A DNA stretch of 64,000 bases, from positions 534,092 through 598,091 of the forward strand of contig JANCYW010000002.1 of NCBI GenBank assembly GCA_026184775.1. Reading direction: 5' to 3'. A program made the position numbers and the translations under genes. This stretch comes from Cyanidium caldarium. Lineage: Eukaryota > Rhodophyta > Bangiophyceae > Cyanidiales > Cyanidiaceae. The notes below the pieces were generated by a model, which saw only the letters and a list, made by a program, of their open reading frames with translations, was not told the DNA's origin and did no database searches. Shown here piece by piece: positions 1 to 64,000 of this stretch; the first letter of the stretch is position 1; every line of letters starts with the position of its first letter.

Positions 1-649
1 CAAGGAGTGAACCGCGCCAAAGATTTCCCTACTGAGAACGTTGTCGGCCGCGATGGGCTGCACTCGTTGTCGGCGCGCCAGACACCTGCACGCCGACGAC
101 CGCAACGAGCAACGGCCGTCCACACACACACACACACGACAACCACGATCGTCGCACCGATCCGCACACTTCGCCCACAACACCCGTCAGCGAGGCGTGC
201 GGCCGGTGATGGAAATGGGGGGGAATGGCGCCTCACCCAAATGGGCAGCGAGCGTCACTGGCGGCGCCGCTCCGAGGCACGCGCACCGCAGCCACCGACC
301 ACCACCGAGGGCAACGGCGGTGCACGCGCTCGACCCTAAAGTGAGACGCTCCACAAGCAGCCTCGTGGGGCCCGCAAACCTGTGCCGCTCTATTGTGCGT
401 GCGTGCTACTTGTCGCTGTCGCGCCGCCATCAGATCCACCTCCGTCGTGCTTCCCGCGGTCGAACACGGGCGGCGGTGACAAGTCCAAACGAGCGAGAGC
501 GCGCACGCGCCAAAAATTGCGCGCAGCGCCCAGTTTCGGTCGAGCGACGGGACCGGAGACGAGCATGCACAGCGTGGCTTATACGAGCGACAATACGTTC
601 TACACACCGAACGGCCGCGACGGGAGGTCACGTCGATCCCCCTCTTCTC
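1..649. other. gene-free stretch at the left edge
   Basis: No convincing gene is seen on either strand. The open frames here are Arg/Pro/His-rich, overlap one another and look like the chance frames of GC-rich DNA. A short CA tract lies near 121-137. A 3' UTR of the DUF202 gene that ends at 650 probably occupies the right part. A gene entering from the left cannot be excluded. Confidence 0.5.
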
Positions 650-1120
650 CTAGACGTAGGTCAGAACTAGCGAAAGGATCACTGCGGCACCGAGAAAAAC
701 GGCCACGAACCATGGAAACACGGTATCGGGCGCGAAGAGTCGGCGTTCCAGCGCGGCCGCCTGCCAATGGTAGCGCCACAGGCCGATGAACAGCGCCACC
801 TGGCCGAGCGCCACCAGCATGGTGCCGGTGACGCGCGCCAGCGGCAGTTTGATGAGTTTGGCGACGACCACGCCCAGCGCTACCGCGGAGGCGCTGGTGC
901 GGAACATGGCCAGATTGGTGCGCTCCAGCGCCAACAAGTCGCGCGCGATGCCGTCGGTGTTCTGTCCGCGCCGGAAGCGAACGAGGTCGCGCAGCAGGGT
1001 CGCCCTCGGTTTCCACACATCACTGTGGGCGATGGTGTCTTCGCGACTCCGTTCTCGAGGCGTTTGTTCAAGTCGGCTTGCTGTGGGTGTGGATGGGGCG
1101 TCGAGAGGTCTCGAATTCAT
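650..1120 (-). CDS. DUF202 (YidH/VTC1-like) small membrane protein
   Basis: A 156-residue protein. The region around residues 59-92 carries the DUF202 hallmark RDLLALERTNLAMFRTS followed by a hydrophobic helix. Further helices lie at about 98-115 and 134-154, so three membrane spans are expected, with a basic, polar N-terminus. DUF202 occurs in bacterial YidH-type proteins and in VTC1-type subunits of polyphosphate/SPX-linked complexes; the biochemical role here is unknown. The first ATG in frame is at 1120; upstream in-frame triplets are not ATG. A clear paralogue lies at 50950-51447 with the same core and spacing. The gene is head-to-head with the zinc-finger gene at 1287, sharing a 166-base region. 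Family call is good, function is open. Confidence 0.85.
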   Translation of the reverse strand: MNSRPLDAPSTPTASRLEQTPRERSREDTIAHSDVWKPRATLLRDLVRFRRGQNTDGIARDLLALERTNLAMFRTSASAVALGVVVAKLIKLPLARVTGTMLVALGQVALFIGLWRYHWQAAALERRLFAPDTVFPWFVAVFLGAAVILSLVLTYV

Positions 1121-1286
1121 CCCCAGTGTGGAGTGAAGAGTACCCAAACGATGGTCATGGTGCCGAGCCGGGCAAATCGGTGCGTCGACGCAACGCCCGA
1201 CGCTTGAGACGAGCGATCGCGTGGGAGGGACGTTTGAGAGCGTGCCGCGCCGCGTTCACTCGCACGGCTGCGTTTTACTCGTCGCC

Positions 1287-1796
1287 ATGCCTCCCGGCAC
1301 AGCGTTCTTGCCGGGGATAGCTTTTCGGCATCGACCGCAACGTTTCCACTTGGTTCGCCCGATCCAATCGCCTGTTCACCCCGTCCCGGTCGCTCGCTGT
1401 CGTCGACGACGTCGGCGCCCGCCTCTCGCCCGTCCATTGCGCGCGATGCTGGATGCGACGTTGCAAGAGGTAGCATCCGCTTTTGCTGGCGGTTGCGTAG
1501 GCGTCATGGGCACGCTCATCGCCCTAGAATTGTTGAAAACCCGCATCCGCGAGCGCAAACAGTGCCCGTACTGTGCGGGCCGCGGTCGCCTGGTGTGCGG
1601 CCAGTGCTACGCCTTGGGGCACCGGCCGGCCGGCGACGGCCACCATGGCGCCAACCCGTGCAATCAGTGCGACAGCAGCGGCTACGTCACGTGTAACCAC
1701 TGCGAGGGCAGTGGGAGCCTGCTGCCGTTCGAAGCCGAGCAGGCGCTCCTGAAGAGTTACGAGGACGAGTGGATCCAGGACGACCTCTTCCAATGA
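1287..1796 (+). CDS. LQY1-like membrane-anchored DnaJ-type zinc-finger protein
   Basis: A 169-residue protein with a basic, Pro/Arg-rich N-terminus resembling an organelle transit peptide (about 1-50), one predicted membrane helix (65-83), and four CxxCxxxG-type zinc motifs: CPYCAGRG (93-100), CGQCYALG (104-111), CNQCDSSG (125-132) and CNHCEGSG (136-143). The acidic C-terminus ends EDEWIQDDLFQ. Transit peptide, single helix, four-motif finger and acidic tail match the layout of plant LQY1, a thylakoid zinc-finger protein of photosystem II repair; BSD2 and PSA2 are relatives with the same finger. Plastid location and a thiol/chaperone role are inferred. ATG 1287 is the first in-frame ATG. A second member lies at 62525-63064. 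Confidence 0.8.
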   Translation: MPPGTAFLPGIAFRHRPQRFHLVRPIQSPVHPVPVARCRRRRRRPPLARPLRAMLDATLQEVASAFAGGCVGVMGTLIALELLKTRIRERKQCPYCAGRGRLVCGQCYALGHRPAGDGHHGANPCNQCDSSGYVTCNHCEGSGSLLPFEAEQALLKSYEDEWIQDDLFQ

Positions 1797-2127
1797 AGAA
1801 CGAAGAGGAGAGAACTATGGCACGGGGACCTGAAATGGAATTCATCGACTCGAGCAGGCTCCGAACGGTGGGGACGTGCACCACGTATTTTCTCCCCGCT
1901 CCCCTCTCCGTCTCACGGGCACCCGCGGCATCACGCACCGTGCGCGCGCATCTCGATGCGCGCATTCCAGAACACGCGTTGCACGGACGCCGCACCATCG
2001 CGACGAGATTGCGAGCGATGCCGCAGCGTTTCTCGCTCGATTCGAACGGCTTCCATCGACACGTTGCCCTCGCATTAAGAACACTTTCATCGACCGTTCG
2101 ACACTCTGTACACACGCTCACTGGTCA
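1797..2127. other. intergenic, nothing recognised
   Basis: 331 bases between two plus-strand genes. The open frame of the DUF547 gene extends upstream through this stretch but contains no ATG until 2128, and its translation (Arg/His-rich) shows no domain. Presumed promoter and 5' UTR. Confidence 0.5.
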
Positions 2128-3780
2128 ATGGAGAGTCCATGGGAGGAGGTACCTCGGGAGCAACGGCGGCGCGGGGCTGCGGGCGAGGCGGCCGACGTTA
2201 ACGGCAAGGGCGACGCCGGCTCGCTGCTGACCGCGGAGCTGGTGACGTTGCACGCGCGGGCGTTTGGGCTGGTGTTTGGGCGTTGCGGCGGGGTGCGCAT
2301 GTCGCTGACGAAATATTCTGCGCCGAAGTCGGTGTTGCAACGCGGGACGGGCGCTATGTGGGTGTCGAAGAGGCGGCTGCTGCAGTGGATGCGCACCGAG
2401 ACCGACTGGCTGGGACCATCACCGGCGGCGGGGGCGGGGGCGACTGCCACGCCGCCACCGACGCCGGTGGCGGAGGTCGGCTCGCCGGTGACGCCGCCCT
2501 CTGAAGCCGGAGAGAAGGGCGCGGCGGCTACCCGTAGCAGCTCACCGGTGGACGCGGCGCTGGATGCCGACGCGCAGGCCAAGGCGGAGGCGATTTTGAT
2601 GACGTTGGTGGAGGGCGGTGTGTTGCTGGGCCGGGGCAGCGGCGGTCGCAAGAGCATCGATTCGCCTGCCACTTTCATCCGTTACGCCATCGCTTACCCG
2701 TTGCAGCATTCGGGCAGCCGGGCGCTGAACACGTTGGTGAGCCTGCCGCGCGGTGCGGTGTTGGAGTCGCGTTACGATGCGCGCCTGCTGGCGTTGGAAT
2801 TGGAAAACGTTATGGACCAGCTGCTGCCGGACGTCACCAGCCCGAATGGCGAGAGTGTGGATTACGCGGCGGTGCGCCGGCACCCGCAGTTCCCGCGGTG
2901 GCTGGCGCTGGCCACGCTCCTCGCCTGGTGTCGCCATCCGGACGACTCGCTACCTGCTGACAGCGAGAAAGTGGCATTTTACGTGAACATCCACAACATG
3001 ATGGCGATCCAGACCAAGGCGACCGTGCACGCCGCCGCGCCGCGCCGCCAGGCCGATGGCACGCTGGCGCGCGCGCGTGGCTACCCGAACCTGTACGAGC
3101 TGGAGATGTTCTTACACAAAACGTATCTGGTGTTGTGCGGCGAGCTGGTGTCGTTGTGCACGCTGAAGAACGCGGTCATTCGGGGGCAGCGCCTGCGGGG
3201 CGGCCGCACCACCAGTTGTCTGTCGGCGTTGGCGGTGAAGCAGGTGGATCCGCGGGTGCATTTCGTGCTCAACTGGGGCGCCAAGTCGTGTCCGGCGCTG
3301 CGCACGCTGCATCTGAAGGAGTGCGATGCCGAGTTGGATGCGGCTACGGCGGCGTTTCTAGCGGATCGCCGTCAGGTGGAGGTGGTCGAGCGCAACCACA
3401 CCCTCACGATGTCGCGTCTGTTTCTGTGGTACCGCGGCGACTTTACCAAGGCGCGCACCGACCTCGGCCTGTTGGAATGGATGCAGGCGCACGCGTCGGA
3501 CCCGTCGGCGGCGACGACCGCCCGTTTGCGCGAGGTGGTGAGCGAGATGCGTCGCCGCGAAGGGACCATTCGGAACGAGAGGAAACAGAGACTGGCCAAG
3601 CGAAAGCAGAACACGGCCATGGTGGCGGTGCAGTGGCGGGCGCTGTGGCCGGGCGATTGGTTCCGCCCGAACGGATCGCTGCCGGCGGCGTGGCGCCTGC
3701 GTTATCGCCGCTTCGATTATGGCGACAATGCCTTCGGCGCCGGGCATCACCACGTGTTCCTGCCGGAGAATATGTGTTAA
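2128..3780 (+). CDS. DEP-like plus DUF547 domain protein
   Basis: A 550-residue protein. The DUF547 domain spans about residues 281-435. It shows VAFYVNIHNMMA at its start, then HFVLNWGAKSCPAL (the family's LNCGA.SCP block with Trp for Cys), and closes with LFLWYRGDF. Residues about 57-190 resemble a DEP fold (WVSKRRLLQWM near its start, ILMTLVEGGVLLGR near its end), interrupted by an Ala/Pro-rich insert. Plants have DEP-glutaredoxin-DUF547 proteins of unknown function; this one lacks a visible glutaredoxin part. The start is the first ATG in frame, with the local ATGGAGAGTCC. The 3' end is convergent with GPI, 181 bases away. Molecular function unknown. Confidence 0.85.
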   Translation: MESPWEEVPREQRRRGAAGEAADVNGKGDAGSLLTAELVTLHARAFGLVFGRCGGVRMSLTKYSAPKSVLQRGTGAMWVSKRRLLQWMRTETDWLGPSPAAGAGATATPPPTPVAEVGSPVTPPSEAGEKGAAATRSSSPVDAALDADAQAKAEAILMTLVEGGVLLGRGSGGRKSIDSPATFIRYAIAYPLQHSGSRALNTLVSLPRGAVLESRYDARLLALELENVMDQLLPDVTSPNGESVDYAAVRRHPQFPRWLALATLLAWCRHPDDSLPADSEKVAFYVNIHNMMAIQTKATVHAAAPRRQADGTLARARGYPNLYELEMFLHKTYLVLCGELVSLCTLKNAVIRGQRLRGGRTTSCLSALAVKQVDPRVHFVLNWGAKSCPALRTLHLKECDAELDAATAAFLADRRQVEVVERNHTLTMSRLFLWYRGDFTKARTDLGLLEWMQAHASDPSAATTARLREVVSEMRRREGTIRNERKQRLAKRKQNTAMVAVQWRALWPGDWFRPNGSLPAAWRLRYRRFDYGDNAFGAGHHHVFLPENMC

Positions 3781-3961
3781 CGGACCCGCAAGAAAACATG
3801 GGCGGACGGGTGGACAAGCTCAAACACCGTCGACAGCGGGCATGTGTGAGTAGGGAACGGCATTGCGTGGCGATCGGCGGGCGCCGACCTCGCCGCGTCT
3901 CGACAAGCGAGGAACGTAAAACCATTGACGGGGACCAATGTATTTACCAACGGCTGCCTCT

Positions 3962-5677
3962 CTACACGTCCTTCTCCAGATACGACTGCAGCAGGGCGCG
4001 CGTGCTGGCATTAAACGCGGCGGATACCGCGTCGCCCGACTTGTCCCGGCGCTGCTGGAGCTCCTGGCGCACGCGCTTGGCCAGCACCTTGCCCAGCTCG
4101 ACGCCCCACTGGTCGAAACTGTTCAGCCCCCAGATAAAGCCCTCGACGCAGGTGCGGTGCTCGAACAGCGCCAGCAGCCCGCCAAGGGTGAACGCGTCCA
4201 GCACCGTGCACAGCAGGCTGGAGGAAGGTCGGTTGCCGGCGAACACCTTGTGCGGTATCAGCGACTCGGGCACGCCCTCCGCTCGCAGCTGCTCGGCCGA
4301 TTTGCCGACGGCCAGCGCATCCGGCTGCGCAAAAAAGTTGCTCATCAGCTCGTCGTGGTTGCTCACCGGATAGCCGGGCACTGTGCGCGGCGTCTGCGAG
4401 CGCCGGAAACCGATAAAGTCCGCCGGCACCACGCGTCCCTGGTGCATCAGCTGGTAGAAGGAGTGCTGGCCGTTGGTGCCGGGCTCGCCGAAATTCACCA
4501 CCCCGGTGGCATCGGCCGTCCACAGATCGCGCCCGTCCAGCCGCACCCGCTTGCCGTTGCTCTCCATGTCCACCTGCTGAATGTGCGGTGCCAGCTTCAG
4601 CAGCGCCTGGCTATAGGGCAGCAGGGCGCGTGTCGGATACCCCAAAAAGGTGGCGTTCCACACGCCCCACAGCCCGTACAGCACCGGCAGATTGCGTCGT
4701 CCGTCGCGCTCACCGACGAAATGCACGTCCATCGCGTGCGCGCCCGCCAAAAACTGCTGCATCACTGCAAAACCGTAATGCAGCGACAGCGGCACCAGGC
4801 CCACTGCACTGCATACCGAGTAGCGACCACCGACCCAGTCCCAGAAACCGAACATGCCGCGCTGCGGGTCGATGCCAAACGCCGCCACCGCCTCGGTGTT
4901 GGTGCTCACCGCCACCATGTGTTGCGCGACCGCGCGCTCGCCCAGCGCGCCCACAATCCACTGTTTGAGGGTGCGCGCGTTCAGCATGGTCTCCGCGGTG
5001 GTGAACGTCTTGCTCACCACCACCACCAGGGTCGTCTCTGGCCGCAGGCCGTCCAAGGCGCGGGTCACATCCACCGGATCCACGTTGGCCAAGAAGCGCA
5101 GGCGACGGCCGCGAGCGGCTTGTGCTGCCTGTGCATCGTTGCGCAGCGCCTCGTACACAAACTCCGGCCCCAGATAACTGCCGCCGATGCCGATGGACAC
5201 CACGTCGGTGAGCGGCTGGCCAGTGGCGCCCAGCCAGTCGCGCCCACCGCGCACCTGCTCGGAAAAGTGGTGGATGGCGTCCAGCACCCGATGCACCTCT
5301 TGCAGCGCCTCGACGGGTATGTGGGCGGTGGGCGGCAAGTGATCGTTGGCATCCCGTGGCGCCCGCAGCGCCACGTGCATCACGGAGCGATCCTCGGTGA
5401 CGTTGATGCGCTCACCGCGGAACATGGCGTGCACTTTCTGCTCCAGCCGCATCTCCTCCGCCAACTGCAGCAACAACGTCAGCGTCTCCGGCGTCGCCCG
5501 CTGCCGCGAATAGTCCAACAGCAAGTCCCGGTACTGCACCCGGAACGCCGCACACCGCTCTGCGTCTTGCAGCAGCTGCGACAAGTGCAGCCGGCGGATG
5601 GTCTCGTCCGCGTGCCGTTGCAACGCCGTCCACGACTCCGGTAGGTGGGAGCGCGGAAGAGAGGCGGAACTGGACAT
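3962..5677 (-). CDS. GPI: glucose-6-phosphate isomerase
   Basis: A 571-residue enzyme interconverting glucose-6-phosphate and fructose-6-phosphate in glycolysis and gluconeogenesis. Family blocks appear in order: [11 protein letters not shown] (near 159), [46 protein letters not shown] (near 400), [12 protein letters not shown], and the signature [12 protein letters not shown] (near 520), which belongs to the standard PGI pattern. The length matches eukaryotic cytosolic forms. The chosen start, ATG at 5677, begins [10 protein letters not shown] and removes 93 poorly conserved upstream residues that are open in frame. No obvious transit peptide, so cytosolic is the simplest reading. A GA/CA tract (5723-5746) lies about 50-70 bases upstream of the start. 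Confidence 0.97.
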
Positions 5678-5722
5678 CCCTATGAAGACCGGGTGATGGA
5701 GGATGAGAAAATCTGAGACAGA

Positions 5723-5746
5723 GACACACACAGAGAGAGAGAGAGC
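5723..5746. repeat. CA/GA microsatellite upstream of GPI
   Basis: ACACACACAGAGAGAGAGAG-type simple sequence, read as a CT-rich tract on the GPI sense strand, about 50-70 bases before its ATG. Similar tracts precede other genes in the window (7744, 21355). Confidence 0.7.
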
Positions 5747-5972
5747 CGCAGACTCACACGGTCGTCCACCGATCCGAGGTGCCGATCGGGTGCCGGTGCA
5801 CACGACTCCCCACCACCGCGCCGCAGCCGTCGCTCCAATTCTTCGCTCCTGCCGCCGCGTTCTCGCGTCGGGTGCGCGGACCCGCATAGGGCGAAACACG
5901 CACGGCCCGCCGGTTGCATCCATCACCACCGCCTCCACAAACGTCCACTTGTTCACGTATACGACGGGCGCT

Positions 5973-7466
5973 TTATCGCGACGGTCGTGACGACAGCGGT
6001 GGTGAGGAGGGATCGCGGTGGCCGACGCCGGCGGCAGAGGAGCCGCTACCGGCCGCGATGACCCGGGAGCGGTCCATGAAAAAGGCTAAAATATCGGACA
6101 GGGAGATGACGCCCAGCACGTGCTGCTGCTCGTCGACCACGAACACTTGGCGCACCCGAAAGTCGTATCCGAGGTGTTGGAATACGGTGTTGAGGGTGTC
6201 GTGCGGGTTGCAGGTGGCGAGGCGGTGCGAGCGGTGGCGACGTTGCTGGGTCAGCCGCGGGTGGTCACGCACCTTCACGGTGGTGTCGCGCAGCAGGTGA
6301 TAGCGCCATCGTAGCGAAAAGTTAGGGGCGGGTGCTGCGGCGTTGTGCTCGATGCGTTCTGGCGATGGCGCCGGCGTGGTATGCAGCAGCTCGGGGGCGA
6401 TCAGCCACAGCGCATCGGTGCGCGACAGCACGTTGACGAGGGCGCCGGCCTCGTTGACCACCGGTAGGGCGTGCACATCGCCGTCTACCATGAGGCGCAG
6501 CGCGTCCTGCAGGGACTGGTTCTCGTTGACGGTCAGCACGTCTTGAAAAGTGCCGATCCGCAGCATCTCGATCGGCACCGAGAACAGCTCCAACAGCGTC
6601 GCCGAGGTGCCGGCGGCCGCCACCGCGTCCGCTGGCAACTCCGCACTTGCGTCTTGGTTCAACACCTCGGTCACCTGTTGCGCCGCCAGTTGCTCGCTGA
6701 GAAACGACAGGATGCGCGCGTGGTCCAACACCGACAGCACCGTCTTATCCACCCCGCTGATCAGCGGCAGATGATGGATGTGGTGATCGCGCAGCAGCAC
6801 CGACGCCTCGTACAGCGAGCCGTTGGCGCGGCACGTGACCATTTGGAACGAGTTGTGTCGTGGCAGACGACCGTAGGACCACTTGGCCGGTGGTCGCAGC
6901 CACAGCGATGAGGGCGCCGCCAGAGCCCCATCGCCCGCGCGCTTGCGAGCCACGCCCGCACCGCTGCCATAGCTGGCGTCGGCGTCGGTGCCGCCTCTTC
7001 GACAAAATTGCAACCACCCGTCCAATGTCTGCGCGTGCAATAGTGCCAGCGCGCGTTGATCATACTGGTCGTCGCTCAGCGAGCGCCGCACCGCCTCGCC
7101 GCCGCCGCTGTCCTCCACTGCGCCGTCCTCGGCGTCCAGTCGTTCCTGGAGAAACAACAAGATCTCCCCAACGTCCGCCGTAGATAACATTCCCACCAGT
7201 TCCTGACTCGATGACGCATCCCACAATAGCGCCACCGCTGTCTGCTGCTCCAGCAGCGCCGCAAACGCATCGGCGAGCGACAGCCCCACCTCCAACACCA
7301 CCACCCGCGAGTTCATCGGCAACACCTCGTCTACGCGCCGCTCCTTCATAAACCGCGTCACTGCCGCCCGAGCCACCTCCAGGTGTCGAGCCATGGTCTG
7401 CGCACCAGCAGCGCCATCGCCAGCAGTTGATGACGCCGGCACGTCGTCCGCTCCCGGGGGCTCCAT
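5973..7466 (-). CDS. CBS-domain protein, AMPK-gamma/SNF4-like
   Basis: A 497-residue protein with repeated CBS motifs. Recognisable halves include [21 protein letters not shown] near the N-terminus, [13 protein letters not shown] in the middle, [15 protein letters not shown] with VHALPVV, and a last repeat with [22 protein letters not shown]. Two tandem CBS pairs and the overall length resemble the gamma subunit of SNF1/AMP-activated kinase, which senses adenine nucleotides; other four-CBS proteins are possible. No transit peptide is evident. The ATG at 7466 is preferred; ATG 7394 ([10 protein letters not shown]) is an alternative and lies just before the first conserved segment. It is on the same strand as GPI, 295 bases upstream of it. 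Confidence 0.8.
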
Positions 7467-7948
7467 GGCGTCCCGCCGGTAGCAACGCCCGCGCCGTCGC
7501 CCGCTCGTCGACGTCCCGGCGGCGCGCACCCGTCCGCCCACAGCTGCTGACAATTAGGGATCCGTCGGGAGCGGTGTCTGCAGCTCCGAGGTGTCTATGG
7601 CTCGGGCCATGAGCCGGTCGCCGCCAACGGCCCGCCGAGGAAACACACCGGCAGCGCGATACCTGGCGGCGTCCACCGAGGGCTGCGGGATCCGGCGCGG
7701 GCGCCATGCATGGCGAGGCACCGCGGGGCGGGAGACCATCGACAGAGAGAGAGAGAGAGAGACGGGGTTGTGTTGGTTGGTGTCCACGGCAAGGGGTCGC
7801 TCCGAGCGGCGCTCGCCACAGTTTATGTACAGACCAGCATCGACGATGGAGGCCGCCATCGGCCATCACACCCTCACACTGCGATGCTCGCCACAGTTTA
7901 TGTACAGACCAGCATCACCGATGGAGGCCGCCATCGGCCATCACACCC
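7467..7948. other. intergenic with GA tract and tandem repeat
   Basis: 482 bases between the start of the CBS gene and the stop of the TraB gene, both on the minus strand. It holds a GA tract (7744-7762) and most of a 70-base direct repeat (7811-7880 and 7886-7955), described separately. No gene is seen. Confidence 0.6.
7744..7762. repeat. GA dinucleotide microsatellite
   Basis: An uninterrupted GA run of about 19 bases, roughly 280 bases upstream of the CBS-domain gene start (CT-rich on its sense strand). Confidence 0.8.
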
Positions 7949-7955
7949 TCACACT
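7811..7955. repeat. 70-bp tandem direct repeat over the TraB gene stop codon
   Basis: Bases 7811-7880 and 7886-7955 are the same 70 bases apart from two substitutions near the middle (CGACG against CACCG), separated by 5 bases (period 75). The right copy contains the TraB stop codon at 7949-7951 and the left copy contains the matching triplet at 7874-7876, so the 3' end of the gene has been duplicated into its own 3' UTR. A recent slippage or unequal-exchange event is inferred. Confidence 0.9.
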
Positions 7956-9070
7956 TCTCCTTGCGTTGTCGCCCGCACCAGCTGCGCCTCTCGTCGCAGG
8001 CGCCGTTCGATGCCGTCCATGTGCCCAAGACCGACGATGGCCACGACGCGCTCGCCGGGCGCATTCAGGATGGATTGCGCCAGAATGGCGTCGCGTTCGT
8101 GCAGCAGCGGTCGCATCAGCTCCGGCAGGTACCGTCCGATAAAGTGGTTGAATTGGCGCACACGCGGTCGATTCAACAGCTGATCCACCACATCGGCGGT
8201 GCCGCCGGGCACTGAGCCGCGTCGCTGGATCGCTTCCCGCAGGTTGCGCTCGAATTCGGCCACCTCGGCGGGCACCTGAAACTGTTTGGGTCGCAGAAGG
8301 ATCTCCAGAAAGTGGCTCCGCAATTCGGTGATGATGCGGTCCAGCGTCTCGCGGGCGTTGCGGTCTCCGTAGACGACTCGGGCGCCGAGCGCTTCCGCCT
8401 CACGGATGGCGTTCATGAATTCGCCGCCGGGAATGAGGCCGGCCACCCGGAAACTGCGATACCAGCTGCGCAACATCGGCTCCAGCAGTTTGGCCAGCAA
8501 CGAGCCGCTCCGGTTGCTAGAAAACGACTGGAACAGGTCCGTGAGGAACGATTCGCCACTGTCGTGAGTGTCGCGCTCCATCTCGCGTCGCAGGCGCTCC
8601 GCTCGCCGGGCATCCAACTCCACCACCACCGTGTCCGGGCGCACCGTGCGGATCAGCTCAGTGGTCTGCTCCGCCGAACGCGGCGATATGTGCGCCGTGC
8701 CCAAAATATACACCACCGAGCCGTTGCACGGATTCCGCAGCTGCACCGGGTTGTCGTCGGTGACCTCGGCGTCGTCGTTCAGCGGCGCCGTGTGCCCGCT
8801 GGAAAAACGCGTCAGCGTCATCGCCGGCGACGCTCCACAAACTGGCCCGCGCGGCCCCCGCCCTGGCACCACCAGCGGTGACAGACCGACGTGCTGTGGC
8901 CAACCGCCCCAGGCAGCGCCGACGCCCACGCGCCTCCGTGCAGGCCGTTTCCACCCGCGGTGCCCGGCGATCACCGGATTGCCGCCGCCGCCGCCACTTG
9001 GCCGGAACGCTTGACGCCCGCTTCCCCATCCAGCCCGCCATGCCAGCCGGAACGTCTGAAACGCCACCAT
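7949..9070 (-). CDS. TraB/PrgY-domain protein, organelle-targeted
   Basis: A 373-residue protein with a TraB domain in the second two thirds: YILGTAHISPRSAEQ (GTAH near residue 121), TVVVELDARR, ARVVYGDRNARETL, and the C-terminal HERDAILAQSI followed by VVAIVGLGHMDGIE. The TraB/PrgY family was named for enterococcal pheromone shutdown and shares conserved GTxH, Glu and Arg/His positions with TIKI-like enzymes; eukaryotic TRABD members are mitochondrial or plastid proteins. The first ~100 residues are basic and Gly/Pro-rich (MVAFQTFRLAWRAGWG...), as expected of a transit peptide. ATG 9070 is preferred; an ATG at 9280 gives a much longer Arg-rich N-terminus. The stop lies in a duplicated segment. 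Divergent from FtsZ. Confidence 0.8.
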   Translation of the reverse strand: MVAFQTFRLAWRAGWGSGRQAFRPSGGGGGNPVIAGHRGWKRPARRRVGVGAAWGGWPQHVGLSPLVVPGRGPRGPVCGASPAMTLTRFSSGHTAPLNDDAEVTDDNPVQLRNPCNGSVVYILGTAHISPRSAEQTTELIRTVRPDTVVVELDARRAERLRREMERDTHDSGESFLTDLFQSFSSNRSGSLLAKLLEPMLRSWYRSFRVAGLIPGGEFMNAIREAEALGARVVYGDRNARETLDRIITELRSHFLEILLRPKQFQVPAEVAEFERNLREAIQRRGSVPGGTADVVDQLLNRPRVRQFNHFIGRYLPELMRPLLHERDAILAQSILNAPGERVVAIVGLGHMDGIERRLRREAQLVRATTQGEV

Positions 9071-9561
9071 GGGCACGCGCTCGAGCGCCCCCCGGGCGGT
9101 GTCTGTCGCGGCCGCCTCGGACGCGAGGCAGGCTCGAGTGGGGGTGGTGAAGAGCGCGCGCGCGGGCGAGCGAGCGATCTCGCGTCGCGACACACAACAC
9201 GCAGCGCGGGCGATCGGGGGCACATCGCGCGCGCGCGCGCGCGAAAGGGCGGAATCGCAGCGCAGCGGCGCGAATGCCATCACTCGGATCGGCTGCCGAC
9301 GACGGAGGGCGGTGCAGGTGCTGCGGCGGAGACCGGTGGTGTCTGGGGAGAGTGCGCGCTGTGGGAAGGAGTGTTGCAGAGGAGCACGCGCTCGGAGGGT
9401 ATCCAGGAGTCGGTTCGTGGGATTGCTTGGTGGTTGCAGAGGCGGTAACTGGCTGCTTTGGGGGCGCCGTCGCTGGGGAGACCGGAGAGGTGCGCCACGT
9501 CTTCCCGCCAAAATTCGCGTCACCTTCACGCTCCCCTGGACGACTGCCAACCGCTCCCAAC
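9071..9561. promoter_or_regulatory. shared divergent upstream region of TraB and FtsZ genes
   Basis: 491 bases between two divergent starts. It contains an 18-base alternating CG run (9226-9243), a sequence type able to form Z-DNA. Promoter function is inferred from position only; no motif is recognised. Confidence 0.4.
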
Positions 9562-11091
9562 ATGCAGCGCCTGTTCTCATCTGCTCGTCTTGGCTTCCCT
9601 TTCGCCGTCGCTCCGCTTTTTCGGCGAGCGCTGGTCACCACCGCCACCGCCAGCAGCAGCTCGCAGGCGCAGCCGCTGTATCCGCCCGCCGATGCCAAGA
9701 CGGAGACGCGCGCGCCTTCGGAGCGCCCGCCTACCTTCCCGGTCAGTTTCGGCACGCCGCGCATGATGGTGCTGGGGCTGGGCGGTGCCGGCGGCAACGC
9801 CGTCAACAACATGGTGCGAGCAGCGCGTCCGAAGGGCGGCAGCAGCAGCACCAACAACAATAGCAGCGCGGCCGCGCAGGCCCACGGCGCCGCGCGGTAT
9901 GACGGCGTGCGTTTCATGGCTGCCAACACCGACGCCCAGGCACTATCGCGCTCGCTGGCCGAGCGCACCATCCGACTGGGCGAGGCGGTGACGCAGGGGT
10001 TGGGCGCGGGGGCGCGCCCCGATGTGGGGCGCGAGGCGGCATTGCGTTCGCTCGACTTGGTGATGGAGGAGGTGAGCCAAGCGCACGTGCTATTCCTGGC
10101 GGCCGGCATGGGAGGCGGCACGGGCACGGGCGCAGCACCAGTCATCGCCGAGGCGGCACGCAGTGCCGGCGTGCTCACCATCGGCGTAGTCAGCACGCCG
10201 TTCGCCTTCGAGGGGCTGCACCGCATGCGCATCGCACAGTACGGGCTGGAGCTGTTGGAGCCGCAGGTGGACACGCTGGTGGTCCTTCCCAATCAGAATC
10301 TGTTTCGCGTCGCCAACGAGCGCACCTCGTTTCAAGACGCGTTCCGCATGGCCGACGAGGTACTCTGCATGACGGTGCGCTCGGTGACCGATTTGATCGG
10401 CACGCCGGGCCTGATCAACCTGGACTTTGCCGACTTGGCCTCGGTGGTGCGCGATGCCGGGCGGGCGCTCTTCGGTATGGGCGAGGCCGGCAGGCATTTG
10501 GGGAGGGGCGCCTCGATGGACCGGGCGTTCCATGGCGATGGGCGGAGCGGTACTACCGAGGCCGACGACCGCAGCATCCGCGCCGTAGACGCCGCGCTGC
10601 GCAATCCGCTGCTGGACGACTTTGACATTTCGCGGGCGCGCGGCACCCTGATCAGCATTGCCGGCGGGCGCGACATGCTGCTCAACGAGGTGGACGCCAT
10701 CGCCTCGCACATTCAGGACCGCGTCGGCGAGCACACCAACATCATCTTCGGCTCGTCGTACGATGAGGCGCTCACCGGCTCGTTGCGGGTGTCGCTGATC
10801 GTCACCGGCGTGCGGGAGACGGGTGCGGCGGCAGCCTATGCCCGCAAGCAGCAACGGCAACAACAGCAGCGATCGTCGGCGTTACCGCTGACCCGATGGA
10901 TGCGCCTCGGAGAGCGGAGTGCGGATGACGGCGCGGTGTGGAGTGACGCGCGCGCGCCCGGCCCGCCCACCGCGTTGCCGTCGGCGCCCGGTCCGGAAGC
11001 TACCAAACGCTTGCGGCAGGCGCGTTTTGCGCAGTACGCCGGAGCGATGGCCAGCGCGTCGGCGGCCGCCAACGTCCGTGCGGATGGGAAT

Positions 11092-11123
<32 letters not shown>

Positions 11124-11313
11124 CAACAACAACAACCATCACACCTTTCGGCCGGGGCGCTTCGACTTTGCCTCGCACGCGCACACCGCACCGCACACGC
11201 TTTACTCGGGCGGTCTGGACGAGCCGGCCTACCGTCGGAAGCAGGAGCATCGGCACTCGCCCGCGGCCACCATGGCCGATCGGGTCACCGGCCTGTTCCG
11301 CAAACATTGGTAA
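9562..11313 (+). CDS. ftsZ: mitochondrial-type FtsZ division GTPase
   Basis: A 583-residue tubulin-like GTPase forming the division ring. It has GLGGAGGNAVNNM (from about residue 71), the T4 loop GMGGGTGTGAAPV (from about 181), the NLFR and FADEVL-type segments (NQNLFRVANERTSFQDAFRMADEVL), and LINLDFADL followed by FGMGEAG, which resembles alpha-proteobacterial and mitochondrial FtsZ rather than the cyanobacterial/plastid type. The N-terminus MQRLFSSARLGFPF... is Arg/Ser-rich without acids, fitting a mitochondrial presequence. After the core (about 420) comes a long low-complexity tail with Gln and Asn runs (poly-Asn near 515) and a basic end (DRVTGLFRKHW). ATG 9562 is chosen because it begins the presequence; the frame is open 96 codons further upstream. 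Confidence 0.93.
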
Positions 11314-11397
11314 GCAGCGCGTGCAAACGTGCAGGCCTCACGGACACAGCTACGATGCCGGGATCGTCGCGCGTCCTCCCTCTCTCTTTCACCTCCC

Positions 11398-12408
11398 TTA
11401 GGCGCGGGCGTCCTGTGCGCGGCTGCGCGCTGCCCATTCGTCGGTGACCCCGTGATCCACCCGGTCGTCGGGATACACGAAACCGGGGTTGGCCGCCCGC
11501 CACATATAATGCGAGATGTACGACAGGTACTCGCCGTCGCCGCCCAGCTCCCTCCGCAGCCGCCGCCGCATGTCCTCGTCGGTGGGCAGCGTGTTCGCCT
11601 TGACCCGTTTCTGCACGGCGGCCTTGGACAGACCCATAAAAACCTCCGCGAACGCCTTGCGAATGGCCAGATCGCCTATGGGAAACACGTTGCTGCGCCG
11701 CATGCCAAACATCATCACCATGTGGGCGGTCCACACGCCCACCCCGCGCAGCTGCACCAGCGTGTGGATGATCTCCTCGTCGGTGGCGCTGCCGTCGTTC
11801 AACTTGACGAAGCGATCGGGCTCGGCGACAAACGCCCGCGCCGCCTCCAGAATGGTGTCCGACTTGCGGTTGGACAGGCCCGACTCGCGGAACAGCTGCG
11901 GCCCGGGCATGCCCGCGATGGCCACCGGATCCAGCACCAGCGGCGGTTCGAGGCAACGCACCGATCCGGGAACCTGCGCATCCAGCATACGCAGCAACCG
12001 CAACCATACCACGGTGGCCGCCTGACCGCTCAGCTGTTGCCAGATGATGGAGCGCACCAGGGTGGTGAACACGTCGCGCTTCTCGAACCGCGCCGGCGGG
12101 TGCAACTCCAGAAGCGGTCGCATCCGCGGCAACTTTTCGTAGATGTAGCGGATGGCGGCACCATCCACCGGGTCGGTGACGTGCGCCAGCAGCTCCACCA
12201 CGCCCGGCGTAAGCGGCACCGGTCGGCGAGCACGGGAGAGCGTCGGTCGCCTCCCCGGTCGCCTCCCCGCGACATACCCCCCGTCGGACGACGTGGCGGT
12301 CGCCTCTGGCTTGGTGGTGGCGGTTGTGGTCGTTTTCCGCTTGTATATGGTACGGAAATGTCGGCGGATACTTTGTAAACGTGCTGGCGCCATAGCGAAC
12401 GAGAACAT
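11398..12408 (-). CDS. DNA-3-methyladenine glycosylase, HhH-GPD family
   Basis: A 336-residue base-excision repair glycosylase of the AlkA/Mag1 type, removing alkylated bases. The HhH-GPD core shows TTLVRSIIWQQLSGQAA, the helix-hairpin-helix LRGVGVWTAHMVMMF (about 218-232) and the catalytic aspartate in FPIGDLAIRKAF (near 246). Later residues (LSYISHYMWRA) fit the terminal helix of the family. The first ~65 residues are basic and Thr-rich and may be a nuclear or organelle targeting region. ATG 12408 (MFSFAMAPARLQS) is used; ATG 12393 is equally possible. Divergent with the Tat gene (148 bases between starts). Confidence 0.9.
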   Translation of the reverse strand: MFSFAMAPARLQSIRRHFRTIYKRKTTTTATTKPEATATSSDGGYVAGRRPGRRPTLSRARRPVPLTPGVVELLAHVTDPVDGAAIRYIYEKLPRMRPLLELHPPARFEKRDVFTTLVRSIIWQQLSGQAATVVWLRLLRMLDAQVPGSVRCLEPPLVLDPVAIAGMPGPQLFRESGLSNRKSDTILEAARAFVAEPDRFVKLNDGSATDEEIIHTLVQLRGVGVWTAHMVMMFGMRRSNVFPIGDLAIRKAFAEVFMGLSKAAVQKRVKANTLPTDEDMRRRLRRELGGDGEYLSYISHYMWRAANPGFVYPDDRVDHGVTDEWAARSRAQDARA

Positions 12409-12556
12409 GCGCGCATCGACCTCTCCTCGTGCTGAAACACCCGGCGCGAGCGCCTCCGCCCGCCCGCCGCAGCGCGTCGCGGCGGCCGCGTGGGTGGGTG
12501 GGAACGTGCGCAGTCGCGTGTGCGCTCGGCACAACCCGCAGCACTTGTCAGCGGTC

Positions 12557-13081
12557 ATGTTTGTGCACACTGCCGTGAAAGCGAGTGGGGGTAGGTCGCT
12601 TGGGGTTAGGCGTTGTCAGTGCGGGCTGGCGGCTGTGGTTCCCAAGGCGACCTGGCGCGCCGGCTGGGTGACAGGTCATGGCGGCCGGGGCGCATTCGTG
12701 GCCCGCGGCGAGTCGACGACCGTGGTGACGCGGCGACCGGCAGCGGCCAAGCGTCCGGCGGCTGGGCAGTTGCGCATGGGCGTGTTTGGGCTGGGCTGGG
12801 CGGAGTTGGCGGTTGTCGGATTTGTCATGTTGCTCATCTGGGGTCCGTCCAGGGTGTCGTCGCTCGGTCGAGAGCTGGGCTCCATGGCGGGCGGGCTGAA
12901 GAAGGCCACCAGCGAGTTCAAGGATGCCATGGACAAGAGCCTCGCGGATGCGGAGGAGGACACGAAGCGGCGCACCGGGCAGAAGGTGAAGGAGCTGAAG
13001 GAGGCGCCCGGCGACTTTCGGGAATCGTTCGACGACGCCATGAAGCGCGCGGAGAAGACCAGAAGCAACGGCGGCGGCTGA
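12557..13081 (+). CDS. TatA/TatB (Tha4/Hcf106)-type thylakoid translocase subunit
   Basis: A 174-residue protein. Residues 1-73 are basic and Ala/Gly/Arg-rich, as in a plastid transit peptide; at residue 74 comes MGVFGLGWAELAVVGFVMLLIWGPSRVSSLGRELG, which is the TatA/B start: short membrane helix (about 79-93), a WGP in place of the usual FGP hinge, then an amphipathic helix, followed by a highly charged Lys/Glu/Asp-rich helix to the C-terminus. Such subunits drive twin-arginine export of folded proteins into the thylakoid. Whether it acts as TatA or TatB cannot be decided; the long charged tail leans toward TatB/Hcf106. ATG 12557 is chosen to include the transit peptide. Confidence 0.88.
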   Translation: MFVHTAVKASGGRSLGVRRCQCGLAAVVPKATWRAGWVTGHGGRGAFVARGESTTVVTRRPAAAKRPAAGQLRMGVFGLGWAELAVVGFVMLLIWGPSRVSSLGRELGSMAGGLKKATSEFKDAMDKSLADAEEDTKRRTGQKVKELKEAPGDFRESFDDAMKRAEKTRSNGGG

Positions 13082-13635
13082 GGAGAACCGGTGTGAAACG
13101 TGATGGAGCGGTGCGGAATGGGGAGGGAGGGGAGGGCGCGCGATAACGGCGTGCCGGAGGGGCGCGGTGCGCTCTCCGGGACGGTGTGCAGCGGTGAGGC
13201 GAGAGCGTTCCGTGCGAGCCGGTTTGTCGGTGTGATATGCGTGTCCGAAAGGGTTCTCCGTAAAGAAGGCGCTTGAGCGTCGGCACTCCGAGGCGCGGGT
13301 CTGGGACGTGGCAGGGCCGGAGGTCATCGATTGTCTACGGAAGACGAGGGTTGCGCGTGAACAACAGGGGCGACGCCAGGTGCACTAGGAGCATAGACTC
13401 GATCGTGCACCCGATTTGCCGTCCAGTGCCCTCGCGGCCTCCCGTAACGCATTTGCGCCGGCCCCTCTGCCGTGAACGAGTGCGTGCATGCGCGGGCGTT
13501 CGGCGTCGGCACGCGTCCTTCGGTTCTCGCTGCGACCGGGCGCACCGACCAGACGCACCGGCAAGCGGTGTTCCACTTTCCTCTTCAAGGTACCCGCCGA
13601 GTGCAACGCTTCCCCCACGCCAACTCCGCAGCACC
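13082..13635. other. intergenic, nothing recognised
   Basis: 554 bases between the Tat gene stop and the MiaB-fusion start, both plus strand. The MiaB frame stays open upstream of 13636 but is Arg/Pro-rich, lacks homology and lacks an upstream ATG. Presumed 3' UTR and promoter. Confidence 0.5.
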
Positions 13636-15576
13636 ATGTTCGTGGTGGCACCTGCCGGGGCGGGCAGGCGGTTGCACGGAGCGTCGTGGGGGGGCGGCGG
13701 GACCGCGCGCCCCATCCTCCAACCGCGCCAGACCGCCTCTGCTCGTCGCGGTCGCCGCACCCTCTGCGCGCAGGTGGCGGACTCCCCGGCGACCGCCACC
13801 AGTACCCGGTCCGCGCTGAATCCCAATCCCAACGTGGCTTTCCCCGTCGGAGAGCACGTCGTGGCGCGGGTGCGCGTGCGCCACGTGCTGGTGGCCACCA
13901 AGGCCATGGCCGACCTGGTGCTGCAACAGCTGCGCGAGGGCGCCGCCATGGCCGACCTGGCCAGCACGCTGTCGCTGGACGAGGCGTCTCGCGCCGCGGG
14001 CGGTGATCTGGGTTGGCGCGACCGCGGTCAACTCGACCCCGAGCTGGAACTGCAGTGCTTCAACGCGGCGCCCAACGTGGCCTTCCAGACGCAGACCTAT
14101 CGCGGGTATCACGTGGTGCGCGTGGAGGACGCCGAGTACAAGCTGGTGCCGACTGTGCGCAAGGAGCGCTCAGGGCGGCAGCAGCTACGCGCCTCCACCG
14201 CGCGCCGCCGCCGCCACCGCCGCCACGTTGACTCCGACGGGCGTCGGTACAACATTCAGACGCTCGGTTGCCAGATGAACTTGGCCGACTCGGAGCGCAT
14301 GGCTGGCGAGTTGGAGCGCTGCGGCTACGTACACACGGCCGACCCGCACGACGCCGACCTGGTGCTGCTGAACACGTGCTCCATCCGCGACCACGCCGAG
14401 CAGAAGGTGTACAGCTTTCTGGGGCCATTCGCCAATCGCAAGGCCAGCACCCGCCCCGACCTGAAGCTGGTGGTGGCCGGCTGTGTGGCCCAGCAGGAGG
14501 GCGCAACGCTGTTGCGGCGCTTTCCGGCGCTCGACCTGGTGTTGGGCCCGCAGTACGCCAACCGGCTGGCGGACCTGCTGGAGGATGTGGAGAACGGCAA
14601 CCAGGTGGTGGCCACCGAGCCCATCCACATCATGGAGGATGTGTCGCGGCCACGGCGGGAGTCGCAAATCTGTGCCTGGGTGAACATCTCCTACGGCTGC
14701 AACGAGCGCTGCACCTACTGTGTGGTGCCGTACACCCGCGGCCTGGAGCAGTCGCGCAGCGTGGAGGCGATCTGCCGCGAGGTGGCGCAGCTCAAAGCGC
14801 ACGGGTACCGCGACGTGACCCTGCTCGGCCAGAACATCGACGCGTACGGGCGGGACATGCGACCGCGGGTCACTTTCGCGCAGCTGCTGTACCAGGTGGC
14901 CGGCACCGGCATCGACCGCATCCGCGCCATCACTGCGCATCCGCGCTACTGGTCGCCGCGGGTGATCCAGGCCACCGCCGAACTGCCAAACGTGATGCCG
15001 TACTTTCACATCCCTTTCCAGGCGGGCGACGACGACGTGCTGCAGGCGATGAAGCGCGGATACACCGCCGACCGCTATCGGCGCATCGTGGACATGATCC
15101 GGGAGCGCCTGCCGGATGCGGCCGTCACGGCGGACGCCATCGTGGGATTTCCGGGCGAGACCGAGGCGCAGTTCCAGCGCACGCTGCAGTTGATGCGCGA
15201 CCTGCAATTGGACAATGTGAACACGGCGGCGTACTCGCCGCGACCGCACACGCCGGCGGCCACGTGGGCGGAGCAGGTGCCCGACGAGGTGAAGGTGGAC
15301 CGGCTGCAGCGCATCAACGAGGTGAATATGGAGTGCGTGGCCGCGCGCAGCCGTCGGTATCTGGGGCGCGTGGAGGAGGTGCTGGTGGAGGATGTGAACC
15401 CGCGCGCCCCGGAGCTGGGCGTTTGCGGCCGCACCCGCACCAACAAGAAAGTGTTCTTCGATGCGCCCGGCGGTGTCGAGCGCTGGCGCGGTCGCATGGC
15501 CAACGTGCGCATCACCGACACGCGCGCTTTCAGTCTGACCGGAGTGTTGGTGGACGGCTATCCGCAGGGCTACTGA
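13636..15576 (+). CDS. miaB: parvulin-MiaB fusion: PPIase domain plus tRNA ms2i6A methylthiotransferase
   Basis: A 646-residue two-domain protein. After a basic transit-like N-terminus (1-60), residues about 78-166 form a parvulin (PpiC) rotamase: [21 protein letters not shown], then [20 protein letters not shown], ending [12 protein letters not shown] short basic linker leads to a full MiaB: GCQMN (Cys212), NTCSIRD (Cys248), AGCVAQQ (Cys283) for the auxiliary cluster, the radical-SAM CNERCTYC (Cys355, 359, 362), [20 protein letters not shown], and a C-terminal TRAM region (about 575-640). MiaB methylthiolates i6A37 of tRNAs. Plastid or mitochondrial location is inferred. All cluster cysteines are kept, so the enzyme should be active. 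Reading is continuous through the junction, so the fusion is not an artefact of frame joining. Confidence 0.95.
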
Positions 15577-15863
15577 GTGTGGGATAGGACGGCACGTAAA
15601 GGGAATGACGGTTGGCGTCGGGCCGTTGCCCGTTCGTCCGGACGAAGAACCGGAGTGGTGTGGCCGCTCCGGTGCGGGCGCGTCTGTCGTCGTCGTCTCT
15701 CGGGTCGTTGCCCGTTCGTGACCGTCTGGGCAGCGACCAGCGGCTCCGGGCACGTCCAATCTGCACTGGACCGATCAGAGGACAGTTCGTGGTGCTTCAT
15801 GTGTTGAAAGTTGCTCTTTGGAGGCCTGACTGGGCGGCCGTGTCTCGACACGCGCTTCTCACG

Positions 15864-18062
15864 ATGCGGCTGGCGCGGGTGGCCACGTGCAACTTGAACC
15901 AGTGGGCGATGGATTTCACCGGCAACCTGGAGCGGATACGGGCGTCGATTCAAGAGGCGCGACGGTGCGGGGCGGCGTACCGTCTAGGTCCGGAACTGGA
16001 AGTGTGCGGGTACGGCTGCGAGGACCACTTCCTGGAGCAGGACACGTTCGAGCACTCGTGGGAGGTTATCGCCGAGCTGCTGGCCGGCGGCGACACCGAC
16101 GACTTGTTGGTGGACGTGGGCGCGCCGGTGCTGCACCGCCACGTGGCCTACAACTGCCGCGTCTACCTGCTCAACGGGGAGGTGTTGCTGATTCGGCCGA
16201 AACAGGTGCTGGCCGACGACGGCAACTACCGCGAGTCGCGCTGGTTCTGCGCGTGGCCGGTGGACGTGCGTCGCGAGCTGGAGACGTATCGTCTGCCGGA
16301 GTGTGTGCGGCGGGTGGCGCGCGGCCATCAGCACAGCTGTCCCATCGGGGATGCGATGCTGGAGGTGGCCGGCGTGACGGTGGCCAGCGAGACCTGCGAG
16401 GAGCTGTTCACGCTGGACGCGCCGCACATTCGCTACGCGCTCAACGGGTGCGACGTGGTGGGCAACGGCAGCGGCTCGCATCACAATCTGCGCAAACTGG
16501 ATCAGCGGGTGGATCTGTTGCGCAGCGCTACCGCCAAGGGCGGCGGTGCCTACCTGTACGCCAACCAGATCGGCTGTGATGGCGGTCGCCTCTATTACGA
16601 CGGCAGCGCGCTGATCTGTGTGAACGGCCAGGTGGTGGCGCAAGCGCCGCAGTTTGATCTGGGCGGTGAGGTGGCGGTGATCACCGCGGATGTGGATTTG
16701 GACCAAGTGCTGGCGTATCGAGTGTCCATCGCCTCGCGCGGAGTGCAGGCGTCGCGAGCACCATCGGTGCCGCGTATTGCGCTGCCGTCGGCGAGCGATT
16801 TTCGCCTGACGTTGTCGCCGCAGCGTGCCCGACACGTCTCGCCGTCGCCACCGATCGCAGTGCGGTTGCACGCGCCCGAGGAGGAGATTGCACTGGGGCC
16901 GGCCTGCTGGCTGTGGGATTATCTGCGGCGCAGCGGTCTGGGCGGCTTCTTGTTGCCGCTCAGCGGCGGCGCCGACAGTTCGGCGACGGCCGCACTGGTC
17001 GGATCGATGTGCCAGCTGGTGGCGCGGGCGGCGCGCGCCGGCAACACGCACGTCATCCGGGAGGCGCGGCGGGTGGTGGGCGAGCCGGTCGATCCGCCCG
17101 ACGGCAGCACCGGGTATGTGCCGGTGGATGCACGCGAGTTGGCTGGGCGTCTCTTGCACACCGCGTACATGGGCAGCGCGAATTCCAGCGCGGCCACCCG
17201 CGAGCGCGCCGCCCGGCTGGCGAAGGAGATCGGCGCCTACCACCTGGACATGAACATCGACGGTGTGGTAGCGGCGCTGACGGCTCTGTTCGTGACGGTG
17301 ACCGGCAAGACGCCGCGTTTTCGCGCGCACGGCGGCTCGGCGGCGGAGAACGTGGCCCTGCAGAACATCCAGGCGCGCTTGCGCATGGTCGTCGCGTTTC
17401 TGTTCGCGCAGCTGCTGCCGTGGGTGCGCGGGCGCCCCAGCGCCGCCCTGCTGGTGCTGGGCTCCGCCAACGTGGACGAGGCGCTGCGCGGGTACCTCAC
17501 CAAGTACGACGCCAGCTCGGCCGATATCAACCCCATCGGCGGCATCTCCAAGCGCGACTTGAAGCGGTTTCTGCGGTGGGCCGCGCACCACCTCGGCTAC
17601 GCATCGCTGGCGGAGGTGGTGCAGGCAGCACCGACCGCCGAGCTGGAGCCCATCACCGCCGACTACACCCAGACCGACGAGACCGACATGGGCATGACCT
17701 ACGACGAGCTGACACTGTACGGACGGCTACGCAAAATTGCCCGCTGCGGCCCGCTGTCCATGTTCCATAGGCTGGTGCGATTGTGGAGTGACCGCCTGTC
17801 GCCCACCCAGGTGGCCGCCAAAGTGCAGTTCTTCTTCCGCATGTACGCGGTGAACCGGCACAAGCTGACGGTGCTGACGCCGAGCGTGCACTGCGAGAAC
17901 TACAGCCCGGAGGATAACCGCTTCGACTTGCGGCAGTTTCTGTACCGCGTCAGCTGGCCGTGGCAGTTTCAGCGTATGCATGCGGCGGCCGAGGCGATGG
18001 AGGCACGGGCGGATGCGGTGGTGGTGCCGGAGGGAGACCGGGACCTCGATAGCGCCCAATGA
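15864..18062 (+). CDS. QNS1: glutamine-dependent NAD+ synthetase
   Basis: A 732-residue enzyme converting nicotinate adenine dinucleotide to NAD+ with ammonia from glutamine. The N-terminal nitrilase-type glutaminase carries its triad: Glu in GPELEVCGYGCEDHF (near 45), Lys in RPKQVLADDGNYRE (near 112), and Cys in VASETCEELF (near 177). The C-terminal synthetase carries the PP-loop LPLSGGADSSA (near 364-374), LGSANVDEALRGYLTKYD and SADINPIGGISKRDLKRFL. Length and order match eukaryotic QNS1. ATG 15864 starts directly at the conserved MRLARVATCNLNQW. It acts downstream of the NMN adenylyltransferase found at 57086-57814. Confidence 0.96.
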   Translation: MRLARVATCNLNQWAMDFTGNLERIRASIQEARRCGAAYRLGPELEVCGYGCEDHFLEQDTFEHSWEVIAELLAGGDTDDLLVDVGAPVLHRHVAYNCRVYLLNGEVLLIRPKQVLADDGNYRESRWFCAWPVDVRRELETYRLPECVRRVARGHQHSCPIGDAMLEVAGVTVASETCEELFTLDAPHIRYALNGCDVVGNGSGSHHNLRKLDQRVDLLRSATAKGGGAYLYANQIGCDGGRLYYDGSALICVNGQVVAQAPQFDLGGEVAVITADVDLDQVLAYRVSIASRGVQASRAPSVPRIALPSASDFRLTLSPQRARHVSPSPPIAVRLHAPEEEIALGPACWLWDYLRRSGLGGFLLPLSGGADSSATAALVGSMCQLVARAARAGNTHVIREARRVVGEPVDPPDGSTGYVPVDARELAGRLLHTAYMGSANSSAATRERAARLAKEIGAYHLDMNIDGVVAALTALFVTVTGKTPRFRAHGGSAAENVALQNIQARLRMVVAFLFAQLLPWVRGRPSAALLVLGSANVDEALRGYLTKYDASSADINPIGGISKRDLKRFLRWAAHHLGYASLAEVVQAAPTAELEPITADYTQTDETDMGMTYDELTLYGRLRKIARCGPLSMFHRLVRLWSDRLSPTQVAAKVQFFFRMYAVNRHKLTVLTPSVHCENYSPEDNRFDLRQFLYRVSWPWQFQRMHAAAEAMEARADAVVVPEGDRDLDSAQ

Positions 18063-18427
18063 GAGGGAGCGGGCGAGCGAGATGGTGAGTGTAATACCCT
18101 CCGGTTATGTGTCTGGCATACGATGACCATGGCCGTGGGGTGGTATACGGTGGTGATCGAATGCCGACGTCTGTCCTATACGCGTCGCTCGTCCTGTCGC
18201 ATCGGCTGACGAGATCGTTGCTGCCGCTGCTGCTGCCGCTGCTGCCGCTGCTGCTGCGACGTGGCCGCGAGGAGAGAGAAACGCGCGGATGGCGCTCGTG
18301 CGCGAGGCGGAGGACACAAGCCGCCTGAGAGCCGCAGTGTGTGGTGATGAGACCGGTGAACTGAGGGAAGGCACAGCGTACGGAGAGGGCCATCAAAGTG
18401 CTGCACGGAAAGGGAACGTGGCTACCG
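18063..18427. other. intergenic with CTG-rich tract
   Basis: 365 bases before the SNM1 gene. It contains a CTG/CCG trinucleotide-rich run near 18219-18256. No gene is seen. Confidence 0.5.
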
Positions 18428-20416
18428 ATGGAAAGCAGTGGCGGGGTCGCGACACCCAACCACGACGCGGTGGCGCTCGCGCCCTCGGGGGGTGCAGACG
18501 CGTGGGTTACGCGCGCCTGGCTGCGAGCGGCCGGCGTGGACAGCAACCTGTACGGAGCATGTTTCGAGGCGGCCGGTGGCGTTCGGGTGGCGTCGCTGTT
18601 GGAGCTGCACCGGTCGCACGGTTTGGACGAGGCGTTGATGGCGCTGGGGGTGACGCCGCTGGGCACGCGGCGGTTGCTGGCGGCCGCGTTGGAACGGCTG
18701 GAGCCGCATCAGGGGTTGCCGACGAGCGGAGGGATCGGCTCGGGCGAACGGGATGGTCAGCGTAAGGGCAGCGACAGGGACGGTGGGTTGCGCAAGCGAG
18801 CGCGCCCTGACCGTTCGGCACAGCGGACGATGACGTCGTTGCGGCCGCGGTCCACTCCGGCACCCACGCCGAACACGACACCGCGCCGGGCAGACGAGTC
18901 TCTCGGCGCGTCGCTGACGGCGTTTGTCCATCAGCAGGTGGCCAAGACGGAGGCAGTTCACCTAGACAGCGATTTCGAGTCGACGCCAACACCCACGGCC
19001 GATGCTCCGGCCACCACGACCGCATCGGCATCGCCGACCCGACCTGGCACCGCCGCCTCCTGGCCTATTGCCTGGAAACCGGCATCACCGCATCAGCCGC
19101 CGCCAGTGGCGCCCATGGCATCGACACGAACACGCCGCCCGACTCGGCCGTACACCCGGCCGCAACGACACGCGCCGAGTCATTGCATCGCCGGTGCACC
19201 GGGCTGTGTGGTGGACTCGTTTCGCGTGCCGTGCCGCGATGGCGACGGCTGGCGGCATTTCTTCCTCACCCACTTTCACGCCGACCACTACGGCGGCCTG
19301 TCTCGCCGACATTTCACGCCCGAGTCCGGCCGACGCGTGTATTGCAGCGCGATCACCGCCAACTGTGTGCAGGCGGAGCTGCGCCTGCACGAGTCGGTGT
19401 TGGTGCGCGTGCCGGTGGGCGATGCCCGCGGGCTGGTAATATTCGAGGACGGCAGCTGCAGCTGTTGCCCGACGACTGCTACCGCCACCGAGGTGGACAC
19501 CGAGAAGATATCATCATCATCAAAGGATGCCGCCGCCCGACCGCTGTTGCGGGTGATGGCGTGCGATGCCAATCACTGTCCCGGAGCGGTGATGTTCATC
19601 TTTTATGTGGTTGCGACCGGTCAGCTGGTGATGCACTGCGGCGACATGCGTTATGAGGCGGCGCGTATGCAGTGCGATCCGTTGCTGCGGTCACTGGCCG
19701 AGGCGCCATCGCCACCGCAGCGCGTACATCATCTCCACATCGATACGACGTACGGCGACCCGCGATACGATTTTGTGCCGCAAGCGGCCGCGCTGCAGGC
19801 GTTGGTGGACACGGCACGGCGGGATGCCGCCCGCGGCCGGACGCTCTTTCTCTGCGGCACGTACTTGATCGGCAAGGAGCGGGTGTGGTTGGCACTAGCC
19901 GCCGCGCTGCACACCAAAGTGTATGTGTCGCCCGAGTGGCGACGCAAACGGCGGCTGTTGCTGGAGTGTCTGACGGAGGACGCGGCGGGCGAGTCGGTGT
20001 ACGCGCCGTGGCTCACCGAGGACGCCGCCGCCGCGCAAATCCACCTCGTGCACATGGGCGACACCGATTGGAAGGTGTTGCGTCGAGTGTATCAGCAACA
20101 ACGAGAACGGGAGAACGCGTATGTGCAGGTGGTGGGCGTGCGGGCGACCGGCTGGTGTCATTCGGCGGTGTCGGCGGCGACATCGGGCGTTCAGGGCATG
20201 CGTCCGCTGGTGCCGCATGCGTCCCTGCCTTTGCAGCGCACCGTCAAGCATCAGGGCACGTGCATCCTGTACCAGTTGCCGTATAGCGAGCATTCCTCGT
20301 TTACGGAATTGCAGGCGTTTGTGCGTTGGTTGCGGCCGACGCGCATCATCCCCACCGTGGCCCTGCGCCATCGTCCCTCGGCAGCGACGGTGCTGGGCGT
20401 CGCTGCATGCGACTGA
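18428..20416 (+). CDS. SNM1/DCLRE1-type DNA cross-link repair nuclease with SAM domain
   Basis: A 662-residue protein. Residues about 25-92 read as a sterile alpha motif: WLRAAGVDSNLYGACF, ASLLELH, GVTPLGTRRLLAAALERL. A Pro/Thr/Arg-rich linker follows. The C-terminal half is a metallo-beta-lactamase/beta-CASP nuclease: LTHFHADHYGGL (near 283), CDANHCPGAVMFIF, HCGDMRYE, HIDTTYGDPRYDF, CGTYLIGKERVW, and the terminal YSEHSSFTELQAFV. SNM1 enzymes are 5' exonucleases that unhook inter-strand cross-links in the nucleus. The SAM-plus-SNM1 layout is known from a plant protein. ATG 18428 is the first true ATG; the frame extends slightly upstream without one. The 3' end is 35 bases from that of RbfA. 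Confidence 0.92.
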   Translation: MESSGGVATPNHDAVALAPSGGADAWVTRAWLRAAGVDSNLYGACFEAAGGVRVASLLELHRSHGLDEALMALGVTPLGTRRLLAAALERLEPHQGLPTSGGIGSGERDGQRKGSDRDGGLRKRARPDRSAQRTMTSLRPRSTPAPTPNTTPRRADESLGASLTAFVHQQVAKTEAVHLDSDFESTPTPTADAPATTTASASPTRPGTAASWPIAWKPASPHQPPPVAPMASTRTRRPTRPYTRPQRHAPSHCIAGAPGCVVDSFRVPCRDGDGWRHFFLTHFHADHYGGLSRRHFTPESGRRVYCSAITANCVQAELRLHESVLVRVPVGDARGLVIFEDGSCSCCPTTATATEVDTEKISSSSKDAAARPLLRVMACDANHCPGAVMFIFYVVATGQLVMHCGDMRYEAARMQCDPLLRSLAEAPSPPQRVHHLHIDTTYGDPRYDFVPQAAALQALVDTARRDAARGRTLFLCGTYLIGKERVWLALAAALHTKVYVSPEWRRKRRLLLECLTEDAAGESVYAPWLTEDAAAAQIHLVHMGDTDWKVLRRVYQQQRERENAYVQVVGVRATGWCHSAVSAATSGVQGMRPLVPHASLPLQRTVKHQGTCILYQLPYSEHSSFTELQAFVRWLRPTRIIPTVALRHRPSAATVLGVAACD

Positions 20417-20451
20417 CGAAAAGGTGAGTCGGTTCGGTCCTCCTCATCCTC

Positions 20452-21138
20452 CTACGTGTACTCGTTTTCTCTCCGCTTCTTCTGGTCGTCCGCCTGGTCG
20501 TTGCGAATGAACAGTTCGTCCGCATCCAGTTCGCCGTCCGCATCCGTCTCCCATTCATCGCTCTCCTGCTCCTGCTCCTGCTCCTCCTCCCCGTCTTGCG
20601 ATCGCGCCTCCCGTTTTCGCTTCAGCGCGTCCAATACCTGCAGCGTGCGCAGTGCTGAGCCCATGCGGCTCTCGCGGAACTGCAGCTGCGGCACCACGCG
20701 CTGATGCCGCATCCGCCGCGCCAACTCGTGCCGGATCTGTCCGGACCGCGTGCGCAACATCTTCACATACTCCTCCGCCTCCACGTTGTCGCCGAACACG
20801 CTCACCTCCACCGTGGCGTTTCGAAAATCCAACGACACCCGCACCTCGGTCACCGTCACCATGGGCGGCGGCGCAGCGGCGCCGGCCTCGCGCGGCGTCA
20901 GCGTCCAGTCCATCTCGCGCACAATCTCCGACACGTCCCGTTTGATCTGTTCAGCCATGCGCGACGGCCGCCGCGGGTAACTGCGGTGATCCGGCGCCAG
21001 TCCCGGCACCCGTGAACGCCCCTGGCCGCCCCTCGCACGCAGAAACACCTGCCGAGACGGGTGCGGCCGTCGGGCCGTGCACCTCGGCGAGACGCCGTGG
21101 TGAACACCACGCGAGCGTAACGGACAGTGTAGGAACAT
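20452..21138 (-). CDS. rbfA: ribosome-binding factor A, organellar
   Basis: A 228-residue protein. A basic N-terminus (1-58) without acidic residues fits a transit peptide. The RbfA fold follows (about 60-165): IKRDVSEIVREMDW, TVTEVRVSLDFRNATVEVSVFG, RSGQIRHELARRMRHQRVVPQLQFRES. A highly acidic Glu/Asp/Gln-rich tail ends the protein. RbfA binds the small ribosomal subunit during late 16S rRNA maturation; plastid or mitochondrial action is inferred. ATG 21138 is the first ATG before the transit-like region. It is divergent with the uS7 gene, which encodes a small-subunit protein. Confidence 0.87.
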   Translation of the reverse strand: MFLHCPLRSRGVHHGVSPRCTARRPHPSRQVFLRARGGQGRSRVPGLAPDHRSYPRRPSRMAEQIKRDVSEIVREMDWTLTPREAGAAAPPPMVTVTEVRVSLDFRNATVEVSVFGDNVEAEEYVKMLRTRSGQIRHELARRMRHQRVVPQLQFRESRMGSALRTLQVLDALKRKREARSQDGEEEQEQEQESDEWETDADGELDADELFIRNDQADDQKKRRENEYT

Positions 21139-21510
21139 GACGCAGTGAGAATGGGATGGGTGACCAGGAGGCAACGCCGGGAAATTCCTGTGGTGTTCCG
21201 TTCGTGGGCACAACGGGCGCGCAGACCGTCGACGCCTCCGCCGGGCGTCTCCCGCAACGGCGCGCGCGCGCCCCGAAGCGATCCCACACGCGTGCGTGCG
21301 GGCTCGGTCGCCCGGCGGGCGGACGGAGCGCGCGCGGACGCAGACGCCGTGCAAAGAGAGAGAGAGAGAGAGAGGCACGAGGACGCGCTACGCGAACAGG
21401 AGGGTATTCAGGGTGGGCGTGAGGAAGGTAGCGTCGTTCGGGCTTCGAGGGGACAGCGAACCGGTTGGCACGTTCGCCGCAGCCGCCACCCGACCGTCCC
21501 GTCCGCCGAC
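21139..21510. promoter_or_regulatory. shared upstream region of rbfA and uS7, with GA tract
   Basis: 372 bases between divergent starts, containing a GA run at 21355-21374. If uS7 begins at the in-frame ATG 21151 instead of 21511, part of this region is coding (an Arg-rich leader). Promoter role inferred from position. Confidence 0.4.
21355..21374. repeat. GA dinucleotide microsatellite
   Basis: About ten GA units, some 140 bases before the uS7 ATG at 21511. Confidence 0.8.
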
Positions 21511-21942
21511 ATGTCGCTCTACACGGCAGACAAGGTGATATCCAAGTTGGCCAACGTGATTATGCGGGACGGAAAAAAGTCGCTGGCGCACCGCATCATC
21601 GACGAGGCGTTCTGGATACTGAAGCGGGAGCATAACGTGAGCGATCCGGCGGCGTACACGCTGGAGGCGATCGAGATGGTGCGGCCGGTGGTGGAGCTGG
21701 CGCCGCATCGGGTGGGCGGGCGCAGCTTGCAAGTGCCGCGGCCGTTGTCACCGCAGCGGTCCATGTCACTGGCTATTCGATTTCTTCGCGACGCGGTGCG
21801 GGGCGGGCGCAAGGAACGCGGTGCACAGCGACGACTGGCCGCCGAGCTGGTGGACATCCACCGACAGGAGGGGGTGACCATGCGGCGACGCACCGAACTG
21901 CACAAGCTGGCCGAGGGCAACAAGGCCTACGCGCATCTGTGA
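21511..21942 (+). CDS. rps7: ribosomal protein uS7, organellar (probably mitochondrial)
   Basis: A 143-residue S7-family protein of the small-subunit head that contacts the 3' domain of 16S rRNA. Family blocks: VISKLANVIMRDGKKSLAHRIIDEAF, ALEAIE-type YTLEAIEMVRPVVELAPHRVGG, YQVP-type LQVPRPL, and the terminal RRTELHKLAEGNKAYAHL. The first conserved residues of bacterial S7 are missing. An upstream in-frame ATG (21151) would add about 120 Arg-rich residues that could include a presequence; their Glu/Arg repeats from the GA tract make this doubtful. Cyanidiophycean plastids keep their own rps7 as far as I recall, so a mitochondrial product is the better guess. Head-to-head with rbfA. Confidence 0.87.
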   Translation: MSLYTADKVISKLANVIMRDGKKSLAHRIIDEAFWILKREHNVSDPAAYTLEAIEMVRPVVELAPHRVGGRSLQVPRPLSPQRSMSLAIRFLRDAVRGGRKERGAQRRLAAELVDIHRQEGVTMRRRTELHKLAEGNKAYAHL

Positions 21943-22017
21943 GTCGAGGGCGTACCGCGCACCTCCTTTCCTTTACGCTCTGCACATGGTGCTGCTGCCG
22001 GTCCTCGTTGGCGAGGG

Positions 22018-22737
22018 TTACTCGGTGAGGATGGCGGCGGCGTGCGCGCCCATGGCGTGATGGTCTCGGGATGTGTCCCGGTTCCCGGGTGTCTGCTGAT
22101 CACAACCGCAGTCGCGCCATCGTCGGTCCAGCGCGGCCAGATCGGTGCAGTCGACAAGCGGTTTGTGTAGCCGCGCGTTCACCTCGTTGTGCACGCGGCA
22201 CGTCCAGGTCAGGAACGTATCGCGCGTCTCCACGTGCAGCGGATGCTGCTGCATGACCGTGGCGAAATGGCGACGACACTCCTCGCACGGATACAACGTC
22301 ACCAGGCCCCATACCAGATCACGAGCGCGTCGTTGTTGCATCGCGGTGGGTATCGCCGGATAGTGTGCCGCGGCGGCGTGCAGCACCGTCCAGGCGGCGC
22401 GCCCCAACGCCTCGCGGTTCAGACGCGCGCCGGTGAAGGAGAGCGGGTGAGAAGCATTGGCCGCGAGCGACGCATCCATCGTCGCCGACGATGCGGGAGC
22501 GCCATCCCTCTTATCACCCGCCTCCATCTCGCGCTCGCTCCACGCCTCGTTCACGTTCAGCGGTCGCTCGCCGTTGCGGTACACCGCGATGATGGCCAGC
22601 GCCGCCAACACCGCCAAGGCCAACCCCAGCAACACCGAGCCTAAAAGTCGACCGGAGCGCCGTCGTCGTCCCAGGCGCGATACCGAAGCCCCGCTACTGC
22701 CTACACGCACCGCCGGGCGCGGTAACTGAATGCCCAT
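22018..22737 (-). CDS. Erv/ALR FAD sulfhydryl oxidase, membrane-anchored, Erv2-like
   Basis: A 239-residue thiol oxidase. One N-terminal membrane helix (about 31-53) follows a basic start, giving a type II anchor. The Erv domain spans about 108-200: LGRAAWTVLHAAAAHYP, the redox-active CEEC (151-154) in TLYPCEECRRHF, then FLTWTCRVHNEVNARLHKP. A CGC triplet (210-212) sits after the domain. Yeast Erv2, an ER oxidase, has both an N-terminal anchor and a C-terminal CGC shuttle pair, whereas the mitochondrial Erv1 type lacks the anchor. This suggests an ER oxidative-folding enzyme. The ATG at 22737 is the only start before the membrane helix. Confidence 0.9.
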   Translation of the reverse strand: MGIQLPRPAVRVGSSGASVSRLGRRRRSGRLLGSVLLGLALAVLAALAIIAVYRNGERPLNVNEAWSEREMEAGDKRDGAPASSATMDASLAANASHPLSFTGARLNREALGRAAWTVLHAAAAHYPAIPTAMQQRRARDLVWGLVTLYPCEECRRHFATVMQQHPLHVETRDTFLTWTCRVHNEVNARLHKPLVDCTDLAALDRRWRDCGCDQQTPGNRDTSRDHHAMGAHAAAILTE

Positions 22738-23108
22738 GAGGAGGCCCGGAGAGAGTGTGCGTGTGGGGGCTCTGACAAGATCGAATCGGTCTCGCAGGGG
22801 CCGAATGTCGTCCCGGTCTCAGAAGACCGACTGATGTCCGTATCACAGCTCCTCACCTATCCAGTGCGAGGGAACAAAGTATATCCTGGCGTTTCGCTGC
22901 TTGTCGCCACCTCTTGGACGACGATGCCTCCCTCGCGAACACCTTCCTGCCGTGTTCCGCACGGCGACGAAACGCAGCGCATCTCGCCTCGCGGCGCCCG
23001 TGGGCAGTGGCGTCGTGTCGGGAGGTTTTCGATCCGCCGCCTCTCCGCCCCAATACCGCGGGAGATAACCGCCCATGTTACACATACTGCCCGCCTTCAC
23101 CTACCCCG
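22738..23108. other. divergent intergenic region, nothing recognised
   Basis: 371 bases between the Erv-like gene and the Cys-rich gene. The frame of the latter is open here back to about 22914 but contains no conserved feature. Confidence 0.4.
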
Positions 23109-23780
23109 ATGCTCTTCTCCCGGTGTGAGGCGTTATGTGAGGAGTGTTGCCAGGCGGTGGCGGATCGCTTCAGTGCCGGGTTGTGCCTGTGTGCGGCGTG
23201 TCATGCGAGCACCCGTCCATCGCGCTCGTCGCAACCGCTGAACGGTTCGCTGCTGGCGCTGCGCTTGTGTGAGCGGTGCGAGAAGGCGCCAGTGGGCACG
23301 ACCGAGATGACGTGTCCTGGATGTGCGACCAGGGGCAGACGTGGGTGGGAAGACGGCGGAGGCGGCGGGTCGTCGGAGGGCACGGCGGGCACCGCGCGCG
23401 AGGGAGACAGCGGCGACTGTCGGGTGCCAGACCTGGGGGAATGGGCGCTCGGTGGCGGTGTTGGATGGGAAACGGGAGGCGCACCGGAAACGGAAGAGCG
23501 GGAGCGACAAAGCAAAGGGGTCGGTGTGCCGACGGCGGTACGACTGCCGAGCTGGTTCCACCTCATGTGTGCGGATCTGAAGACACGAGAACAGCGACCA
23601 ACACGGAAGCGGAGGCGACGGCGGTCGACCGCGCGGTTGGCACTGGCCAGCACCAAACCGGATTCGGCCGCGCAAGTGCCCGATCAAGATGCAGCTGCCA
23701 CGGTGATGGTGGAGGCAGCGGCAGGAGGGACGGGCACGGAGCGCGTGCGAGTGGCCGATTCGGACGGAGCACCCGGCTGA
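23109..23780 (+). CDS. Cys-rich putative zinc-binding protein, unknown
   Basis: A 223-residue protein of no recognised family. Its first ~65 residues are cysteine-rich, with pairs CEALCEEC, CLCAAC, CERC and CPGC, a spacing that could bind two zinc ions. The rest is low complexity, Gly/Glu-rich then Arg/Lys-rich (RKRRRRRS, a possible nuclear signal). ATG 23109 is chosen because the Cys region begins right after it; an open extension upstream has other cysteines but no pattern. It lies in its own interval between a divergent neighbour and the GH47 gene. Coding status is moderately supported. Confidence 0.5.
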   Translation: MLFSRCEALCEECCQAVADRFSAGLCLCAACHASTRPSRSSQPLNGSLLALRLCERCEKAPVGTTEMTCPGCATRGRRGWEDGGGGGSSEGTAGTAREGDSGDCRVPDLGEWALGGGVGWETGGAPETEERERQSKGVGVPTAVRLPSWFHLMCADLKTREQRPTRKRRRRRSTARLALASTKPDSAAQVPDQDAAATVMVEAAAGGTGTERVRVADSDGAPG

Positions 23781-24267
23781 GGAGTGCGGCCGTTACGTTT
23801 CTGGCTGGTGGATTGCATAGGACAGCGTGTGATGGAAATGCCTAGGCGTCGCGATGATGCGAAGAAAACGTCAGCTGACCGCTAAAGTATCGCGTCTCAC
23901 CAACCAGTCGATAGGGGGAGCTTTGAACGGGTCACCAGAGATGCGGCTGAGGGCGCGCACCCATGGGAAAGAGGAGACAGGATCGTTTCCCGGTTGTGCG
24001 CTCGGCGATGTGCCGTGTGCGAGCGAGGTCGTGATGCCGCGCACGCCTCCATCTCGGTCGCACACACGAAACGAGCCTCACACGGCGTCGAAACGTGCCC
24101 ACACGCTCTCCCCCGCGCGGAGGGATCGGGCCTATTCTGGCGATCGGCGCGCTCCGCTGCGCGCACACCGGTCTCGCCAGAGCGCGCAGCGGCGTGGGGG
24201 CTCACCGCGGCCGTTTGCATATCTCGGGGAATGCGCGTCTCCAGTTCCTCTCTCATTCCCGTTCAGC
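23781..24267. other. intergenic, nothing recognised
   Basis: 487 bases before the mannosidase gene. The mannosidase frame is open here but Arg/Pro-rich with no family similarity. Presumed promoter and UTRs. Confidence 0.5.
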
Positions 24268-26235
24268 ATGAGTGCCCCGCGCCTAGCAGCAGCGGCGGCG
24301 GTCGATGAGCATCGCCTGAACGATGCCTGGCCGCTGTACCCATCGGTCCCTGGCAAGCGTCGGTCGCGGACCGCGTGGGACGTGGGCGCGCAGCACTGCA
24401 TCGCTTGGCGTCGCTGGGGGCAGCGCGTCCGGCGTCAGACACTAATCTGGTGGAATGGCGCTCGGCGGGGCGCGTCCAGCACGTTGCTGCTGCTGCTGCT
24501 GCTGCTGTTGGCGGCGACGGGGTGGTTGGGACTCTACGGGGTTATCAGGGCGCCGCCGTATCGTTCGGCGTCGCTGAGCGTCGCACCGGCGCCGCCAGCA
24601 AACTCCGTCCCGTTGGCCACGCGACACCCGCGCCTGGTACCGCCGCCTCCTCTCCACCCGGGCAGCCCCGAGCACGAAGAGAGCGATCCGGCGTATCGTC
24701 GCGAGGCTGTGCGTCGCGCTTTCGCGCACGCCTGGCACGGCTACAAATCGTTCGCCTGGGGTCACGACGAGCTGCGCCCGCTGAACCGCACGCACAACGA
24801 CTGGATGAACGGCATCGCTCTGACGATGATCGACGCGCTGGACACGCTGTACCTGATGGGTATGATGGACGAGTTCGCCGCGGCGCGCGACTATCTGGCC
24901 AGCGGACAGCATTCGTTCGCCAAACCGCAGGGCAAGGAGGTGTCGGTGTTCGAGGTGAACATTCGGGCGATGGGCGGTCTGATGTCCGCCTACCACCTCA
25001 GCGGCGATCGGGTGTTTCTGCACAAGGCAGAGGAGCTGGGGCACCTGCTGTACGGCGCATTCCATCAGCGCCAACCGCCGGCCATGCCACACCGCTTTTG
25101 CTGGTTTATCCGGCCACCGCATTTGCCGCGAGGCGCCCTGTCGCAGTGCCAGTCGGGCAAAGTGGCCTTTTTGAGCGAATGCGGCTCGCTGCAGCTGGAG
25201 TTGCGCGCGCTCGCCGCTGCCACCGACGACCCTTTGCTGCAGCAGTTGGGCGTGCGCGCTGACCAGGTGTTGCGCGGCATCGCCAATCAGGCGCCGAGCG
25301 ACGGCATGCCCAGCAACTTGCTCATGGTGGACGACGGCTCCAGCACCGTGGACGGGGAGAAGAGCGGCGGCCGAGTGATCAACTGGGGCGGCACCGGCGA
25401 TTCGTATTACGAGTACGTGATCAAGTCGTATGTACAGTCGCGGCGCACCAGCTCGTTTTGGAAGTACCACACCGAGCGGGTGATGGACGGTCTGCAGTAC
25501 ACGGTGCTGCGCCAGGGCGTGCTGGTGCCGCAGGAAGTGCCGCGGCGCCGCCGCTCCCGCGACAGGCCCCACTTGCTGGATGATGACGAGGAGGACCGCA
25601 CGCCGGCCAACGTCAGCTGGCCGGTGCGGTTCTCTGCGGACACCGAAATCGACTCGGTGGAGCATTTGGCGTGTTTCCTGCCCAGCCTGCTGGTGTTGGC
25701 AGCGCCGCACCAGGGCGGCACCCTGCATCGCACGCATCCGCGTACCCAACGGTATCTGCAGCTGGGCGACGAGCTCGCCCGCCTCTGCTACGAGATGTAC
25801 CGGCTGAACGGCGGGCTGGCCGGCGAGAACGTGATCGTCGTGGTGGACCGCAACCGCACCATCCAGTCACCCTACGCGGATCGACCGGTGGTGTTCATCG
25901 CCCGCGATGTCAGCACGTACGCGCAGCGGCCAGAGCTGCTGGAGGCGCTCTTCTACCTGTGGCGCGCCACCCACAACCCCAAGTACCGCGAGTGGGGCTG
26001 GCGTATCTTCCGCGCCATGGAGTCGCTCACCCGCGTCGACACCGGCGGTTACGTCTCGTGTGAAGACCCCGAGTACGGCTGCCGCCAGCCGGTCGATCAA
26101 ATGCAGAGTTTCTTCCTGGCCGAGACGCTCAAATACGCCTATCTGCTGTTCACCGACGATGACGTGGTCGACGTGCTCGGCAGTGACTGGGTGCTGAACA
26201 CAGAAGGACACCCGCTGCGCGTGTCACCATCTTAA
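24268..26235 (+). CDS. GH47 alpha-1,2-mannosidase (ER/Golgi N-glycan trimming)
   Basis: A 655-residue type II membrane enzyme. A short basic cytosolic tail is followed by a Leu-rich anchor (about 72-90), a Pro-rich stem, and the GH47 barrel (about 145-650). Family blocks: AWHGYKSFAWGHDELRPL, IDALDTLYLMGM, FEVNIRAMGGLMSAYHL, WGGTGDSYYEYVIKSYV, HLACFLPSLLVL, RPELLEALFYLWRATHN, ESLTRVDTGGY, QMQSFFLAETLKYAYLLF, and the closing NTEGHPLRV that supplies the calcium-binding Thr. It removes alpha-1,2-linked mannose from N-glycans, needed for glycoprotein maturation and quality control. The DDDEED-containing insert near 435 is not typical. ATG 24268 is the first start before the anchor. Confidence 0.95.
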   Translation: MSAPRLAAAAAVDEHRLNDAWPLYPSVPGKRRSRTAWDVGAQHCIAWRRWGQRVRRQTLIWWNGARRGASSTLLLLLLLLLAATGWLGLYGVIRAPPYRSASLSVAPAPPANSVPLATRHPRLVPPPPLHPGSPEHEESDPAYRREAVRRAFAHAWHGYKSFAWGHDELRPLNRTHNDWMNGIALTMIDALDTLYLMGMMDEFAAARDYLASGQHSFAKPQGKEVSVFEVNIRAMGGLMSAYHLSGDRVFLHKAEELGHLLYGAFHQRQPPAMPHRFCWFIRPPHLPRGALSQCQSGKVAFLSECGSLQLELRALAAATDDPLLQQLGVRADQVLRGIANQAPSDGMPSNLLMVDDGSSTVDGEKSGGRVINWGGTGDSYYEYVIKSYVQSRRTSSFWKYHTERVMDGLQYTVLRQGVLVPQEVPRRRRSRDRPHLLDDDEEDRTPANVSWPVRFSADTEIDSVEHLACFLPSLLVLAAPHQGGTLHRTHPRTQRYLQLGDELARLCYEMYRLNGGLAGENVIVVVDRNRTIQSPYADRPVVFIARDVSTYAQRPELLEALFYLWRATHNPKYREWGWRIFRAMESLTRVDTGGYVSCEDPEYGCRQPVDQMQSFFLAETLKYAYLLFTDDDVVDVLGSDWVLNTEGHPLRVSPS

Positions 26236-26547
26236 ACGAGAAGAATCAGAAGGCGACGAGGCGATACACCAGGATGGTGATGGATCGGGTGCACGATCGA
26301 CCCGTGGCCCGTCGCGGTTGCGGTGCGTGCGAGAACCACCACCGACCCCCCACGTCGGCGCCCTGCTGGTCGGGGCCGTGCGGCGCGCGATCTTCTTCCC
26401 CTCCCCGACGACGACGACATCGCGCCAGCGGATCGCGTCGTCGGCCGGCCGGGCACGCGTTCGGCCGGTAGATCGCAGCAGACGTCGGGCGTTGTTCACT
26501 CGCCGTCCTCGTACACACGCACGCACGCGCACACACACACACACGCT
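26236..26547. other. intergenic with AC microsatellite
   Basis: 312 bases before the helicase gene. An AC run at about 26529-26544 ends just before the helicase ATG. Nothing else is recognised. Confidence 0.5.
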
Positions 26548-28863
26548 ATGCCCTCCCTGTTTTCGTTCATCTCCTGGTTGCCGGTGCGGCCGACGGGTAC
26601 GTGGGGGCGCACTGCGCGGTGCTTACCCTTTCATCCTGCTCAACGGTGGGTGACGCCGCGATGGGTGTCGTCGCGGCCGGCGGCGTCGCCGCACTTGGAG
26701 GCGGTGATGGCGGCGCTGGCGGCCAATCCGAAAGCCGTCAAGAAGGAGACAAGTGGTGACGGTGTCTCGCCGGCCCCATTATCCCCGCAGCACGTGTCCC
26801 GTTATGCTATATCGCCGGCGACGGCGGGGGTGTTGGCCGAGCGCGGCATCACCGAGCTGACCGAAATTCAGGCGCTCACCTTCAACGACGTGTTCGCCGG
26901 CAAGGACATTATCGGTCGCTCGCACACCGGCACTGGGAAGACGTTGGCGTTCGGTCTGCCAATTGTGGAGCGGCTGGTGATTATGCAGCACGAGTCGCGC
27001 GCCGCCGCCGCCTCTTCGAATGGCGCCGTTGACGACGGCACTCCGGCGGCGCCGCCGCTGCCGTCGGGCAAGGGACGCGCCCCTATCGCCATTGTGTTGG
27101 CGCCGACGCGGGAGCTGGCGCGACAGGTGAGCGAGCAACTGGAGGCGATCGGGCGCCCGCACCGGTTGTCGGTGGCATGCCTTTACGGCGGCGCCTCGTA
27201 TACGCCGCAGGAGGGCGCGCTGCAACGGGGTTTGGACATTCTGGTGGGCACGCCCGGCCGCATCATCGATCATTTGCAACGCGGCACGCTGGACTTGTCG
27301 CATATCCGCGTGGCGGTGCTGGACGAGGCCGACGAGATGCTCTCCATGGGCTTTGCCGAGGATGTCGAGACCATCTTCTCCAAGATGCCGCCCAAGACCA
27401 ACCGCCAGACGATCCTCTTCTCGGCGACGATGCCGTCGTGGGTGGTGAAGATGGCCTCGCAGCATCAGCGCTTGCCGGTCATCCACGACGCGGTCGGGCG
27501 CGGGGAGACGCGTGCCTCCAAGACCGTGCGCCACATCGCGGTGCGGGTGCCGTCGGAGGAGTCGGTCCGCGCCGCCCTGCTGGAGGACATCCTGCTGGCG
27601 TACGGTAGCGGCGATGTTGGCAGCGGAACTGGTTTGCGCTGCATCGTGTTCACCGAGACCAAACGCGAGGCCGATGAGCTGGTCGCGAGCAGCTCGGTGT
27701 TTCGCGGCACCGTCGCGCAAGTGTTGCACGGCGACGTGAGCCAGCGACAGCGCGAGGCCACCCTGAGCCAATTCAAAATGGGCCGCTTCGGTATTCTGGT
27801 GGCCACGGATGTGGCCGCGCGCGGCATCGACATCAGCGATGTGGATGTGGTGCTGCAGTTTCGGACGCCGCGCGACCCCGACACCTACATTCATCGGTCG
27901 GGGCGTACCGGACGCGCCGGACGCGCCGGCACCGCCGTGGTGCTGCATAGCGACAGCGAGACCGGACTGCTGCGGCGGTTGGAACGCGAGGCCGGCATCA
28001 CCTTTGAGCGCGCCGGGCCGCCCACCACCGAGCTGATGTTGCAGCTGGCGGCGAACCAGATGGTGCGCACCGTGGGCGACGCCGCCACCAGTGCGGTGAT
28101 CCCACACTTTGAGGCGGCCGCCGCGCAACTGCTACGCGAACCGTTCGAGGGCGACGCGCAGCGGGCGCTGGCGGCGGCGCTGGCGGTGGCCTCGGGCCGC
28201 ACCCGCATCTCCCATCGGTCGGTGTTGACCGGCGAGAGCGGCCTGCGCACGCTGCTGTTGACCGCGCCGGGCGACGCGCTGGAGCCGCGCGACGTGCTGG
28301 GCATCGTTCGGCGATTGAGCGGCGACGGTCAGCATTTCGCCGACCAGGTGGGCAAAGTGCGCCTGTGCCGCGATGCGCGCCAGGCGGTGTTCGATGTGCC
28401 GGCCGCGAGTGCCGACGCCATCCTGCAGCTGCTGCAGCGGGCTGAAGGGCAGTTGAGCGGCGCCGAGGAGGGACCGCCCGCCGGCGATACTGGAGTGGCG
28501 GCCGCGGTGGTGCTGCTCAGCGCCGGAGTGCGCCTGGAGGCGTGCCTGCAACTGCCGCCGCTGCAGTCGGAGGAGCGGGAGCGCGCCCATTCGCGCTCCC
28601 GCTTCCGCGGTCGCTCACGGTACGGCGCCGACGCCAGTGGGAAGGCAGTGGAAGAGGACGAGGAGGATGCGATGGAGGATATCGGATACGGAGGGCGATT
28701 CCGCGGTCGTGGCGGTTCGTCGAGTGCGGCATCGCGTGATGCCCGGAACGGTCGGATGGGTGTCCGCAGCGAGCACGGCAGCAGCGACCGCACTGGACGT
28801 CGGGAGCGTTTCGACCGTCGTCGCGGCGGTCGTCCGTTCAGTCGTCGTACGCGCATGCCGTAG
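26548..28863 (+). CDS. DEAD-box RNA helicase with GUCT domain (RH3/DDX21-like)
   Basis: A 771-residue ATP-dependent RNA helicase. All core motifs are present: ITELTEIQ (Q motif), SHTGTGKT (near 125-132), PTRELARQ, GTPGRIIDH, LDEADEML (near 258), FSATMPS, FTETKREADEL, ATDVAARGIDI, HRSGRTGRAGR. After the core comes a GUCT-like region (about 555-630; SRSVLTGESGLRTLLL-type start, VFDVPAA near its end), then an Arg/Gly/Ser-rich tail (SRFRGRSR, GGRFRGRGG). The GUCT domain occurs in DDX21 and in plastid RH3 and mitochondrial PMH-type helicases that help ribosome assembly and intron splicing. The N-terminus (MPSLFSFISWLPVRPTG...) is basic and acid-free, so an organelle location is likely. Confidence 0.95.
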   Translation: MPSLFSFISWLPVRPTGTWGRTARCLPFHPAQRWVTPRWVSSRPAASPHLEAVMAALAANPKAVKKETSGDGVSPAPLSPQHVSRYAISPATAGVLAERGITELTEIQALTFNDVFAGKDIIGRSHTGTGKTLAFGLPIVERLVIMQHESRAAAASSNGAVDDGTPAAPPLPSGKGRAPIAIVLAPTRELARQVSEQLEAIGRPHRLSVACLYGGASYTPQEGALQRGLDILVGTPGRIIDHLQRGTLDLSHIRVAVLDEADEMLSMGFAEDVETIFSKMPPKTNRQTILFSATMPSWVVKMASQHQRLPVIHDAVGRGETRASKTVRHIAVRVPSEESVRAALLEDILLAYGSGDVGSGTGLRCIVFTETKREADELVASSSVFRGTVAQVLHGDVSQRQREATLSQFKMGRFGILVATDVAARGIDISDVDVVLQFRTPRDPDTYIHRSGRTGRAGRAGTAVVLHSDSETGLLRRLEREAGITFERAGPPTTELMLQLAANQMVRTVGDAATSAVIPHFEAAAAQLLREPFEGDAQRALAAALAVASGRTRISHRSVLTGESGLRTLLLTAPGDALEPRDVLGIVRRLSGDGQHFADQVGKVRLCRDARQAVFDVPAASADAILQLLQRAEGQLSGAEEGPPAGDTGVAAAVVLLSAGVRLEACLQLPPLQSEERERAHSRSRFRGRSRYGADASGKAVEEDEEDAMEDIGYGGRFRGRGGSSSAASRDARNGRMGVRSEHGSSDRTGRRERFDRRRGGRPFSRRTRMP

Positions 28864-28972
28864 GTGGTGGAAGAGAGGTGATACGATGATGTGGGCGTTG
28901 AGGTGAATGTATGTGTGTCTGGCGTGTAATGAAAATCTCCCTGACCCGACCCGGTTTCTTCTCTATCCGCTT

Positions 28973-29001
28973 CCTCTCTCTCTCTCTCTGTGTGTGTGTG
29001 T
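28973..29001. repeat. CT then GT dinucleotide microsatellite
   Basis: A CT run passing directly into a GT run in the 162-base interval between the convergent stops of the helicase and the coiled-coil gene. Confidence 0.8.
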
Positions 29002-29025
29002 CCCGAGAGATTCCACGTCCCCTAT

Positions 29026-29380
29026 TTATTCTCGAGTGAGTCGCTCTTCCAGGGCGCGACGTCGATGTCGCTCCTCGTCCAGCGCCACTTGCATGCTCTC
29101 GATCTGTCGACGCAGCACCGCTTCGCGTTCGCGGCGACTGGCGCGCGCGGACGACGGCGCCAAGGCGGACGCTGGGGGCGACGACGTGAAGGTGGGCGAT
29201 CCGACGACGGCGGCGCCACGTTGCCCATCGCGCTCGGCAACCGGTTCGATGAGCCACTTGCCGTCGCGCATGATGCGTCGCAACGGTCGACGGGCGCCGG
29301 CGGCATCGGCGGGCGCCGTCGTCGGGGCCGACAACGCCGACAGCATCGCCTGCGGCGATCCGAATCGCTGCATGGTCAGT

Positions 29381-29438
<58 letters not shown>

Positions 29439-31461
29439 TGCTGCTCCCGACTTGCGGTGTGGGCGGCGTCGATCCGGTGGTGTCGTCGCCGCTACCCACG
29501 CCCAACCCCACTGCCCGCTGGAATGCCGCCAGCAACGAGTCATCGTCGCTGCCCAGGCTATCCGACACACTGTCCCGGCGGGGCAGCGCGCTGCGAGGCG
29601 GGCGGGATGCGGAGGCTGTGGCGCCAGCGGTCGGCGCCGGCTCCACCGTGTCCTCGCCCGACAATTCACTGTACAGCGGTTGCGACAGTTGGGAAGCAGG
29701 CGGCGCTTCGGTGGCAGTCGCCGTGGCCAAGCGCTCCAGCGAGCCGGTGCGACGCAACGGCACCGCCGGCCCGGCCACGGAGTTCTCGGGCGAGGTGGCG
29801 GACTCACCCACTGCCCCCAACACCTGTCGTTCCAGCTTGCGCACCCGTCGACTGAGCGTCTTGATCATGGCGCGCTCGCTGGCCGCCACCGAACGCGTCT
29901 CCGACAACACAATGGCCGTCCACGCGTCCACGCAGCTGTGCAGCTCGCGGTTGCCGCTGACGCATTCGTCGCGAAACGACGCCAACTCGTGTCGCAGAAA
30001 CTCGGTCTCCTGCTCCAGCGCCTCGATGCGCTGCAGCGCCCGTTCCCACAGCGGTTCGCGCGTCGTCGGCGGCAGCAGCAAGCCGGTTGGGTGCGGACTG
30101 GACGCGGTGGAGGACGCGTCGCCGCGCACGGCCAGCCGGGCGGCGCTCTCCTCCCGCGGCACCGGCACCGAACCGGCCGACGCCGGTGGCTCCGACGCAT
30201 CCGACAGCGAGCCGCGGCTGGCGGTGCTGGGCAGGCCGACCATGACCGGCAGCGCCGACCCGCTGCCCGAATACGGCAGCATACCGGTGCTGGTGGAGCG
30301 CGGCACACCGCTGCCCGGCAGAATATGCGACGACGAGGAGAACAGCTCCGCGTACATTTCCACTAGCGTGGACAGCGCCGCAATCGCTCGCGGCATGTTC
30401 GCCGTGTCCTCTTCCAACAACAGCTGATCGTCGTCGCCGCTGAGCGCCTCCTCGCGCGAGCCGCCGTACGCGTGGCCACACAGGAACAACAGCGGGCCCA
30501 GCAGCGTGGCCGCATTGTCGGTGGCCGCGGCCGCGAAACTGGACAGGACCGCCCGACAGAACGGATCCACCAGCTGATCCAACACGTAGCTCAGCGCGTG
30601 CACCCGTTTGTCGCGCACCGCCGCGCCGTGTCGCCAGAGGGCGTTGCGCGCCGGTCGCACGGGCGCCCCCGTCGCCGGAGCGGTCGCCGCCACGGCCTCC
30701 TCGGCGACACCATTGTCGCTCAGCGCCACATCGGGCGGCAGTTCACCTTCGGCTGCGCGCATCAGCGCCTCAGCCTCCTCCGCCCCGAACAGCGGGTAGA
30801 ACCGGTCCTCCAGCCAACTGGCCAGCGCGCCCACCAGCGCCCAAGGCGACCGCGCCGTCAAACTCATGGTCGACGCGTAGCTGGCACGCTCGACAGGCAC
30901 GGCGCCGATCGCTGTTCGAGTCGCCGCTGAGGCGGGCGCGTCATACCCGCCACCCGCCTCCTCCCGATCGAACGCCGCTCGCAGCTGTCGCGCGTCCTCC
31001 CGCTCCATCGCCTCCCGCACCGCCCGCCGCCAACCGCCCAACGTCCAGGTGAACGATTCTCGGCTGGTCATGCCGCCACCGCTGAAGCCGACAGGCGTGG
31101 TCGACAAGGCGCCCAGCGAGCGCCCACCGTTCGACCGCCGCCACGGCGAGTTATCTCCCACAATGTCATTGCTGTTTTCGCGACCGACCGACTGGTACAC
31201 CGTCTCAGCGCCCCAGCCGGCCACGCTTATCGCCCGCACCGCCCGCACAATCCAGCGCGGCGGCCGTGGACAGTACAGCAGCCCGGCCGCCCCGCCCGAA
31301 CTCGCACTCGTCTCCACGCCGCGCTCCCGTGCCCGCCGTCCGGAAGATGCCCCCGACGGCACCCGTCGCCGTGATGGGGAGGGCGTGGAAACGAGGAGAG
31401 CGTTGGAGGAGGTGGGCACCGAAGAGGCGGCCAGCGGATGAGCAGTTCGCGGCGTTCCCAT
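29026..31461 (-). CDS. large unknown protein with poly-Gly tract and coiled coils
   Basis: An 811-residue protein of no recognised family. Residues up to about 390 contain folded-looking, mixed segments (WTLGGWRRAVREAMER, ALVGALASWLEDRFYPLF, LSYVLDQLVDPFCRAVLSSF). A Ser/Pro-rich linker follows, then a coiled coil (about 470-510, RIEALEQETEFLRHEL), another disordered Ser/Thr/Pro-rich stretch, a run of about 19 glycines encoded by a GCC/GGC repeat, and a short C-terminal coil (last ~35 residues, REREAVLRRQIESMQVAL). The overall design suggests a scaffold or adaptor. ATG 31461 is the first true ATG. Coding is supported by length and by composition differing from its antisense frames. Confidence 0.7.
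29381..29438. repeat. GCC trinucleotide repeat coding for poly-glycine
   Basis: About 18-19 uninterrupted GCC units on the plus strand, read as GGC glycine codons in the minus-strand gene. Likely length-variable. Confidence 0.95.
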
Positions 31462-32107
31462 GGCTGGGAAGGGGGAGGTGAAAACGAACGGGATGAACGA
31501 GAGACGCAAACGGTCCAGTTAACGTGCCCCCCGCTTCATGTGGGTCGTTCGAGAAAGGAGGTGGGGATGGGGGTGCACAAAATCACACGCGGCGTGCAGG
31601 ACACAGAACAAAGGGTGTCTCTCCTCGGTGGCACTCGACCCAGTCCAGCAGCTCCCACACGTGTCAGCCCCAACTCCGCCGGACCGAGCTGAGCTCCCTC
31701 GATGTTCTGCGGTCTACCAGAAGAAAGGCAACGCGGATGGGAACGCGTACCACAGTTCCCGTAACGTGTCCGCGTCTCCTAAAGCGCTCAAAGGTCCACG
31801 AAGAGTTGAACTGCTGGCGCGCACGCTGCGTGGTATCCACCGCCGGGACAACAAACCGATTGCGTCGCCGCGCCCGGCCGGAGACGTCACGCGCACGTGT
31901 TGGCCGCGAACTCGCCTTTCATGCGCTCCGGTCGGACACAACGCATATTCCGTCGTCAGCACCACCTGGCAGTCACGGAATGAGTCCGTCGTGTACGCCT
32001 GTCATACTCCGCGCCGAACAGCGAGTTTGTCGTGCGAGCACCGCACTCTGCAACATCAGGAACCGAATTTCTCTGAACAGCCTTCACAGCAAACCACAGC
32101 GGCCTGA
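31462..32107. other. intergenic, lower GC than flanking genes
   Basis: 646 bases between the start of the coiled-coil gene and the Fanzor remnant. Short overlapping frames show no domain. Composition is less GC-rich and less codon-like than the genes. It may include the left flank of the inserted element; no terminal repeat was found by eye. Confidence 0.4.
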
Positions 32108-33765
32108 GGCGATGCACCCCGTGGCACCTCGACTCCGCGCACCTCGCCCAACGTCTACCTACACGAGAGTTTCGTGGATGCCTTTGACTCCGACGACGAC
32201 CTATTCGAGGTGACGTTTGGCAGGTTCGTGCTGCAGGGAGGCCTGGACCGGTTGGCCCGACACTCTTACGCGGAGGAGCTGCAGTCGCTCCTGGACGCGC
32301 GCCACATCGCCTATGATAGCGACGCGGGCTATGAGCGCCTCGTCGACCAATCAACCGATGTCGCATGTGGACCGCCCGGCCAGAGTGGGGCGCCTGTCGC
32401 GGAAGCAGCGCCGCGTCAGCGCCAATGCAGGCACGTGGGCGGCGGCGCTCCGGCTGAATCGCCTGCGCAGGCGTCCGCCCAGGAGGCGTGTGCGCGTTTC
32501 GCGGTGAGCGTCCAGCATCGAAGCACCGGCACAGCTGGAGCCGCCACAAGAGGCTGTCGCCGTGCTGGACGGCCTGCTCGATTCGACGGCGATTCTCTCG
32601 GCATCGTTCGCACTGACCGACGATGAGGAGCATCTGAGTTGCGTCGACCGAATGCTCGATACGTGTGCGATGCTGCATTACCCGCAGCCGCCCGAGCCGC
32701 AGCCCACGGCGCCCGAAAACCGCAAGCCGTTGCCGGTGGTCTCGAACCGCGGCCCGGCGGCCAAGTACGCGCCGCAGCTGGGCGAGGCCGTACTGCCCCG
32801 GGGACGCCGTGTTTTCCTCGAGCAGGGCTCGCAACACCACATCAAGCGTCACTCAGAAGAGTGGATCCGCCGCCATTTCACGGTAGGTGCGCGCGATTGA
32901 GGAGAGCGCGTGCGCATGTGCCGGCGGTGTTGCCGCTGCGCGGTTCCCATGTGCCCGGCCACATCATGCTGGACACAACGGGACTGACGCAGCTGATGCC
33001 GCTCTAGTCAGTTGTGCCGCTGCGGTCAGCTGCGGGCGCGGAGCGCGCGGCAAGAATGGTCGTCGGGTTGGCGACTGCATCGCCGGGGCAGATCGCTGCA
33101 GGCGCTGCCAGGCACGCTGCGAGAGTCTGCAGTGTGCCGAGAGCGTCGCCACGCTGGAGGCAGCGCTCTCGGCACAACACTGTAAGCGCTCGATGACCGT
33201 CGACGGGCAGCGCCAATGGCTCCGAGCCATCCACGACGTGGAGCAGGCGCTGGGCGAGCACTACGTCCACGAGGTGTTTCGCAAGATGCGGCACGCATTC
33301 CAGTGCAACGCGGCGCGTTCGTGTGTGACCGCCTCCTGAACCGTTTCCAAGAGTGCTGTTCGGCAAGCCGGGCGACGTGCTGGTGCTTTTTGGCGACTGG
33401 GTATGGGCGCGTATCTCATGCGCAGCAGCCCGCCACTGAAAGTCAAGCAGTGGCGCGACCTGTTCGTGCGCCGCGTCCACCACGTGTACCTCATCGACGC
33501 AGCGTGCACCAGCAGGATACGCGCGGTGTGCTACCGCAGCGAGATCATGCACTGCAAGATGCACAAGGAGCCGCATTCTGGCTAGGAGCGTTGAATGTGG
33601 CGTTGGGTGCAGTGTCAGAATCCGGGTTGTAGCCGCATATTGCGCCGCGAAAAGAACGCCATATTCAACTTGATGCGCGCCGCCCAAGCCATTCTGAATG
33701 ACGAGGAGCATCCGATATACTTGCGTCGCCGTAATCTATCGGCGAGCGCGTCGAGTGTGCAATCC
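32108..33765 (+). pseudogene. decayed Fanzor1-type (eukaryotic TnpB/OMEGA) nuclease gene
   Basis: Pieces of a Fanzor protein appear in order on the plus strand but in different frames. N-terminal part: an acidic segment with DAFDSDDDLF then SYAEELQSLLDARHI (SAP-like, 32174-32350), shifting frame, with an in-frame TGA at 32505, and on to HIKRHSEEWIRRHF (to ~32890). Then LPLRGSHVPGHIMLDTT (~32925-32990); ALGEHYVHEVFRKMRHAF (~33245-33300); RLLNRFQ (~33332); VLFGKPGDVLVLFGDW (33353-33400); VHHVYLIDAACTS (~33475-33515); and a zinc-ribbon end VQCQNPGC with RILRREKNAIFNLMRAAQ (~33607-33690), with a TAG at 33583. In Fanzor1 proteins, fGDW, LIDEfrTS and RDxNA hold RuvC residues; here Glu of LIDE is Ala and RD is RE, so even the reading pieces look inactive. 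At least three single-base-type frame changes fall within about 150 bases. Confidence 0.82.
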
Positions 33766-34263
33766 GTGCCATTCGATGCATTCGACCCGATCCGGCGCCA
33801 TTGCCCGCGCGATCGACGATTTCGATTTCGGACGAGAGACGGCGGGAGATGGCGACGGCGAGCTGCATTGGTTTTTCCGGTGGTAAGTACCACAAAACGC
33901 GCTCGCGGACAGATCACACTTTGGGTGGACGCTCGAGCATATTTGGACACGCAGACACTTACGGAAACTGCGATTCGCGTTCCTTTCTGCGTCGCCTTTG
34001 TTCTGTTGTACCCAAAAAAAACGTGCAGGGGTCTGGGCCGGCCCGAAGGAGCTGGCGGGTTGACGCCGGAGCTGGCTGGATCGCGCGGAGCGGTGGAAGC
34101 GTGAGCGACACGATACGCGTCTCACGAAGAATCCCGGGACCATGAATGTAGCGCACCGCTCGGGATGCATCGAATGGAGGAGCAACTCCACAGCACACGC
34201 CAAAACCTTCACTGCGCATTCCAACCGATCATACACTGCACGTATCCTACTCCACATCTCTTC
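33766..34263. other. gene-free flank of the Fanzor remnant
   Basis: 498 bases between the remnant and the CTR9 stop. It contains an A8 run near 34013-34021 and no recognisable gene. In related elements the guide-RNA end lies downstream of or overlapping the nuclease gene, so this flank could hold its relic; no structure was recognised. Confidence 0.4.
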
Positions 34264-37200
34264 TCACCCCTCTTCCTCCTCGTCGACGACCACCCGCCGC
34301 GGCCGAGCCGGCGTAACGTCCGCCGCCTCTATATCCTCTCCCAGCACATCCCTACTCGACTGCACCTCAGTTGCCTCTCTCCCGACAACCTCCTCCGCCT
34401 CTCCTTCATGGGTCTCCTGCTCTTCCTCTTCCTGCTCTCCGACGTCCGACAATCCGTGCTCCGTGCGCCATTCTTGTTCGGCGCTCTTGCGCTGGCGCTT
34501 GCGCCTCTTTGGCACTGCGGTCGCCTGCGTGTGCGCACGACGACCGCGCCCGCCGTCTCGCTTCGCGGCACGATCACCCTGCTGGTCATCGAGCGTCAGC
34601 GACGCATCCACCTCCACCAACACATCCGGTTGGCGCCGTCCGCGTCGCTGCGCATTCCACTCCTGTTGTCGACGAGCCAGCTCGCGCTGTTGCTCCAGCG
34701 CCATCCGCTCCAGCTCCTCCTCCTCGCGTCGCTGGGCCTCGGCACGCGCCTGCGCCGCCAGCGCCTGTCGCTGCGCCTCCTGTTCGCGCAGCTGTTGCTG
34801 GAGCCGGCGCTCTTCGCGGGCGGCTTGCGCGGCGCGCTGAGCCAGCGCTCGCGCCTCCACCCCCTCGGCATGTCGCCGCTGGCACCAGTGGGCATTGCGG
34901 CGAGCAGCGTCGGCATCTACCAACCGATGCGTCGCGCCCGCCGCGCAGCGTTGCCATGCCTTGGCTTCGGCCGCCGACATCACGGAAGCGGCCGCGACCG
35001 CCACCTCCACCGCTGCAAACGTCTCTCGCGCCCGCTCCAGCAACGCCAGCCCGTGCTCCAACTCGGTCGCGTTATCGCCGCGCTCCATCATCTTGTCGGC
35101 CTGCAGCGCCAGCGCCAACGCCCAGTTGAACCACAACGTCCACGCCGCCGGCTGCCGCTGCAACGCCCGTTGCCAGACGCGCGCGCTCTCGTCGTGTCTA
35201 CCCATCTCGCCCAGCGCCACCGCCAACATCACCATCGATTCGGCATCCGCACCGCCGCTCGCTATCTGTTCCTCCGCCAAGCGCACCGCGGCGCGAAGCC
35301 CGGCCGGCATCGTAGCCCCGCGCAGCACATGCACCGCCACCAAGTTGGCGCGCGCGCACGCCACCACCGACGGCTCGATGCCCGGCGCGGCGCCCTGTTG
35401 TACCACCGCCGCATAACACTCTTCCGCCTCCTGCAGCAGGTTGCGCTCCTGGAAGAACACCCCCAGCAGGTTCATGGCGGCCACATTGCCCGGCGAACGT
35501 TGCAGCACCGACGCCAGAATGTGTCCGGCGGCCGCCAGAAACTTGTCGCACCGCCTCGGATGGTGGTGTCGGGAGACGCTGCGCGCCATGACGATGTAGT
35601 AGCTGGCCATCACCACATCACAGTACGAGCGGACCGCTCCACCTGACGATGACGACGTCACCTTTTTCCACTCGTCGCGGTGGTGCACAAAATACTCAAA
35701 CCACTGCTGCGCGTCCTCCACGCGCCCCTGCGCCTGAAACAAGAAGGCCAGCGCAAACACCGCCTGCGGATGCGGCACGGCGGCGCGAAAGTAGCGCTCG
35801 GCGGCGGCCAGGTCGCGTCGATAACGCTCCGCCAGTACGCCCAGCCGGAGTGCCGCATCCACATAGGCGGAATAGGTGCGGTGAATGGCCTCGAAAAGGC
35901 GTTCGGCCGCGGACAGCGCCCCGTCCATCTCCCACAGCCGCGCGTAGTTGTACGCCATGGTGACGTGCTCCGGCTCGCGCAACAACGCCGATACCACCGC
36001 GACGGCATCCGACGGCGGCATTTCCGGCACCACCGCGCGCACCGCTTCCCGCATGGCGTCCATTGCGGCGGACAACGCGCCGTCGCGCGCCGACAGCGCC
36101 GCCACGTTGTTCCACAACAGCGCATCGTCCGGCCGCCGGGCCAGCACCGCTCGATACAGGTCGCAGCCGCGTTGCGGCTCGCGCAACTCCACCAGCTGTG
36201 CCAGACAAATGCAAGCATCGTCGGGCAACGCCGCCAGCGGCACTCGGTTCAACACCTGCACGGCCTGTTGTCCCAGGGTATCGCGCGCCGTTTCGGTTAT
36301 GTCAGGCGCCCGCGATGCCATCGCCAGCGCCACGCCCCACAGGGCAGTGGCCTCCAAACCGGCCGCCTCGTCTCTGTTACCATCGCGCAAGGCACCGCTT
36401 GTGGCCAGTTCCAGCTGCGGCATCACCCGCGCCCATTCGTCGGCCGCCTGAGCGTACTCGCCGCGGGCCAACAGCAATCGCGCCAACGCATATCGCGCCA
36501 CCGCCGACTCGACGCCGTGCTGCAGACACGTGCCGTAGAGCGTCTCGGCGGTGGTCACGTCGCCGCGCTGATGATGCCATCGGGCACGCAACGCATCGCT
36601 GCGCGCTCGCGCCTGTCGGGTGTTACCGCGGCGCATCGGCGCCGCCGCCTCGTCCAGCACCGCGCCGCTGTGCGCCGGCCGCGCTGTGGCCAATGCATTG
36701 CGCACCCGCCGATCCTCGCCGTACAGCACATACGCCTCACGCAGCAGCTCGGCGGAGAGGCTGTCCGCCGCCTCGGGTGTGCGACGCTCCAGCGCTCGCG
36801 CCACCGCCCAGGCGCCCAGCAGCGTGTTCACCGACGGCTGCCGCCGGGCATCGTCCGCAGCGCCCACCCCGGTGCATTCCGCTCGCAGCACGTAGCCAAA
36901 CACCCGACCGGCGCGCTGCCACTGTTGTGCTGCCGCTAGCGCGTACGCGTACCACCGCCACCACGGCAGCGGTGCGTCGTCACCGTACTGCCGGAGGGCA
37001 TCGGCCAGCAGGCCAGCAGCACGGTGGGCGGCATCGACAATACCACCGCCGCTGGCGCTGTCCTCATCCGCCAGGATCGACAGCGCCAGTCCCACGCGCG
37101 CCAACATGGCCAGCGCCGGGGTGGACCGGTCCGTCAGGGCGCGCGCGTGCTCCTCGAACAGAGGGCGCGCTCCGCGGGCATCGCCCAGGAAGAGCCGCAG

Positions 37201-37584
37201 AAAAGCAGTGGACCAGGCGTCACCGGCGGCGACACGGCGCAGCGCGTACTCATCGGCGACATGGTCGGCGTCGCGGGCATCTACAGCGGAATTGCCAGCA
37301 ATGTGCAGAAAGGTCAACAGCCGGCGGGCCGGGGCGCCCAGCGACTCCGCGCCCGACTCCAGCAACGCCACCGCGTCACCGTGCCGCTGCGCCCGCACCA
37401 GCGCCAAGCACGCGTCGCGCCACGCCGGCCACTGCGCGGCGGTGGTCTGCAGTACGGTGATCACGTCGGTTACCGCGTCCACCGCCGCCGGTCGGAACTG
37501 GCGCCCGTCCGGCAGTTGCACCGCCTCCGGCCAGCAGTGCCCCAGCCATGAGGGCGACGGATTCGCTGGCGCCGCGGCAGCCAT
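34264..37584 (-). CDS. CTR9: CTR9, TPR subunit of the Paf1 transcription elongation complex
   Basis: A 1106-residue protein made of many TPR-type helical repeats across roughly residues 20-860 (examples: AVARYALARLLLARGEYAQAADEW, PDDALLWNNVAALSARDGAL, VAAMNLLGVFFQERNLLQEAEECY), followed by a long charged helix (EERRLQQQLREQEAQRQ...) and a basic/acidic disordered tail with RRPRVVVDEEEEG-type sequence. Length, TPR array, the helical Glu/Gln/Arg-rich region and the acidic tail match CTR9, which with PAF1, LEO1, CDC73 and RTF1 accompanies RNA polymerase II and promotes histone modification in the nucleus. ATG 37584 is the first true ATG (MAAAAPANPSPSW). Confidence 0.88.
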   Translation of the reverse strand: MAAAAPANPSPSWLGHCWPEAVQLPDGRQFRPAAVDAVTDVITVLQTTAAQWPAWRDACLALVRAQRHGDAVALLESGAESLGAPARRLLTFLHIAGNSAVDARDADHVADEYALRRVAAGDAWSTAFLRLFLGDARGARPLFEEHARALTDRSTPALAMLARVGLALSILADEDSASGGGIVDAAHRAAGLLADALRQYGDDAPLPWWRWYAYALAAAQQWQRAGRVFGYVLRAECTGVGAADDARRQPSVNTLLGAWAVARALERRTPEAADSLSAELLREAYVLYGEDRRVRNALATARPAHSGAVLDEAAAPMRRGNTRQARARSDALRARWHHQRGDVTTAETLYGTCLQHGVESAVARYALARLLLARGEYAQAADEWARVMPQLELATSGALRDGNRDEAAGLEATALWGVALAMASRAPDITETARDTLGQQAVQVLNRVPLAALPDDACICLAQLVELREPQRGCDLYRAVLARRPDDALLWNNVAALSARDGALSAAMDAMREAVRAVVPEMPPSDAVAVVSALLREPEHVTMAYNYARLWEMDGALSAAERLFEAIHRTYSAYVDAALRLGVLAERYRRDLAAAERYFRAAVPHPQAVFALAFLFQAQGRVEDAQQWFEYFVHHRDEWKKVTSSSSGGAVRSYCDVVMASYYIVMARSVSRHHHPRRCDKFLAAAGHILASVLQRSPGNVAAMNLLGVFFQERNLLQEAEECYAAVVQQGAAPGIEPSVVACARANLVAVHVLRGATMPAGLRAAVRLAEEQIASGGADAESMVMLAVALGEMGRHDESARVWQRALQRQPAAWTLWFNWALALALQADKMMERGDNATELEHGLALLERARETFAAVEVAVAAASVMSAAEAKAWQRCAAGATHRLVDADAARRNAHWCQRRHAEGVEARALAQRAAQAAREERRLQQQLREQEAQRQALAAQARAEAQRREEEELERMALEQQRELARRQQEWNAQRRGRRQPDVLVEVDASLTLDDQQGDRAAKRDGGRGRRAHTQATAVPKRRKRQRKSAEQEWRTEHGLSDVGEQEEEEQETHEGEAEEVVGREATEVQSSRDVLGEDIEAADVTPARPRRVVVDEEEEG

Positions 37585-37875
37585 GCGCCCAGCGACCAAT
37601 GAGGTGAGGTTTTGGGGAGATGGAGGTGTGTGTGTTTTTTTGGTGAAGAGGACGCCGCCCCGCAGTGCGCCGCGGAGAGCGCAGTCGGTTCGAACGGGTG
37701 CGTCCGCCGGGAGACAAGTCGCGTCCGACCGTGGGGGTGGACGCGGCAGGAGCAGGAACTCCTCAACGCAAAGTTGAGCGTGAGGGAACAGTACGAGTGT
37801 GGAATATAAAAGTTCACCTTGTACAAGACAAGGCTATACACGACCAACGTCGACCAGAAGCTTCTACTCTCCCCC

Positions 37876-38355
37876 TCATCCACTGAGGTGCTTTTTGGCC
37901 AGCAGGAGTAGTTGCTCGTGAAAGCGGGCACTCTGCACCGGTTCGGTAGCCAAGTGGAACGGGTTGCACAGCACCAGCAGCACGTACAGCTCGTAGGCGC
38001 TCTGCAGGAACGCCTTGGCGGCGCGCGTGGCCTCGTCGGTGGCACTGTGCACCAGGAGCAGACGGGTGGATGCGTCGGGGGTCAGCCACGCCGACACCGC
38101 CAAATTGCCGTAGCGGTCCACGTTGCGCAAGTGCATATCACGGGTGGACCACTGATTCGCCTCGATGACGTCCAGCGCCGCGTGCGCCACAAACTGGAAC
38201 GTGTGCAGTGCTGGCGGCACTGGCGCCCGGTCGGTGGCCCGTCGTTGCGTCGGCGATATCGACGTGGTGGTGGTGGTGGTGGTGGTGGGTGGCGGGTAGT
38301 AGAGATCGTGTACCAGGCGATCCTGTTCGGTGACGATGGCAAAGTAGTAGGGCAT
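37876..38355 (-). CDS. TRAPPC2: TRAPP complex subunit 2 (sedlin/Trs20)
   Basis: A 159-residue core subunit of the TRAPP tethering complex, which acts as exchange factor for Rab1/Ypt1 in ER-Golgi traffic. The longin-like fold is readable: MPYYFAIVTEQDRLVHDL, then LHTFQFVAHAALDVIEANQW, NVDRYGNLAVSAWLTPDASTRLLLVH, AAKAFLQSAYELYVLLVLCNPFH, and ARFHEQLLLLAKKHLSG. Length is close to the usual ~140 residues; the excess is a Thr-rich loop near residues 24-31 encoded by a GGT/ACC trinucleotide repeat (about 38263-38290). ATG 38355 starts the protein exactly as in homologues. Confidence 0.94.
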   Translation of the reverse strand: MPYYFAIVTEQDRLVHDLYYPPPTTTTTTTTSISPTQRRATDRAPVPPALHTFQFVAHAALDVIEANQWSTRDMHLRNVDRYGNLAVSAWLTPDASTRLLLVHSATDEATRAAKAFLQSAYELYVLLVLCNPFHLATEPVQSARFHEQLLLLAKKHLSG

Positions 38356-38982
38356 GGGAGCCAGGGGAGCGACTCTAAGTCATGGCGGGCAGAGAGCGTT
38401 GAGCACGGTCTACCGCCAGGACAGCACAAAGAGTATTGGCTTGTGATATGGATTGAAAAGGTGCACCAGTGGCGTGTGATAGAGGAGGGAGCGGCGCGAG
38501 CGCCAGACCGGAATCGGTTTTCGCGTCAACAGCGGCCCGTCTCACGGCCTCCTTCTCGAATGTATCATTTTGTTCTGAAACGTCTCATGTTTTTTGATCA
38601 AATGCGCCCGGAGCGCTCGGACGCTGGCAGCGTCGACGGTCGTGCGGGTGCTTGCGACGTTGGGCGTCGGGCCGCGTTGTTTGCGGGTGAGCGTGTGAAT
38701 CGGGAGTGCCAGACCGATTCACGGTGGCGAAACCAGTGTCGATAACGAGAATCTTCACAGCGGCGTTGACTGGGCGAACGGCGGCGTGCCGTCGAGTCGG
38801 GGGGTGCTGTGCGCGGGTGTGGAGTGGCGAAACGCTGGAGCCGTCCCGGAGGTGCGCAGGTGTGTGCGTGTGTCTCTCTCTCAGCTCTGGGTTTTTTGGA
38901 GAGCACTCAAGCCAAGCGCGTGTATCCTTTCTGTGCACGAAAAATAGTTCAAGGCACTCTCCCTACACCTGCTACCTTCGCG
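38356..38982. other. divergent intergenic region, lower GC
   Basis: 627 bases between the starts of TRAPPC2 and the DUF3110 gene. AT-richer than the genes, with TTTTTTGATCAAA-like sequence near 38590. It presumably holds both promoters; no motif or gene is recognised. Confidence 0.4.
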
Positions 38983-40011
38983 ATGGAAACCAAGTGTGCT
39001 AATCGGTCGGTGGCGTGGTTGGCGTGGCCGGTGTCGCGACCCGTGGGCGTGGGGCTGCCGGCGGCCGCCTCGCGGTGTGGACTGTCGGCGGTGGATGCGG
39101 GCTCGTTGTGCACCGCCACCACCGCTTCATTCAACGGGCGTGTGTCGCGAACCGCGTCCCGGCGAGCGCGTATCACCCTGCGTATGGTGAACGACCGGGG
39201 CAGTAGCGACGGCGGCGGCGGCGACCGCCCCGGCGACGGCGCTCACCGCCCGGGCAACGACGACGACCGTCGCGGTGAGGACGGCGCCGACGACAACCGA
39301 CCGGATGATGCGAACAACGACGACCGGTCGTTCCACGAAATCCCACACACCAACCTCGACATGCGTATGCTGTGGCGCCGCATGTCCCAAATCGCCAACA
39401 AGCTGAGTGGACGCGGACCGACTGAGGATCGCACCGGCGGCGACGATAGCACCGCGGACAAGGACGAGGACAAACCCGAATGGGACACGGCCAACCGCTC
39501 GTTCGACTATTCGGACCTGGGCGTGGTGGCCTCGATGATGGAGGGACGCGGACCGTTCCGGCACGAGATCCGCAACGTGTTCGTGTTGATGTTCCGCTCG
39601 TCCGGCGCGGCGGACGGTATCTATAGCTTGCGACTGGGCGGTGTCGACCTGGTGCTGGCGTTCGAGTCCGAGAAGGAGGCCAAGCAGTACGCGGCCGTGC
39701 TGGCCACGCAGGACTTTCCCGCCGCATACGTGGAAGAGGTGGAGCTGAGCATGGTGCGCCAGTTTTGCAAGCAGGCCGGCATCCGTTTCGGCATCGTGCC
39801 GAGCGGCTCGATGGTGATGCCGCCCACGGCAAACGAGGCGGGCGTGGACGCGTTTCGGTCCGACCGCAAGTCGGCGGCGGACGATCCGGGCGCCATCCCC
39901 GATCGCGAGCGGGTGAAAGAGCTGTCGACAGAGGAGGTCAATTTGATGAAAGCGCGGTTGAATCGGATTTTTGGTAAGGGCACGGACTCCGACGACAGCG
40001 CCAAGGCGTGA
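38983..40011 (+). CDS. DUF3110 plastid protein of cyanobacterial descent
   Basis: A 342-residue protein. A transit-like basic N-terminus (about 1-68) is followed by an Asp/Gly/Asn-rich acidic linker and a DUF3110 domain (about 199-283): RNVFVLMFRSSGAADGIYSLRLGGVDLVLAFESEKEAKQYA in pieces, then QDFPAAYVEEVELSMV, FCKQAGIRFGIVPSG and MPPTAN. DUF3110 is found in cyanobacteria and plastid-bearing eukaryotes; its function is not known to me. The C-terminal helix (TEEVNLMKARLNRIFG) follows the domain as in related proteins. ATG 38983 begins the transit-like region. Confidence 0.87.
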   Translation: METKCANRSVAWLAWPVSRPVGVGLPAAASRCGLSAVDAGSLCTATTASFNGRVSRTASRRARITLRMVNDRGSSDGGGGDRPGDGAHRPGNDDDRRGEDGADDNRPDDANNDDRSFHEIPHTNLDMRMLWRRMSQIANKLSGRGPTEDRTGGDDSTADKDEDKPEWDTANRSFDYSDLGVVASMMEGRGPFRHEIRNVFVLMFRSSGAADGIYSLRLGGVDLVLAFESEKEAKQYAAVLATQDFPAAYVEEVELSMVRQFCKQAGIRFGIVPSGSMVMPPTANEAGVDAFRSDRKSAADDPGAIPDRERVKELSTEEVNLMKARLNRIFGKGTDSDDSAKA

Positions 40012-40298
40012 TCATCCGACGTGCGTGCGTGCGCGGGCGCACCCCTAGGTCATGCGAAGAGGGTACCCCGCACGCGGTGCGGTCGGCGGACCTGATATCG
40101 AGCGCGCGCCGGAGCGGCAGCGGTATGTGGTGGGCGGGCACGCTACCGCGTATACGCCCCGTCCGGGTTTATGAGAAAGCTTGCACGGCGTCGCGTGCGT
40201 GTTTGTGCTAGTGTGCACGGAGTAAACAATTCCTCGCTGGGCTGGATGCGTGCTCCTGAGCGCCGGGGTGACATGAGGAATGCAGGCGGGCGCATGAC

Positions 40299-40943
40299 CT
40301 ATTTCGGCGCCTGCTTCGACCGGTCACCATCGCGCTTGCCATCTACTGCTGCGGCGGAGCTGGAAGTGGAGGCCGATGCCGAGGCGCTGGGAGCAGAGGA
40401 GGCGCCGGACGCAGCTGCCGCTCCGGCATCACCCGCTGTGTCCCTGTTCGGTGGCACTGTCGTCGGTCGCTTCGGCTTGCTCTCGGGCAACTCGTACAGA
40501 ATGTGCACGGTTCGCGGCAGGCGCATCGCCGCGGCACTGGTGCGCCATCGCATCGTCTTGGGTGGCGCGGTGGCACCGGCATTCTCCGCGGGCCCTGTCG
40601 CCGCCGCCGCTGGCGATGACGAAGATGAAGTCGCTCCGGCGGCGGCGGCTTGTGCTTGACGCGCCATCAACTCCTCTTTGCGGGGGCGACCACGTTTTCG
40701 GGGCACTTTAGCGGGAGATGCCCGAGTGTCCGTATCACGGACACTTGCCCGTTTCGTCGGACGTCTCCCTGGAGCTGATTCAGTCGGCGTCGCTCCCTCG
40801 CGGTCAGTGGGCGCAGTGGGCGAGCCCGCAGCGCCCGTTGGCGGTGTCGCGCTCGTGCCCTCTGGTGCTGTTCCCTCCGCCGCAAGCGCCGCGGACGACT
40901 CACCGTCATCGGCTCCCACTGACTTTGCGCTGGCGGCATCCAT
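40299..40943 (-). CDS. AT-hook protein, otherwise unknown
   Basis: A 214-residue, low-complexity Ala/Ser/Pro/Thr protein with one clear AT-hook, PRKRGRPRKEE (about 81-91), preceded by PGRRPTKR and SPAK, all typical of minor-groove binding chromatin proteins of the HMGA type. The segment MRWRTSAAAMRLPRTVHILYELPESKPKR (about 137-165, here in summary) is the only folded-looking part. A nuclear DNA-binding role is inferred. ATG 40943 is the first start before the AT-hook; the open frame upstream is Cys/Arg-rich and unlikely to be coding. Overlapping plus-strand frames show no domain. Confidence 0.65.
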   Translation of the reverse strand: MDAASAKSVGADDGESSAALAAEGTAPEGTSATPPTGAAGSPTAPTDREGATPTESAPGRRPTKRASVRDTDTRASPAKVPRKRGRPRKEELMARQAQAAAAGATSSSSSPAAAATGPAENAGATAPPKTMRWRTSAAAMRLPRTVHILYELPESKPKRPTTVPPNRDTAGDAGAAAASGASSAPSASASASTSSSAAAVDGKRDGDRSKQAPK

Positions 40944-41661
40944 GGAATCGTGGCTGGTGCCGTGCAGGCCGCGGTTTCCGCTCAGACGATGGAGCGAACG
41001 CCCGTGCAGCACCCCGGAACCCGAGTCCCGCCGCACCCTGGACAGCGAACGGCTCGTCGATCTCGCCCCGCAACCACACCAATACTCGCGTTGCCCCGTG
41101 TGACTGCGTGGAGCGTTATTCGGGGTCGGCGCGAACAGCAGACACCGTCCAGTGCTCGACGGCTTTTCAAACGCTTGTGCAGCACCCGCAGCGATCGGTC
41201 GGGCGCGGATTGCCGCGACCCGCCGGCGCCATCCCCCGACCAGACACGCATCTCGGACGATAGGGCGGGGAGCGGGAAAGTGGAGCGATGGAAGAGGCTG
41301 GATGTGCACACTGATGACGGGCAGGGCGAGCCAGTGTATGCGACAGTGGTAAAGAGAGCGCTGGAGGCAATCACAGAGGCGGCGACGGTGGAAGGAGGAG
41401 CACGCGGAAAGCATTCCAGGCGCTCAGGGCGTTATCGCCAGACCCATGCGGTATGCACCGTATGCACCTAGAGTTGTACACTGTTCTCTCTGTCTTTATT
41501 GACCGCGGAAAGTGCCCTGCCGACAACTTCACTGTTACGTGTTCGTGCTCCTCGTTCACCGCGCCTATCGTCAGCGTCGTCCGGCAGGAGACGCATTATC
41601 GTTTTTCCGAGCGGGCACCAGACTGTACGTAGCACCCCTCCCCGCCGCCTGCGTCACTGGC
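40944..41661. other. divergent intergenic region, nothing recognised
   Basis: 718 bases between the AT-hook gene and PDCD5. Presumed to hold both promoters. No RNA gene, repeat or further gene is recognised. Confidence 0.4.
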
Positions 41662-42102
41662 ATGGATCCCGCGGCTTCTGAATTCCGCGACGGGGCGGCT
41701 GCTTGGCGAGCGCGTCACCGCACCGATCTGCCGTCGGGCACTTCCGCGTCCACCAGCGCGGGCGCACCCTCCCAGGACCACGAGTCCGAACAGCGGGCAG
41801 CCGCGGCTGCCGCTGCGGAAGAGCGGCGACGCCTGCTGTTGCGACAGCTCCTGACCGAACCGGCCGCGGAGCGCCTGGCGCGCATCGCCCTGGTGAAGCC
41901 CGACAAGGCGCGTGCCGTGGAGGATCACCTGCTGCGCGCCGTGCCATTGGGCGAGGTGCCGTTCGCCCAGCGCGTCACCGAGGAGCAGGTGATCGCGCTG
42001 CTGGATCGATACCACGGGCAGATGGAGCGCGAGACCAAGGTGGTCATATCGCGGCGACGCGCTTGGTCGGACGACGACGACGACGACGACGAGGACCAAT
42101 GA
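41662..42102 (+). CDS. PDCD5: PDCD5/TFAR19-family protein
   Basis: A 146-residue small helical protein. The diagnostic helices read EEQRA-like ESEQRAAAAAAAEERRRLLLRQLLTEPAAERLARIALVKPDKARAVEDHLLRA in pieces (about 38-92), then VTEEQVIALLDRYHGQM and a basic RRRAW followed by an Asp-rich C-terminus. The PDCD5 family binds nucleic acid and, in animals, apoptosis and chaperonin partners; archaeal and yeast homologues exist. ATG 41662 gives a length near the family's ~125 residues plus a short Ser/Thr-rich N-terminus. The 3' end is 27 bases from that of glutathione synthetase. Confidence 0.93.
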   Translation: MDPAASEFRDGAAAWRARHRTDLPSGTSASTSAGAPSQDHESEQRAAAAAAAEERRRLLLRQLLTEPAAERLARIALVKPDKARAVEDHLLRAVPLGEVPFAQRVTEEQVIALLDRYHGQMERETKVVISRRRAWSDDDDDDDEDQ

Positions 42103-42129
42103 ACACGACGCTGGCACCTATCCCTATTG

Positions 42130-44001
42130 TTACTCAGCCGAGTTGGCGATGTGCTGTCGGGCGGCGTTCTGTTGGATGGCCTCGGCGCGCAGCAACCACG
42201 GCGAGTCGAGCGCGGCCACGCCCGCCGCCACCCCGCCGTCCTCTTGGTGCGCGAGTTTGGTGCGCAGCAGATGCCCGATGGCCTGGTTGTAGGTGCTGAC
42301 GTTGATGTCGGCGCGCGGGGAGCTGCTACCGAAGAACACCCCGAAAATGCCCAGTTCGGCCACAGTGGATACTGGTCCGTGTGCCGCACCGTCGCGCACA
42401 AGAATGTTCGGGTGCCGCGTGGGGTGGATGCGCTCCATGAGGATGTAGGCCGTCAGCGGGTGCGCGGCGTCCGCGGCAGAGTCGGAATCACTTTGCGTTT
42501 GTTGCAGCGCTCGCACCAGGCGCTCGCCGAATAAATTGTGCCCGCCGCCTTCGCGCTGCGGCTTGAGCACATACGCCTCCGGATGCTGCAGCGCCCGTTG
42601 CACTGCGACGGCGCGCGCATCCGGTTGTTCAAAGGAGAACTGCGCGACGAACGTGCTCCGCAACTGTTCCACGTCGCGCTGGTCGAACAAGTTGTCGCGC
42701 AGCGCATCCCGGGTGCCGTGCGATAGCTTCTCCCGCGTCTCTGGCGATGCCAGTAAATACCGCTCCAACACCTCCGCCTCACTGAGCCACTGCTGCACCT
42801 TCTTGGTGCCCACCAGGTGGTGCGCCAACGACGGACACGACACCGCGTTGCTGGCGGCGATGCGCTCGCGCGCTTGCCATTCCACCTCGGTGGGGTAGTC
42901 GTCGGGCACATAGCCAGCGCGAAAGTACACCACCGACACCGGCTCGCAAAGGCGGCCGTGCGGCGTGTCGGTACATAGGTACAGGGTCGGTTTGGCGGCA
43001 TGTCTGTCGTCATCGGACTTTGCAGGAGGCAGTTCGCTGGCGGCGGCAATCTGCGCTAGGGTGCGTCGACGCGCCCGCACGCCGTGGTCGCGCCACAGCA
43101 CCAACTCGAGCCACTTTTGATCGTATACGTTGCGCTCGTCCGGCTGCACCACGAACAGCACGACGGCTGCGCGCGCCGCTTCCGCCGCCCCCACGCCGAG
43201 GTGGCGTTCCACCCACCAGCGGTGTGCCCGATTGAGCGCCTCGCTCATGCCTAGCAGGGCGCCGTTGCGGGGCAATGCCGCAGCGCTGTCGCTCAGACAC
43301 GGCACCGTGGGCGCCTCCTCCGATGCAACAGCGGTGGCGGCCGTGTCGGTGGAACGCAGGGTGTGCCGCGCGTGCTCGGCCTGGACGCGCCGCAGAACTT
43401 GTCCGTGCAGATCGCCCGTCAACGTGCCCAGAGCGCCAAACGAGCTGGCGATGGTGTTCACCTCCACTTGCTGCAGTTGCTGCAAGTTCGCGGTGATGAA
43501 GTAGTCAGCGCGATAGATGCACAGCGACGGCTCACTATTCAGCAGGGGGTACGAGTGCAGCAGGCTGCACAGGCGTCCGATAAAGGGATCTTGCTGCGCG
43601 GCATGCTTCAGCGTCTGTAGCAGTGCCGAGGTGTCCCGCGCCAGACGGTCCAGCGCCCACTGCAGCGGCGCCATCAGCCGTCGCGCCTTTAGGAAGCACT
43701 CCAGAGGCACCGGGGACGGAAAGAGGGTGAAGGGCGCGTGCACCACCTGGGCGGTGTGCGTGGCCGGTGGTGCCGCCGCATCACTTCCGCGATCGGTGTC
43801 GGAAGCGGGTTTTGGCGGCGGCCGCCCTGCCATCACCAGGCCGTGCAGGGTGGCATAGGCTACCGCGTGCTCCACCAGATCGTCCAACGCCTCGGCGCCC
43901 AGACTGGTGACCGACGTCAGCAGCGCCTGCTCAGTCGTCTCTGTGGAAGCATTCGAGCGTTCGTCTTGCTCTCTCGAGCGGTGGGAATGGAGGCGTAGCA
44001 T
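42130..44001 (-). CDS. GSH2: glutathione synthetase (eukaryotic type)
   Basis: A 623-residue ATP-grasp ligase joining gamma-glutamylcysteine and glycine, the second step of glutathione synthesis. Readable blocks: FTLFPSPVPLECF, RADYFITANLQQLQQVEVNTIASSFG (substrate-binding part), VVQPDERNVYDQKWLE, VYFRAGYVPDDYP, the glycine-rich ATP lid VLKPQREGGGHNLFG (near 477), AYILMERIHP, ELGIFGVFFG and YNQAIGHLLRTK. The protein is longer than the usual ~475-500 residues because of Ser/Ala/Asp-rich inserts. ATG 44001 (MLRLHSHRSREQ) is the first true ATG. Confidence 0.95.
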   Translation of the reverse strand: MLRLHSHRSREQDERSNASTETTEQALLTSVTSLGAEALDDLVEHAVAYATLHGLVMAGRPPPKPASDTDRGSDAAAPPATHTAQVVHAPFTLFPSPVPLECFLKARRLMAPLQWALDRLARDTSALLQTLKHAAQQDPFIGRLCSLLHSYPLLNSEPSLCIYRADYFITANLQQLQQVEVNTIASSFGALGTLTGDLHGQVLRRVQAEHARHTLRSTDTAATAVASEEAPTVPCLSDSAAALPRNGALLGMSEALNRAHRWWVERHLGVGAAEAARAAVVLFVVQPDERNVYDQKWLELVLWRDHGVRARRRTLAQIAAASELPPAKSDDDRHAAKPTLYLCTDTPHGRLCEPVSVVYFRAGYVPDDYPTEVEWQARERIAASNAVSCPSLAHHLVGTKKVQQWLSEAEVLERYLLASPETREKLSHGTRDALRDNLFDQRDVEQLRSTFVAQFSFEQPDARAVAVQRALQHPEAYVLKPQREGGGHNLFGERLVRALQQTQSDSDSAADAAHPLTAYILMERIHPTRHPNILVRDGAAHGPVSTVAELGIFGVFFGSSSPRADINVSTYNQAIGHLLRTKLAHQEDGGVAAGVAALDSPWLLRAEAIQQNAARQHIANSAE

Positions 44002-44793
44002 GGTTCCTTTCGGGAGTTGTTTTGCGCAGATGACGCCGCCGTCACGCGACACGAGCGCTGCCGCCGAACGCCCGGCCTCGAAACCCCCGCAAGTTGGGCG
44101 GCAAGCACCGCAACTCGTCGACTTGACGATCAACAACTACCAGTCTCAGACACCAGTACACCCAAACGGTTCACACTCTTCGTGGCCCCTCTCTCGCTTC
44201 AGGTAATCCCGTGGTTCCAGACTCCGCGACAATCGCTTCGACGTCCTCGTCCTCTCTCCCGCATTCCAGTTCCGGCTTCACGGGTCGGCGACGTGCGAGG
44301 TGGTCCGATCGCCGCACGTTGTGCACCCACAGGCGACGAGCTGGAATAACGAGAGTTATCATGCGGACGCCACAGCACCAGTTGCCAACGACCGATATGG
44401 CATCCAGAGCGTACCGGGTTGCAGTGAGGCACTTGCTGACCAGATTCCTCACACAGATACTCGCTCTGTGCTCCACCATGCCATCCCCTCTCTCCCAGAT
44501 ACAACGAACAGCTGCGGTACGCATACCAACGGTTGCAGTATCACGATCCTCCCTGCCCTCGTACGCTCATCCATGCTCTGAATGCCGTATTCGATGCGTG
44601 ACGCTTGCCCTCCGAGGCGAGAAATTTCAAAACGCGCACACGCTTGTTTTCCCTCGGCGCTGAACACGTTTTCGCGTGTTATCGCCCGGTCTCACCGCTG
44701 TTCTTGACGCCTTGCGGCGGGTTGGAGAGGCAGTGACCGCTCTTGTTCACCAAGACACCAAAGCTACGGAAGCGTTTGCGCGAGTCGGCGGGC
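44002..44793. other. longest internal gene-free stretch apart from the Fanzor locus
   Basis: 792 bases between divergent starts, noticeably less GC-rich than its surroundings. Several short overlapping frames exist on both strands (for example around 44171-44663) with no recognisable domain. It may hold promoters, an old insertion or an RNA gene; nothing can be supported. Confidence 0.4.
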
Positions 44794-46794
44794 ATGCGGC
44801 GAGCGGCGACGCTGTTGTGGCGTCAAGCGCGATGTGTGCGCCGGGCGCTGCTGAGCGTGTTTCTCCTGCTGGCGGTCTGGCGACCGGCGCCGCGGTTGGC
44901 CGCGGGTCAGAGCAGCGGCAGCACCCAGAGCAGCGTGTTGGTGCACGGTGCGCGCTGCACCTTCAATATCACCTTTATGGAGCCGTACGACGGGCGCGCC
45001 ATGACGGCCTTCACCTATGCGGCGGCGCGCTGGGCGGACGTGTTCCCGTCGGCAGTGCCCATCCGTGTGTTCACCTCGTTCGTGCCCAAGAGCCCGCCCA
45101 ACAGCTTGGGGACGACGTTTGCGTATTTGGTGATGGGCGACACGGTGCCCGGACTGTTGCGACGCACCTGGTACAACTCGGCGTTGGCAGTAGCCATCAT
45201 CGGGCGCGCCGACGCCAGCAGCACCCCGTACGATATGGAGATCAACCTCAACGACCAGGCGCCGTGGCACTACGACCCGTCCACACCGATCGATCTGGCC
45301 AGCACGCCCAACGCCATCGACCTGGCCACCACGGTGTTGCACGAGATTGCCCACGGACTGGGCTTCAGCGGCACCATCACCGCCGACGCCAGCACGCAGA
45401 CCGCCCGGTACGGGTTGGCGTTTGACACCCATTACGGATATCCGGCGTTTTCGGTGCCCGGTCGGTTCGACTCGCTGATCACCGATGTGGTCGGCTGCGG
45501 TGTGTTGGATGCCTGCAGCGCCCACGGCGACGGCGCGCTCTACCAGGCGCTGACCACGCTGAACAGTCTGTACATCGGCGGGGCGGACGGCGGCCATTTC
45601 ATGTTATACAGCCCGGATCCATACAACGCGGGCACCAACGTGTACCAATTCTCGCCCACCACCTGGAAGCGCGACTGCGTGCTGGCCAACGTCTCGGTGC
45701 TGGCGTGCAGCTCACTGGTGACGCCCTACGCGCTGCCCGGCGAACAGGTGCATCAGATCGGTGAGAACACCCTGACGGTGCTGCAGTTGCTGCTCAGCAA
45801 TCAGACGCTGCCGTCGACGCCGCCCAATTACTGCAGCGCTGCGTGCGTCGGCAATATAGTGTTGGCGGCGGACTCGGTGGTGCGTGTGGCCGCATCCGCC
45901 GGCAACGACAGCGGTGCGGTGCCCGATTGCGGCTTGGTGAACGAAGCGCTGGCGACGGCCATGGACGATACGCTGTTGGCGTTCGGGTTTGGTAACGCCA
46001 CCGCCGCCCCTCGCCACTGCATCTTCAACGCGACCGATGCCACCTATGTGCTGAGCACGGTGGTGCTGGGCATGAGCAGCGCCTCGGCGTCGAGTGCCAT
46101 CTCGCTCCTGACGGGCGGCAGCTCCTCAAACGGTGCGGGTGTCCTGTTGCAGAGCTCGCTGCAGAATACGCTGGGGCCGGCGGCGGTGCTCGACGACGTC
46201 AACGTGGCGCGAGTGTATGCGCTGAGTGGATCAGGCGCGCCGGTGCTGCAGCCGCCGCAGCCGCTGGAGGACGCGTTGCAGTACACCGGCCTGTTCCTGT
46301 TCGACTGGCAGATTGTGCCTTCAGACACGAACACCATCAACGAGACCGCCTTTTGTGCGGACTCGCGCCTGCCACAGCTGTTGCACACATCGGCGCAGGC
46401 AGTGCTGCAGAGCGAGTTGTCGCTGGAAGTGTCCAACAGCACGGCGACGGCGGCGGCCGCCCCGGTGGGCGCCGCGGCCACCAGCAACAGCTACCCCGAG
46501 CTGCCGCTGCTGCCCAGCCAGAGCCAGTGCCTACTGTATCGAGCGGCGCCGAACAGCGCTCCACCGCCGCGGTACAATTATTTATTCACCATTGCCGTGC
46601 CACGCGACGCTGCCCGGTTCGCCGCCCTGTCGCTGTCCGCCTACGACAAAGTGGCCGCGGGCACGGGCACGACGCTGTCCAGCGCGCAGCTGTCGGCTAT
46701 CTTTGCGGATATCGCCCCGCCGGGCACGTTTGGCAGCACCGACTATGTGCAGGTCAGCTTTCAGCCGTACGATTATGCGGCGCTGTTGTTGTAG
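44794..46794 (+). CDS. secreted zincin-like metalloprotease candidate
   Basis: A 666-residue protein with a signal peptide (basic start, then LLSVFLLLAVW, cleavage expected after the Ala-rich stretch near residue 37). The zinc motif HEIAHGLGF (from residue 183) has the HExxHxxGF form of metzincin-like proteases, and it follows TTV as the active-site helix usually does. Many N-glycosylation sites (for example NITF, NVSV, NATA, NATD, NETA) and about a dozen cysteines fit a secreted or vacuolar glycoprotein. The region after the motif is not assigned to a family. Predicted function: extracellular or vacuolar protein hydrolysis. ATG 44794 is the first true ATG. Confidence 0.75.
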   Translation: MRRAATLLWRQARCVRRALLSVFLLLAVWRPAPRLAAGQSSGSTQSSVLVHGARCTFNITFMEPYDGRAMTAFTYAAARWADVFPSAVPIRVFTSFVPKSPPNSLGTTFAYLVMGDTVPGLLRRTWYNSALAVAIIGRADASSTPYDMEINLNDQAPWHYDPSTPIDLASTPNAIDLATTVLHEIAHGLGFSGTITADASTQTARYGLAFDTHYGYPAFSVPGRFDSLITDVVGCGVLDACSAHGDGALYQALTTLNSLYIGGADGGHFMLYSPDPYNAGTNVYQFSPTTWKRDCVLANVSVLACSSLVTPYALPGEQVHQIGENTLTVLQLLLSNQTLPSTPPNYCSAACVGNIVLAADSVVRVAASAGNDSGAVPDCGLVNEALATAMDDTLLAFGFGNATAAPRHCIFNATDATYVLSTVVLGMSSASASSAISLLTGGSSSNGAGVLLQSSLQNTLGPAAVLDDVNVARVYALSGSGAPVLQPPQPLEDALQYTGLFLFDWQIVPSDTNTINETAFCADSRLPQLLHTSAQAVLQSELSLEVSNSTATAAAAPVGAAATSNSYPELPLLPSQSQCLLYRAAPNSAPPPRYNYLFTIAVPRDAARFAALSLSAYDKVAAGTGTTLSSAQLSAIFADIAPPGTFGSTDYVQVSFQPYDYAALLL

Positions 46795-46832
46795 GTGTGG
46801 TGGTAGGCGCGTGGGACGGATCAAACAGTCAT

Positions 46833-48755
46833 TCAGCCGGACACCGCGCACTGGCGCAACGCGGTGATCAACTGCTCGTCGATCAGCTGCGGCATGAAAT
46901 GCACGGCGTGCAACAGCGTCTGCATATCAACTTGGGAGGGACGCGTCGGCCATAGACGCGGCGGCGGCAGGGCGATGCCGAGCGCGCCGGCCACCAGGTC
47001 GAGAGCCGATGCGCACTCCGCCAGATGCGCGGGCATCTCCGCGAGCAGTCGCTGGCACGCCTGGGGTTCCGGGTCGGTGTCCGCGTAAACATTTCCCTCC
47101 AACATCCACGATATCCACTGGCGCAGGTGAGACGCGTCCGTCGGCAACACCTCCAGCACCATCATCACGAACAAACCTATGCGGGTGAGGTCGTCGGGAG
47201 GCAGTTCGGTCGCGGTGGAGTGGTCGCGCTCCTCCAGAGCGGGCACCATGCAAAGCAGCGCTGCGTAGGCGGGCGAGTCGCGCGTGATGCCCAGGCGCGC
47301 CAGGGCAGAAAGTAAAGTGTCCTCTTCCTCGTCACCGGCGTCAATGCGTTGGCGTCGGTTATCGAACCATCGGGTGCGCAAGCCGTGGCGGCAGCCCGCT
47401 GGCAAACGCCGTGCTGGCGCCAGCTGATCGCACAGTCGCCGCAACCGCGGCGTGTCTATGAGCGGCAGCGTCTCGTGCGCCAGCACTGGCTCACGGTGGG
47501 AGATGGAGTTGGCGATCAGGCGCTCGCCGGTCAGGATGGCGTGGGCCACCAGCCACTCCTCGGCATCTGGATCCGTCGCCAGTTCGGTCCAATCGTGCGA
47601 ATTCGCGTACGACAGGACGGCCTCGAATGAGGAATGCGGCGCGTCGGGCGCTGACAGCGGTGGAAACGGGCGACACAGCGGCCAGCATCCGGCCAGCACA
47701 CACGCCCGTCGAAACACTGGGAGGGGCGTATCCGGCCACCCGGGGACATACTCCATCATCCACGACGGGCCGGCAGACGGGTCCTCGATTACCCGCCGCA
47801 TGTTCAACAGTATCACGGTGTCGGGTGCACTGGCCCACACAGCACCTTCTCGCTCGGGTGCATACACGGCGTCCACATACCCGGCCGCATACAGGTCGGC
47901 CAGCACGCGCCACGGCAGCTGACCCCGGTGCAGCGTCCGGCGCTCGTGGCCGATCCACGTCAACTGCACTTGACGAGGCACCTCCGCGGAGAGGATGTGC
48001 TGCAAGTGCAACCATAGGGCGGGTCGATGCGTCTGACGGCGCAGCAAGGCCAAGCGACGCTTGCTGGCGAACAGGGCGCCACGCTCGCCCTCCTCCACCC
48101 CGAGGCGGGCGCGCTCCCACGCCTCCGCCAACGTGGTGCGTTGTTGCGCCTCGAGGTGGCGGAAGTAGGGCGACGAGGCGAGGCAGCCGTAGGGAGAAGG
48201 GCGCGCGGGTGGAGGCGGCGGCAAGACGAAGATCAGTTGGAGCGTGGTTTGGGTGTTGTCGTTCTTGTCGTCGTCGACAGCCCTGCCGCCCTCCACCACT
48301 TGCAACCACTCGTGCCAGCGGCTGCGCACCCAGTCGATCAAGTGCGGGCGCAACACGCCATAGCCGTTCAGCAGCGCCAAGTCGTCCACCGCTGTCCAGT
48401 CGCGGCGCGCCTGTCGGGCGCGTGCCTGCAGCGGCCGTACGATCCACGCATCCCACCAGGCCTCCACGTCGACGCCGATCCGCAGCGGCGCCAAGTCCGC
48501 CCGCGCTTGTAGTAGGACGGCCGCCCTGGTCTGTCGGACGGACTGTCGATCGTAACAGTAGTTTAAGAGCCCGCGCACCGACATGGTGAGCAACTTGGCG
48601 AGGAGAACACCTGTCGGGCCATTCCGGCCGGCGCGAAGAACGAGTCGTGCGGTGGCGATAGCGCCGTACCGCTCCCGCAGAGCGCTTACCGCGAGGCACA
48701 CAACAGGGTTGAAACACAGCAACGGACGATACGGGGACAGTTGGCAGCCGCACAT
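46833..48755 (-). CDS. unknown 640-residue protein
   Basis: I do not recognise the family. The sequence is mixed and folded-looking throughout (MCGCQLSPYRPLLCFNPVVC at the start, LLNYCYDRQSVRQTRAAVLL, LIDWVRSRWHEWLQVV, LWLHLQHILSAEVPRQVQLTWIGHERR, ISWMLEGNVYADTDPEP), rich in Trp and Arg, with no signal peptide or clear membrane helix. The frame is open upstream to 49073, but the start at ATG 48755 is preferred because it falls just 19 bases after the stop of the same-strand gene ending at 48775; ATG 48836 would overlap it. The 3' end is 38 bases from the metalloprotease stop. Confidence 0.7.
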   Translation of the reverse strand: MCGCQLSPYRPLLCFNPVVCLAVSALRERYGAIATARLVLRAGRNGPTGVLLAKLLTMSVRGLLNYCYDRQSVRQTRAAVLLQARADLAPLRIGVDVEAWWDAWIVRPLQARARQARRDWTAVDDLALLNGYGVLRPHLIDWVRSRWHEWLQVVEGGRAVDDDKNDNTQTTLQLIFVLPPPPPARPSPYGCLASSPYFRHLEAQQRTTLAEAWERARLGVEEGERGALFASKRRLALLRRQTHRPALWLHLQHILSAEVPRQVQLTWIGHERRTLHRGQLPWRVLADLYAAGYVDAVYAPEREGAVWASAPDTVILLNMRRVIEDPSAGPSWMMEYVPGWPDTPLPVFRRACVLAGCWPLCRPFPPLSAPDAPHSSFEAVLSYANSHDWTELATDPDAEEWLVAHAILTGERLIANSISHREPVLAHETLPLIDTPRLRRLCDQLAPARRLPAGCRHGLRTRWFDNRRQRIDAGDEEEDTLLSALARLGITRDSPAYAALLCMVPALEERDHSTATELPPDDLTRIGLFVMMVLEVLPTDASHLRQWISWMLEGNVYADTDPEPQACQRLLAEMPAHLAECASALDLVAGALGIALPPPRLWPTRPSQVDMQTLLHAVHFMPQLIDEQLITALRQCAVSG

Positions 48756-48774
48756 AGAGACTTCCGGGCAGCGC

Positions 48775-49674
48775 TCAGTGATCCATACCGCCAGCTCTGC
48801 GGTCGTCCCTACGGCCGTCGGGACTCTGGTCAGCATTCTCGGCCGCCACCCGAGCGCGCTTCTCACCGTGTACATCACATTGCAGCATCCACTGGCGCTC
48901 CTCCTCGGTGCACAGCACGGCGCCCGTCTCGATGCGCGCCAGCAACAATCGGAAGCGACTGGACGCGTCGGCCCACTTGCTCCCGTCCACATGGCCGTCG
49001 GCATCCACGGCCTCGTCCTCGGCGGCCGCCTCCAGCAGCTCGTCGCGGTACTCGCTGGCCACATGGCGCACATACGTGTCCGCGAACGTCTCGCCCTTGC
49101 AGTTGGCCGCCACCGCTGTCAGGCAGGCGTCGACGTGCTCGCCACGCAGTCGCTCGGCCTGCTCCAGGGCGCGATGCACCCGCCGTTCGGTCGAGGCGGT
49201 GAGATGCGTGAGTCGCCTCCACAGGCCCATCTCCAGCAACACGGCGCCGTCGCCACCGTGTCCTCGTCGGGCAGGCGCCGACGACAAGTATGCCAGCGCA
49301 CGCCGCAACAGCGTGTCAGTTGGCGTCGTTTCAGCTTCCTCAAATGCGCCCGGCATTTCATCCCGCTCCAACGCATCGATCTGACGAAGCGACGTCTCCA
49401 ACGCCTCCGCAACCTCTGCCGACAGCGCCGCACACGTCTCTGCAAACGTCACTCGCGCCGCCGCACTCGGCAGCTGTTGCACGGTGCGTTGCCACGCCGC
49501 GTGCGACGGGAGCGTCTCCAACGCCGCCGCCGCTACGACCCGATCCAGACGACTCGGTTTGGTGGTGCGTCGGTTCGACTCATTGCCATCTTCCATTGCA
49601 TTGCGGGCCCGTTTGGTCAGTTGATGTTCCTCCTCAGCTGCTGGTGCTGTCTCTCGCTCTTTGCCAAGACTCAT
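48775..49674 (-). CDS. unknown protein with Rsa3-like C-terminal segment
   Basis: A 299-residue, largely helical protein. A Lys/Arg-rich start (LTKRARN) is followed by helices (RVTFAETCAALSAEVAEALETSLRQIDALE; RLTHLTASTERRVHRALEQAERLRG). Near residues 205-275 comes ETFADTYVRHVASEYRDELLEAA... and LLLARIETGAVLCTEEERQWML, which resembles the ribosome assembly protein 3 (Rsa3) pattern (Y-x-x-x-x-T/S-EF-x-DEL ... L-x-x-x-E-x-G ... E-E). That assignment is tentative. ATG 49674 is used; an in-frame ATG at 49803 gives 43 more residues and the open frame runs on into the antisense of TruB. It is directly upstream of the unknown gene at 46833-48755. Confidence 0.65.
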   Translation of the reverse strand: MSLGKERETAPAAEEEHQLTKRARNAMEDGNESNRRTTKPSRLDRVVAAAALETLPSHAAWQRTVQQLPSAAARVTFAETCAALSAEVAEALETSLRQIDALERDEMPGAFEEAETTPTDTLLRRALAYLSSAPARRGHGGDGAVLLEMGLWRRLTHLTASTERRVHRALEQAERLRGEHVDACLTAVAANCKGETFADTYVRHVASEYRDELLEAAAEDEAVDADGHVDGSKWADASSRFRLLLARIETGAVLCTEEERQWMLQCDVHGEKRARVAAENADQSPDGRRDDRRAGGMDH

Positions 49675-49828
49675 AAAGGAGTGTCCTTCGGGTGCACACG
49701 CCCCGACGTTCTCCTGCGTCCCACCGTCGCCGCCCGCCCGACGCCGCACGGGCGACGCGGTGCTTCCCGGGTTTCGCGTTGAGGGGGCGGTGTCACGCGC
49801 CATGGAGGGTGCATAGTGCTGCAGCGCC

Positions 49829-50875
49829 ATGAGATTATCCTGGGCAGTGCCATTTCGGTGTCGTGTCCGCTGGCGACCGTGCAGGCACGTCGAAAGTGGA
49901 GTCGGTCGTGGGCGACACTGCAGCGTGGTGTCTCGCCGACCGTTGCTCGCTGCCTCCATGCAACCGCACCGCCCACCTCCTACGGGCACGCCCACGTCAC
50001 ACCGCTCCAATCGCAGTGTCACTTCCCCAGTGATTCCGCCGGAGGGCGTGCTGGTGGTGGACAAGCCATCGGATTGGACGTCGTTCGACGTGGTGAACAA
50101 GGTGCGCGCCGTGCTCAGCCGCCACTGGCGACAGCAGCCGTCGTGGCCGACGCAACAAGCTCCGCAGCGACCGCCGATTCACAAGTCGCGCCGCAAGCGC
50201 CAGCTGCTGCGCGTGGGCCACGGCGGCACGCTGGACCCGATAGCGACCGGCGTGCTGGTGGTGGCGGTGGGCGAGGTGTACACCCGGCGGTTGGGCGAGC
50301 TGCAGGCCGGGCGCAAGCGCTATCGCGCCGGCTTTCAGCTCGGCCGGGCCACCGACACTCAGGATTGCACCGGGGTGGTCACAGAGGAGTCATCGTTTGC
50401 CCATCTGGCGTCCAACGGGTACCAGCAGTGTTGCGCGATGTTGGCGTCGCCCCTATTTACCGGCACACTGCGACAGCGGCCGCCTCTGTATTCGGCAGTG
50501 CGCGTGCGCGGTCGTCACCTCTACGACTATGCGCGCGCGGGCGAGGCGGATCTGCTGGACGAGGTGCCCGAGCGCACCGTCACCGTGTACCACATCGCCT
50601 GCACCCAGTGGGATGCCGAGCAGGGAACCGGCACCCTGGAGTTGGAGTGTTCCGGCGGCACCTACGTGCGCACGCTGATCGACAACCTGGGTCGGCAGTT
50701 GGGCACGCATGCCATCATGACGTGGCTGCAGCGCACCCGCGTCGGCCCGTACACCTTGTGCGAGGAGGACGGACCGGTGCTACGCGGCGCCACCGACTTG
50801 GACGATGTGCCGCGCATTCTCGGTGCGTTGCGCACTGGCATGTCGGTCGATACGCCCGCGGATGGAGAGAGATAG
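49829..50875 (+). CDS. truB: tRNA pseudouridine-55 synthase, TruB/Pus4 family
   Basis: A 348-residue enzyme making pseudouridine 55 in the T-loop of tRNA. Motifs: GVLVVDKPSDWTSFDVVNKVR, GHGGTLDPIATGVLVV (about 130-145, containing the catalytic Asp), LGRATDTQDCTG, RPPLYSAVRVRGRHLYDYAR, CSGGTYVRTLIDNLG and QRTRVGPYTL. The first ~65 residues are Arg-rich without acids up to residue 21 and may target the protein to an organelle; a second ATG at 49958 would shorten it. Length matches bacterial-type TruB plus a leader. Its 3' end is 74 bases from that of the DUF202 gene. Confidence 0.94.
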   Translation: MRLSWAVPFRCRVRWRPCRHVESGVGRGRHCSVVSRRPLLAASMQPHRPPPTGTPTSHRSNRSVTSPVIPPEGVLVVDKPSDWTSFDVVNKVRAVLSRHWRQQPSWPTQQAPQRPPIHKSRRKRQLLRVGHGGTLDPIATGVLVVAVGEVYTRRLGELQAGRKRYRAGFQLGRATDTQDCTGVVTEESSFAHLASNGYQQCCAMLASPLFTGTLRQRPPLYSAVRVRGRHLYDYARAGEADLLDEVPERTVTVYHIACTQWDAEQGTGTLELECSGGTYVRTLIDNLGRQLGTHAIMTWLQRTRVGPYTLCEEDGPVLRGATDLDDVPRILGALRTGMSVDTPADGER

Positions 50876-50949
50876 CACTCTGAGGAACCGATGGGAGTGA
50901 GCGCGGATCGCACCGCGCTCTCCACTTCCGGCTTCTGTCCCCTCTCTGG

Positions 50950-51447
50950 TCACGTGAACAGGAGCACCAGCGAGATGACGCCGGCGACCACCAGGAACAC
51001 CACGACAATCCACGGGAAGATGGTGTCGGCGGCGAACTCGCCGCGCTCCAGCGCGAGCATCTGTCCGTAGTATCGCCACAGACTCACTACGAGCGTCGCC
51101 AGACCGAGCGCGATAAACACCGTGCCGGTGGCCTCGGCCAGATGAGTGCCAATGAGTTTGGCGATGGCCACCCCGAGCGCCACCGCTGCCAGACTGGTGC
51201 GCACCATGGACAAAAACGTACGCTCCAACGCCAGCAGGTCGCGTGCTCGCGAGCCGACGTTCCTCGCGGTGTTGTACTGGAGCAGCCGTCGCGCCGTGAA
51301 CGTGTCCGGTTTGTCGGTGCGGAAGAAGAGCGTCTTGTTCCTAGAAGATGTCCGTGGAGGCGCCGACGAATTCGGGGAGACTCCATTGGCGACGGGCGCA
51401 CCGCTCTCTTCGTCGCCCTCGGCGCGGCGAGCGTTGTTCGCGCTCAT
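50950..51447 (-). CDS. DUF202 membrane protein, second copy
   Basis: A 165-residue protein with the same three-helix layout as the gene at 650-1120. Shared core: RARDLLALERTFLSMVRTSLAAVALGVAIAKLIG, then VFIALGLATLVVSLWRYYGQMLALERGEFAADTIFPWIVVVFLVVAGVISLVLLF, given here as segments of the matching region. The N-terminal ~70 residues differ (Ser/Asn/Glu-rich). ATG 51447 (MSANNARRAEG) is the first true ATG. Possible role in membrane complexes of the VTC/YidH type; not known. Divergent from the diflavin reductase gene, 320 bases apart. Confidence 0.87.
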   Translation of the reverse strand: MSANNARRAEGDEESGAPVANGVSPNSSAPPRTSSRNKTLFFRTDKPDTFTARRLLQYNTARNVGSRARDLLALERTFLSMVRTSLAAVALGVAIAKLIGTHLAEATGTVFIALGLATLVVSLWRYYGQMLALERGEFAADTIFPWIVVVFLVVAGVISLVLLFT

Positions 51448-51767
51448 GGGGAAAAGGGCAGCCAATGAAAAGGCAGACTACTTCCTTCGAGAGGTGTCGG
51501 GGCAGACGAGTCCAAGTGGTGTGTGAGCCGTTAGCGTCTCCCGTAAAGAGTGCTGTTGCCCCCGACTCTGCGGTCCGTTCGAGGCGTCCCCTCTTCGCGT
51601 CGTGTGCGGCGAGCGCCCGCCTGCGACCGTTCCGCGTGTCCCAGGGCGCCGTCTCGAACGCGTGGTCCGATGGCTCGTCGGTCGCGTTCGGCGACGTCGA
51701 TGAGAGATGATGCCGAGCCGACGACGGACCTGACCTCATCTGGTGCCTCCAACATGCTCACTGAGTA
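51448..51767. promoter_or_regulatory. shared upstream region of DUF202 and diflavin reductase genes
   Basis: 320 bases between divergent starts. No motif recognised; promoter role inferred from position. Confidence 0.35.
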
Positions 51768-53513
51768 ATGTCTTCGAACGCGATCACCATCATATACGGA
51801 ACACAGACTGGGAATGCTGCGGACGCGGCTGCAGAGTTGCAAGAGGCGCTGGGCGGTCGGTGTCGTTGTGGGTCTGCCCAGTTTTACGACGTCAGCGAGC
51901 TGCCGCGAGAGCAGCGTGTGGTGTTTGTGGTGTCTACGTACGGCGACGGGGAGGCGCCAGATGCGTTTGTGCCGTTGTGGAGGCAGTTGCTGCGGCGGCA
52001 GCTGCCGGCGGACTGGTTGCGCGGGGTGGAGTATACGGTGTTCGGGTTGGGCGATAGCGCCTATCCCAAGTTCAATGCGGTGGCGCAACGGCTGGACGTG
52101 CGGCTACAGCGACTGGGAGCGCGACGATATCACGCAGTGGGGCTGGGTGACGGTGCTGCGTGGGAGGAGCACTGGCAGCAGTGGCTGCGGTCGCTGCTGG
52201 GCGCTGCGGCGTTGCAACGATGGCAGGAGGAGCGCCAGCGGGTGCCGCCGTCACCGCGTTCGGGACTGCGGCGCGTGTTGTCGGGAGCGTGTTTTGTGGG
52301 CCGGCGTGAGCTGTGCTTTCAGTCGGCGGCCGAGAGTGCCGATCAGCAGGAAAAGCGGGTGATGCAGGTGACGTTGCGGGTGGTGTGCACGCCGTCCGCC
52401 GAGGCGCCATTTGTGCCCGGCGATGTGGCGTATGTGCTACCGCACAACCGTGGCGGCCTGGTGGACGCTTTTTTCACCCTGTTCCCGCATCTGGACCCCG
52501 ACGCGTTGCACGTGTGGGAAGACGCTGCCTATGTGCGGCAGACCTGCCGCGAGGTGGTGCAGCGCTCGTTCGACCTGAATGCGTTGCCGCGGCGGCGCTT
52601 TCTGCGGCAGTTGGCGACGTTCGCCACGGAGCCGCGGGAGCAGGCGCGCTTGCGAGAGCTGGCGGCGGATGCCGCGCAGTACGAGGCGTACATTACCCGC
52701 GAGCAACGATCGGTGTTGTTGGTGTTACGCGATTTCGTCTCGGCACGGCCGCCGTCGCTCCCGCACCTGTTGTCGCTGATGCCGCGGTTACAGCCGCGTG
52801 GCTACTCCATCGCCAGCGACATGCGGCGCTGCATGGGCAAAGCGGACGATCACGGTCAGCGGCAGGTGGATATCGACTTGTGTGTGCGTGCGGTGCGCTA
52901 CGTGACCCGCTTACGGCGACAACGCATCGGCGTCGCCTCTGGCTACTTCGACGAGCTGACCCCCGGCGACGCAGTCGCAATGTGGGTACAGCCGGGTGTT
53001 TTGCGAGTGCCACCAGATGACCGCGTGCCGGTGCTAATGGTGGCCACCGGCACCGGCATCGGCGTGTTCCGCTGCATGGCCACGCAGTGGGCGGTGAGCG
53101 CGCGCCGATCGTCTGCCAACTCGGAGCAATGCAACAAGGTGCTGGTGCATGGGTGCCGCCGCGTGGGCGTGGACGATCTGTACGCCGACGCGTGGCCCGA
53201 AGAGCATGTGCTGCGACTGGTGGCCGAGTCGCGACCAGCCGATTCGGGCGCCCCCAAAATGTATGTACAGCACCGTTTGCGGCAGGATGCGCAGTTGGTG
53301 TACGAGCGCTGCTTTGCAGGCGCTGATAGACGGTCGCGGGTGCAGGTGTTGGTGGCGGGCGGCTCGGCCGGCGCCAGCATGCCGGCTGAAGTGCGCCGCG
53401 CGCTGCTAGAAGCGGTGTTGGGAGGATGTGGTGGAATGCGGGCAGATGAGGCCGATGCCTGTCTGCGGCAGATGGTGCGGGAGGGTAGGTACCGGGTGGA
53501 AGTGTGGGATTGA
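51768..53513 (+). CDS. NDOR1: NADPH-dependent diflavin oxidoreductase (Tah18/NDOR1 type)
   Basis: A 581-residue FMN/FAD reductase. The flavodoxin domain (1-150) has IIYGTQTGNAADAA, FVVSTYGDGEAPDAF and YTVFGLGDSAYPKFNAVA. The FAD-binding part contains RGYSIAS (PRGYSIASDMR) and the NADPH part contains MVATGTGIGVFRCMA and VLVAGGSAGASMPAEVRRAL, ending in VEVWD. No membrane helix, short linker and length near 600 residues point to the cytosolic Tah18/NDOR1 type, which passes electrons to Dre2/CIAPIN1 in cytosolic Fe-S cluster assembly, rather than to cytochrome P450 reductase. In GTGxAPFR the usual Ala-Pro is Gly-Val, a small deviation. ATG 51768. Confidence 0.93.
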   Translation: MSSNAITIIYGTQTGNAADAAAELQEALGGRCRCGSAQFYDVSELPREQRVVFVVSTYGDGEAPDAFVPLWRQLLRRQLPADWLRGVEYTVFGLGDSAYPKFNAVAQRLDVRLQRLGARRYHAVGLGDGAAWEEHWQQWLRSLLGAAALQRWQEERQRVPPSPRSGLRRVLSGACFVGRRELCFQSAAESADQQEKRVMQVTLRVVCTPSAEAPFVPGDVAYVLPHNRGGLVDAFFTLFPHLDPDALHVWEDAAYVRQTCREVVQRSFDLNALPRRRFLRQLATFATEPREQARLRELAADAAQYEAYITREQRSVLLVLRDFVSARPPSLPHLLSLMPRLQPRGYSIASDMRRCMGKADDHGQRQVDIDLCVRAVRYVTRLRRQRIGVASGYFDELTPGDAVAMWVQPGVLRVPPDDRVPVLMVATGTGIGVFRCMATQWAVSARRSSANSEQCNKVLVHGCRRVGVDDLYADAWPEEHVLRLVAESRPADSGAPKMYVQHRLRQDAQLVYERCFAGADRRSRVQVLVAGGSAGASMPAEVRRALLEAVLGGCGGMRADEADACLRQMVREGRYRVEVWD

Positions 53514-53899
53514 ACAAGGCTTGATGTGGCGTTGAGCATATTTGGGAAAAAGACACTGCGATGACGACGCTCTTTGGTTTGCTGTGATATTCCAAAGTCC
53601 CACCGCCGTCTCCCCATTCGGTCACGCTGGGCGCTCGCGTTGTCCTCAGAAAACGTCACGCGAGCCGATGACGCGCACTCGATCGTTCGCTCGAGTCGCG
53701 ATTTTCGCTGCGATTCGCCGTTGGGGACGTCGCGTGCGTTGGCTCGCATGGCGACGTCGGCCGCGCTCGGGCGCGCTCGCATTGCATGTTGTACCGCACG
53801 AGCTGAGGGAGGCAGCGGCCAGTGAGGTTATCCCCGAGTTCACCAGCGCAGACGCACTGTGCCGTCGAATGGGAGACAACCGTGTCTTGGGTGAGAGTT
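53514..53899. other. intergenic, nothing recognised
   Basis: 386 bases between two plus-strand genes. Presumed 3' UTR and promoter. Short overlapping frames only. Confidence 0.45.
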
Positions 53900-56800
53900 A
53901 TGCCGGACGAGCACGTCAGCTCCCGACCTTCGCGAGAGACACCAGGGGATGAGAGGGACGAACGCGCACCGTCAGCCACCGCCGACGCGGAACCCTCCGC
54001 CGAGCCCAGTCATGACCGGCCGACGAACGTTCGCATACCCTCGCCTGCGTTCATCTCGAGGGATGTGGCACCGCACTCTTCTTCGCGGCGAAGAGCCGAC
54101 TCCGAATCGGAGGCACACCGCGGCGTCTCCGAACTCAAGTTGCAGCCGTCGATCTCCGCGGACCCGAGCAAGGCGCGGTTCCTGCTGGAGAGTCTGTCGT
54201 CCAGTCGCCTCACTCTGCTGGTGGTATACTTTTTCGCGGCGGTGCTCTTCTTCGTGGGCTACACGCTGACCACCAACGTGGAGGCGCGCTTCGGAGACCT
54301 GAACTTGCCGGTGGTGAACCAGGTGGAGACGGTGCTGATATGGATCTCGTTTGGCCTGCAGCTCATCTTCGACGTGCTGTACGCGCTGCGACTGCACCAG
54401 TTCGGCTGGCGACGCACCACCCTGGAGATGCGCTTGATGCTGGTACAGGGCGTGTGCATCTTCATCTTCTACGATCCGCTGAGCGATATCGCCGAGACGG
54501 TGGTGTTCAACGACACCACCATCCAGACGATGCTGGACACCTACTACATCTGGCAGCTGGCGTGGCTGGCGGGGTTCTTCTTCCTGGCGTTGGTGATGTT
54601 TCGCACGTACCGCGACCTTGACGACTGCCGCCCGTTTTGGCGCAGCAACCTAGACGTGTTCGTGGCGTATGTGGTGCTGGGCGCGGTGCAAAACGCTCTG
54701 AGCGGTTGGTCGAACACGTTCTTCGGCTTGACGTGGCCGGCCATGGTGGCGTCGTTCATTCCGACGGCGCTAGCCGGCGCGGTCACTACGCCCGTCATCG
54801 TCACCTTTGCGGTGGTGGTAGCGTTGCGCGTGCTGCTGGACGCGTGGATTGTGTTCGAGTCGTATCGCACCTTTTGCGTACTGAACCGCGCCAAGTACGT
54901 GGAGTACCGCCACAAACAGCTGGGCGCGCGCTTTTTCGCCCTGCTCACGTTCGCCACCTACCTCGTGCTGTGCATTGTGGGCACCATCGGCGCGGCCATC
55001 TACTCACTGGACGCGGCGACGCTGCCGGTGAACGGCAAGAACATCACCTTCATCGGTGCCAACCTGTTGGCGGCCGGTTTCTTCATCATGGTGCTCAATT
55101 GGTCGGTGTTGTTGCTTTACGTGCATCTGCCGGCCACAGTGGGCGGCTTGATCACGCCCTGGATGCGGGCGGTGCGGCAGCTGTTCCGCTGGCATCGCCA
55201 TCGTCACCGCCGGCGAGCGGACCAGGCTCCGCACGGCGCCGTTGCCAATGCCGCCGCGGTCGCCGAGGAATCGGACGGTGGCGGCAGCAGCAGCAGCAGC
55301 GATGAGGAGGATGCGTTGGCCATCCGCGTTCGCCAGTACTATCAGACCGAGGCGGAATGCGTCATGCAGAACGGGCATTGGATGTTCCCATCGTTGACGC
55401 TGGAGACGCAGATTCTGCTGTTCAACCTGGCGTTCCTGCCGTACCGCTTTTGGCAGCGTCGCGACACTTTTGATCAGTTCTTCGACGCGCAGGGTGTCGG
55501 TCCGTCACATCCGATGAGCATGCGTTTCGTGCGCCGCCTGTGCGACAAGCGCACCGACTCGCACGCGGTGATTGTCGAGTGTGTCGACCGGGTAGTGGTG
55601 TGTTTTCGCGGCACCAAGAGCCTGCGCAACATCCGCACCGACCTCAACTCGAGGCGCGTGCGCCTGGACAGGTACCTAGGCAGCAGCGTGCGCAAACGCT
55701 TGCACCGATCGGTCCGGGAGAAGGAGACTGGCACAGACAACGATGCCATCTGGGATGATCGGGAGTCGGACGCTGAAGGCGGCGCTACAGTGACGACGCG
55801 GCGAGCGACTACGGCCGGTGATGATGCGTTGACGCGAATGCGCTCGTTCGCGCGCCACCGCCTTCCGATGTTGGTTCACGAGGGCTTTTTGCTGGCGTAT
55901 TTGTCGCTGCGGGAGCAGCTGTATCAGACGCTGGAGGAGATTTTGGTGCGTGAGGAGGTCGAGTGCGCCACCACCGGCTCTGCCCATCGACATCAGCGCC
56001 CCGAAAGCGACTCGGACGCGTCCGACAGCGAGCAGAGCGAAGACGCGCCGGTCGATCAGCGAGCGCAGTTCACTCGTTCGCCGGCGCGGCGGTTGGCGTC
56101 GGGCATCTGGCTTCGCCATGCGCTGCTGGCGCAGCACCAGCACATGCCCGAGTGGGCCGAGCTGCACGCCCGCGAATATCCTGAAGCGTCGCGGTTGGTG
56201 CCCGTGGCGCCTGCGGAGAGCAGCGTGCGGCGCGAGCTGCGGCGACGGCGTCGGTGGGCGTCGCGGACCGGCGAGGAGGCGGCGCCGCGCAAACCGATCC
56301 TCTTCTGCGGTCACTCGCTGGGCGGCGCGCTGGCCACGCTGGCCGCCTTCGATTTCGTGTACTACGGCGACGAAGGCCGGCTGCCACTGGCGTTCCACCG
56401 GGTGATGTGCGCGACGTACGGTTCGCCGCGGGTGGGCAACCTGTGGTTCCGCAGCGCCTTTGAGATGGCGGTGCCGCTCTCGTTCCGCTGGGTCACTCCG
56501 GGTGACTGGGTCTCAAAAGTGCCGTTCTGGGGCTATCAACACGTGCACGGCAAAGTGGTCATCGAGCCGTTCTCCGGCAACTTGTTGTACGACCCGACCA
56601 TCATCGAGAACGTGCTGCACGGCATCCGCAACACGACCAGCGCGCACCGGCGGTCCACCTACTTGACCGGGCTGCAGCGTTGGTGCGAGAAACATCACCC
56701 CGGATGGGCGGTGCGTTTCTGGCGCCTGAAAAACGTCGAGGAGACGCCGTGGCCCATGACGCCACGGAGGCGGCTGCAACAGGCGGCGCTGACGGTGGAT

Positions 56801-57019
56801 ACAGTGGAGATCTCGGTGGTGACGTCGGGCTGCCGTTCGCGCCACGACTCTATCGAGGAGCAGCCCGAGGACGAGAAGGAGTTGGAGAGCATTTGGGCGT
56901 CCAGTGCCGAGGTGCTCACGGCGGCGCATCGGTTGACCACGGAGGCTATTGCGCGGGTGTGCAGCGCGCTGCCGGTTCGAGGTGCCGAGCCGAAAGAGGA
57001 TGAGGCGGTGGATGATTGA
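53900..57019 (+). CDS. polytopic membrane protein with class-3 lipase domain
   Basis: A 1039-residue protein. After a ~70-residue acidic, Ser-rich N-terminus come about seven hydrophobic helices (first LTLLVVYFFAAVLFFVGYTL, last FIMVLNWSVLLLYVHL; roughly residues 105-415). A linker with a Ser/Asp/Glu run leads to the alpha/beta-hydrolase: VIVECVDRVVVCFRGTKS, PMLVHEGFLLAYLSL, the nucleophile elbow FCGHSLGGALATLAAF (Ser near 805), TYGSPRVGNLWF and VTPGDWVSKVPFWGYQHVHG (Asp and His candidates). The N-terminal spans plus class-3 lipase resemble diacylglycerol lipases (DAGL). Charged low-complexity inserts split the lipase domain. Likely acylglycerol hydrolysis at a membrane; substrate unknown. 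ATG 53900 is the first true ATG. Confidence 0.88.
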   Translation: MPDEHVSSRPSRETPGDERDERAPSATADAEPSAEPSHDRPTNVRIPSPAFISRDVAPHSSSRRRADSESEAHRGVSELKLQPSISADPSKARFLLESLSSSRLTLLVVYFFAAVLFFVGYTLTTNVEARFGDLNLPVVNQVETVLIWISFGLQLIFDVLYALRLHQFGWRRTTLEMRLMLVQGVCIFIFYDPLSDIAETVVFNDTTIQTMLDTYYIWQLAWLAGFFFLALVMFRTYRDLDDCRPFWRSNLDVFVAYVVLGAVQNALSGWSNTFFGLTWPAMVASFIPTALAGAVTTPVIVTFAVVVALRVLLDAWIVFESYRTFCVLNRAKYVEYRHKQLGARFFALLTFATYLVLCIVGTIGAAIYSLDAATLPVNGKNITFIGANLLAAGFFIMVLNWSVLLLYVHLPATVGGLITPWMRAVRQLFRWHRHRHRRRADQAPHGAVANAAAVAEESDGGGSSSSSDEEDALAIRVRQYYQTEAECVMQNGHWMFPSLTLETQILLFNLAFLPYRFWQRRDTFDQFFDAQGVGPSHPMSMRFVRRLCDKRTDSHAVIVECVDRVVVCFRGTKSLRNIRTDLNSRRVRLDRYLGSSVRKRLHRSVREKETGTDNDAIWDDRESDAEGGATVTTRRATTAGDDALTRMRSFARHRLPMLVHEGFLLAYLSLREQLYQTLEEILVREEVECATTGSAHRHQRPESDSDASDSEQSEDAPVDQRAQFTRSPARRLASGIWLRHALLAQHQHMPEWAELHAREYPEASRLVPVAPAESSVRRELRRRRRWASRTGEEAAPRKPILFCGHSLGGALATLAAFDFVYYGDEGRLPLAFHRVMCATYGSPRVGNLWFRSAFEMAVPLSFRWVTPGDWVSKVPFWGYQHVHGKVVIEPFSGNLLYDPTIIENVLHGIRNTTSAHRRSTYLTGLQRWCEKHHPGWAVRFWRLKNVEETPWPMTPRRRLQQAALTVDTVEISVVTSGCRSRHDSIEEQPEDEKELESIWASSAEVLTAAHRLTTEAIARVCSALPVRGAEPKEDEAVDD

Positions 57020-57085
57020 GGCCCAGAGAGGGTGTAGGCCGACGGCGCGACTCGCTGCCGTAAAGCAATGCCATTCGTGCGGGCA

Positions 57086-57814
57086 TCACTGACTGTATAA
57101 GCGATGTTGCCGAATGTAATCCTCGACGGCGCGCGGCGTCAGGTATCGGATGGAGGCGCCGCGGGCGACCTGCTGCCGTAACAGGGTGGCGGAGACGTTG
57201 GCCACCACGGGCGCCTGCTCCACGTAATGGATGCGTCCGGGATATCGCTGCAACATTCGCTGGAACGCGGCCTCCTGAGTCGGAGAGGCAGCGGGTCGCG
57301 GCAGCGCCAGCAGCTGCCCCTCGGTCAGCAGCTGCTCCACGTGCTCCGGGGGCCACTCGGCGGGATCGTCCATCGCGGCCACCAGGTCGGCACCGCCCAC
57401 CAGATAGAGCTGGGCGCGCTGCCACTCGGGGTGTGCAGTGGCTTGCAGCGTTTTGTGTAGATGCTGCAACACTCGGAAAGTGGGCACGTAGCGCGGCTGG
57501 TGGGCTTCCCACTCGTCGACGTCGATCCACTCCGAGTCGGCCACCGCCAGGCGGCACATTTGCAGGCGGTGGGCGGCGGAAATCAGTGAAGGTTTGTGGT
57601 AGGCGTCGTTGACCGGGGAGAGAAGGCCGCCGATCACCGTCTTGCCCAGCACGAAGCGGACATGGTCGCGGGCTTGTTCCAGGGAGAGCAAGTGGAGCAT
57701 GGTGGGCGGGGAGAAGGAGCCAGCACTGACTAAGAGCGCTGTGGTTGCATCGGTGATGAGGTTGGGTGGGGTGAGTTTGGTGAGGGGTGTCATGAACAGG
57801 AACGTCAGACGCAT
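57086..57814 (-). CDS. NMNAT: nicotinamide/nicotinate mononucleotide adenylyltransferase
   Basis: A 242-residue enzyme making NaAD/NAD+ from the mononucleotide and ATP. Motifs: LLVSAGSFSPPTMLHL (the GxFxPxHxxH-type nucleotidyltransferase site with T-x-x-H spacing as in eukaryotic NMNATs), ISAAHRLQMCRLAV, SEWIDVDEWEA, LYLVGGADLVAAM and the C-terminal NVSATLLRQQVARGASIRYLTPRAVEDYIRQHRLY, read as the ISAT...RxxxxxGxSIxYLxP block. Eukaryotic type, short form without a nuclear localisation signal being obvious. It feeds the NAD synthetase at 15864-18062. ATG 57814; an internal ATG at 57793 is possible. Confidence 0.94.
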   Translation of the reverse strand: MRLTFLFMTPLTKLTPPNLITDATTALLVSAGSFSPPTMLHLLSLEQARDHVRFVLGKTVIGGLLSPVNDAYHKPSLISAAHRLQMCRLAVADSEWIDVDEWEAHQPRYVPTFRVLQHLHKTLQATAHPEWQRAQLYLVGGADLVAAMDDPAEWPPEHVEQLLTEGQLLALPRPAASPTQEAAFQRMLQRYPGRIHYVEQAPVVANVSATLLRQQVARGASIRYLTPRAVEDYIRQHRLYSQ

Positions 57815-57940
57815 GGGCGGGGAGTGGGTTCCCAGGAGAGGAACCCTGAGAGAGACATCCGTCGATGGGCGGCGCGCGCTTTGAGCTTGGCAATCGGCCG
57901 CGTTCCCGCCGCCACCCTGAATGACCGTAGCACCAGGAGG

Positions 57941-58498
57941 ATGTTCATCGGTGGCGTCGCTTTACGTCCGGAGGCTGTTCGCACTGCCGTGAGGAGGCGG
58001 CAGGAAACGAGGAAGATGAGCGTGTGCGCTGGGTTGTTTGAGGGGTTGTTCGGCGGGAAGAGGCGCAAGAGCCCGCGCGACTTGGAGAGGGAGGAGCAGA
58101 TGCGGATTATGGCGGACAAGTTGGCGGCGCGTCGGGAGGGCCGGCACCTTGAGGGGGTGGACGAGCGTCGACGCAAGATTCAAGAGGCGTTAGACACCAA
58201 GGAGAAGCCGCAGCCGGGCGAGGATCCGCTCATCGCCTGGAAGCGACAGCGGGACAAGGAGCGGGCTGCGGGCACGTGGAAGGAGGTGGGCTACACGGAG
58301 GAGGACGAGAGCGGGATACCGGTTCCCATGGCGTCGTTTGGGATCCCGCGGTATGATAACGGGGAGCGATTTGATCTTCGGTTGCCCTACGTTGACCAGG
58401 GTTATGTAGATGAGGAAGCGGATGTGATGGGAAAGCTGTTTGGGGGTAAGAGAAAAAAGTCGCCGGAATCTGAGGATCATCAGGGACAGCGCAACTAG
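57941..58498 (+). CDS. small basic protein with duplicated LFGGKR-K-SP motif, unknown
   Basis: A 185-residue protein of no recognised family. The central part is charged and helical (DLEREEQMRIMADKLAARREGR; KIQEALDTKEKP), followed by WKEVGYTEEDESGIPVPM and FGIPRYDNGERFDLRLPYVDQGYVDEEAD, a compact conserved-looking block. Near its N-terminus and again near its C-terminus stands LFGGKRRKSP/LFGGKRKKSP. The segment before residue 26 is Arg-rich without acids except one Glu and may be a transit peptide; ATG 58016 (MSVCAGLFEGLFGG) is the alternative start. Divergent with NMNAT (126 bases). Confidence 0.65.
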   Translation: MFIGGVALRPEAVRTAVRRRQETRKMSVCAGLFEGLFGGKRRKSPRDLEREEQMRIMADKLAARREGRHLEGVDERRRKIQEALDTKEKPQPGEDPLIAWKRQRDKERAAGTWKEVGYTEEDESGIPVPMASFGIPRYDNGERFDLRLPYVDQGYVDEEADVMGKLFGGKRKKSPESEDHQGQRN

Positions 58499-58625
58499 GG
58501 AAGAGTAAAGTAACTGAACGAGCCACGCTGGCTCCGTGGGGCCATCGAGACCGCAGCGGGCGTTGTTGGTTTCAGCGGGGAGTGCGGCTTTTGAGGGCGT
58601 GTTCGTGAGACACTCAACAGATCGC

Positions 58626-59447
58626 ATGGCTGCGAAAGTAAGTGAGACGCCGACAATCTCCAGTTCTGACACAGAGCTGTGGACGTTCCGGGTGAACGAC
58701 AAACTGGTGGCCGTTCCTGCAGGCGCACCCTACACTGACCTTCGCGTCGCAGTGGCGTCGGAGTTTCATTTTGCCCTCGAGTCGGTGAAACTTTTGTGCC
58801 GTGGCAAGTTGCTCAGGGATGACGCGGATGTGACTGAGGCGGCGCGGCTGAGCTTGGCGTTAATGGCGCTGGGGTCTACAACGGAGGCGGTGGAGAGTGT
58901 GCGACGGGCACGGGTTGATCCCCTGCTGCGCCCATTCGCGGAAGACCTGGAGACCGAGAAGACCGCGGTCGCGGGACGGTATGCGGCGCGGCCATATGTG
59001 CATCGTCCAGTGCGCTTGCTGCGTTCATATGGTTTCGGGGTACTGGAGGCACTGGAGGGATTCTCAGACAAGACCGAGGCGCTGGCTATCCTGGAACGGT
59101 TGTCCACGGAGCCCGGCTTTTTGTACGTCCTCCGTCAGCGACAGTGGCGCGTCGGCAAGTTGTGTGAAATGGCTCCTGACGGCCGCGTCAACGTCGATCC
59201 GGTGTGTGTGCTGGGAGTCAATTGTAACCGTGGCGAGTCGATCCACCTGCGGCTGCGCACAGATGACCTGGCAGGCTTCCGCAGGTACGACTCGGTGCGG
59301 GAGGTGCTGGCACATGAACTGACGCACAATGCTATTGCCGAACATACTCCCGAGTTTTATCGACTAATGAGAACGATACTACGCGAGGCGAACAATCACG
59401 ACTGGCGCCGACGAGGCGGCCACCGTCTGAGCGATGCTAAGAGATGA
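58626..59447 (+). CDS. ubiquitin-like plus WLM-domain metalloprotease (Wss1-related)
   Basis: A 273-residue protein. A ubiquitin-like domain (about 18-88; VNDKLVAVPAGAPYTDLRVAVA, LLCRGKLLRDDADVTEA) precedes a WLM domain (about 145-260): FLYVLRQRQWRVGKLCEMAP, VLGVNCNRGESIHLRLRTDDLAGFRRYDSVREVLAHELTHN. The zincin motif HELTHNAIAEH starts near residue 231. WLM proteins include Wss1, which cleaves DNA-protein cross-links, and fungal UBL-WLM proteins; a role in protein quality control or DNA repair is inferred. ATG 58626 is preferred over ATG 58536. A GTAAGT near the start is not a splice site, since the frame is open through it. Confidence 0.9.
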   Translation: MAAKVSETPTISSSDTELWTFRVNDKLVAVPAGAPYTDLRVAVASEFHFALESVKLLCRGKLLRDDADVTEAARLSLALMALGSTTEAVESVRRARVDPLLRPFAEDLETEKTAVAGRYAARPYVHRPVRLLRSYGFGVLEALEGFSDKTEALAILERLSTEPGFLYVLRQRQWRVGKLCEMAPDGRVNVDPVCVLGVNCNRGESIHLRLRTDDLAGFRRYDSVREVLAHELTHNAIAEHTPEFYRLMRTILREANNHDWRRRGGHRLSDAKR

Positions 59448-59521
59448 CCAGCCACTACTGGATTGCGGTCCGAATAGGCTCACACTACGTCACGAGATAC
59501 TACGGTGCCCGTGACTTGCAA

Positions 59522-61093
59522 TTAACTTGGCATGGCGCGGTTGGGACACGCAGCGGTATCACGGACGAACGTAGCGCTGTCCGACGGCTCATACGCCTGC
59601 GCGCTATTGTCTCCTGGCGTCTTGCAATGGGTCGCGTTCGTGTCCTCGCAGGCCACGCGATGCCAGCTGAACGACGCCGTGGTGCTGTTGTGGAGCTCCA
59701 GCGAGCCCACACCGAATGAGGCCTCTCGGAAGAGCGACCAACTCGGTTGCGGATCGAGCCAGGGCAACGTCGGGCCCTCGCGGTTGCCGGCGTCGCCCAG
59801 CGTCAGGTACACCGGACCGCACGGGTTGGTCTGGTTTTTGTAGACTGGCGCGGTGCGCTCGTATTCGTGAATGTGGCCGTACAGCACGATATCCACACCG
59901 TACTTGTACAGCAGATCCTCCGTCCACTCGCGCAGCAGCGTCGCACCGCCCTGGCCAAAGTTGCTGGTGTAGGTGGGCGTGTGCCAAAATAGAATCAACC
60001 ACGGCGTCTTCGAACGATTAAACGAGCGCAAGTCGTTCTCCAGCCAGCGATACTGCAGACTGCTCTGGTTGTACACCGTGTACGAGCCGAGCGCCACAAT
60101 GTGCGCCAGACCGGTCTCGTAAGAGAAGTACTCAAACGTGGGCGAGCCGGATTCGCGGTGCGGTGCCGGGTAACGCGACGAGTAGGCCATGTTCTGCTCC
60201 GGGCCGGAGGCCACCTCGTGGTTGCCGTTGCAGATGAGGTTGAGGTGGGTGGACATCAGTGGTTGCATGAGGCGGCCCCACGTGTCCCAGCGCGGCGCGT
60301 ACGTGTCGGCGTACGACAGATCGCCTGCCAACATCACCACATCCGGGTTGACGTGCTCGTTCATATACTCCATGTTCAGGGCGCTGACGTTGGTCTGGCC
60401 CACGTCGGCCCACAGGCCGATGCGCAACGGCTTGCTGTTGTCGCCGGCCACCGGCAGCGTGGTGAAGTTGCCCATGAAACTGCCGATGCGGTAATAGTAC
60501 TGCGTTTTGGGTTTCAGGCCGGTCATTGTCGCCGTATAGATCAGCGGCGACGCGTAGTACGCCAGCGGGTTGTCGTACGGCGGGTAGATCGTCTTATCGT
60601 GTACGTCGTCCACGCTGAAATTGTAGTACGAATACATCCACGGCTTCGACCACCACGCGGTGTTCATCACTGCGGCCACGTCGGCCTTGTCCAGCGTGGG
60701 CGCGCCCATAGGCGGCTCCCACAGGTAGCTATTGAAAATATTGATGGTGGTGTACGTCTTGCCGCTGGCGTTGGCGTGCATGTTCAGGTCGCTCATGCTC
60801 TCTCCGTAGTGCACCGTCTCGCTGAGCGGGATCGAGCCCGATCCGGTGCCCGCCAGGTCGCGCGCGAACACCACCGTCACCGAGTCGGGCGTCCAGGCCA
60901 TCAGGTGCACCTGCTCCACATCGCCTCCGGCCGACTGCAGCCGCACATCGTGCAGTGGTATGTCGGGCGACGCGAAACGCGGGCGCTGGTAGTCGCTGGT
61001 GCGCGACACCGCGTTCAGCACCGGCAGCGCAGCGACGTGTGAGAGTAGGCACGAAGCCAGGAGGAGGAGGCTGAGGAGGGAGCGGGCCTGCAT
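59522..61093 (-). CDS. secreted purple acid phosphatase
   Basis: A 523-residue metallophosphoesterase with a signal peptide (MQARSLLSLLLLASCLLSHVAA). After an N-terminal fibronectin-like part come the five metal-ligand blocks: GLWADVGQT, GDLSYAD, GNHE (in LNLICNGNHEV), the HTPTY His, and GHIHEYERT (GHxH). Numerous N-glycosylation sites fit a vacuolar or extracellular enzyme that releases phosphate in acid. The length matches the plant ~55 kDa type less some N-terminal residues. ATG 61093 starts exactly at the signal peptide. Its 3' end is 74 bases from the WLM gene. Confidence 0.95.
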   Translation of the reverse strand: MQARSLLSLLLLASCLLSHVAALPVLNAVSRTSDYQRPRFASPDIPLHDVRLQSAGGDVEQVHLMAWTPDSVTVVFARDLAGTGSGSIPLSETVHYGESMSDLNMHANASGKTYTTINIFNSYLWEPPMGAPTLDKADVAAVMNTAWWSKPWMYSYYNFSVDDVHDKTIYPPYDNPLAYYASPLIYTATMTGLKPKTQYYYRIGSFMGNFTTLPVAGDNSKPLRIGLWADVGQTNVSALNMEYMNEHVNPDVVMLAGDLSYADTYAPRWDTWGRLMQPLMSTHLNLICNGNHEVASGPEQNMAYSSRYPAPHRESGSPTFEYFSYETGLAHIVALGSYTVYNQSSLQYRWLENDLRSFNRSKTPWLILFWHTPTYTSNFGQGGATLLREWTEDLLYKYGVDIVLYGHIHEYERTAPVYKNQTNPCGPVYLTLGDAGNREGPTLPWLDPQPSWSLFREASFGVGSLELHNSTTASFSWHRVACEDTNATHCKTPGDNSAQAYEPSDSATFVRDTAACPNRAMPS

Positions 61094-61662
61094 GATAGAT
61101 AAGAGAGGTGAACGATGGGGAGCAGGGTCGCGTGAGTGGCGCTAGAAGCCCAATACAAGCAAGCATGGGCATGCCACCGGGAGCCGGCGAGCGGGTCAAG
61201 CGAGTGTTGCTCCAGAGATGCGCATCTCGGATGAGAAACGAGATGCGCGCACCGGATCCACAGAGGCGCGTCGGAGACACGTTTCGTGAACACGTGACGT
61301 GAGGAGGTGAGTTCGAGTGGAGCATAGTGCGCGAAAGCACTTGCTGCCGCGCAGCCATCCGCAGGTGGTGGGCGTGTCTCATCCGAGTCATCGCTTCTGC
61401 ACCTCAGCCCCACTCGCTCACGATGCCCCAAAGCCTCGCACCCTCCAGATCCATCCTCATCTACCTCAACACATCTACCTCGATCGTTCACCGCCAGCGC
61501 CCTCCTTGCCCGCTCCCGATTCGCTCCTGACTCCAGCCCACTCCGCCGTCCGAATTTGCGACTTTTCGCGCTGGCGCGCCGCGGGGTTGCCGCGCACGTC
61601 CCCTCGTCTCCTCGCCGTGTCGCCACTCCCGGAACGCCGCGGCACCGCCCACCACCGAGCCC
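61094..61662. promoter_or_regulatory. divergent upstream region of phosphatase and Arf-like genes
   Basis: 569 bases between divergent starts. Rich in CCTC/CCGC blocks near the Arf-like start. Promoter role inferred; no gene is recognised. Confidence 0.35.
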
Positions 61663-62307
61663 ATGGGCGCGTGCTGCAGCGCGCCGCCCGTGTCCGAGGC
61701 GTATCGCCCCGGTCAACCGATCCGCATCCTCATCCTCGGGCTGGACAACGCCGGCGCGACCACGCTGCTGTACCGTCTCAAGATGAACAAGATGATCGTG
61801 ACGGTGCCGACGCTGGGCGCGGTGGAGGAGACCATAGGGTGGGGCGGCGACGAGATCACCTTTCACGACTTGGGCGGGACGGACAAGTTGCGGCCGTTGT
61901 GGCCCATGTACCAAGAGGGCATGCACGGGGTGATCTACGTGGTCGACGCGGCGGACCGGGCGAGCGTGAGCACGAGCCGGCAGGAGCTGCGGCGGTTTTT
62001 TAGGGCGGCCACCGAGCTGCACAACGCGCCGCTGCTAGTGCTGGCCAACAAGCAGGACGTGGAGGGCGCGCTGAGCCCGGAACAGGTGCGTCGGGAGTTG
62101 GCGTTGGACGATCTGTCGTGCCGAACAGCGCAGGTGGCGGCGTGTTCGGCGGTGACCGGGCGAGGGCTGCGCGAGGGCATCGACTGGATCGTGCGCGAGA
62201 TTAAGAACCCGTCGCCGTCGCCGCGCCGGAGTTTCACCAACTTTCCCGGCCGGGCCAGTATCACCCGACTGGTGCGCGCCGCCGGCCCGAGCTCCAACCG
62301 GGTATGA
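61663..62307 (+). CDS. Arf-like small GTPase lacking the P-loop lysine
   Basis: A 214-residue Arf/Arl-family protein. N-terminus MGACCS has Gly2 for myristoylation and adjacent cysteines for palmitoylation. P-loop region reads GLDNAGATT (26-34), where the near-invariant Lys of GKT is Ala32 (codon GCG). Switch I keeps VPTLG (Thr50); switch II is DLGGTDKLRPLW, with Thr73 in place of the catalytic Gln. Nucleotide specificity motifs NKQD (near 127) and SAVTGRG are kept. The C-terminus extends by a basic Ser/Arg-rich tail. Nucleotide binding and hydrolysis should be altered, so the protein may be a constitutive or pseudo-GTPase in membrane traffic. The reading is uninterrupted, so it is not a pseudogene by frame. 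Homologues need comparison. Confidence 0.88.
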   Translation: MGACCSAPPVSEAYRPGQPIRILILGLDNAGATTLLYRLKMNKMIVTVPTLGAVEETIGWGGDEITFHDLGGTDKLRPLWPMYQEGMHGVIYVVDAADRASVSTSRQELRRFFRAATELHNAPLLVLANKQDVEGALSPEQVRRELALDDLSCRTAQVAACSAVTGRGLREGIDWIVREIKNPSPSPRRSFTNFPGRASITRLVRAAGPSSNRV

Positions 62308-62524
62308 GGGTGAAGATGGGAAATGAGGGTGATAAAAGTATGCATCAGGTGACGGGAGCCGAAGTGCAGCGCGGAGGAGGGCCCTGTGTTCTGGTGTTTG
62401 TCGCAGGCGCTCCATTGCGGGAAACGCGCATCGTGCGCTGTTCGCGCTGCGTCCGTTCGTTCACTCCGTTTCCGTAGTGGCTTCCATGGACTCAGACGAG
62501 GAGTCGCAACGGCGAAGGCGCACC

Positions 62525-63064
62525 ATGTTTGTGACCGGTTGGTCCCTCACAAGACGAGGGACGCGCGGACGGTGTGGGAAGCTGGTTTCGCGGCATTTGG
62601 TGAGGCGTTCCGTGGCCCAAGGGGCGCGGACGGCGAGGGCGCCCACCTTGGTCGCGTCGGTGAACCTGGGGGAGACACTGCCACATTTGCGGATATGGCT
62701 TTGGGGCGCCAGTGCGCTGCTGGGGGTGCTGCTGCCGTTAGCGTTTTGGGACGATGACGGCGAGGGGACGGAGACGGTGGACCGGACGGCGCGCGAGTGC
62801 CCGGCGTGCTCGGGCACGGGCACGATCGATTGTCTGTGCACCCGCTGGGAGGCGCCCAAAGCCTCGAAGCGCAGGGCGAGCAAAGCCATGGCCAGGTGTG
62901 ATCGTTGTGGCGGAAGCGGGCGGGAACGTTGCCCGCGGTGTCGCGGCGGCGGCACGCTAGTGCACGCCGGGACGCCGGGAATGATCAAGGAAGCGATCCC
63001 GGTGAGGTTGGAGGACGGTTACCGACGGGGAACGACAAGGGAACTGCGTGGCGAATTGTTGTAA
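62525..63064 (+). CDS. DnaJ-type zinc-finger membrane protein, plastid-like
   Basis: A 179-residue protein. Residues 1-46 are basic and Thr/Arg/Val-rich like a transit peptide; a membrane helix follows (about 55-72, WLWGASALLGVLLPLAFW); then zinc motifs CPACSGTG, a degenerate CLCTRW, CDRCGGSG and CPRCRGGG. The layout parallels the gene at 1287-1796 and the plant LQY1/BSD2/PSA2 type, except that the second motif is imperfect and an insert (KASKRRASKAM) follows it. Chaperone or thiol-related role in the thylakoid is inferred. An in-frame ATG at 62486 adds 13 residues (MDSDEESQRRRRT), whose acids make it a poorer transit start. Last gene before the telomere. Confidence 0.75.
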   Translation: MFVTGWSLTRRGTRGRCGKLVSRHLVRRSVAQGARTARAPTLVASVNLGETLPHLRIWLWGASALLGVLLPLAFWDDDGEGTETVDRTARECPACSGTGTIDCLCTRWEAPKASKRRASKAMARCDRCGGSGRERCPRCRGGGTLVHAGTPGMIKEAIPVRLEDGYRRGTTRELRGELL

Positions 63065-63693
63065 GCGTGAAGTGTGTTGTAAAGCTTGTAAACCGCTACA
63101 GCCATCACATGGAGCATGTCTAGAGGCCGGGCGAGGCCGGTGCAATATCGTCCAGAGATCTGACACCAGCAGACGTGTCCCAGAGGCCATACAGGCGGCG
63201 ACCGAAGGAGGACGCTTCATGGCGAAGCATCCAGCGCTTTGTGATGCTGCGTGATCACAGGAAAAAAAACCGTCGGTGCCAGTTGCTGCGATTTGAGAAG
63301 CGGTGTTTCACGCGGACCAAGCAAAAGCCGCGGTGGTCGAGTAAAAGCCAGAATGTGGTGGTGCTGATGCGTGTGGAAGGTGTATGTGTGGGAGCGGGTG
63401 TTGTGGACGGGAGTGTGTGGGAGTGTATGGGAGTGGCGTGACCTGAGTGGAATGGATGTGGCATGGCACGCCGCAATTGCGTTTTTTGTGGATGTGTATG
63501 GCCGGTCGGCGCCGTGCCCTGCCCGGGAGTGGCGCGTGTGTGGCTTGTTGGAGCGGTGGGGAACGGGCATGGGGAGTGGGGCGGCGCATGTCGGGAATGT
63601 TTTTTCGTTATTTGTTTTTTATTGGGGATCGATGTGAGCGCGCGCGATCGTGCGCACGGGAGAGAGCGTTTGGGGGAATGGGAGTTGTGTCGC
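63065..63693. other. subtelomeric gene-free region
   Basis: 629 bases with short overlapping frames and GT-rich low-complexity segments (for example 63356-63440). No gene is recognised. Confidence 0.6.
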
Positions 63694-63838
63694 GTGTGAA
63701 TTGGGTGAGATCGGGCGAGCGGGTGTGAGTTGGGTGAGATCGGGCGAGCGGGTGTGAGTTGGGTGAGATCGGGCGAAGGGGTGTGAGTTGGGTGAGATCG
63801 GGCGAATGGGTGTGAGTTAGGGGGGATCGGGCGACCGG
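63694..63838 (+). repeat. 29-bp subtelomeric tandem repeat, five copies
   Basis: The unit begins GTGTGAGTTGGGTGAGATCG and starts at 63694, 63723, 63752, 63781 and 63810, a constant period of 29. Copies 1-4 are nearly identical; copy 5 is G-enriched (GTTAGGGGGGATCG), and a sixth, at 63839, turns into telomere sequence after about 10 bases. A staged transition from repeat to telomere is visible. Confidence 0.95.
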
Positions 63839-63848
63839 GTGTGAATTA

Positions 63849-64000
63849 GGGGGGGAATGGGGGGGAATGGGGGGGAATGGGGGAATGGGGGGGAATGGGG
63901 GGGAATGGGGGGGAATGGGGGGGAATGGGGGGGAATGGGGGAATGGGGGGAATGGGGGGGATGGGGGGGAATGGTGGGGAATGGGGGAGAAGGGGGGGGG
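63849..64000 (+). repeat. telomere, AATG(5-7) repeats
   Basis: AAT triplets start at 63856, 63866, 63876, 63884, 63894, 63904, 63914, 63924, 63934, 63942 and 63951, each followed by 5-7 G (spacing 8-10, mostly 10). The final 40 bases are less regular. The G-rich strand runs 5' to 3' to the right, as expected of a right chromosome end. Similar to the AATGGGGGG repeat of Cyanidioschyzon merolae. Confidence 0.97.

What the first reader, a model, noticed from the sequence alone, without database searches (positions are those of the whole stretch)
32108..33765. Broken Fanzor (eukaryotic RNA-guided nuclease) gene with altered catalytic residues
Seen: ordered fragments typical of Fanzor1 proteins (LPLRGSHVPGHIMLDTT, FRKMRHAF, VLFGKPGDVLVLFGDW, VYLIDAACTS, CQNPGC with RREKNAIFNLMRAAQ) in changing frames, with stops at 32505 and 33583. 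The Glu of the LIDE-type site is Ala and the RD of the last site is RE. Known: Fanzors are TnpB relatives using an RNA guide, found in some algae and in large DNA viruses. Inference: an old insertion decaying here, so intact relatives and their guide RNAs may exist elsewhere in this genome.
Basis: partly seen in the sequence, partly recalled or inferred. Interest (0 to 1): 0.82.

Follow-up and report, generated by a model that had tools for sequence, protein, structure and literature searches.

The report
Decayed Fanzor1 mobile element, red alga
This is the wreck of a mobile DNA element that once carried a Fanzor gene (an RNA-guided DNA-cutting enzyme), probably in a tiny hot-spring red alga; it is too broken to work, but one copy with an open reading frame and many sister wrecks lie elsewhere in the same genome.

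Summary
The pieces match an open 1121-codon Fanzor1 frame on contig C3 of the same genome (tblastn E 3e-23 and 2e-5), which matches solved Fanzor1 proteins (3.4e-11, 2.6e-9). Copies on C18 and C8 share three frameshifts and both residue changes without shared flanks; the few differences among the three are even over codon positions, so the gene probably died before they separated. A distant copy (C1) keeps the three catalytic motifs in broken frames. The genome fits Cyanidium caldarium (inference). Fanzor1 in a sister red alga is in print since 2013, there without TIRs (PMC3627910). Three transposase/recombinase families searched gave nothing. A guide RNA is not supported for this copy. Verdict: real, mostly ordinary; a new member of a known kind.

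The parts
31644..31802 (-). 5' terminal inverted repeat (about 160 bp; 72% like the 3' one over 139 bases)
   Evidence: Self inverted match E 3e-13; a profile without any C2 end finds it at E 3.3e-26; matches the 3' ends of the C14, C19 and C12 copies
31897..34083 (+). Unit shared with C18 (94%) and C8 (92% and 99% in two blocks); left end lies at about 31897-31923
32108..32623 (+). Frame piece in the N-terminal part of the element; no match to the C3 protein by itself, so its Fanzor origin rests on position
   Evidence: also in C18 and C8
32508..32897 (+). Broken Fanzor1 piece, weak match to C3 residues 426-452
   Evidence: blastp E 0.002 against two proteins
32918..33004 (+). Fanzor1 segment VPAVLPLRGSHVPGHIMLDTT (C3 residues 475-503), ended by a stop at 33005
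   Evidence: blastp E 2e-9 to C3, 4e-6 to P0001
33005..33171 (+). Deletion zone relative to C3: residues ~504-853, including RuvC-I, correspond to about 56 codons
   Evidence: gap between the two matches; C1 keeps RuvC-I
33139..33336 (+). Fanzor1 segment AQHCKRSMTVDGQRQWL...FRKMRHAFQCNAARS (C3 residues 854-903)
   Evidence: blastp E 3e-14
33359..33436 (+). Fanzor1 segment FGKPGDVLVLFGDW (C3 residues 915-928), in another frame
   Evidence: blastp E 1e-7
33439..33582 (+). RuvC-II region, YLIDAACTS: catalytic Glu is Ala; first Cys of the zinc ribbon lost
   Evidence: piece alone is weak, E 0.013
33595..33765 (+). Second half of zinc ribbon and RuvC-III: CQNPGC...RREKNAIFN, RD is RE
   Evidence: blastp E 1e-13
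33923..34083 (+). 3' terminal inverted repeat, ending GGCTGGAT

Best explanation
The stretch is a dead Fanzor1 element. Shown: a Fanzor1 reading frame ruined by stops, frameshifts and loss of RuvC-I, between ~160-bp terminal inverted repeats; two other places (C18, C8) carry the same frameshifts and catalytic changes without detectable shared flanks; differences among the three show no sign of coding constraint (small numbers). Inferred: the parent was a DNA transposon with TIRs that carried Fanzor1 as a passenger; the nuclease gene decayed, and the dead unit was still copied to new places, by an unidentified transposase in trans or by recombination; no working Fanzor is made here today.
For: Homology. 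TIRs. Shared lesions: relative to C3, frameshifts of the same size near residues 903, 914 and 929 are in C2, C18 and C8 alike (frames), with both catalytic changes. No homology of the 9.9-kb loci outside the unit at E <= 1e-12. Differences at codon positions 1/2/3: 11/9/13 (C2-C18, p 0.70), 10/5/6 (C2-C8, p 0.37), 8/8/8 (C18-C8). C1 keeps VVIDPG, LVNEACT and HRDK in broken frames and has a frameshift of the same size near residue 912-914.
Against: C18 and C8 lack the 5' TIR that C2 and C1 have, so they are not clean two-ended transpositions. No target-site duplication is visible by eye at C2 or C1. No match to the three transposase/recombinase families searched. C8 is a mosaic: 99.4% like C2 in 33243-34081, 97.0% in 31917-33107. 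The codon-position test rests on 33, 21 and 24 differences, so its power is low. Some lesions are not shared: C18 has Gln at the 33583 stop; C8 lacks the 33005 stop and, by deletion, the 32505 stop.
Confidence: 0.88

Rival explanations
1. Domesticated nuclease-dead Fanzor (like the nuclease-dead TnpB repressors, recalled): the catalytic changes are adaptive and a guide-bound DNA-binding protein is still made.
For: Both catalytic changes occur at all three places.
Against: Three shared frameshifts and several stops; RuvC-I and about 295 residues missing relative to C3; differences even over codon positions, though few.
Confidence: 0.03
2. The copies at C2, C18 and C8 arose by segmental duplication, ectopic recombination or gene conversion, not by transposition.
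For: Mosaic identity of C8; missing 5' TIR in C18 and C8; patchy divergence of C18 in the 3' part.
Against: No homology outside the unit in 9.9-kb loci at E <= 1e-12; all three end at the same right terminus.
Confidence: 0.3
3. The frame is interrupted by introns or programmed frameshifts and the gene is alive.
For: The shift near C3 residue 912-914 is shared by C1 and the trio although they are about 74% identical there.
Against: RuvC-I and two catalytic residues lost; no codon-position bias; C1 has lesions of its own.
Confidence: 0.03

Closest known systems
CMe-1A Fanzor1 elements of Cyanidioschyzon merolae (PMC3627910; section 12 and passages read)
   Same: Fanzor1 elements in a cyanidiophycean red alga, many diverged copies; target-site duplications not determined
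   Different: CMe-1A is given as about 150 copies, about 3 kb, without TIRs; C2 and C1 here have ~160-bp TIRs. The two were not compared by sequence
Fanzor1 elements with TIRs and no transposase of their own: SPu-1; MuDR-like ROr-4, PBl-3, MCi-4 (PMC3627910, passages and section 12)
   Same: Fanzor1 gene between TIRs, no transposase seen inside
   Different: SPu-1 has 33-bp TIRs and putative TA duplications, the MuDR-like ones 9-bp duplications; none recognised here
SpuFz1 and its 'ghost' elements (PMC10432273, passages read)
   Same: Element ends are found apart from a working Fanzor gene
   Different: Ghosts lack the Fanzor ORF; here a shared wreck of it remains and no guide RNA was shown
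Parasitella parasitica Fanzor1 (PDB 9cf0)
   Same: Best solved relative of the C3 protein, E 3.4e-11
   Different: The window copy lacks RuvC-I, the RuvC-II Glu and the RuvC-III Asp

Membership tests
Fanzor1 | Sequence homology to known Fanzor1 proteins | tested here: met
   Through C3: PpFz1 3.4e-11, SpuFz1 2.6e-9, window to C3 3e-23; window to Fanzor1-like P0001 directly 1.2e-4
Fanzor1 | RuvC-I with DPG Asp | tested here: not met
   Not found in the window copy; present in C3 and C1
Fanzor1 | Alternative RuvC-II Glu six residues before the zinc-ribbon Cys pair (definition from PMC10711439, passages) | tested here: not met
   Ala in C2, C18 and C8; Glu in C3 and C1
Fanzor1 | Zinc ribbon (PF07282) and RuvC-III RD | tested here: not met
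   No PF07282 match for window pieces; RE for RD. C3: PF07282 at 4.5e-10 and NRD
Fanzor1 | Intact reading frame | tested here: not met
   Stops and frameshifts: a Fanzor1 pseudogene by descent, not a working Fanzor1
Fanzor1 | Guide RNA from the element's 3' end | tested here: inconclusive
   Window z -0.02 and +0.77, C1 +1.15. C3 3' end z -1.46 over 191 nt, -2.71 over a 97-nt piece picked after that fold; C13 -2.48. On 8 ends the covariation score is reached by 86 of 500 shuffles and the consensus fold does not return that structure
TIR DNA transposon | Terminal inverted repeats | tested here: met
   C2 and C1; not found at the left of C18 and C8
TIR DNA transposon | Target-site duplication | tested here: inconclusive
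   None seen by eye at C2 or C1
TIR DNA transposon | Transposase in the genome | tested here: inconclusive
   No match to PF00239, PF10551 or PF13358; other families not searched

The most novel reading that the evidence does not exclude
Fanzor1-derived TIR elements kept spreading after their own nuclease had died because their ends were still served in trans by a living Fanzor1 such as the C3 copy: a nuclease-helper and dead-passenger pair inside one of the smallest free-living eukaryotic genomes.
Probability: 0.08. Interest if true: 0.55.

Novelty: new member of a known kind. Interest (0 to 1): 0.27.

Why it matters
If the organism is right, this adds a second red-algal genus with Fanzor1 elements, here with long TIRs, and points to an open C3 copy in a heat- and acid-loving alga, whose enzyme might be heat-stable (inference). 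The set of broken copies orders the death of the nuclease gene against the spread of the element. One search for Fanzor with Cyanidium in the held library found 0 papers; subscription papers and preprint servers are not covered.

Tried and rejected
Pfam on 7 separate window pieces gave nothing of use. The C3 frame found no relative in phage records or viral contigs (45 pattern matches, none confirmed). A protein search with C3 residues 690-1060 gave 1 protein, P0001, from a metagenome, among 2729 candidates. The family-B frame on C7 had no Fanzor among solved structures. The end of the C3/C13 subfamily resembles the TIR end by eye, but the hold-out TIR profile finds nothing in L008 or L013 even at E 10, so no TIR is claimed there. 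Folds of the TIR ends gave a covariation term of 0.03. A +1 shift near C3 residue 987 in the trio was first counted as a lesion; neighbouring gaps cancel it, so it is dropped. Structure prediction was not run. Domestication was set aside on frameshifts and the codon-position test, which has low power.

Full report
Setting. The window is C2:534092-598091 of a genome of 8,787,356 bases in 20 contigs and ends with the contig (598,091 bases) in AATGGGGGG repeats: 9 in the last 400 bases, 1 on either strand in the first 61 kb. Cyanidium caldarium 063 E5 is given in print as 8.79 Mb, 20 contigs, 65.7% GC, telomere AATGGGGGGG (PMC13353863, passages). A kelch-trefoil gene and a repeated methyltransferase gene near an end of C16 fit the subtelomeres described for this alga (PMC9812998, passages). 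That the genome is this species is inference.

What is there. PF07282 has 7 places in the genome, none in the window; the longest open frames among them are on C3 (1121 codons) and C7 (1109). The C3 protein matches PF07282 (4.5e-10) and solved Fanzor1 proteins, its VVIDPG, LINE and NRD lying opposite SpuFz1 VVIDP, LLDE and NRD. The window aligns with the C3 protein at 3e-23 and 2e-5. Taken apart against two proteins, 5 of 7 window pieces match C3 at E <= 0.002, one is at 0.013 and one has no match. RuvC-I is missing, the RuvC-II Glu is Ala, the RuvC-III Asp is Glu.

The element. Inverted repeats lie at 31644-31802 and 33923-34083. A profile made without C2 ends finds the left arm at 3.3e-26 and the right at 2.2e-40 in the window plus six loci; the right-arm value is not independent, since the C8 end in the model is nearly identical. 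C1 has such arms at 81% over 155 bases. The right ends of C2, C18, C8, C1 and C14 close with GGCTGGAT or a near variant. No target-site duplication is visible by eye at C2 or C1.

Copies. A DNA search gave C18 (94%), C8 (91% and 99% in two blocks), C1 (81% over part) and weaker places. In the region aligned with C3, C18 and C8 share with the window three frameshifts (near residues 903, 914, 929) and both catalytic changes. Not shared: Gln in C18 at the 33583 stop; no 33005 stop in C8; deletions of 34, 33 and 145 bases in C8, which remove the 32505 stop. C18 and C8 lack the left TIR. Loci of 9.9 kb show no homology outside the unit at E <= 1e-12. In the coding pieces, differences at codon positions 1/2/3 are 11/9/13, 10/5/6 and 8/8/8: no sign of constraint, with little power. 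The gene was therefore probably dead before the copies separated. C1, 74% identical in the 3' part, keeps the three motifs in broken frames and shares one shift near residue 912-914.

Other Fanzor places. A search with the C3 protein gave 41 matches (41 of 75 candidates scored), about 29 places by my own grouping; only C3 is open over its full length. C3 against C13 (94%) shows 42/38/61 differences at codon positions 1/2/3 (p 0.04); against the C14 copy 197/152/186 (p 0.046); the five other comparisons (C12, C7, C1, window, C8 minus strand) have p 0.12 to 0.64. So evidence of past constraint in the family is slight. Expression and activity of C3 are untested.

Guide RNA. The window's 3' end folds no better than shuffles (z -0.02; +0.77), nor does C1 (+1.15); Rfam has no match at gathering scores in 30000-36000. 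The C3 3' end gives z -1.46 over 191 nt (24 of 200 shuffles as good) and -2.71 over a 97-nt piece chosen from that fold (1 of 200); C13 -2.48 (3 of 200), C10a -1.83, C16b -2.36, C8a -0.79. On 8 aligned ends the C13 structure gives 68.6% paired cells (38 of 500 shuffles reach it), covariation score 0.225 (86 of 500), pairs changed on both sides 7 (420 of 500), though it is above all six slid versions; the automatic consensus fold is weak and different. Open.

Movers. PF00239, PF10551 and PF13358 have no match in the genome at E <= 0.001. Other families were not searched.

Known work. Bao and Jurka 2013 (PMC3627910; section 12 read; passages) describe about 150 copies of CMe-1A in Cyanidioschyzon merolae, about 80% identical to the consensus, without TIRs. 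PMC10711439 and PMC10432273 were seen in passages. Listings: Fanzor 82 papers, 40 listed; with red algae 5, 4 listed; with Cyanidioschyzon 3, 2 listed; with Cyanidium 0.

Verdict. A real, dead Fanzor1 element with TIRs: a new member of a known kind, of modest interest, useful mainly as a pointer to the open C3 copy.

Noticed in passing
L014:1843-2141 and 5928-6226 (C7:385842-386140 and 389927-390225): A second Fanzor-like frame (1109 codons; LDPGMAK, VDEYRTTKCCWRC, VDRDVNAS) lies between two 299-bp direct repeats 99.7% identical; a genome search found these two copies only.
   Followed up: partly
L055 (C16:6500-12500): Fanzor C-terminal remnants start at 2178, 3967 and 5756, spaced 1789 bases; two units (97% identical over 2062 bases) each hold a 385-codon methyltransferase frame (arsM by analogy with PMC9812998), beside a kelch-trefoil gene. 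Similar remnants lie near other contig ends.
   Followed up: partly
C2:31135-34824, C1:223129-226803, C14:250698-254254: Three places that match the same pieces of the C3 protein in the same order, a further set of sister copies; only C14 was read (L030).
   Followed up: no
L008:1524-1668: Upstream of the open C3 Fanzor lies a fragment of another Fanzor on the opposite strand; the C12 locus (L011) shares this stretch, C13 does not.
   Followed up: partly
window 33340-33360 and L028: A frameshift of the same size near C3 residue 912-914 in C1 and in C2/C18/C8 although they are distant: an old shared lesion, or something read through.
   Followed up: partly
window 33766-34081: Most C2-C18 differences of the 3' part fall here, in patches next to nearly identical stretches: a mosaic, perhaps gene conversion.
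   Followed up: no
window 29029-31509 and 34267-37599: The element lies between two long minus-strand frames, one without a Pfam match and one with TPR repeats; a DEAD-box helicase frame lies at 26323-28860.
   Followed up: no
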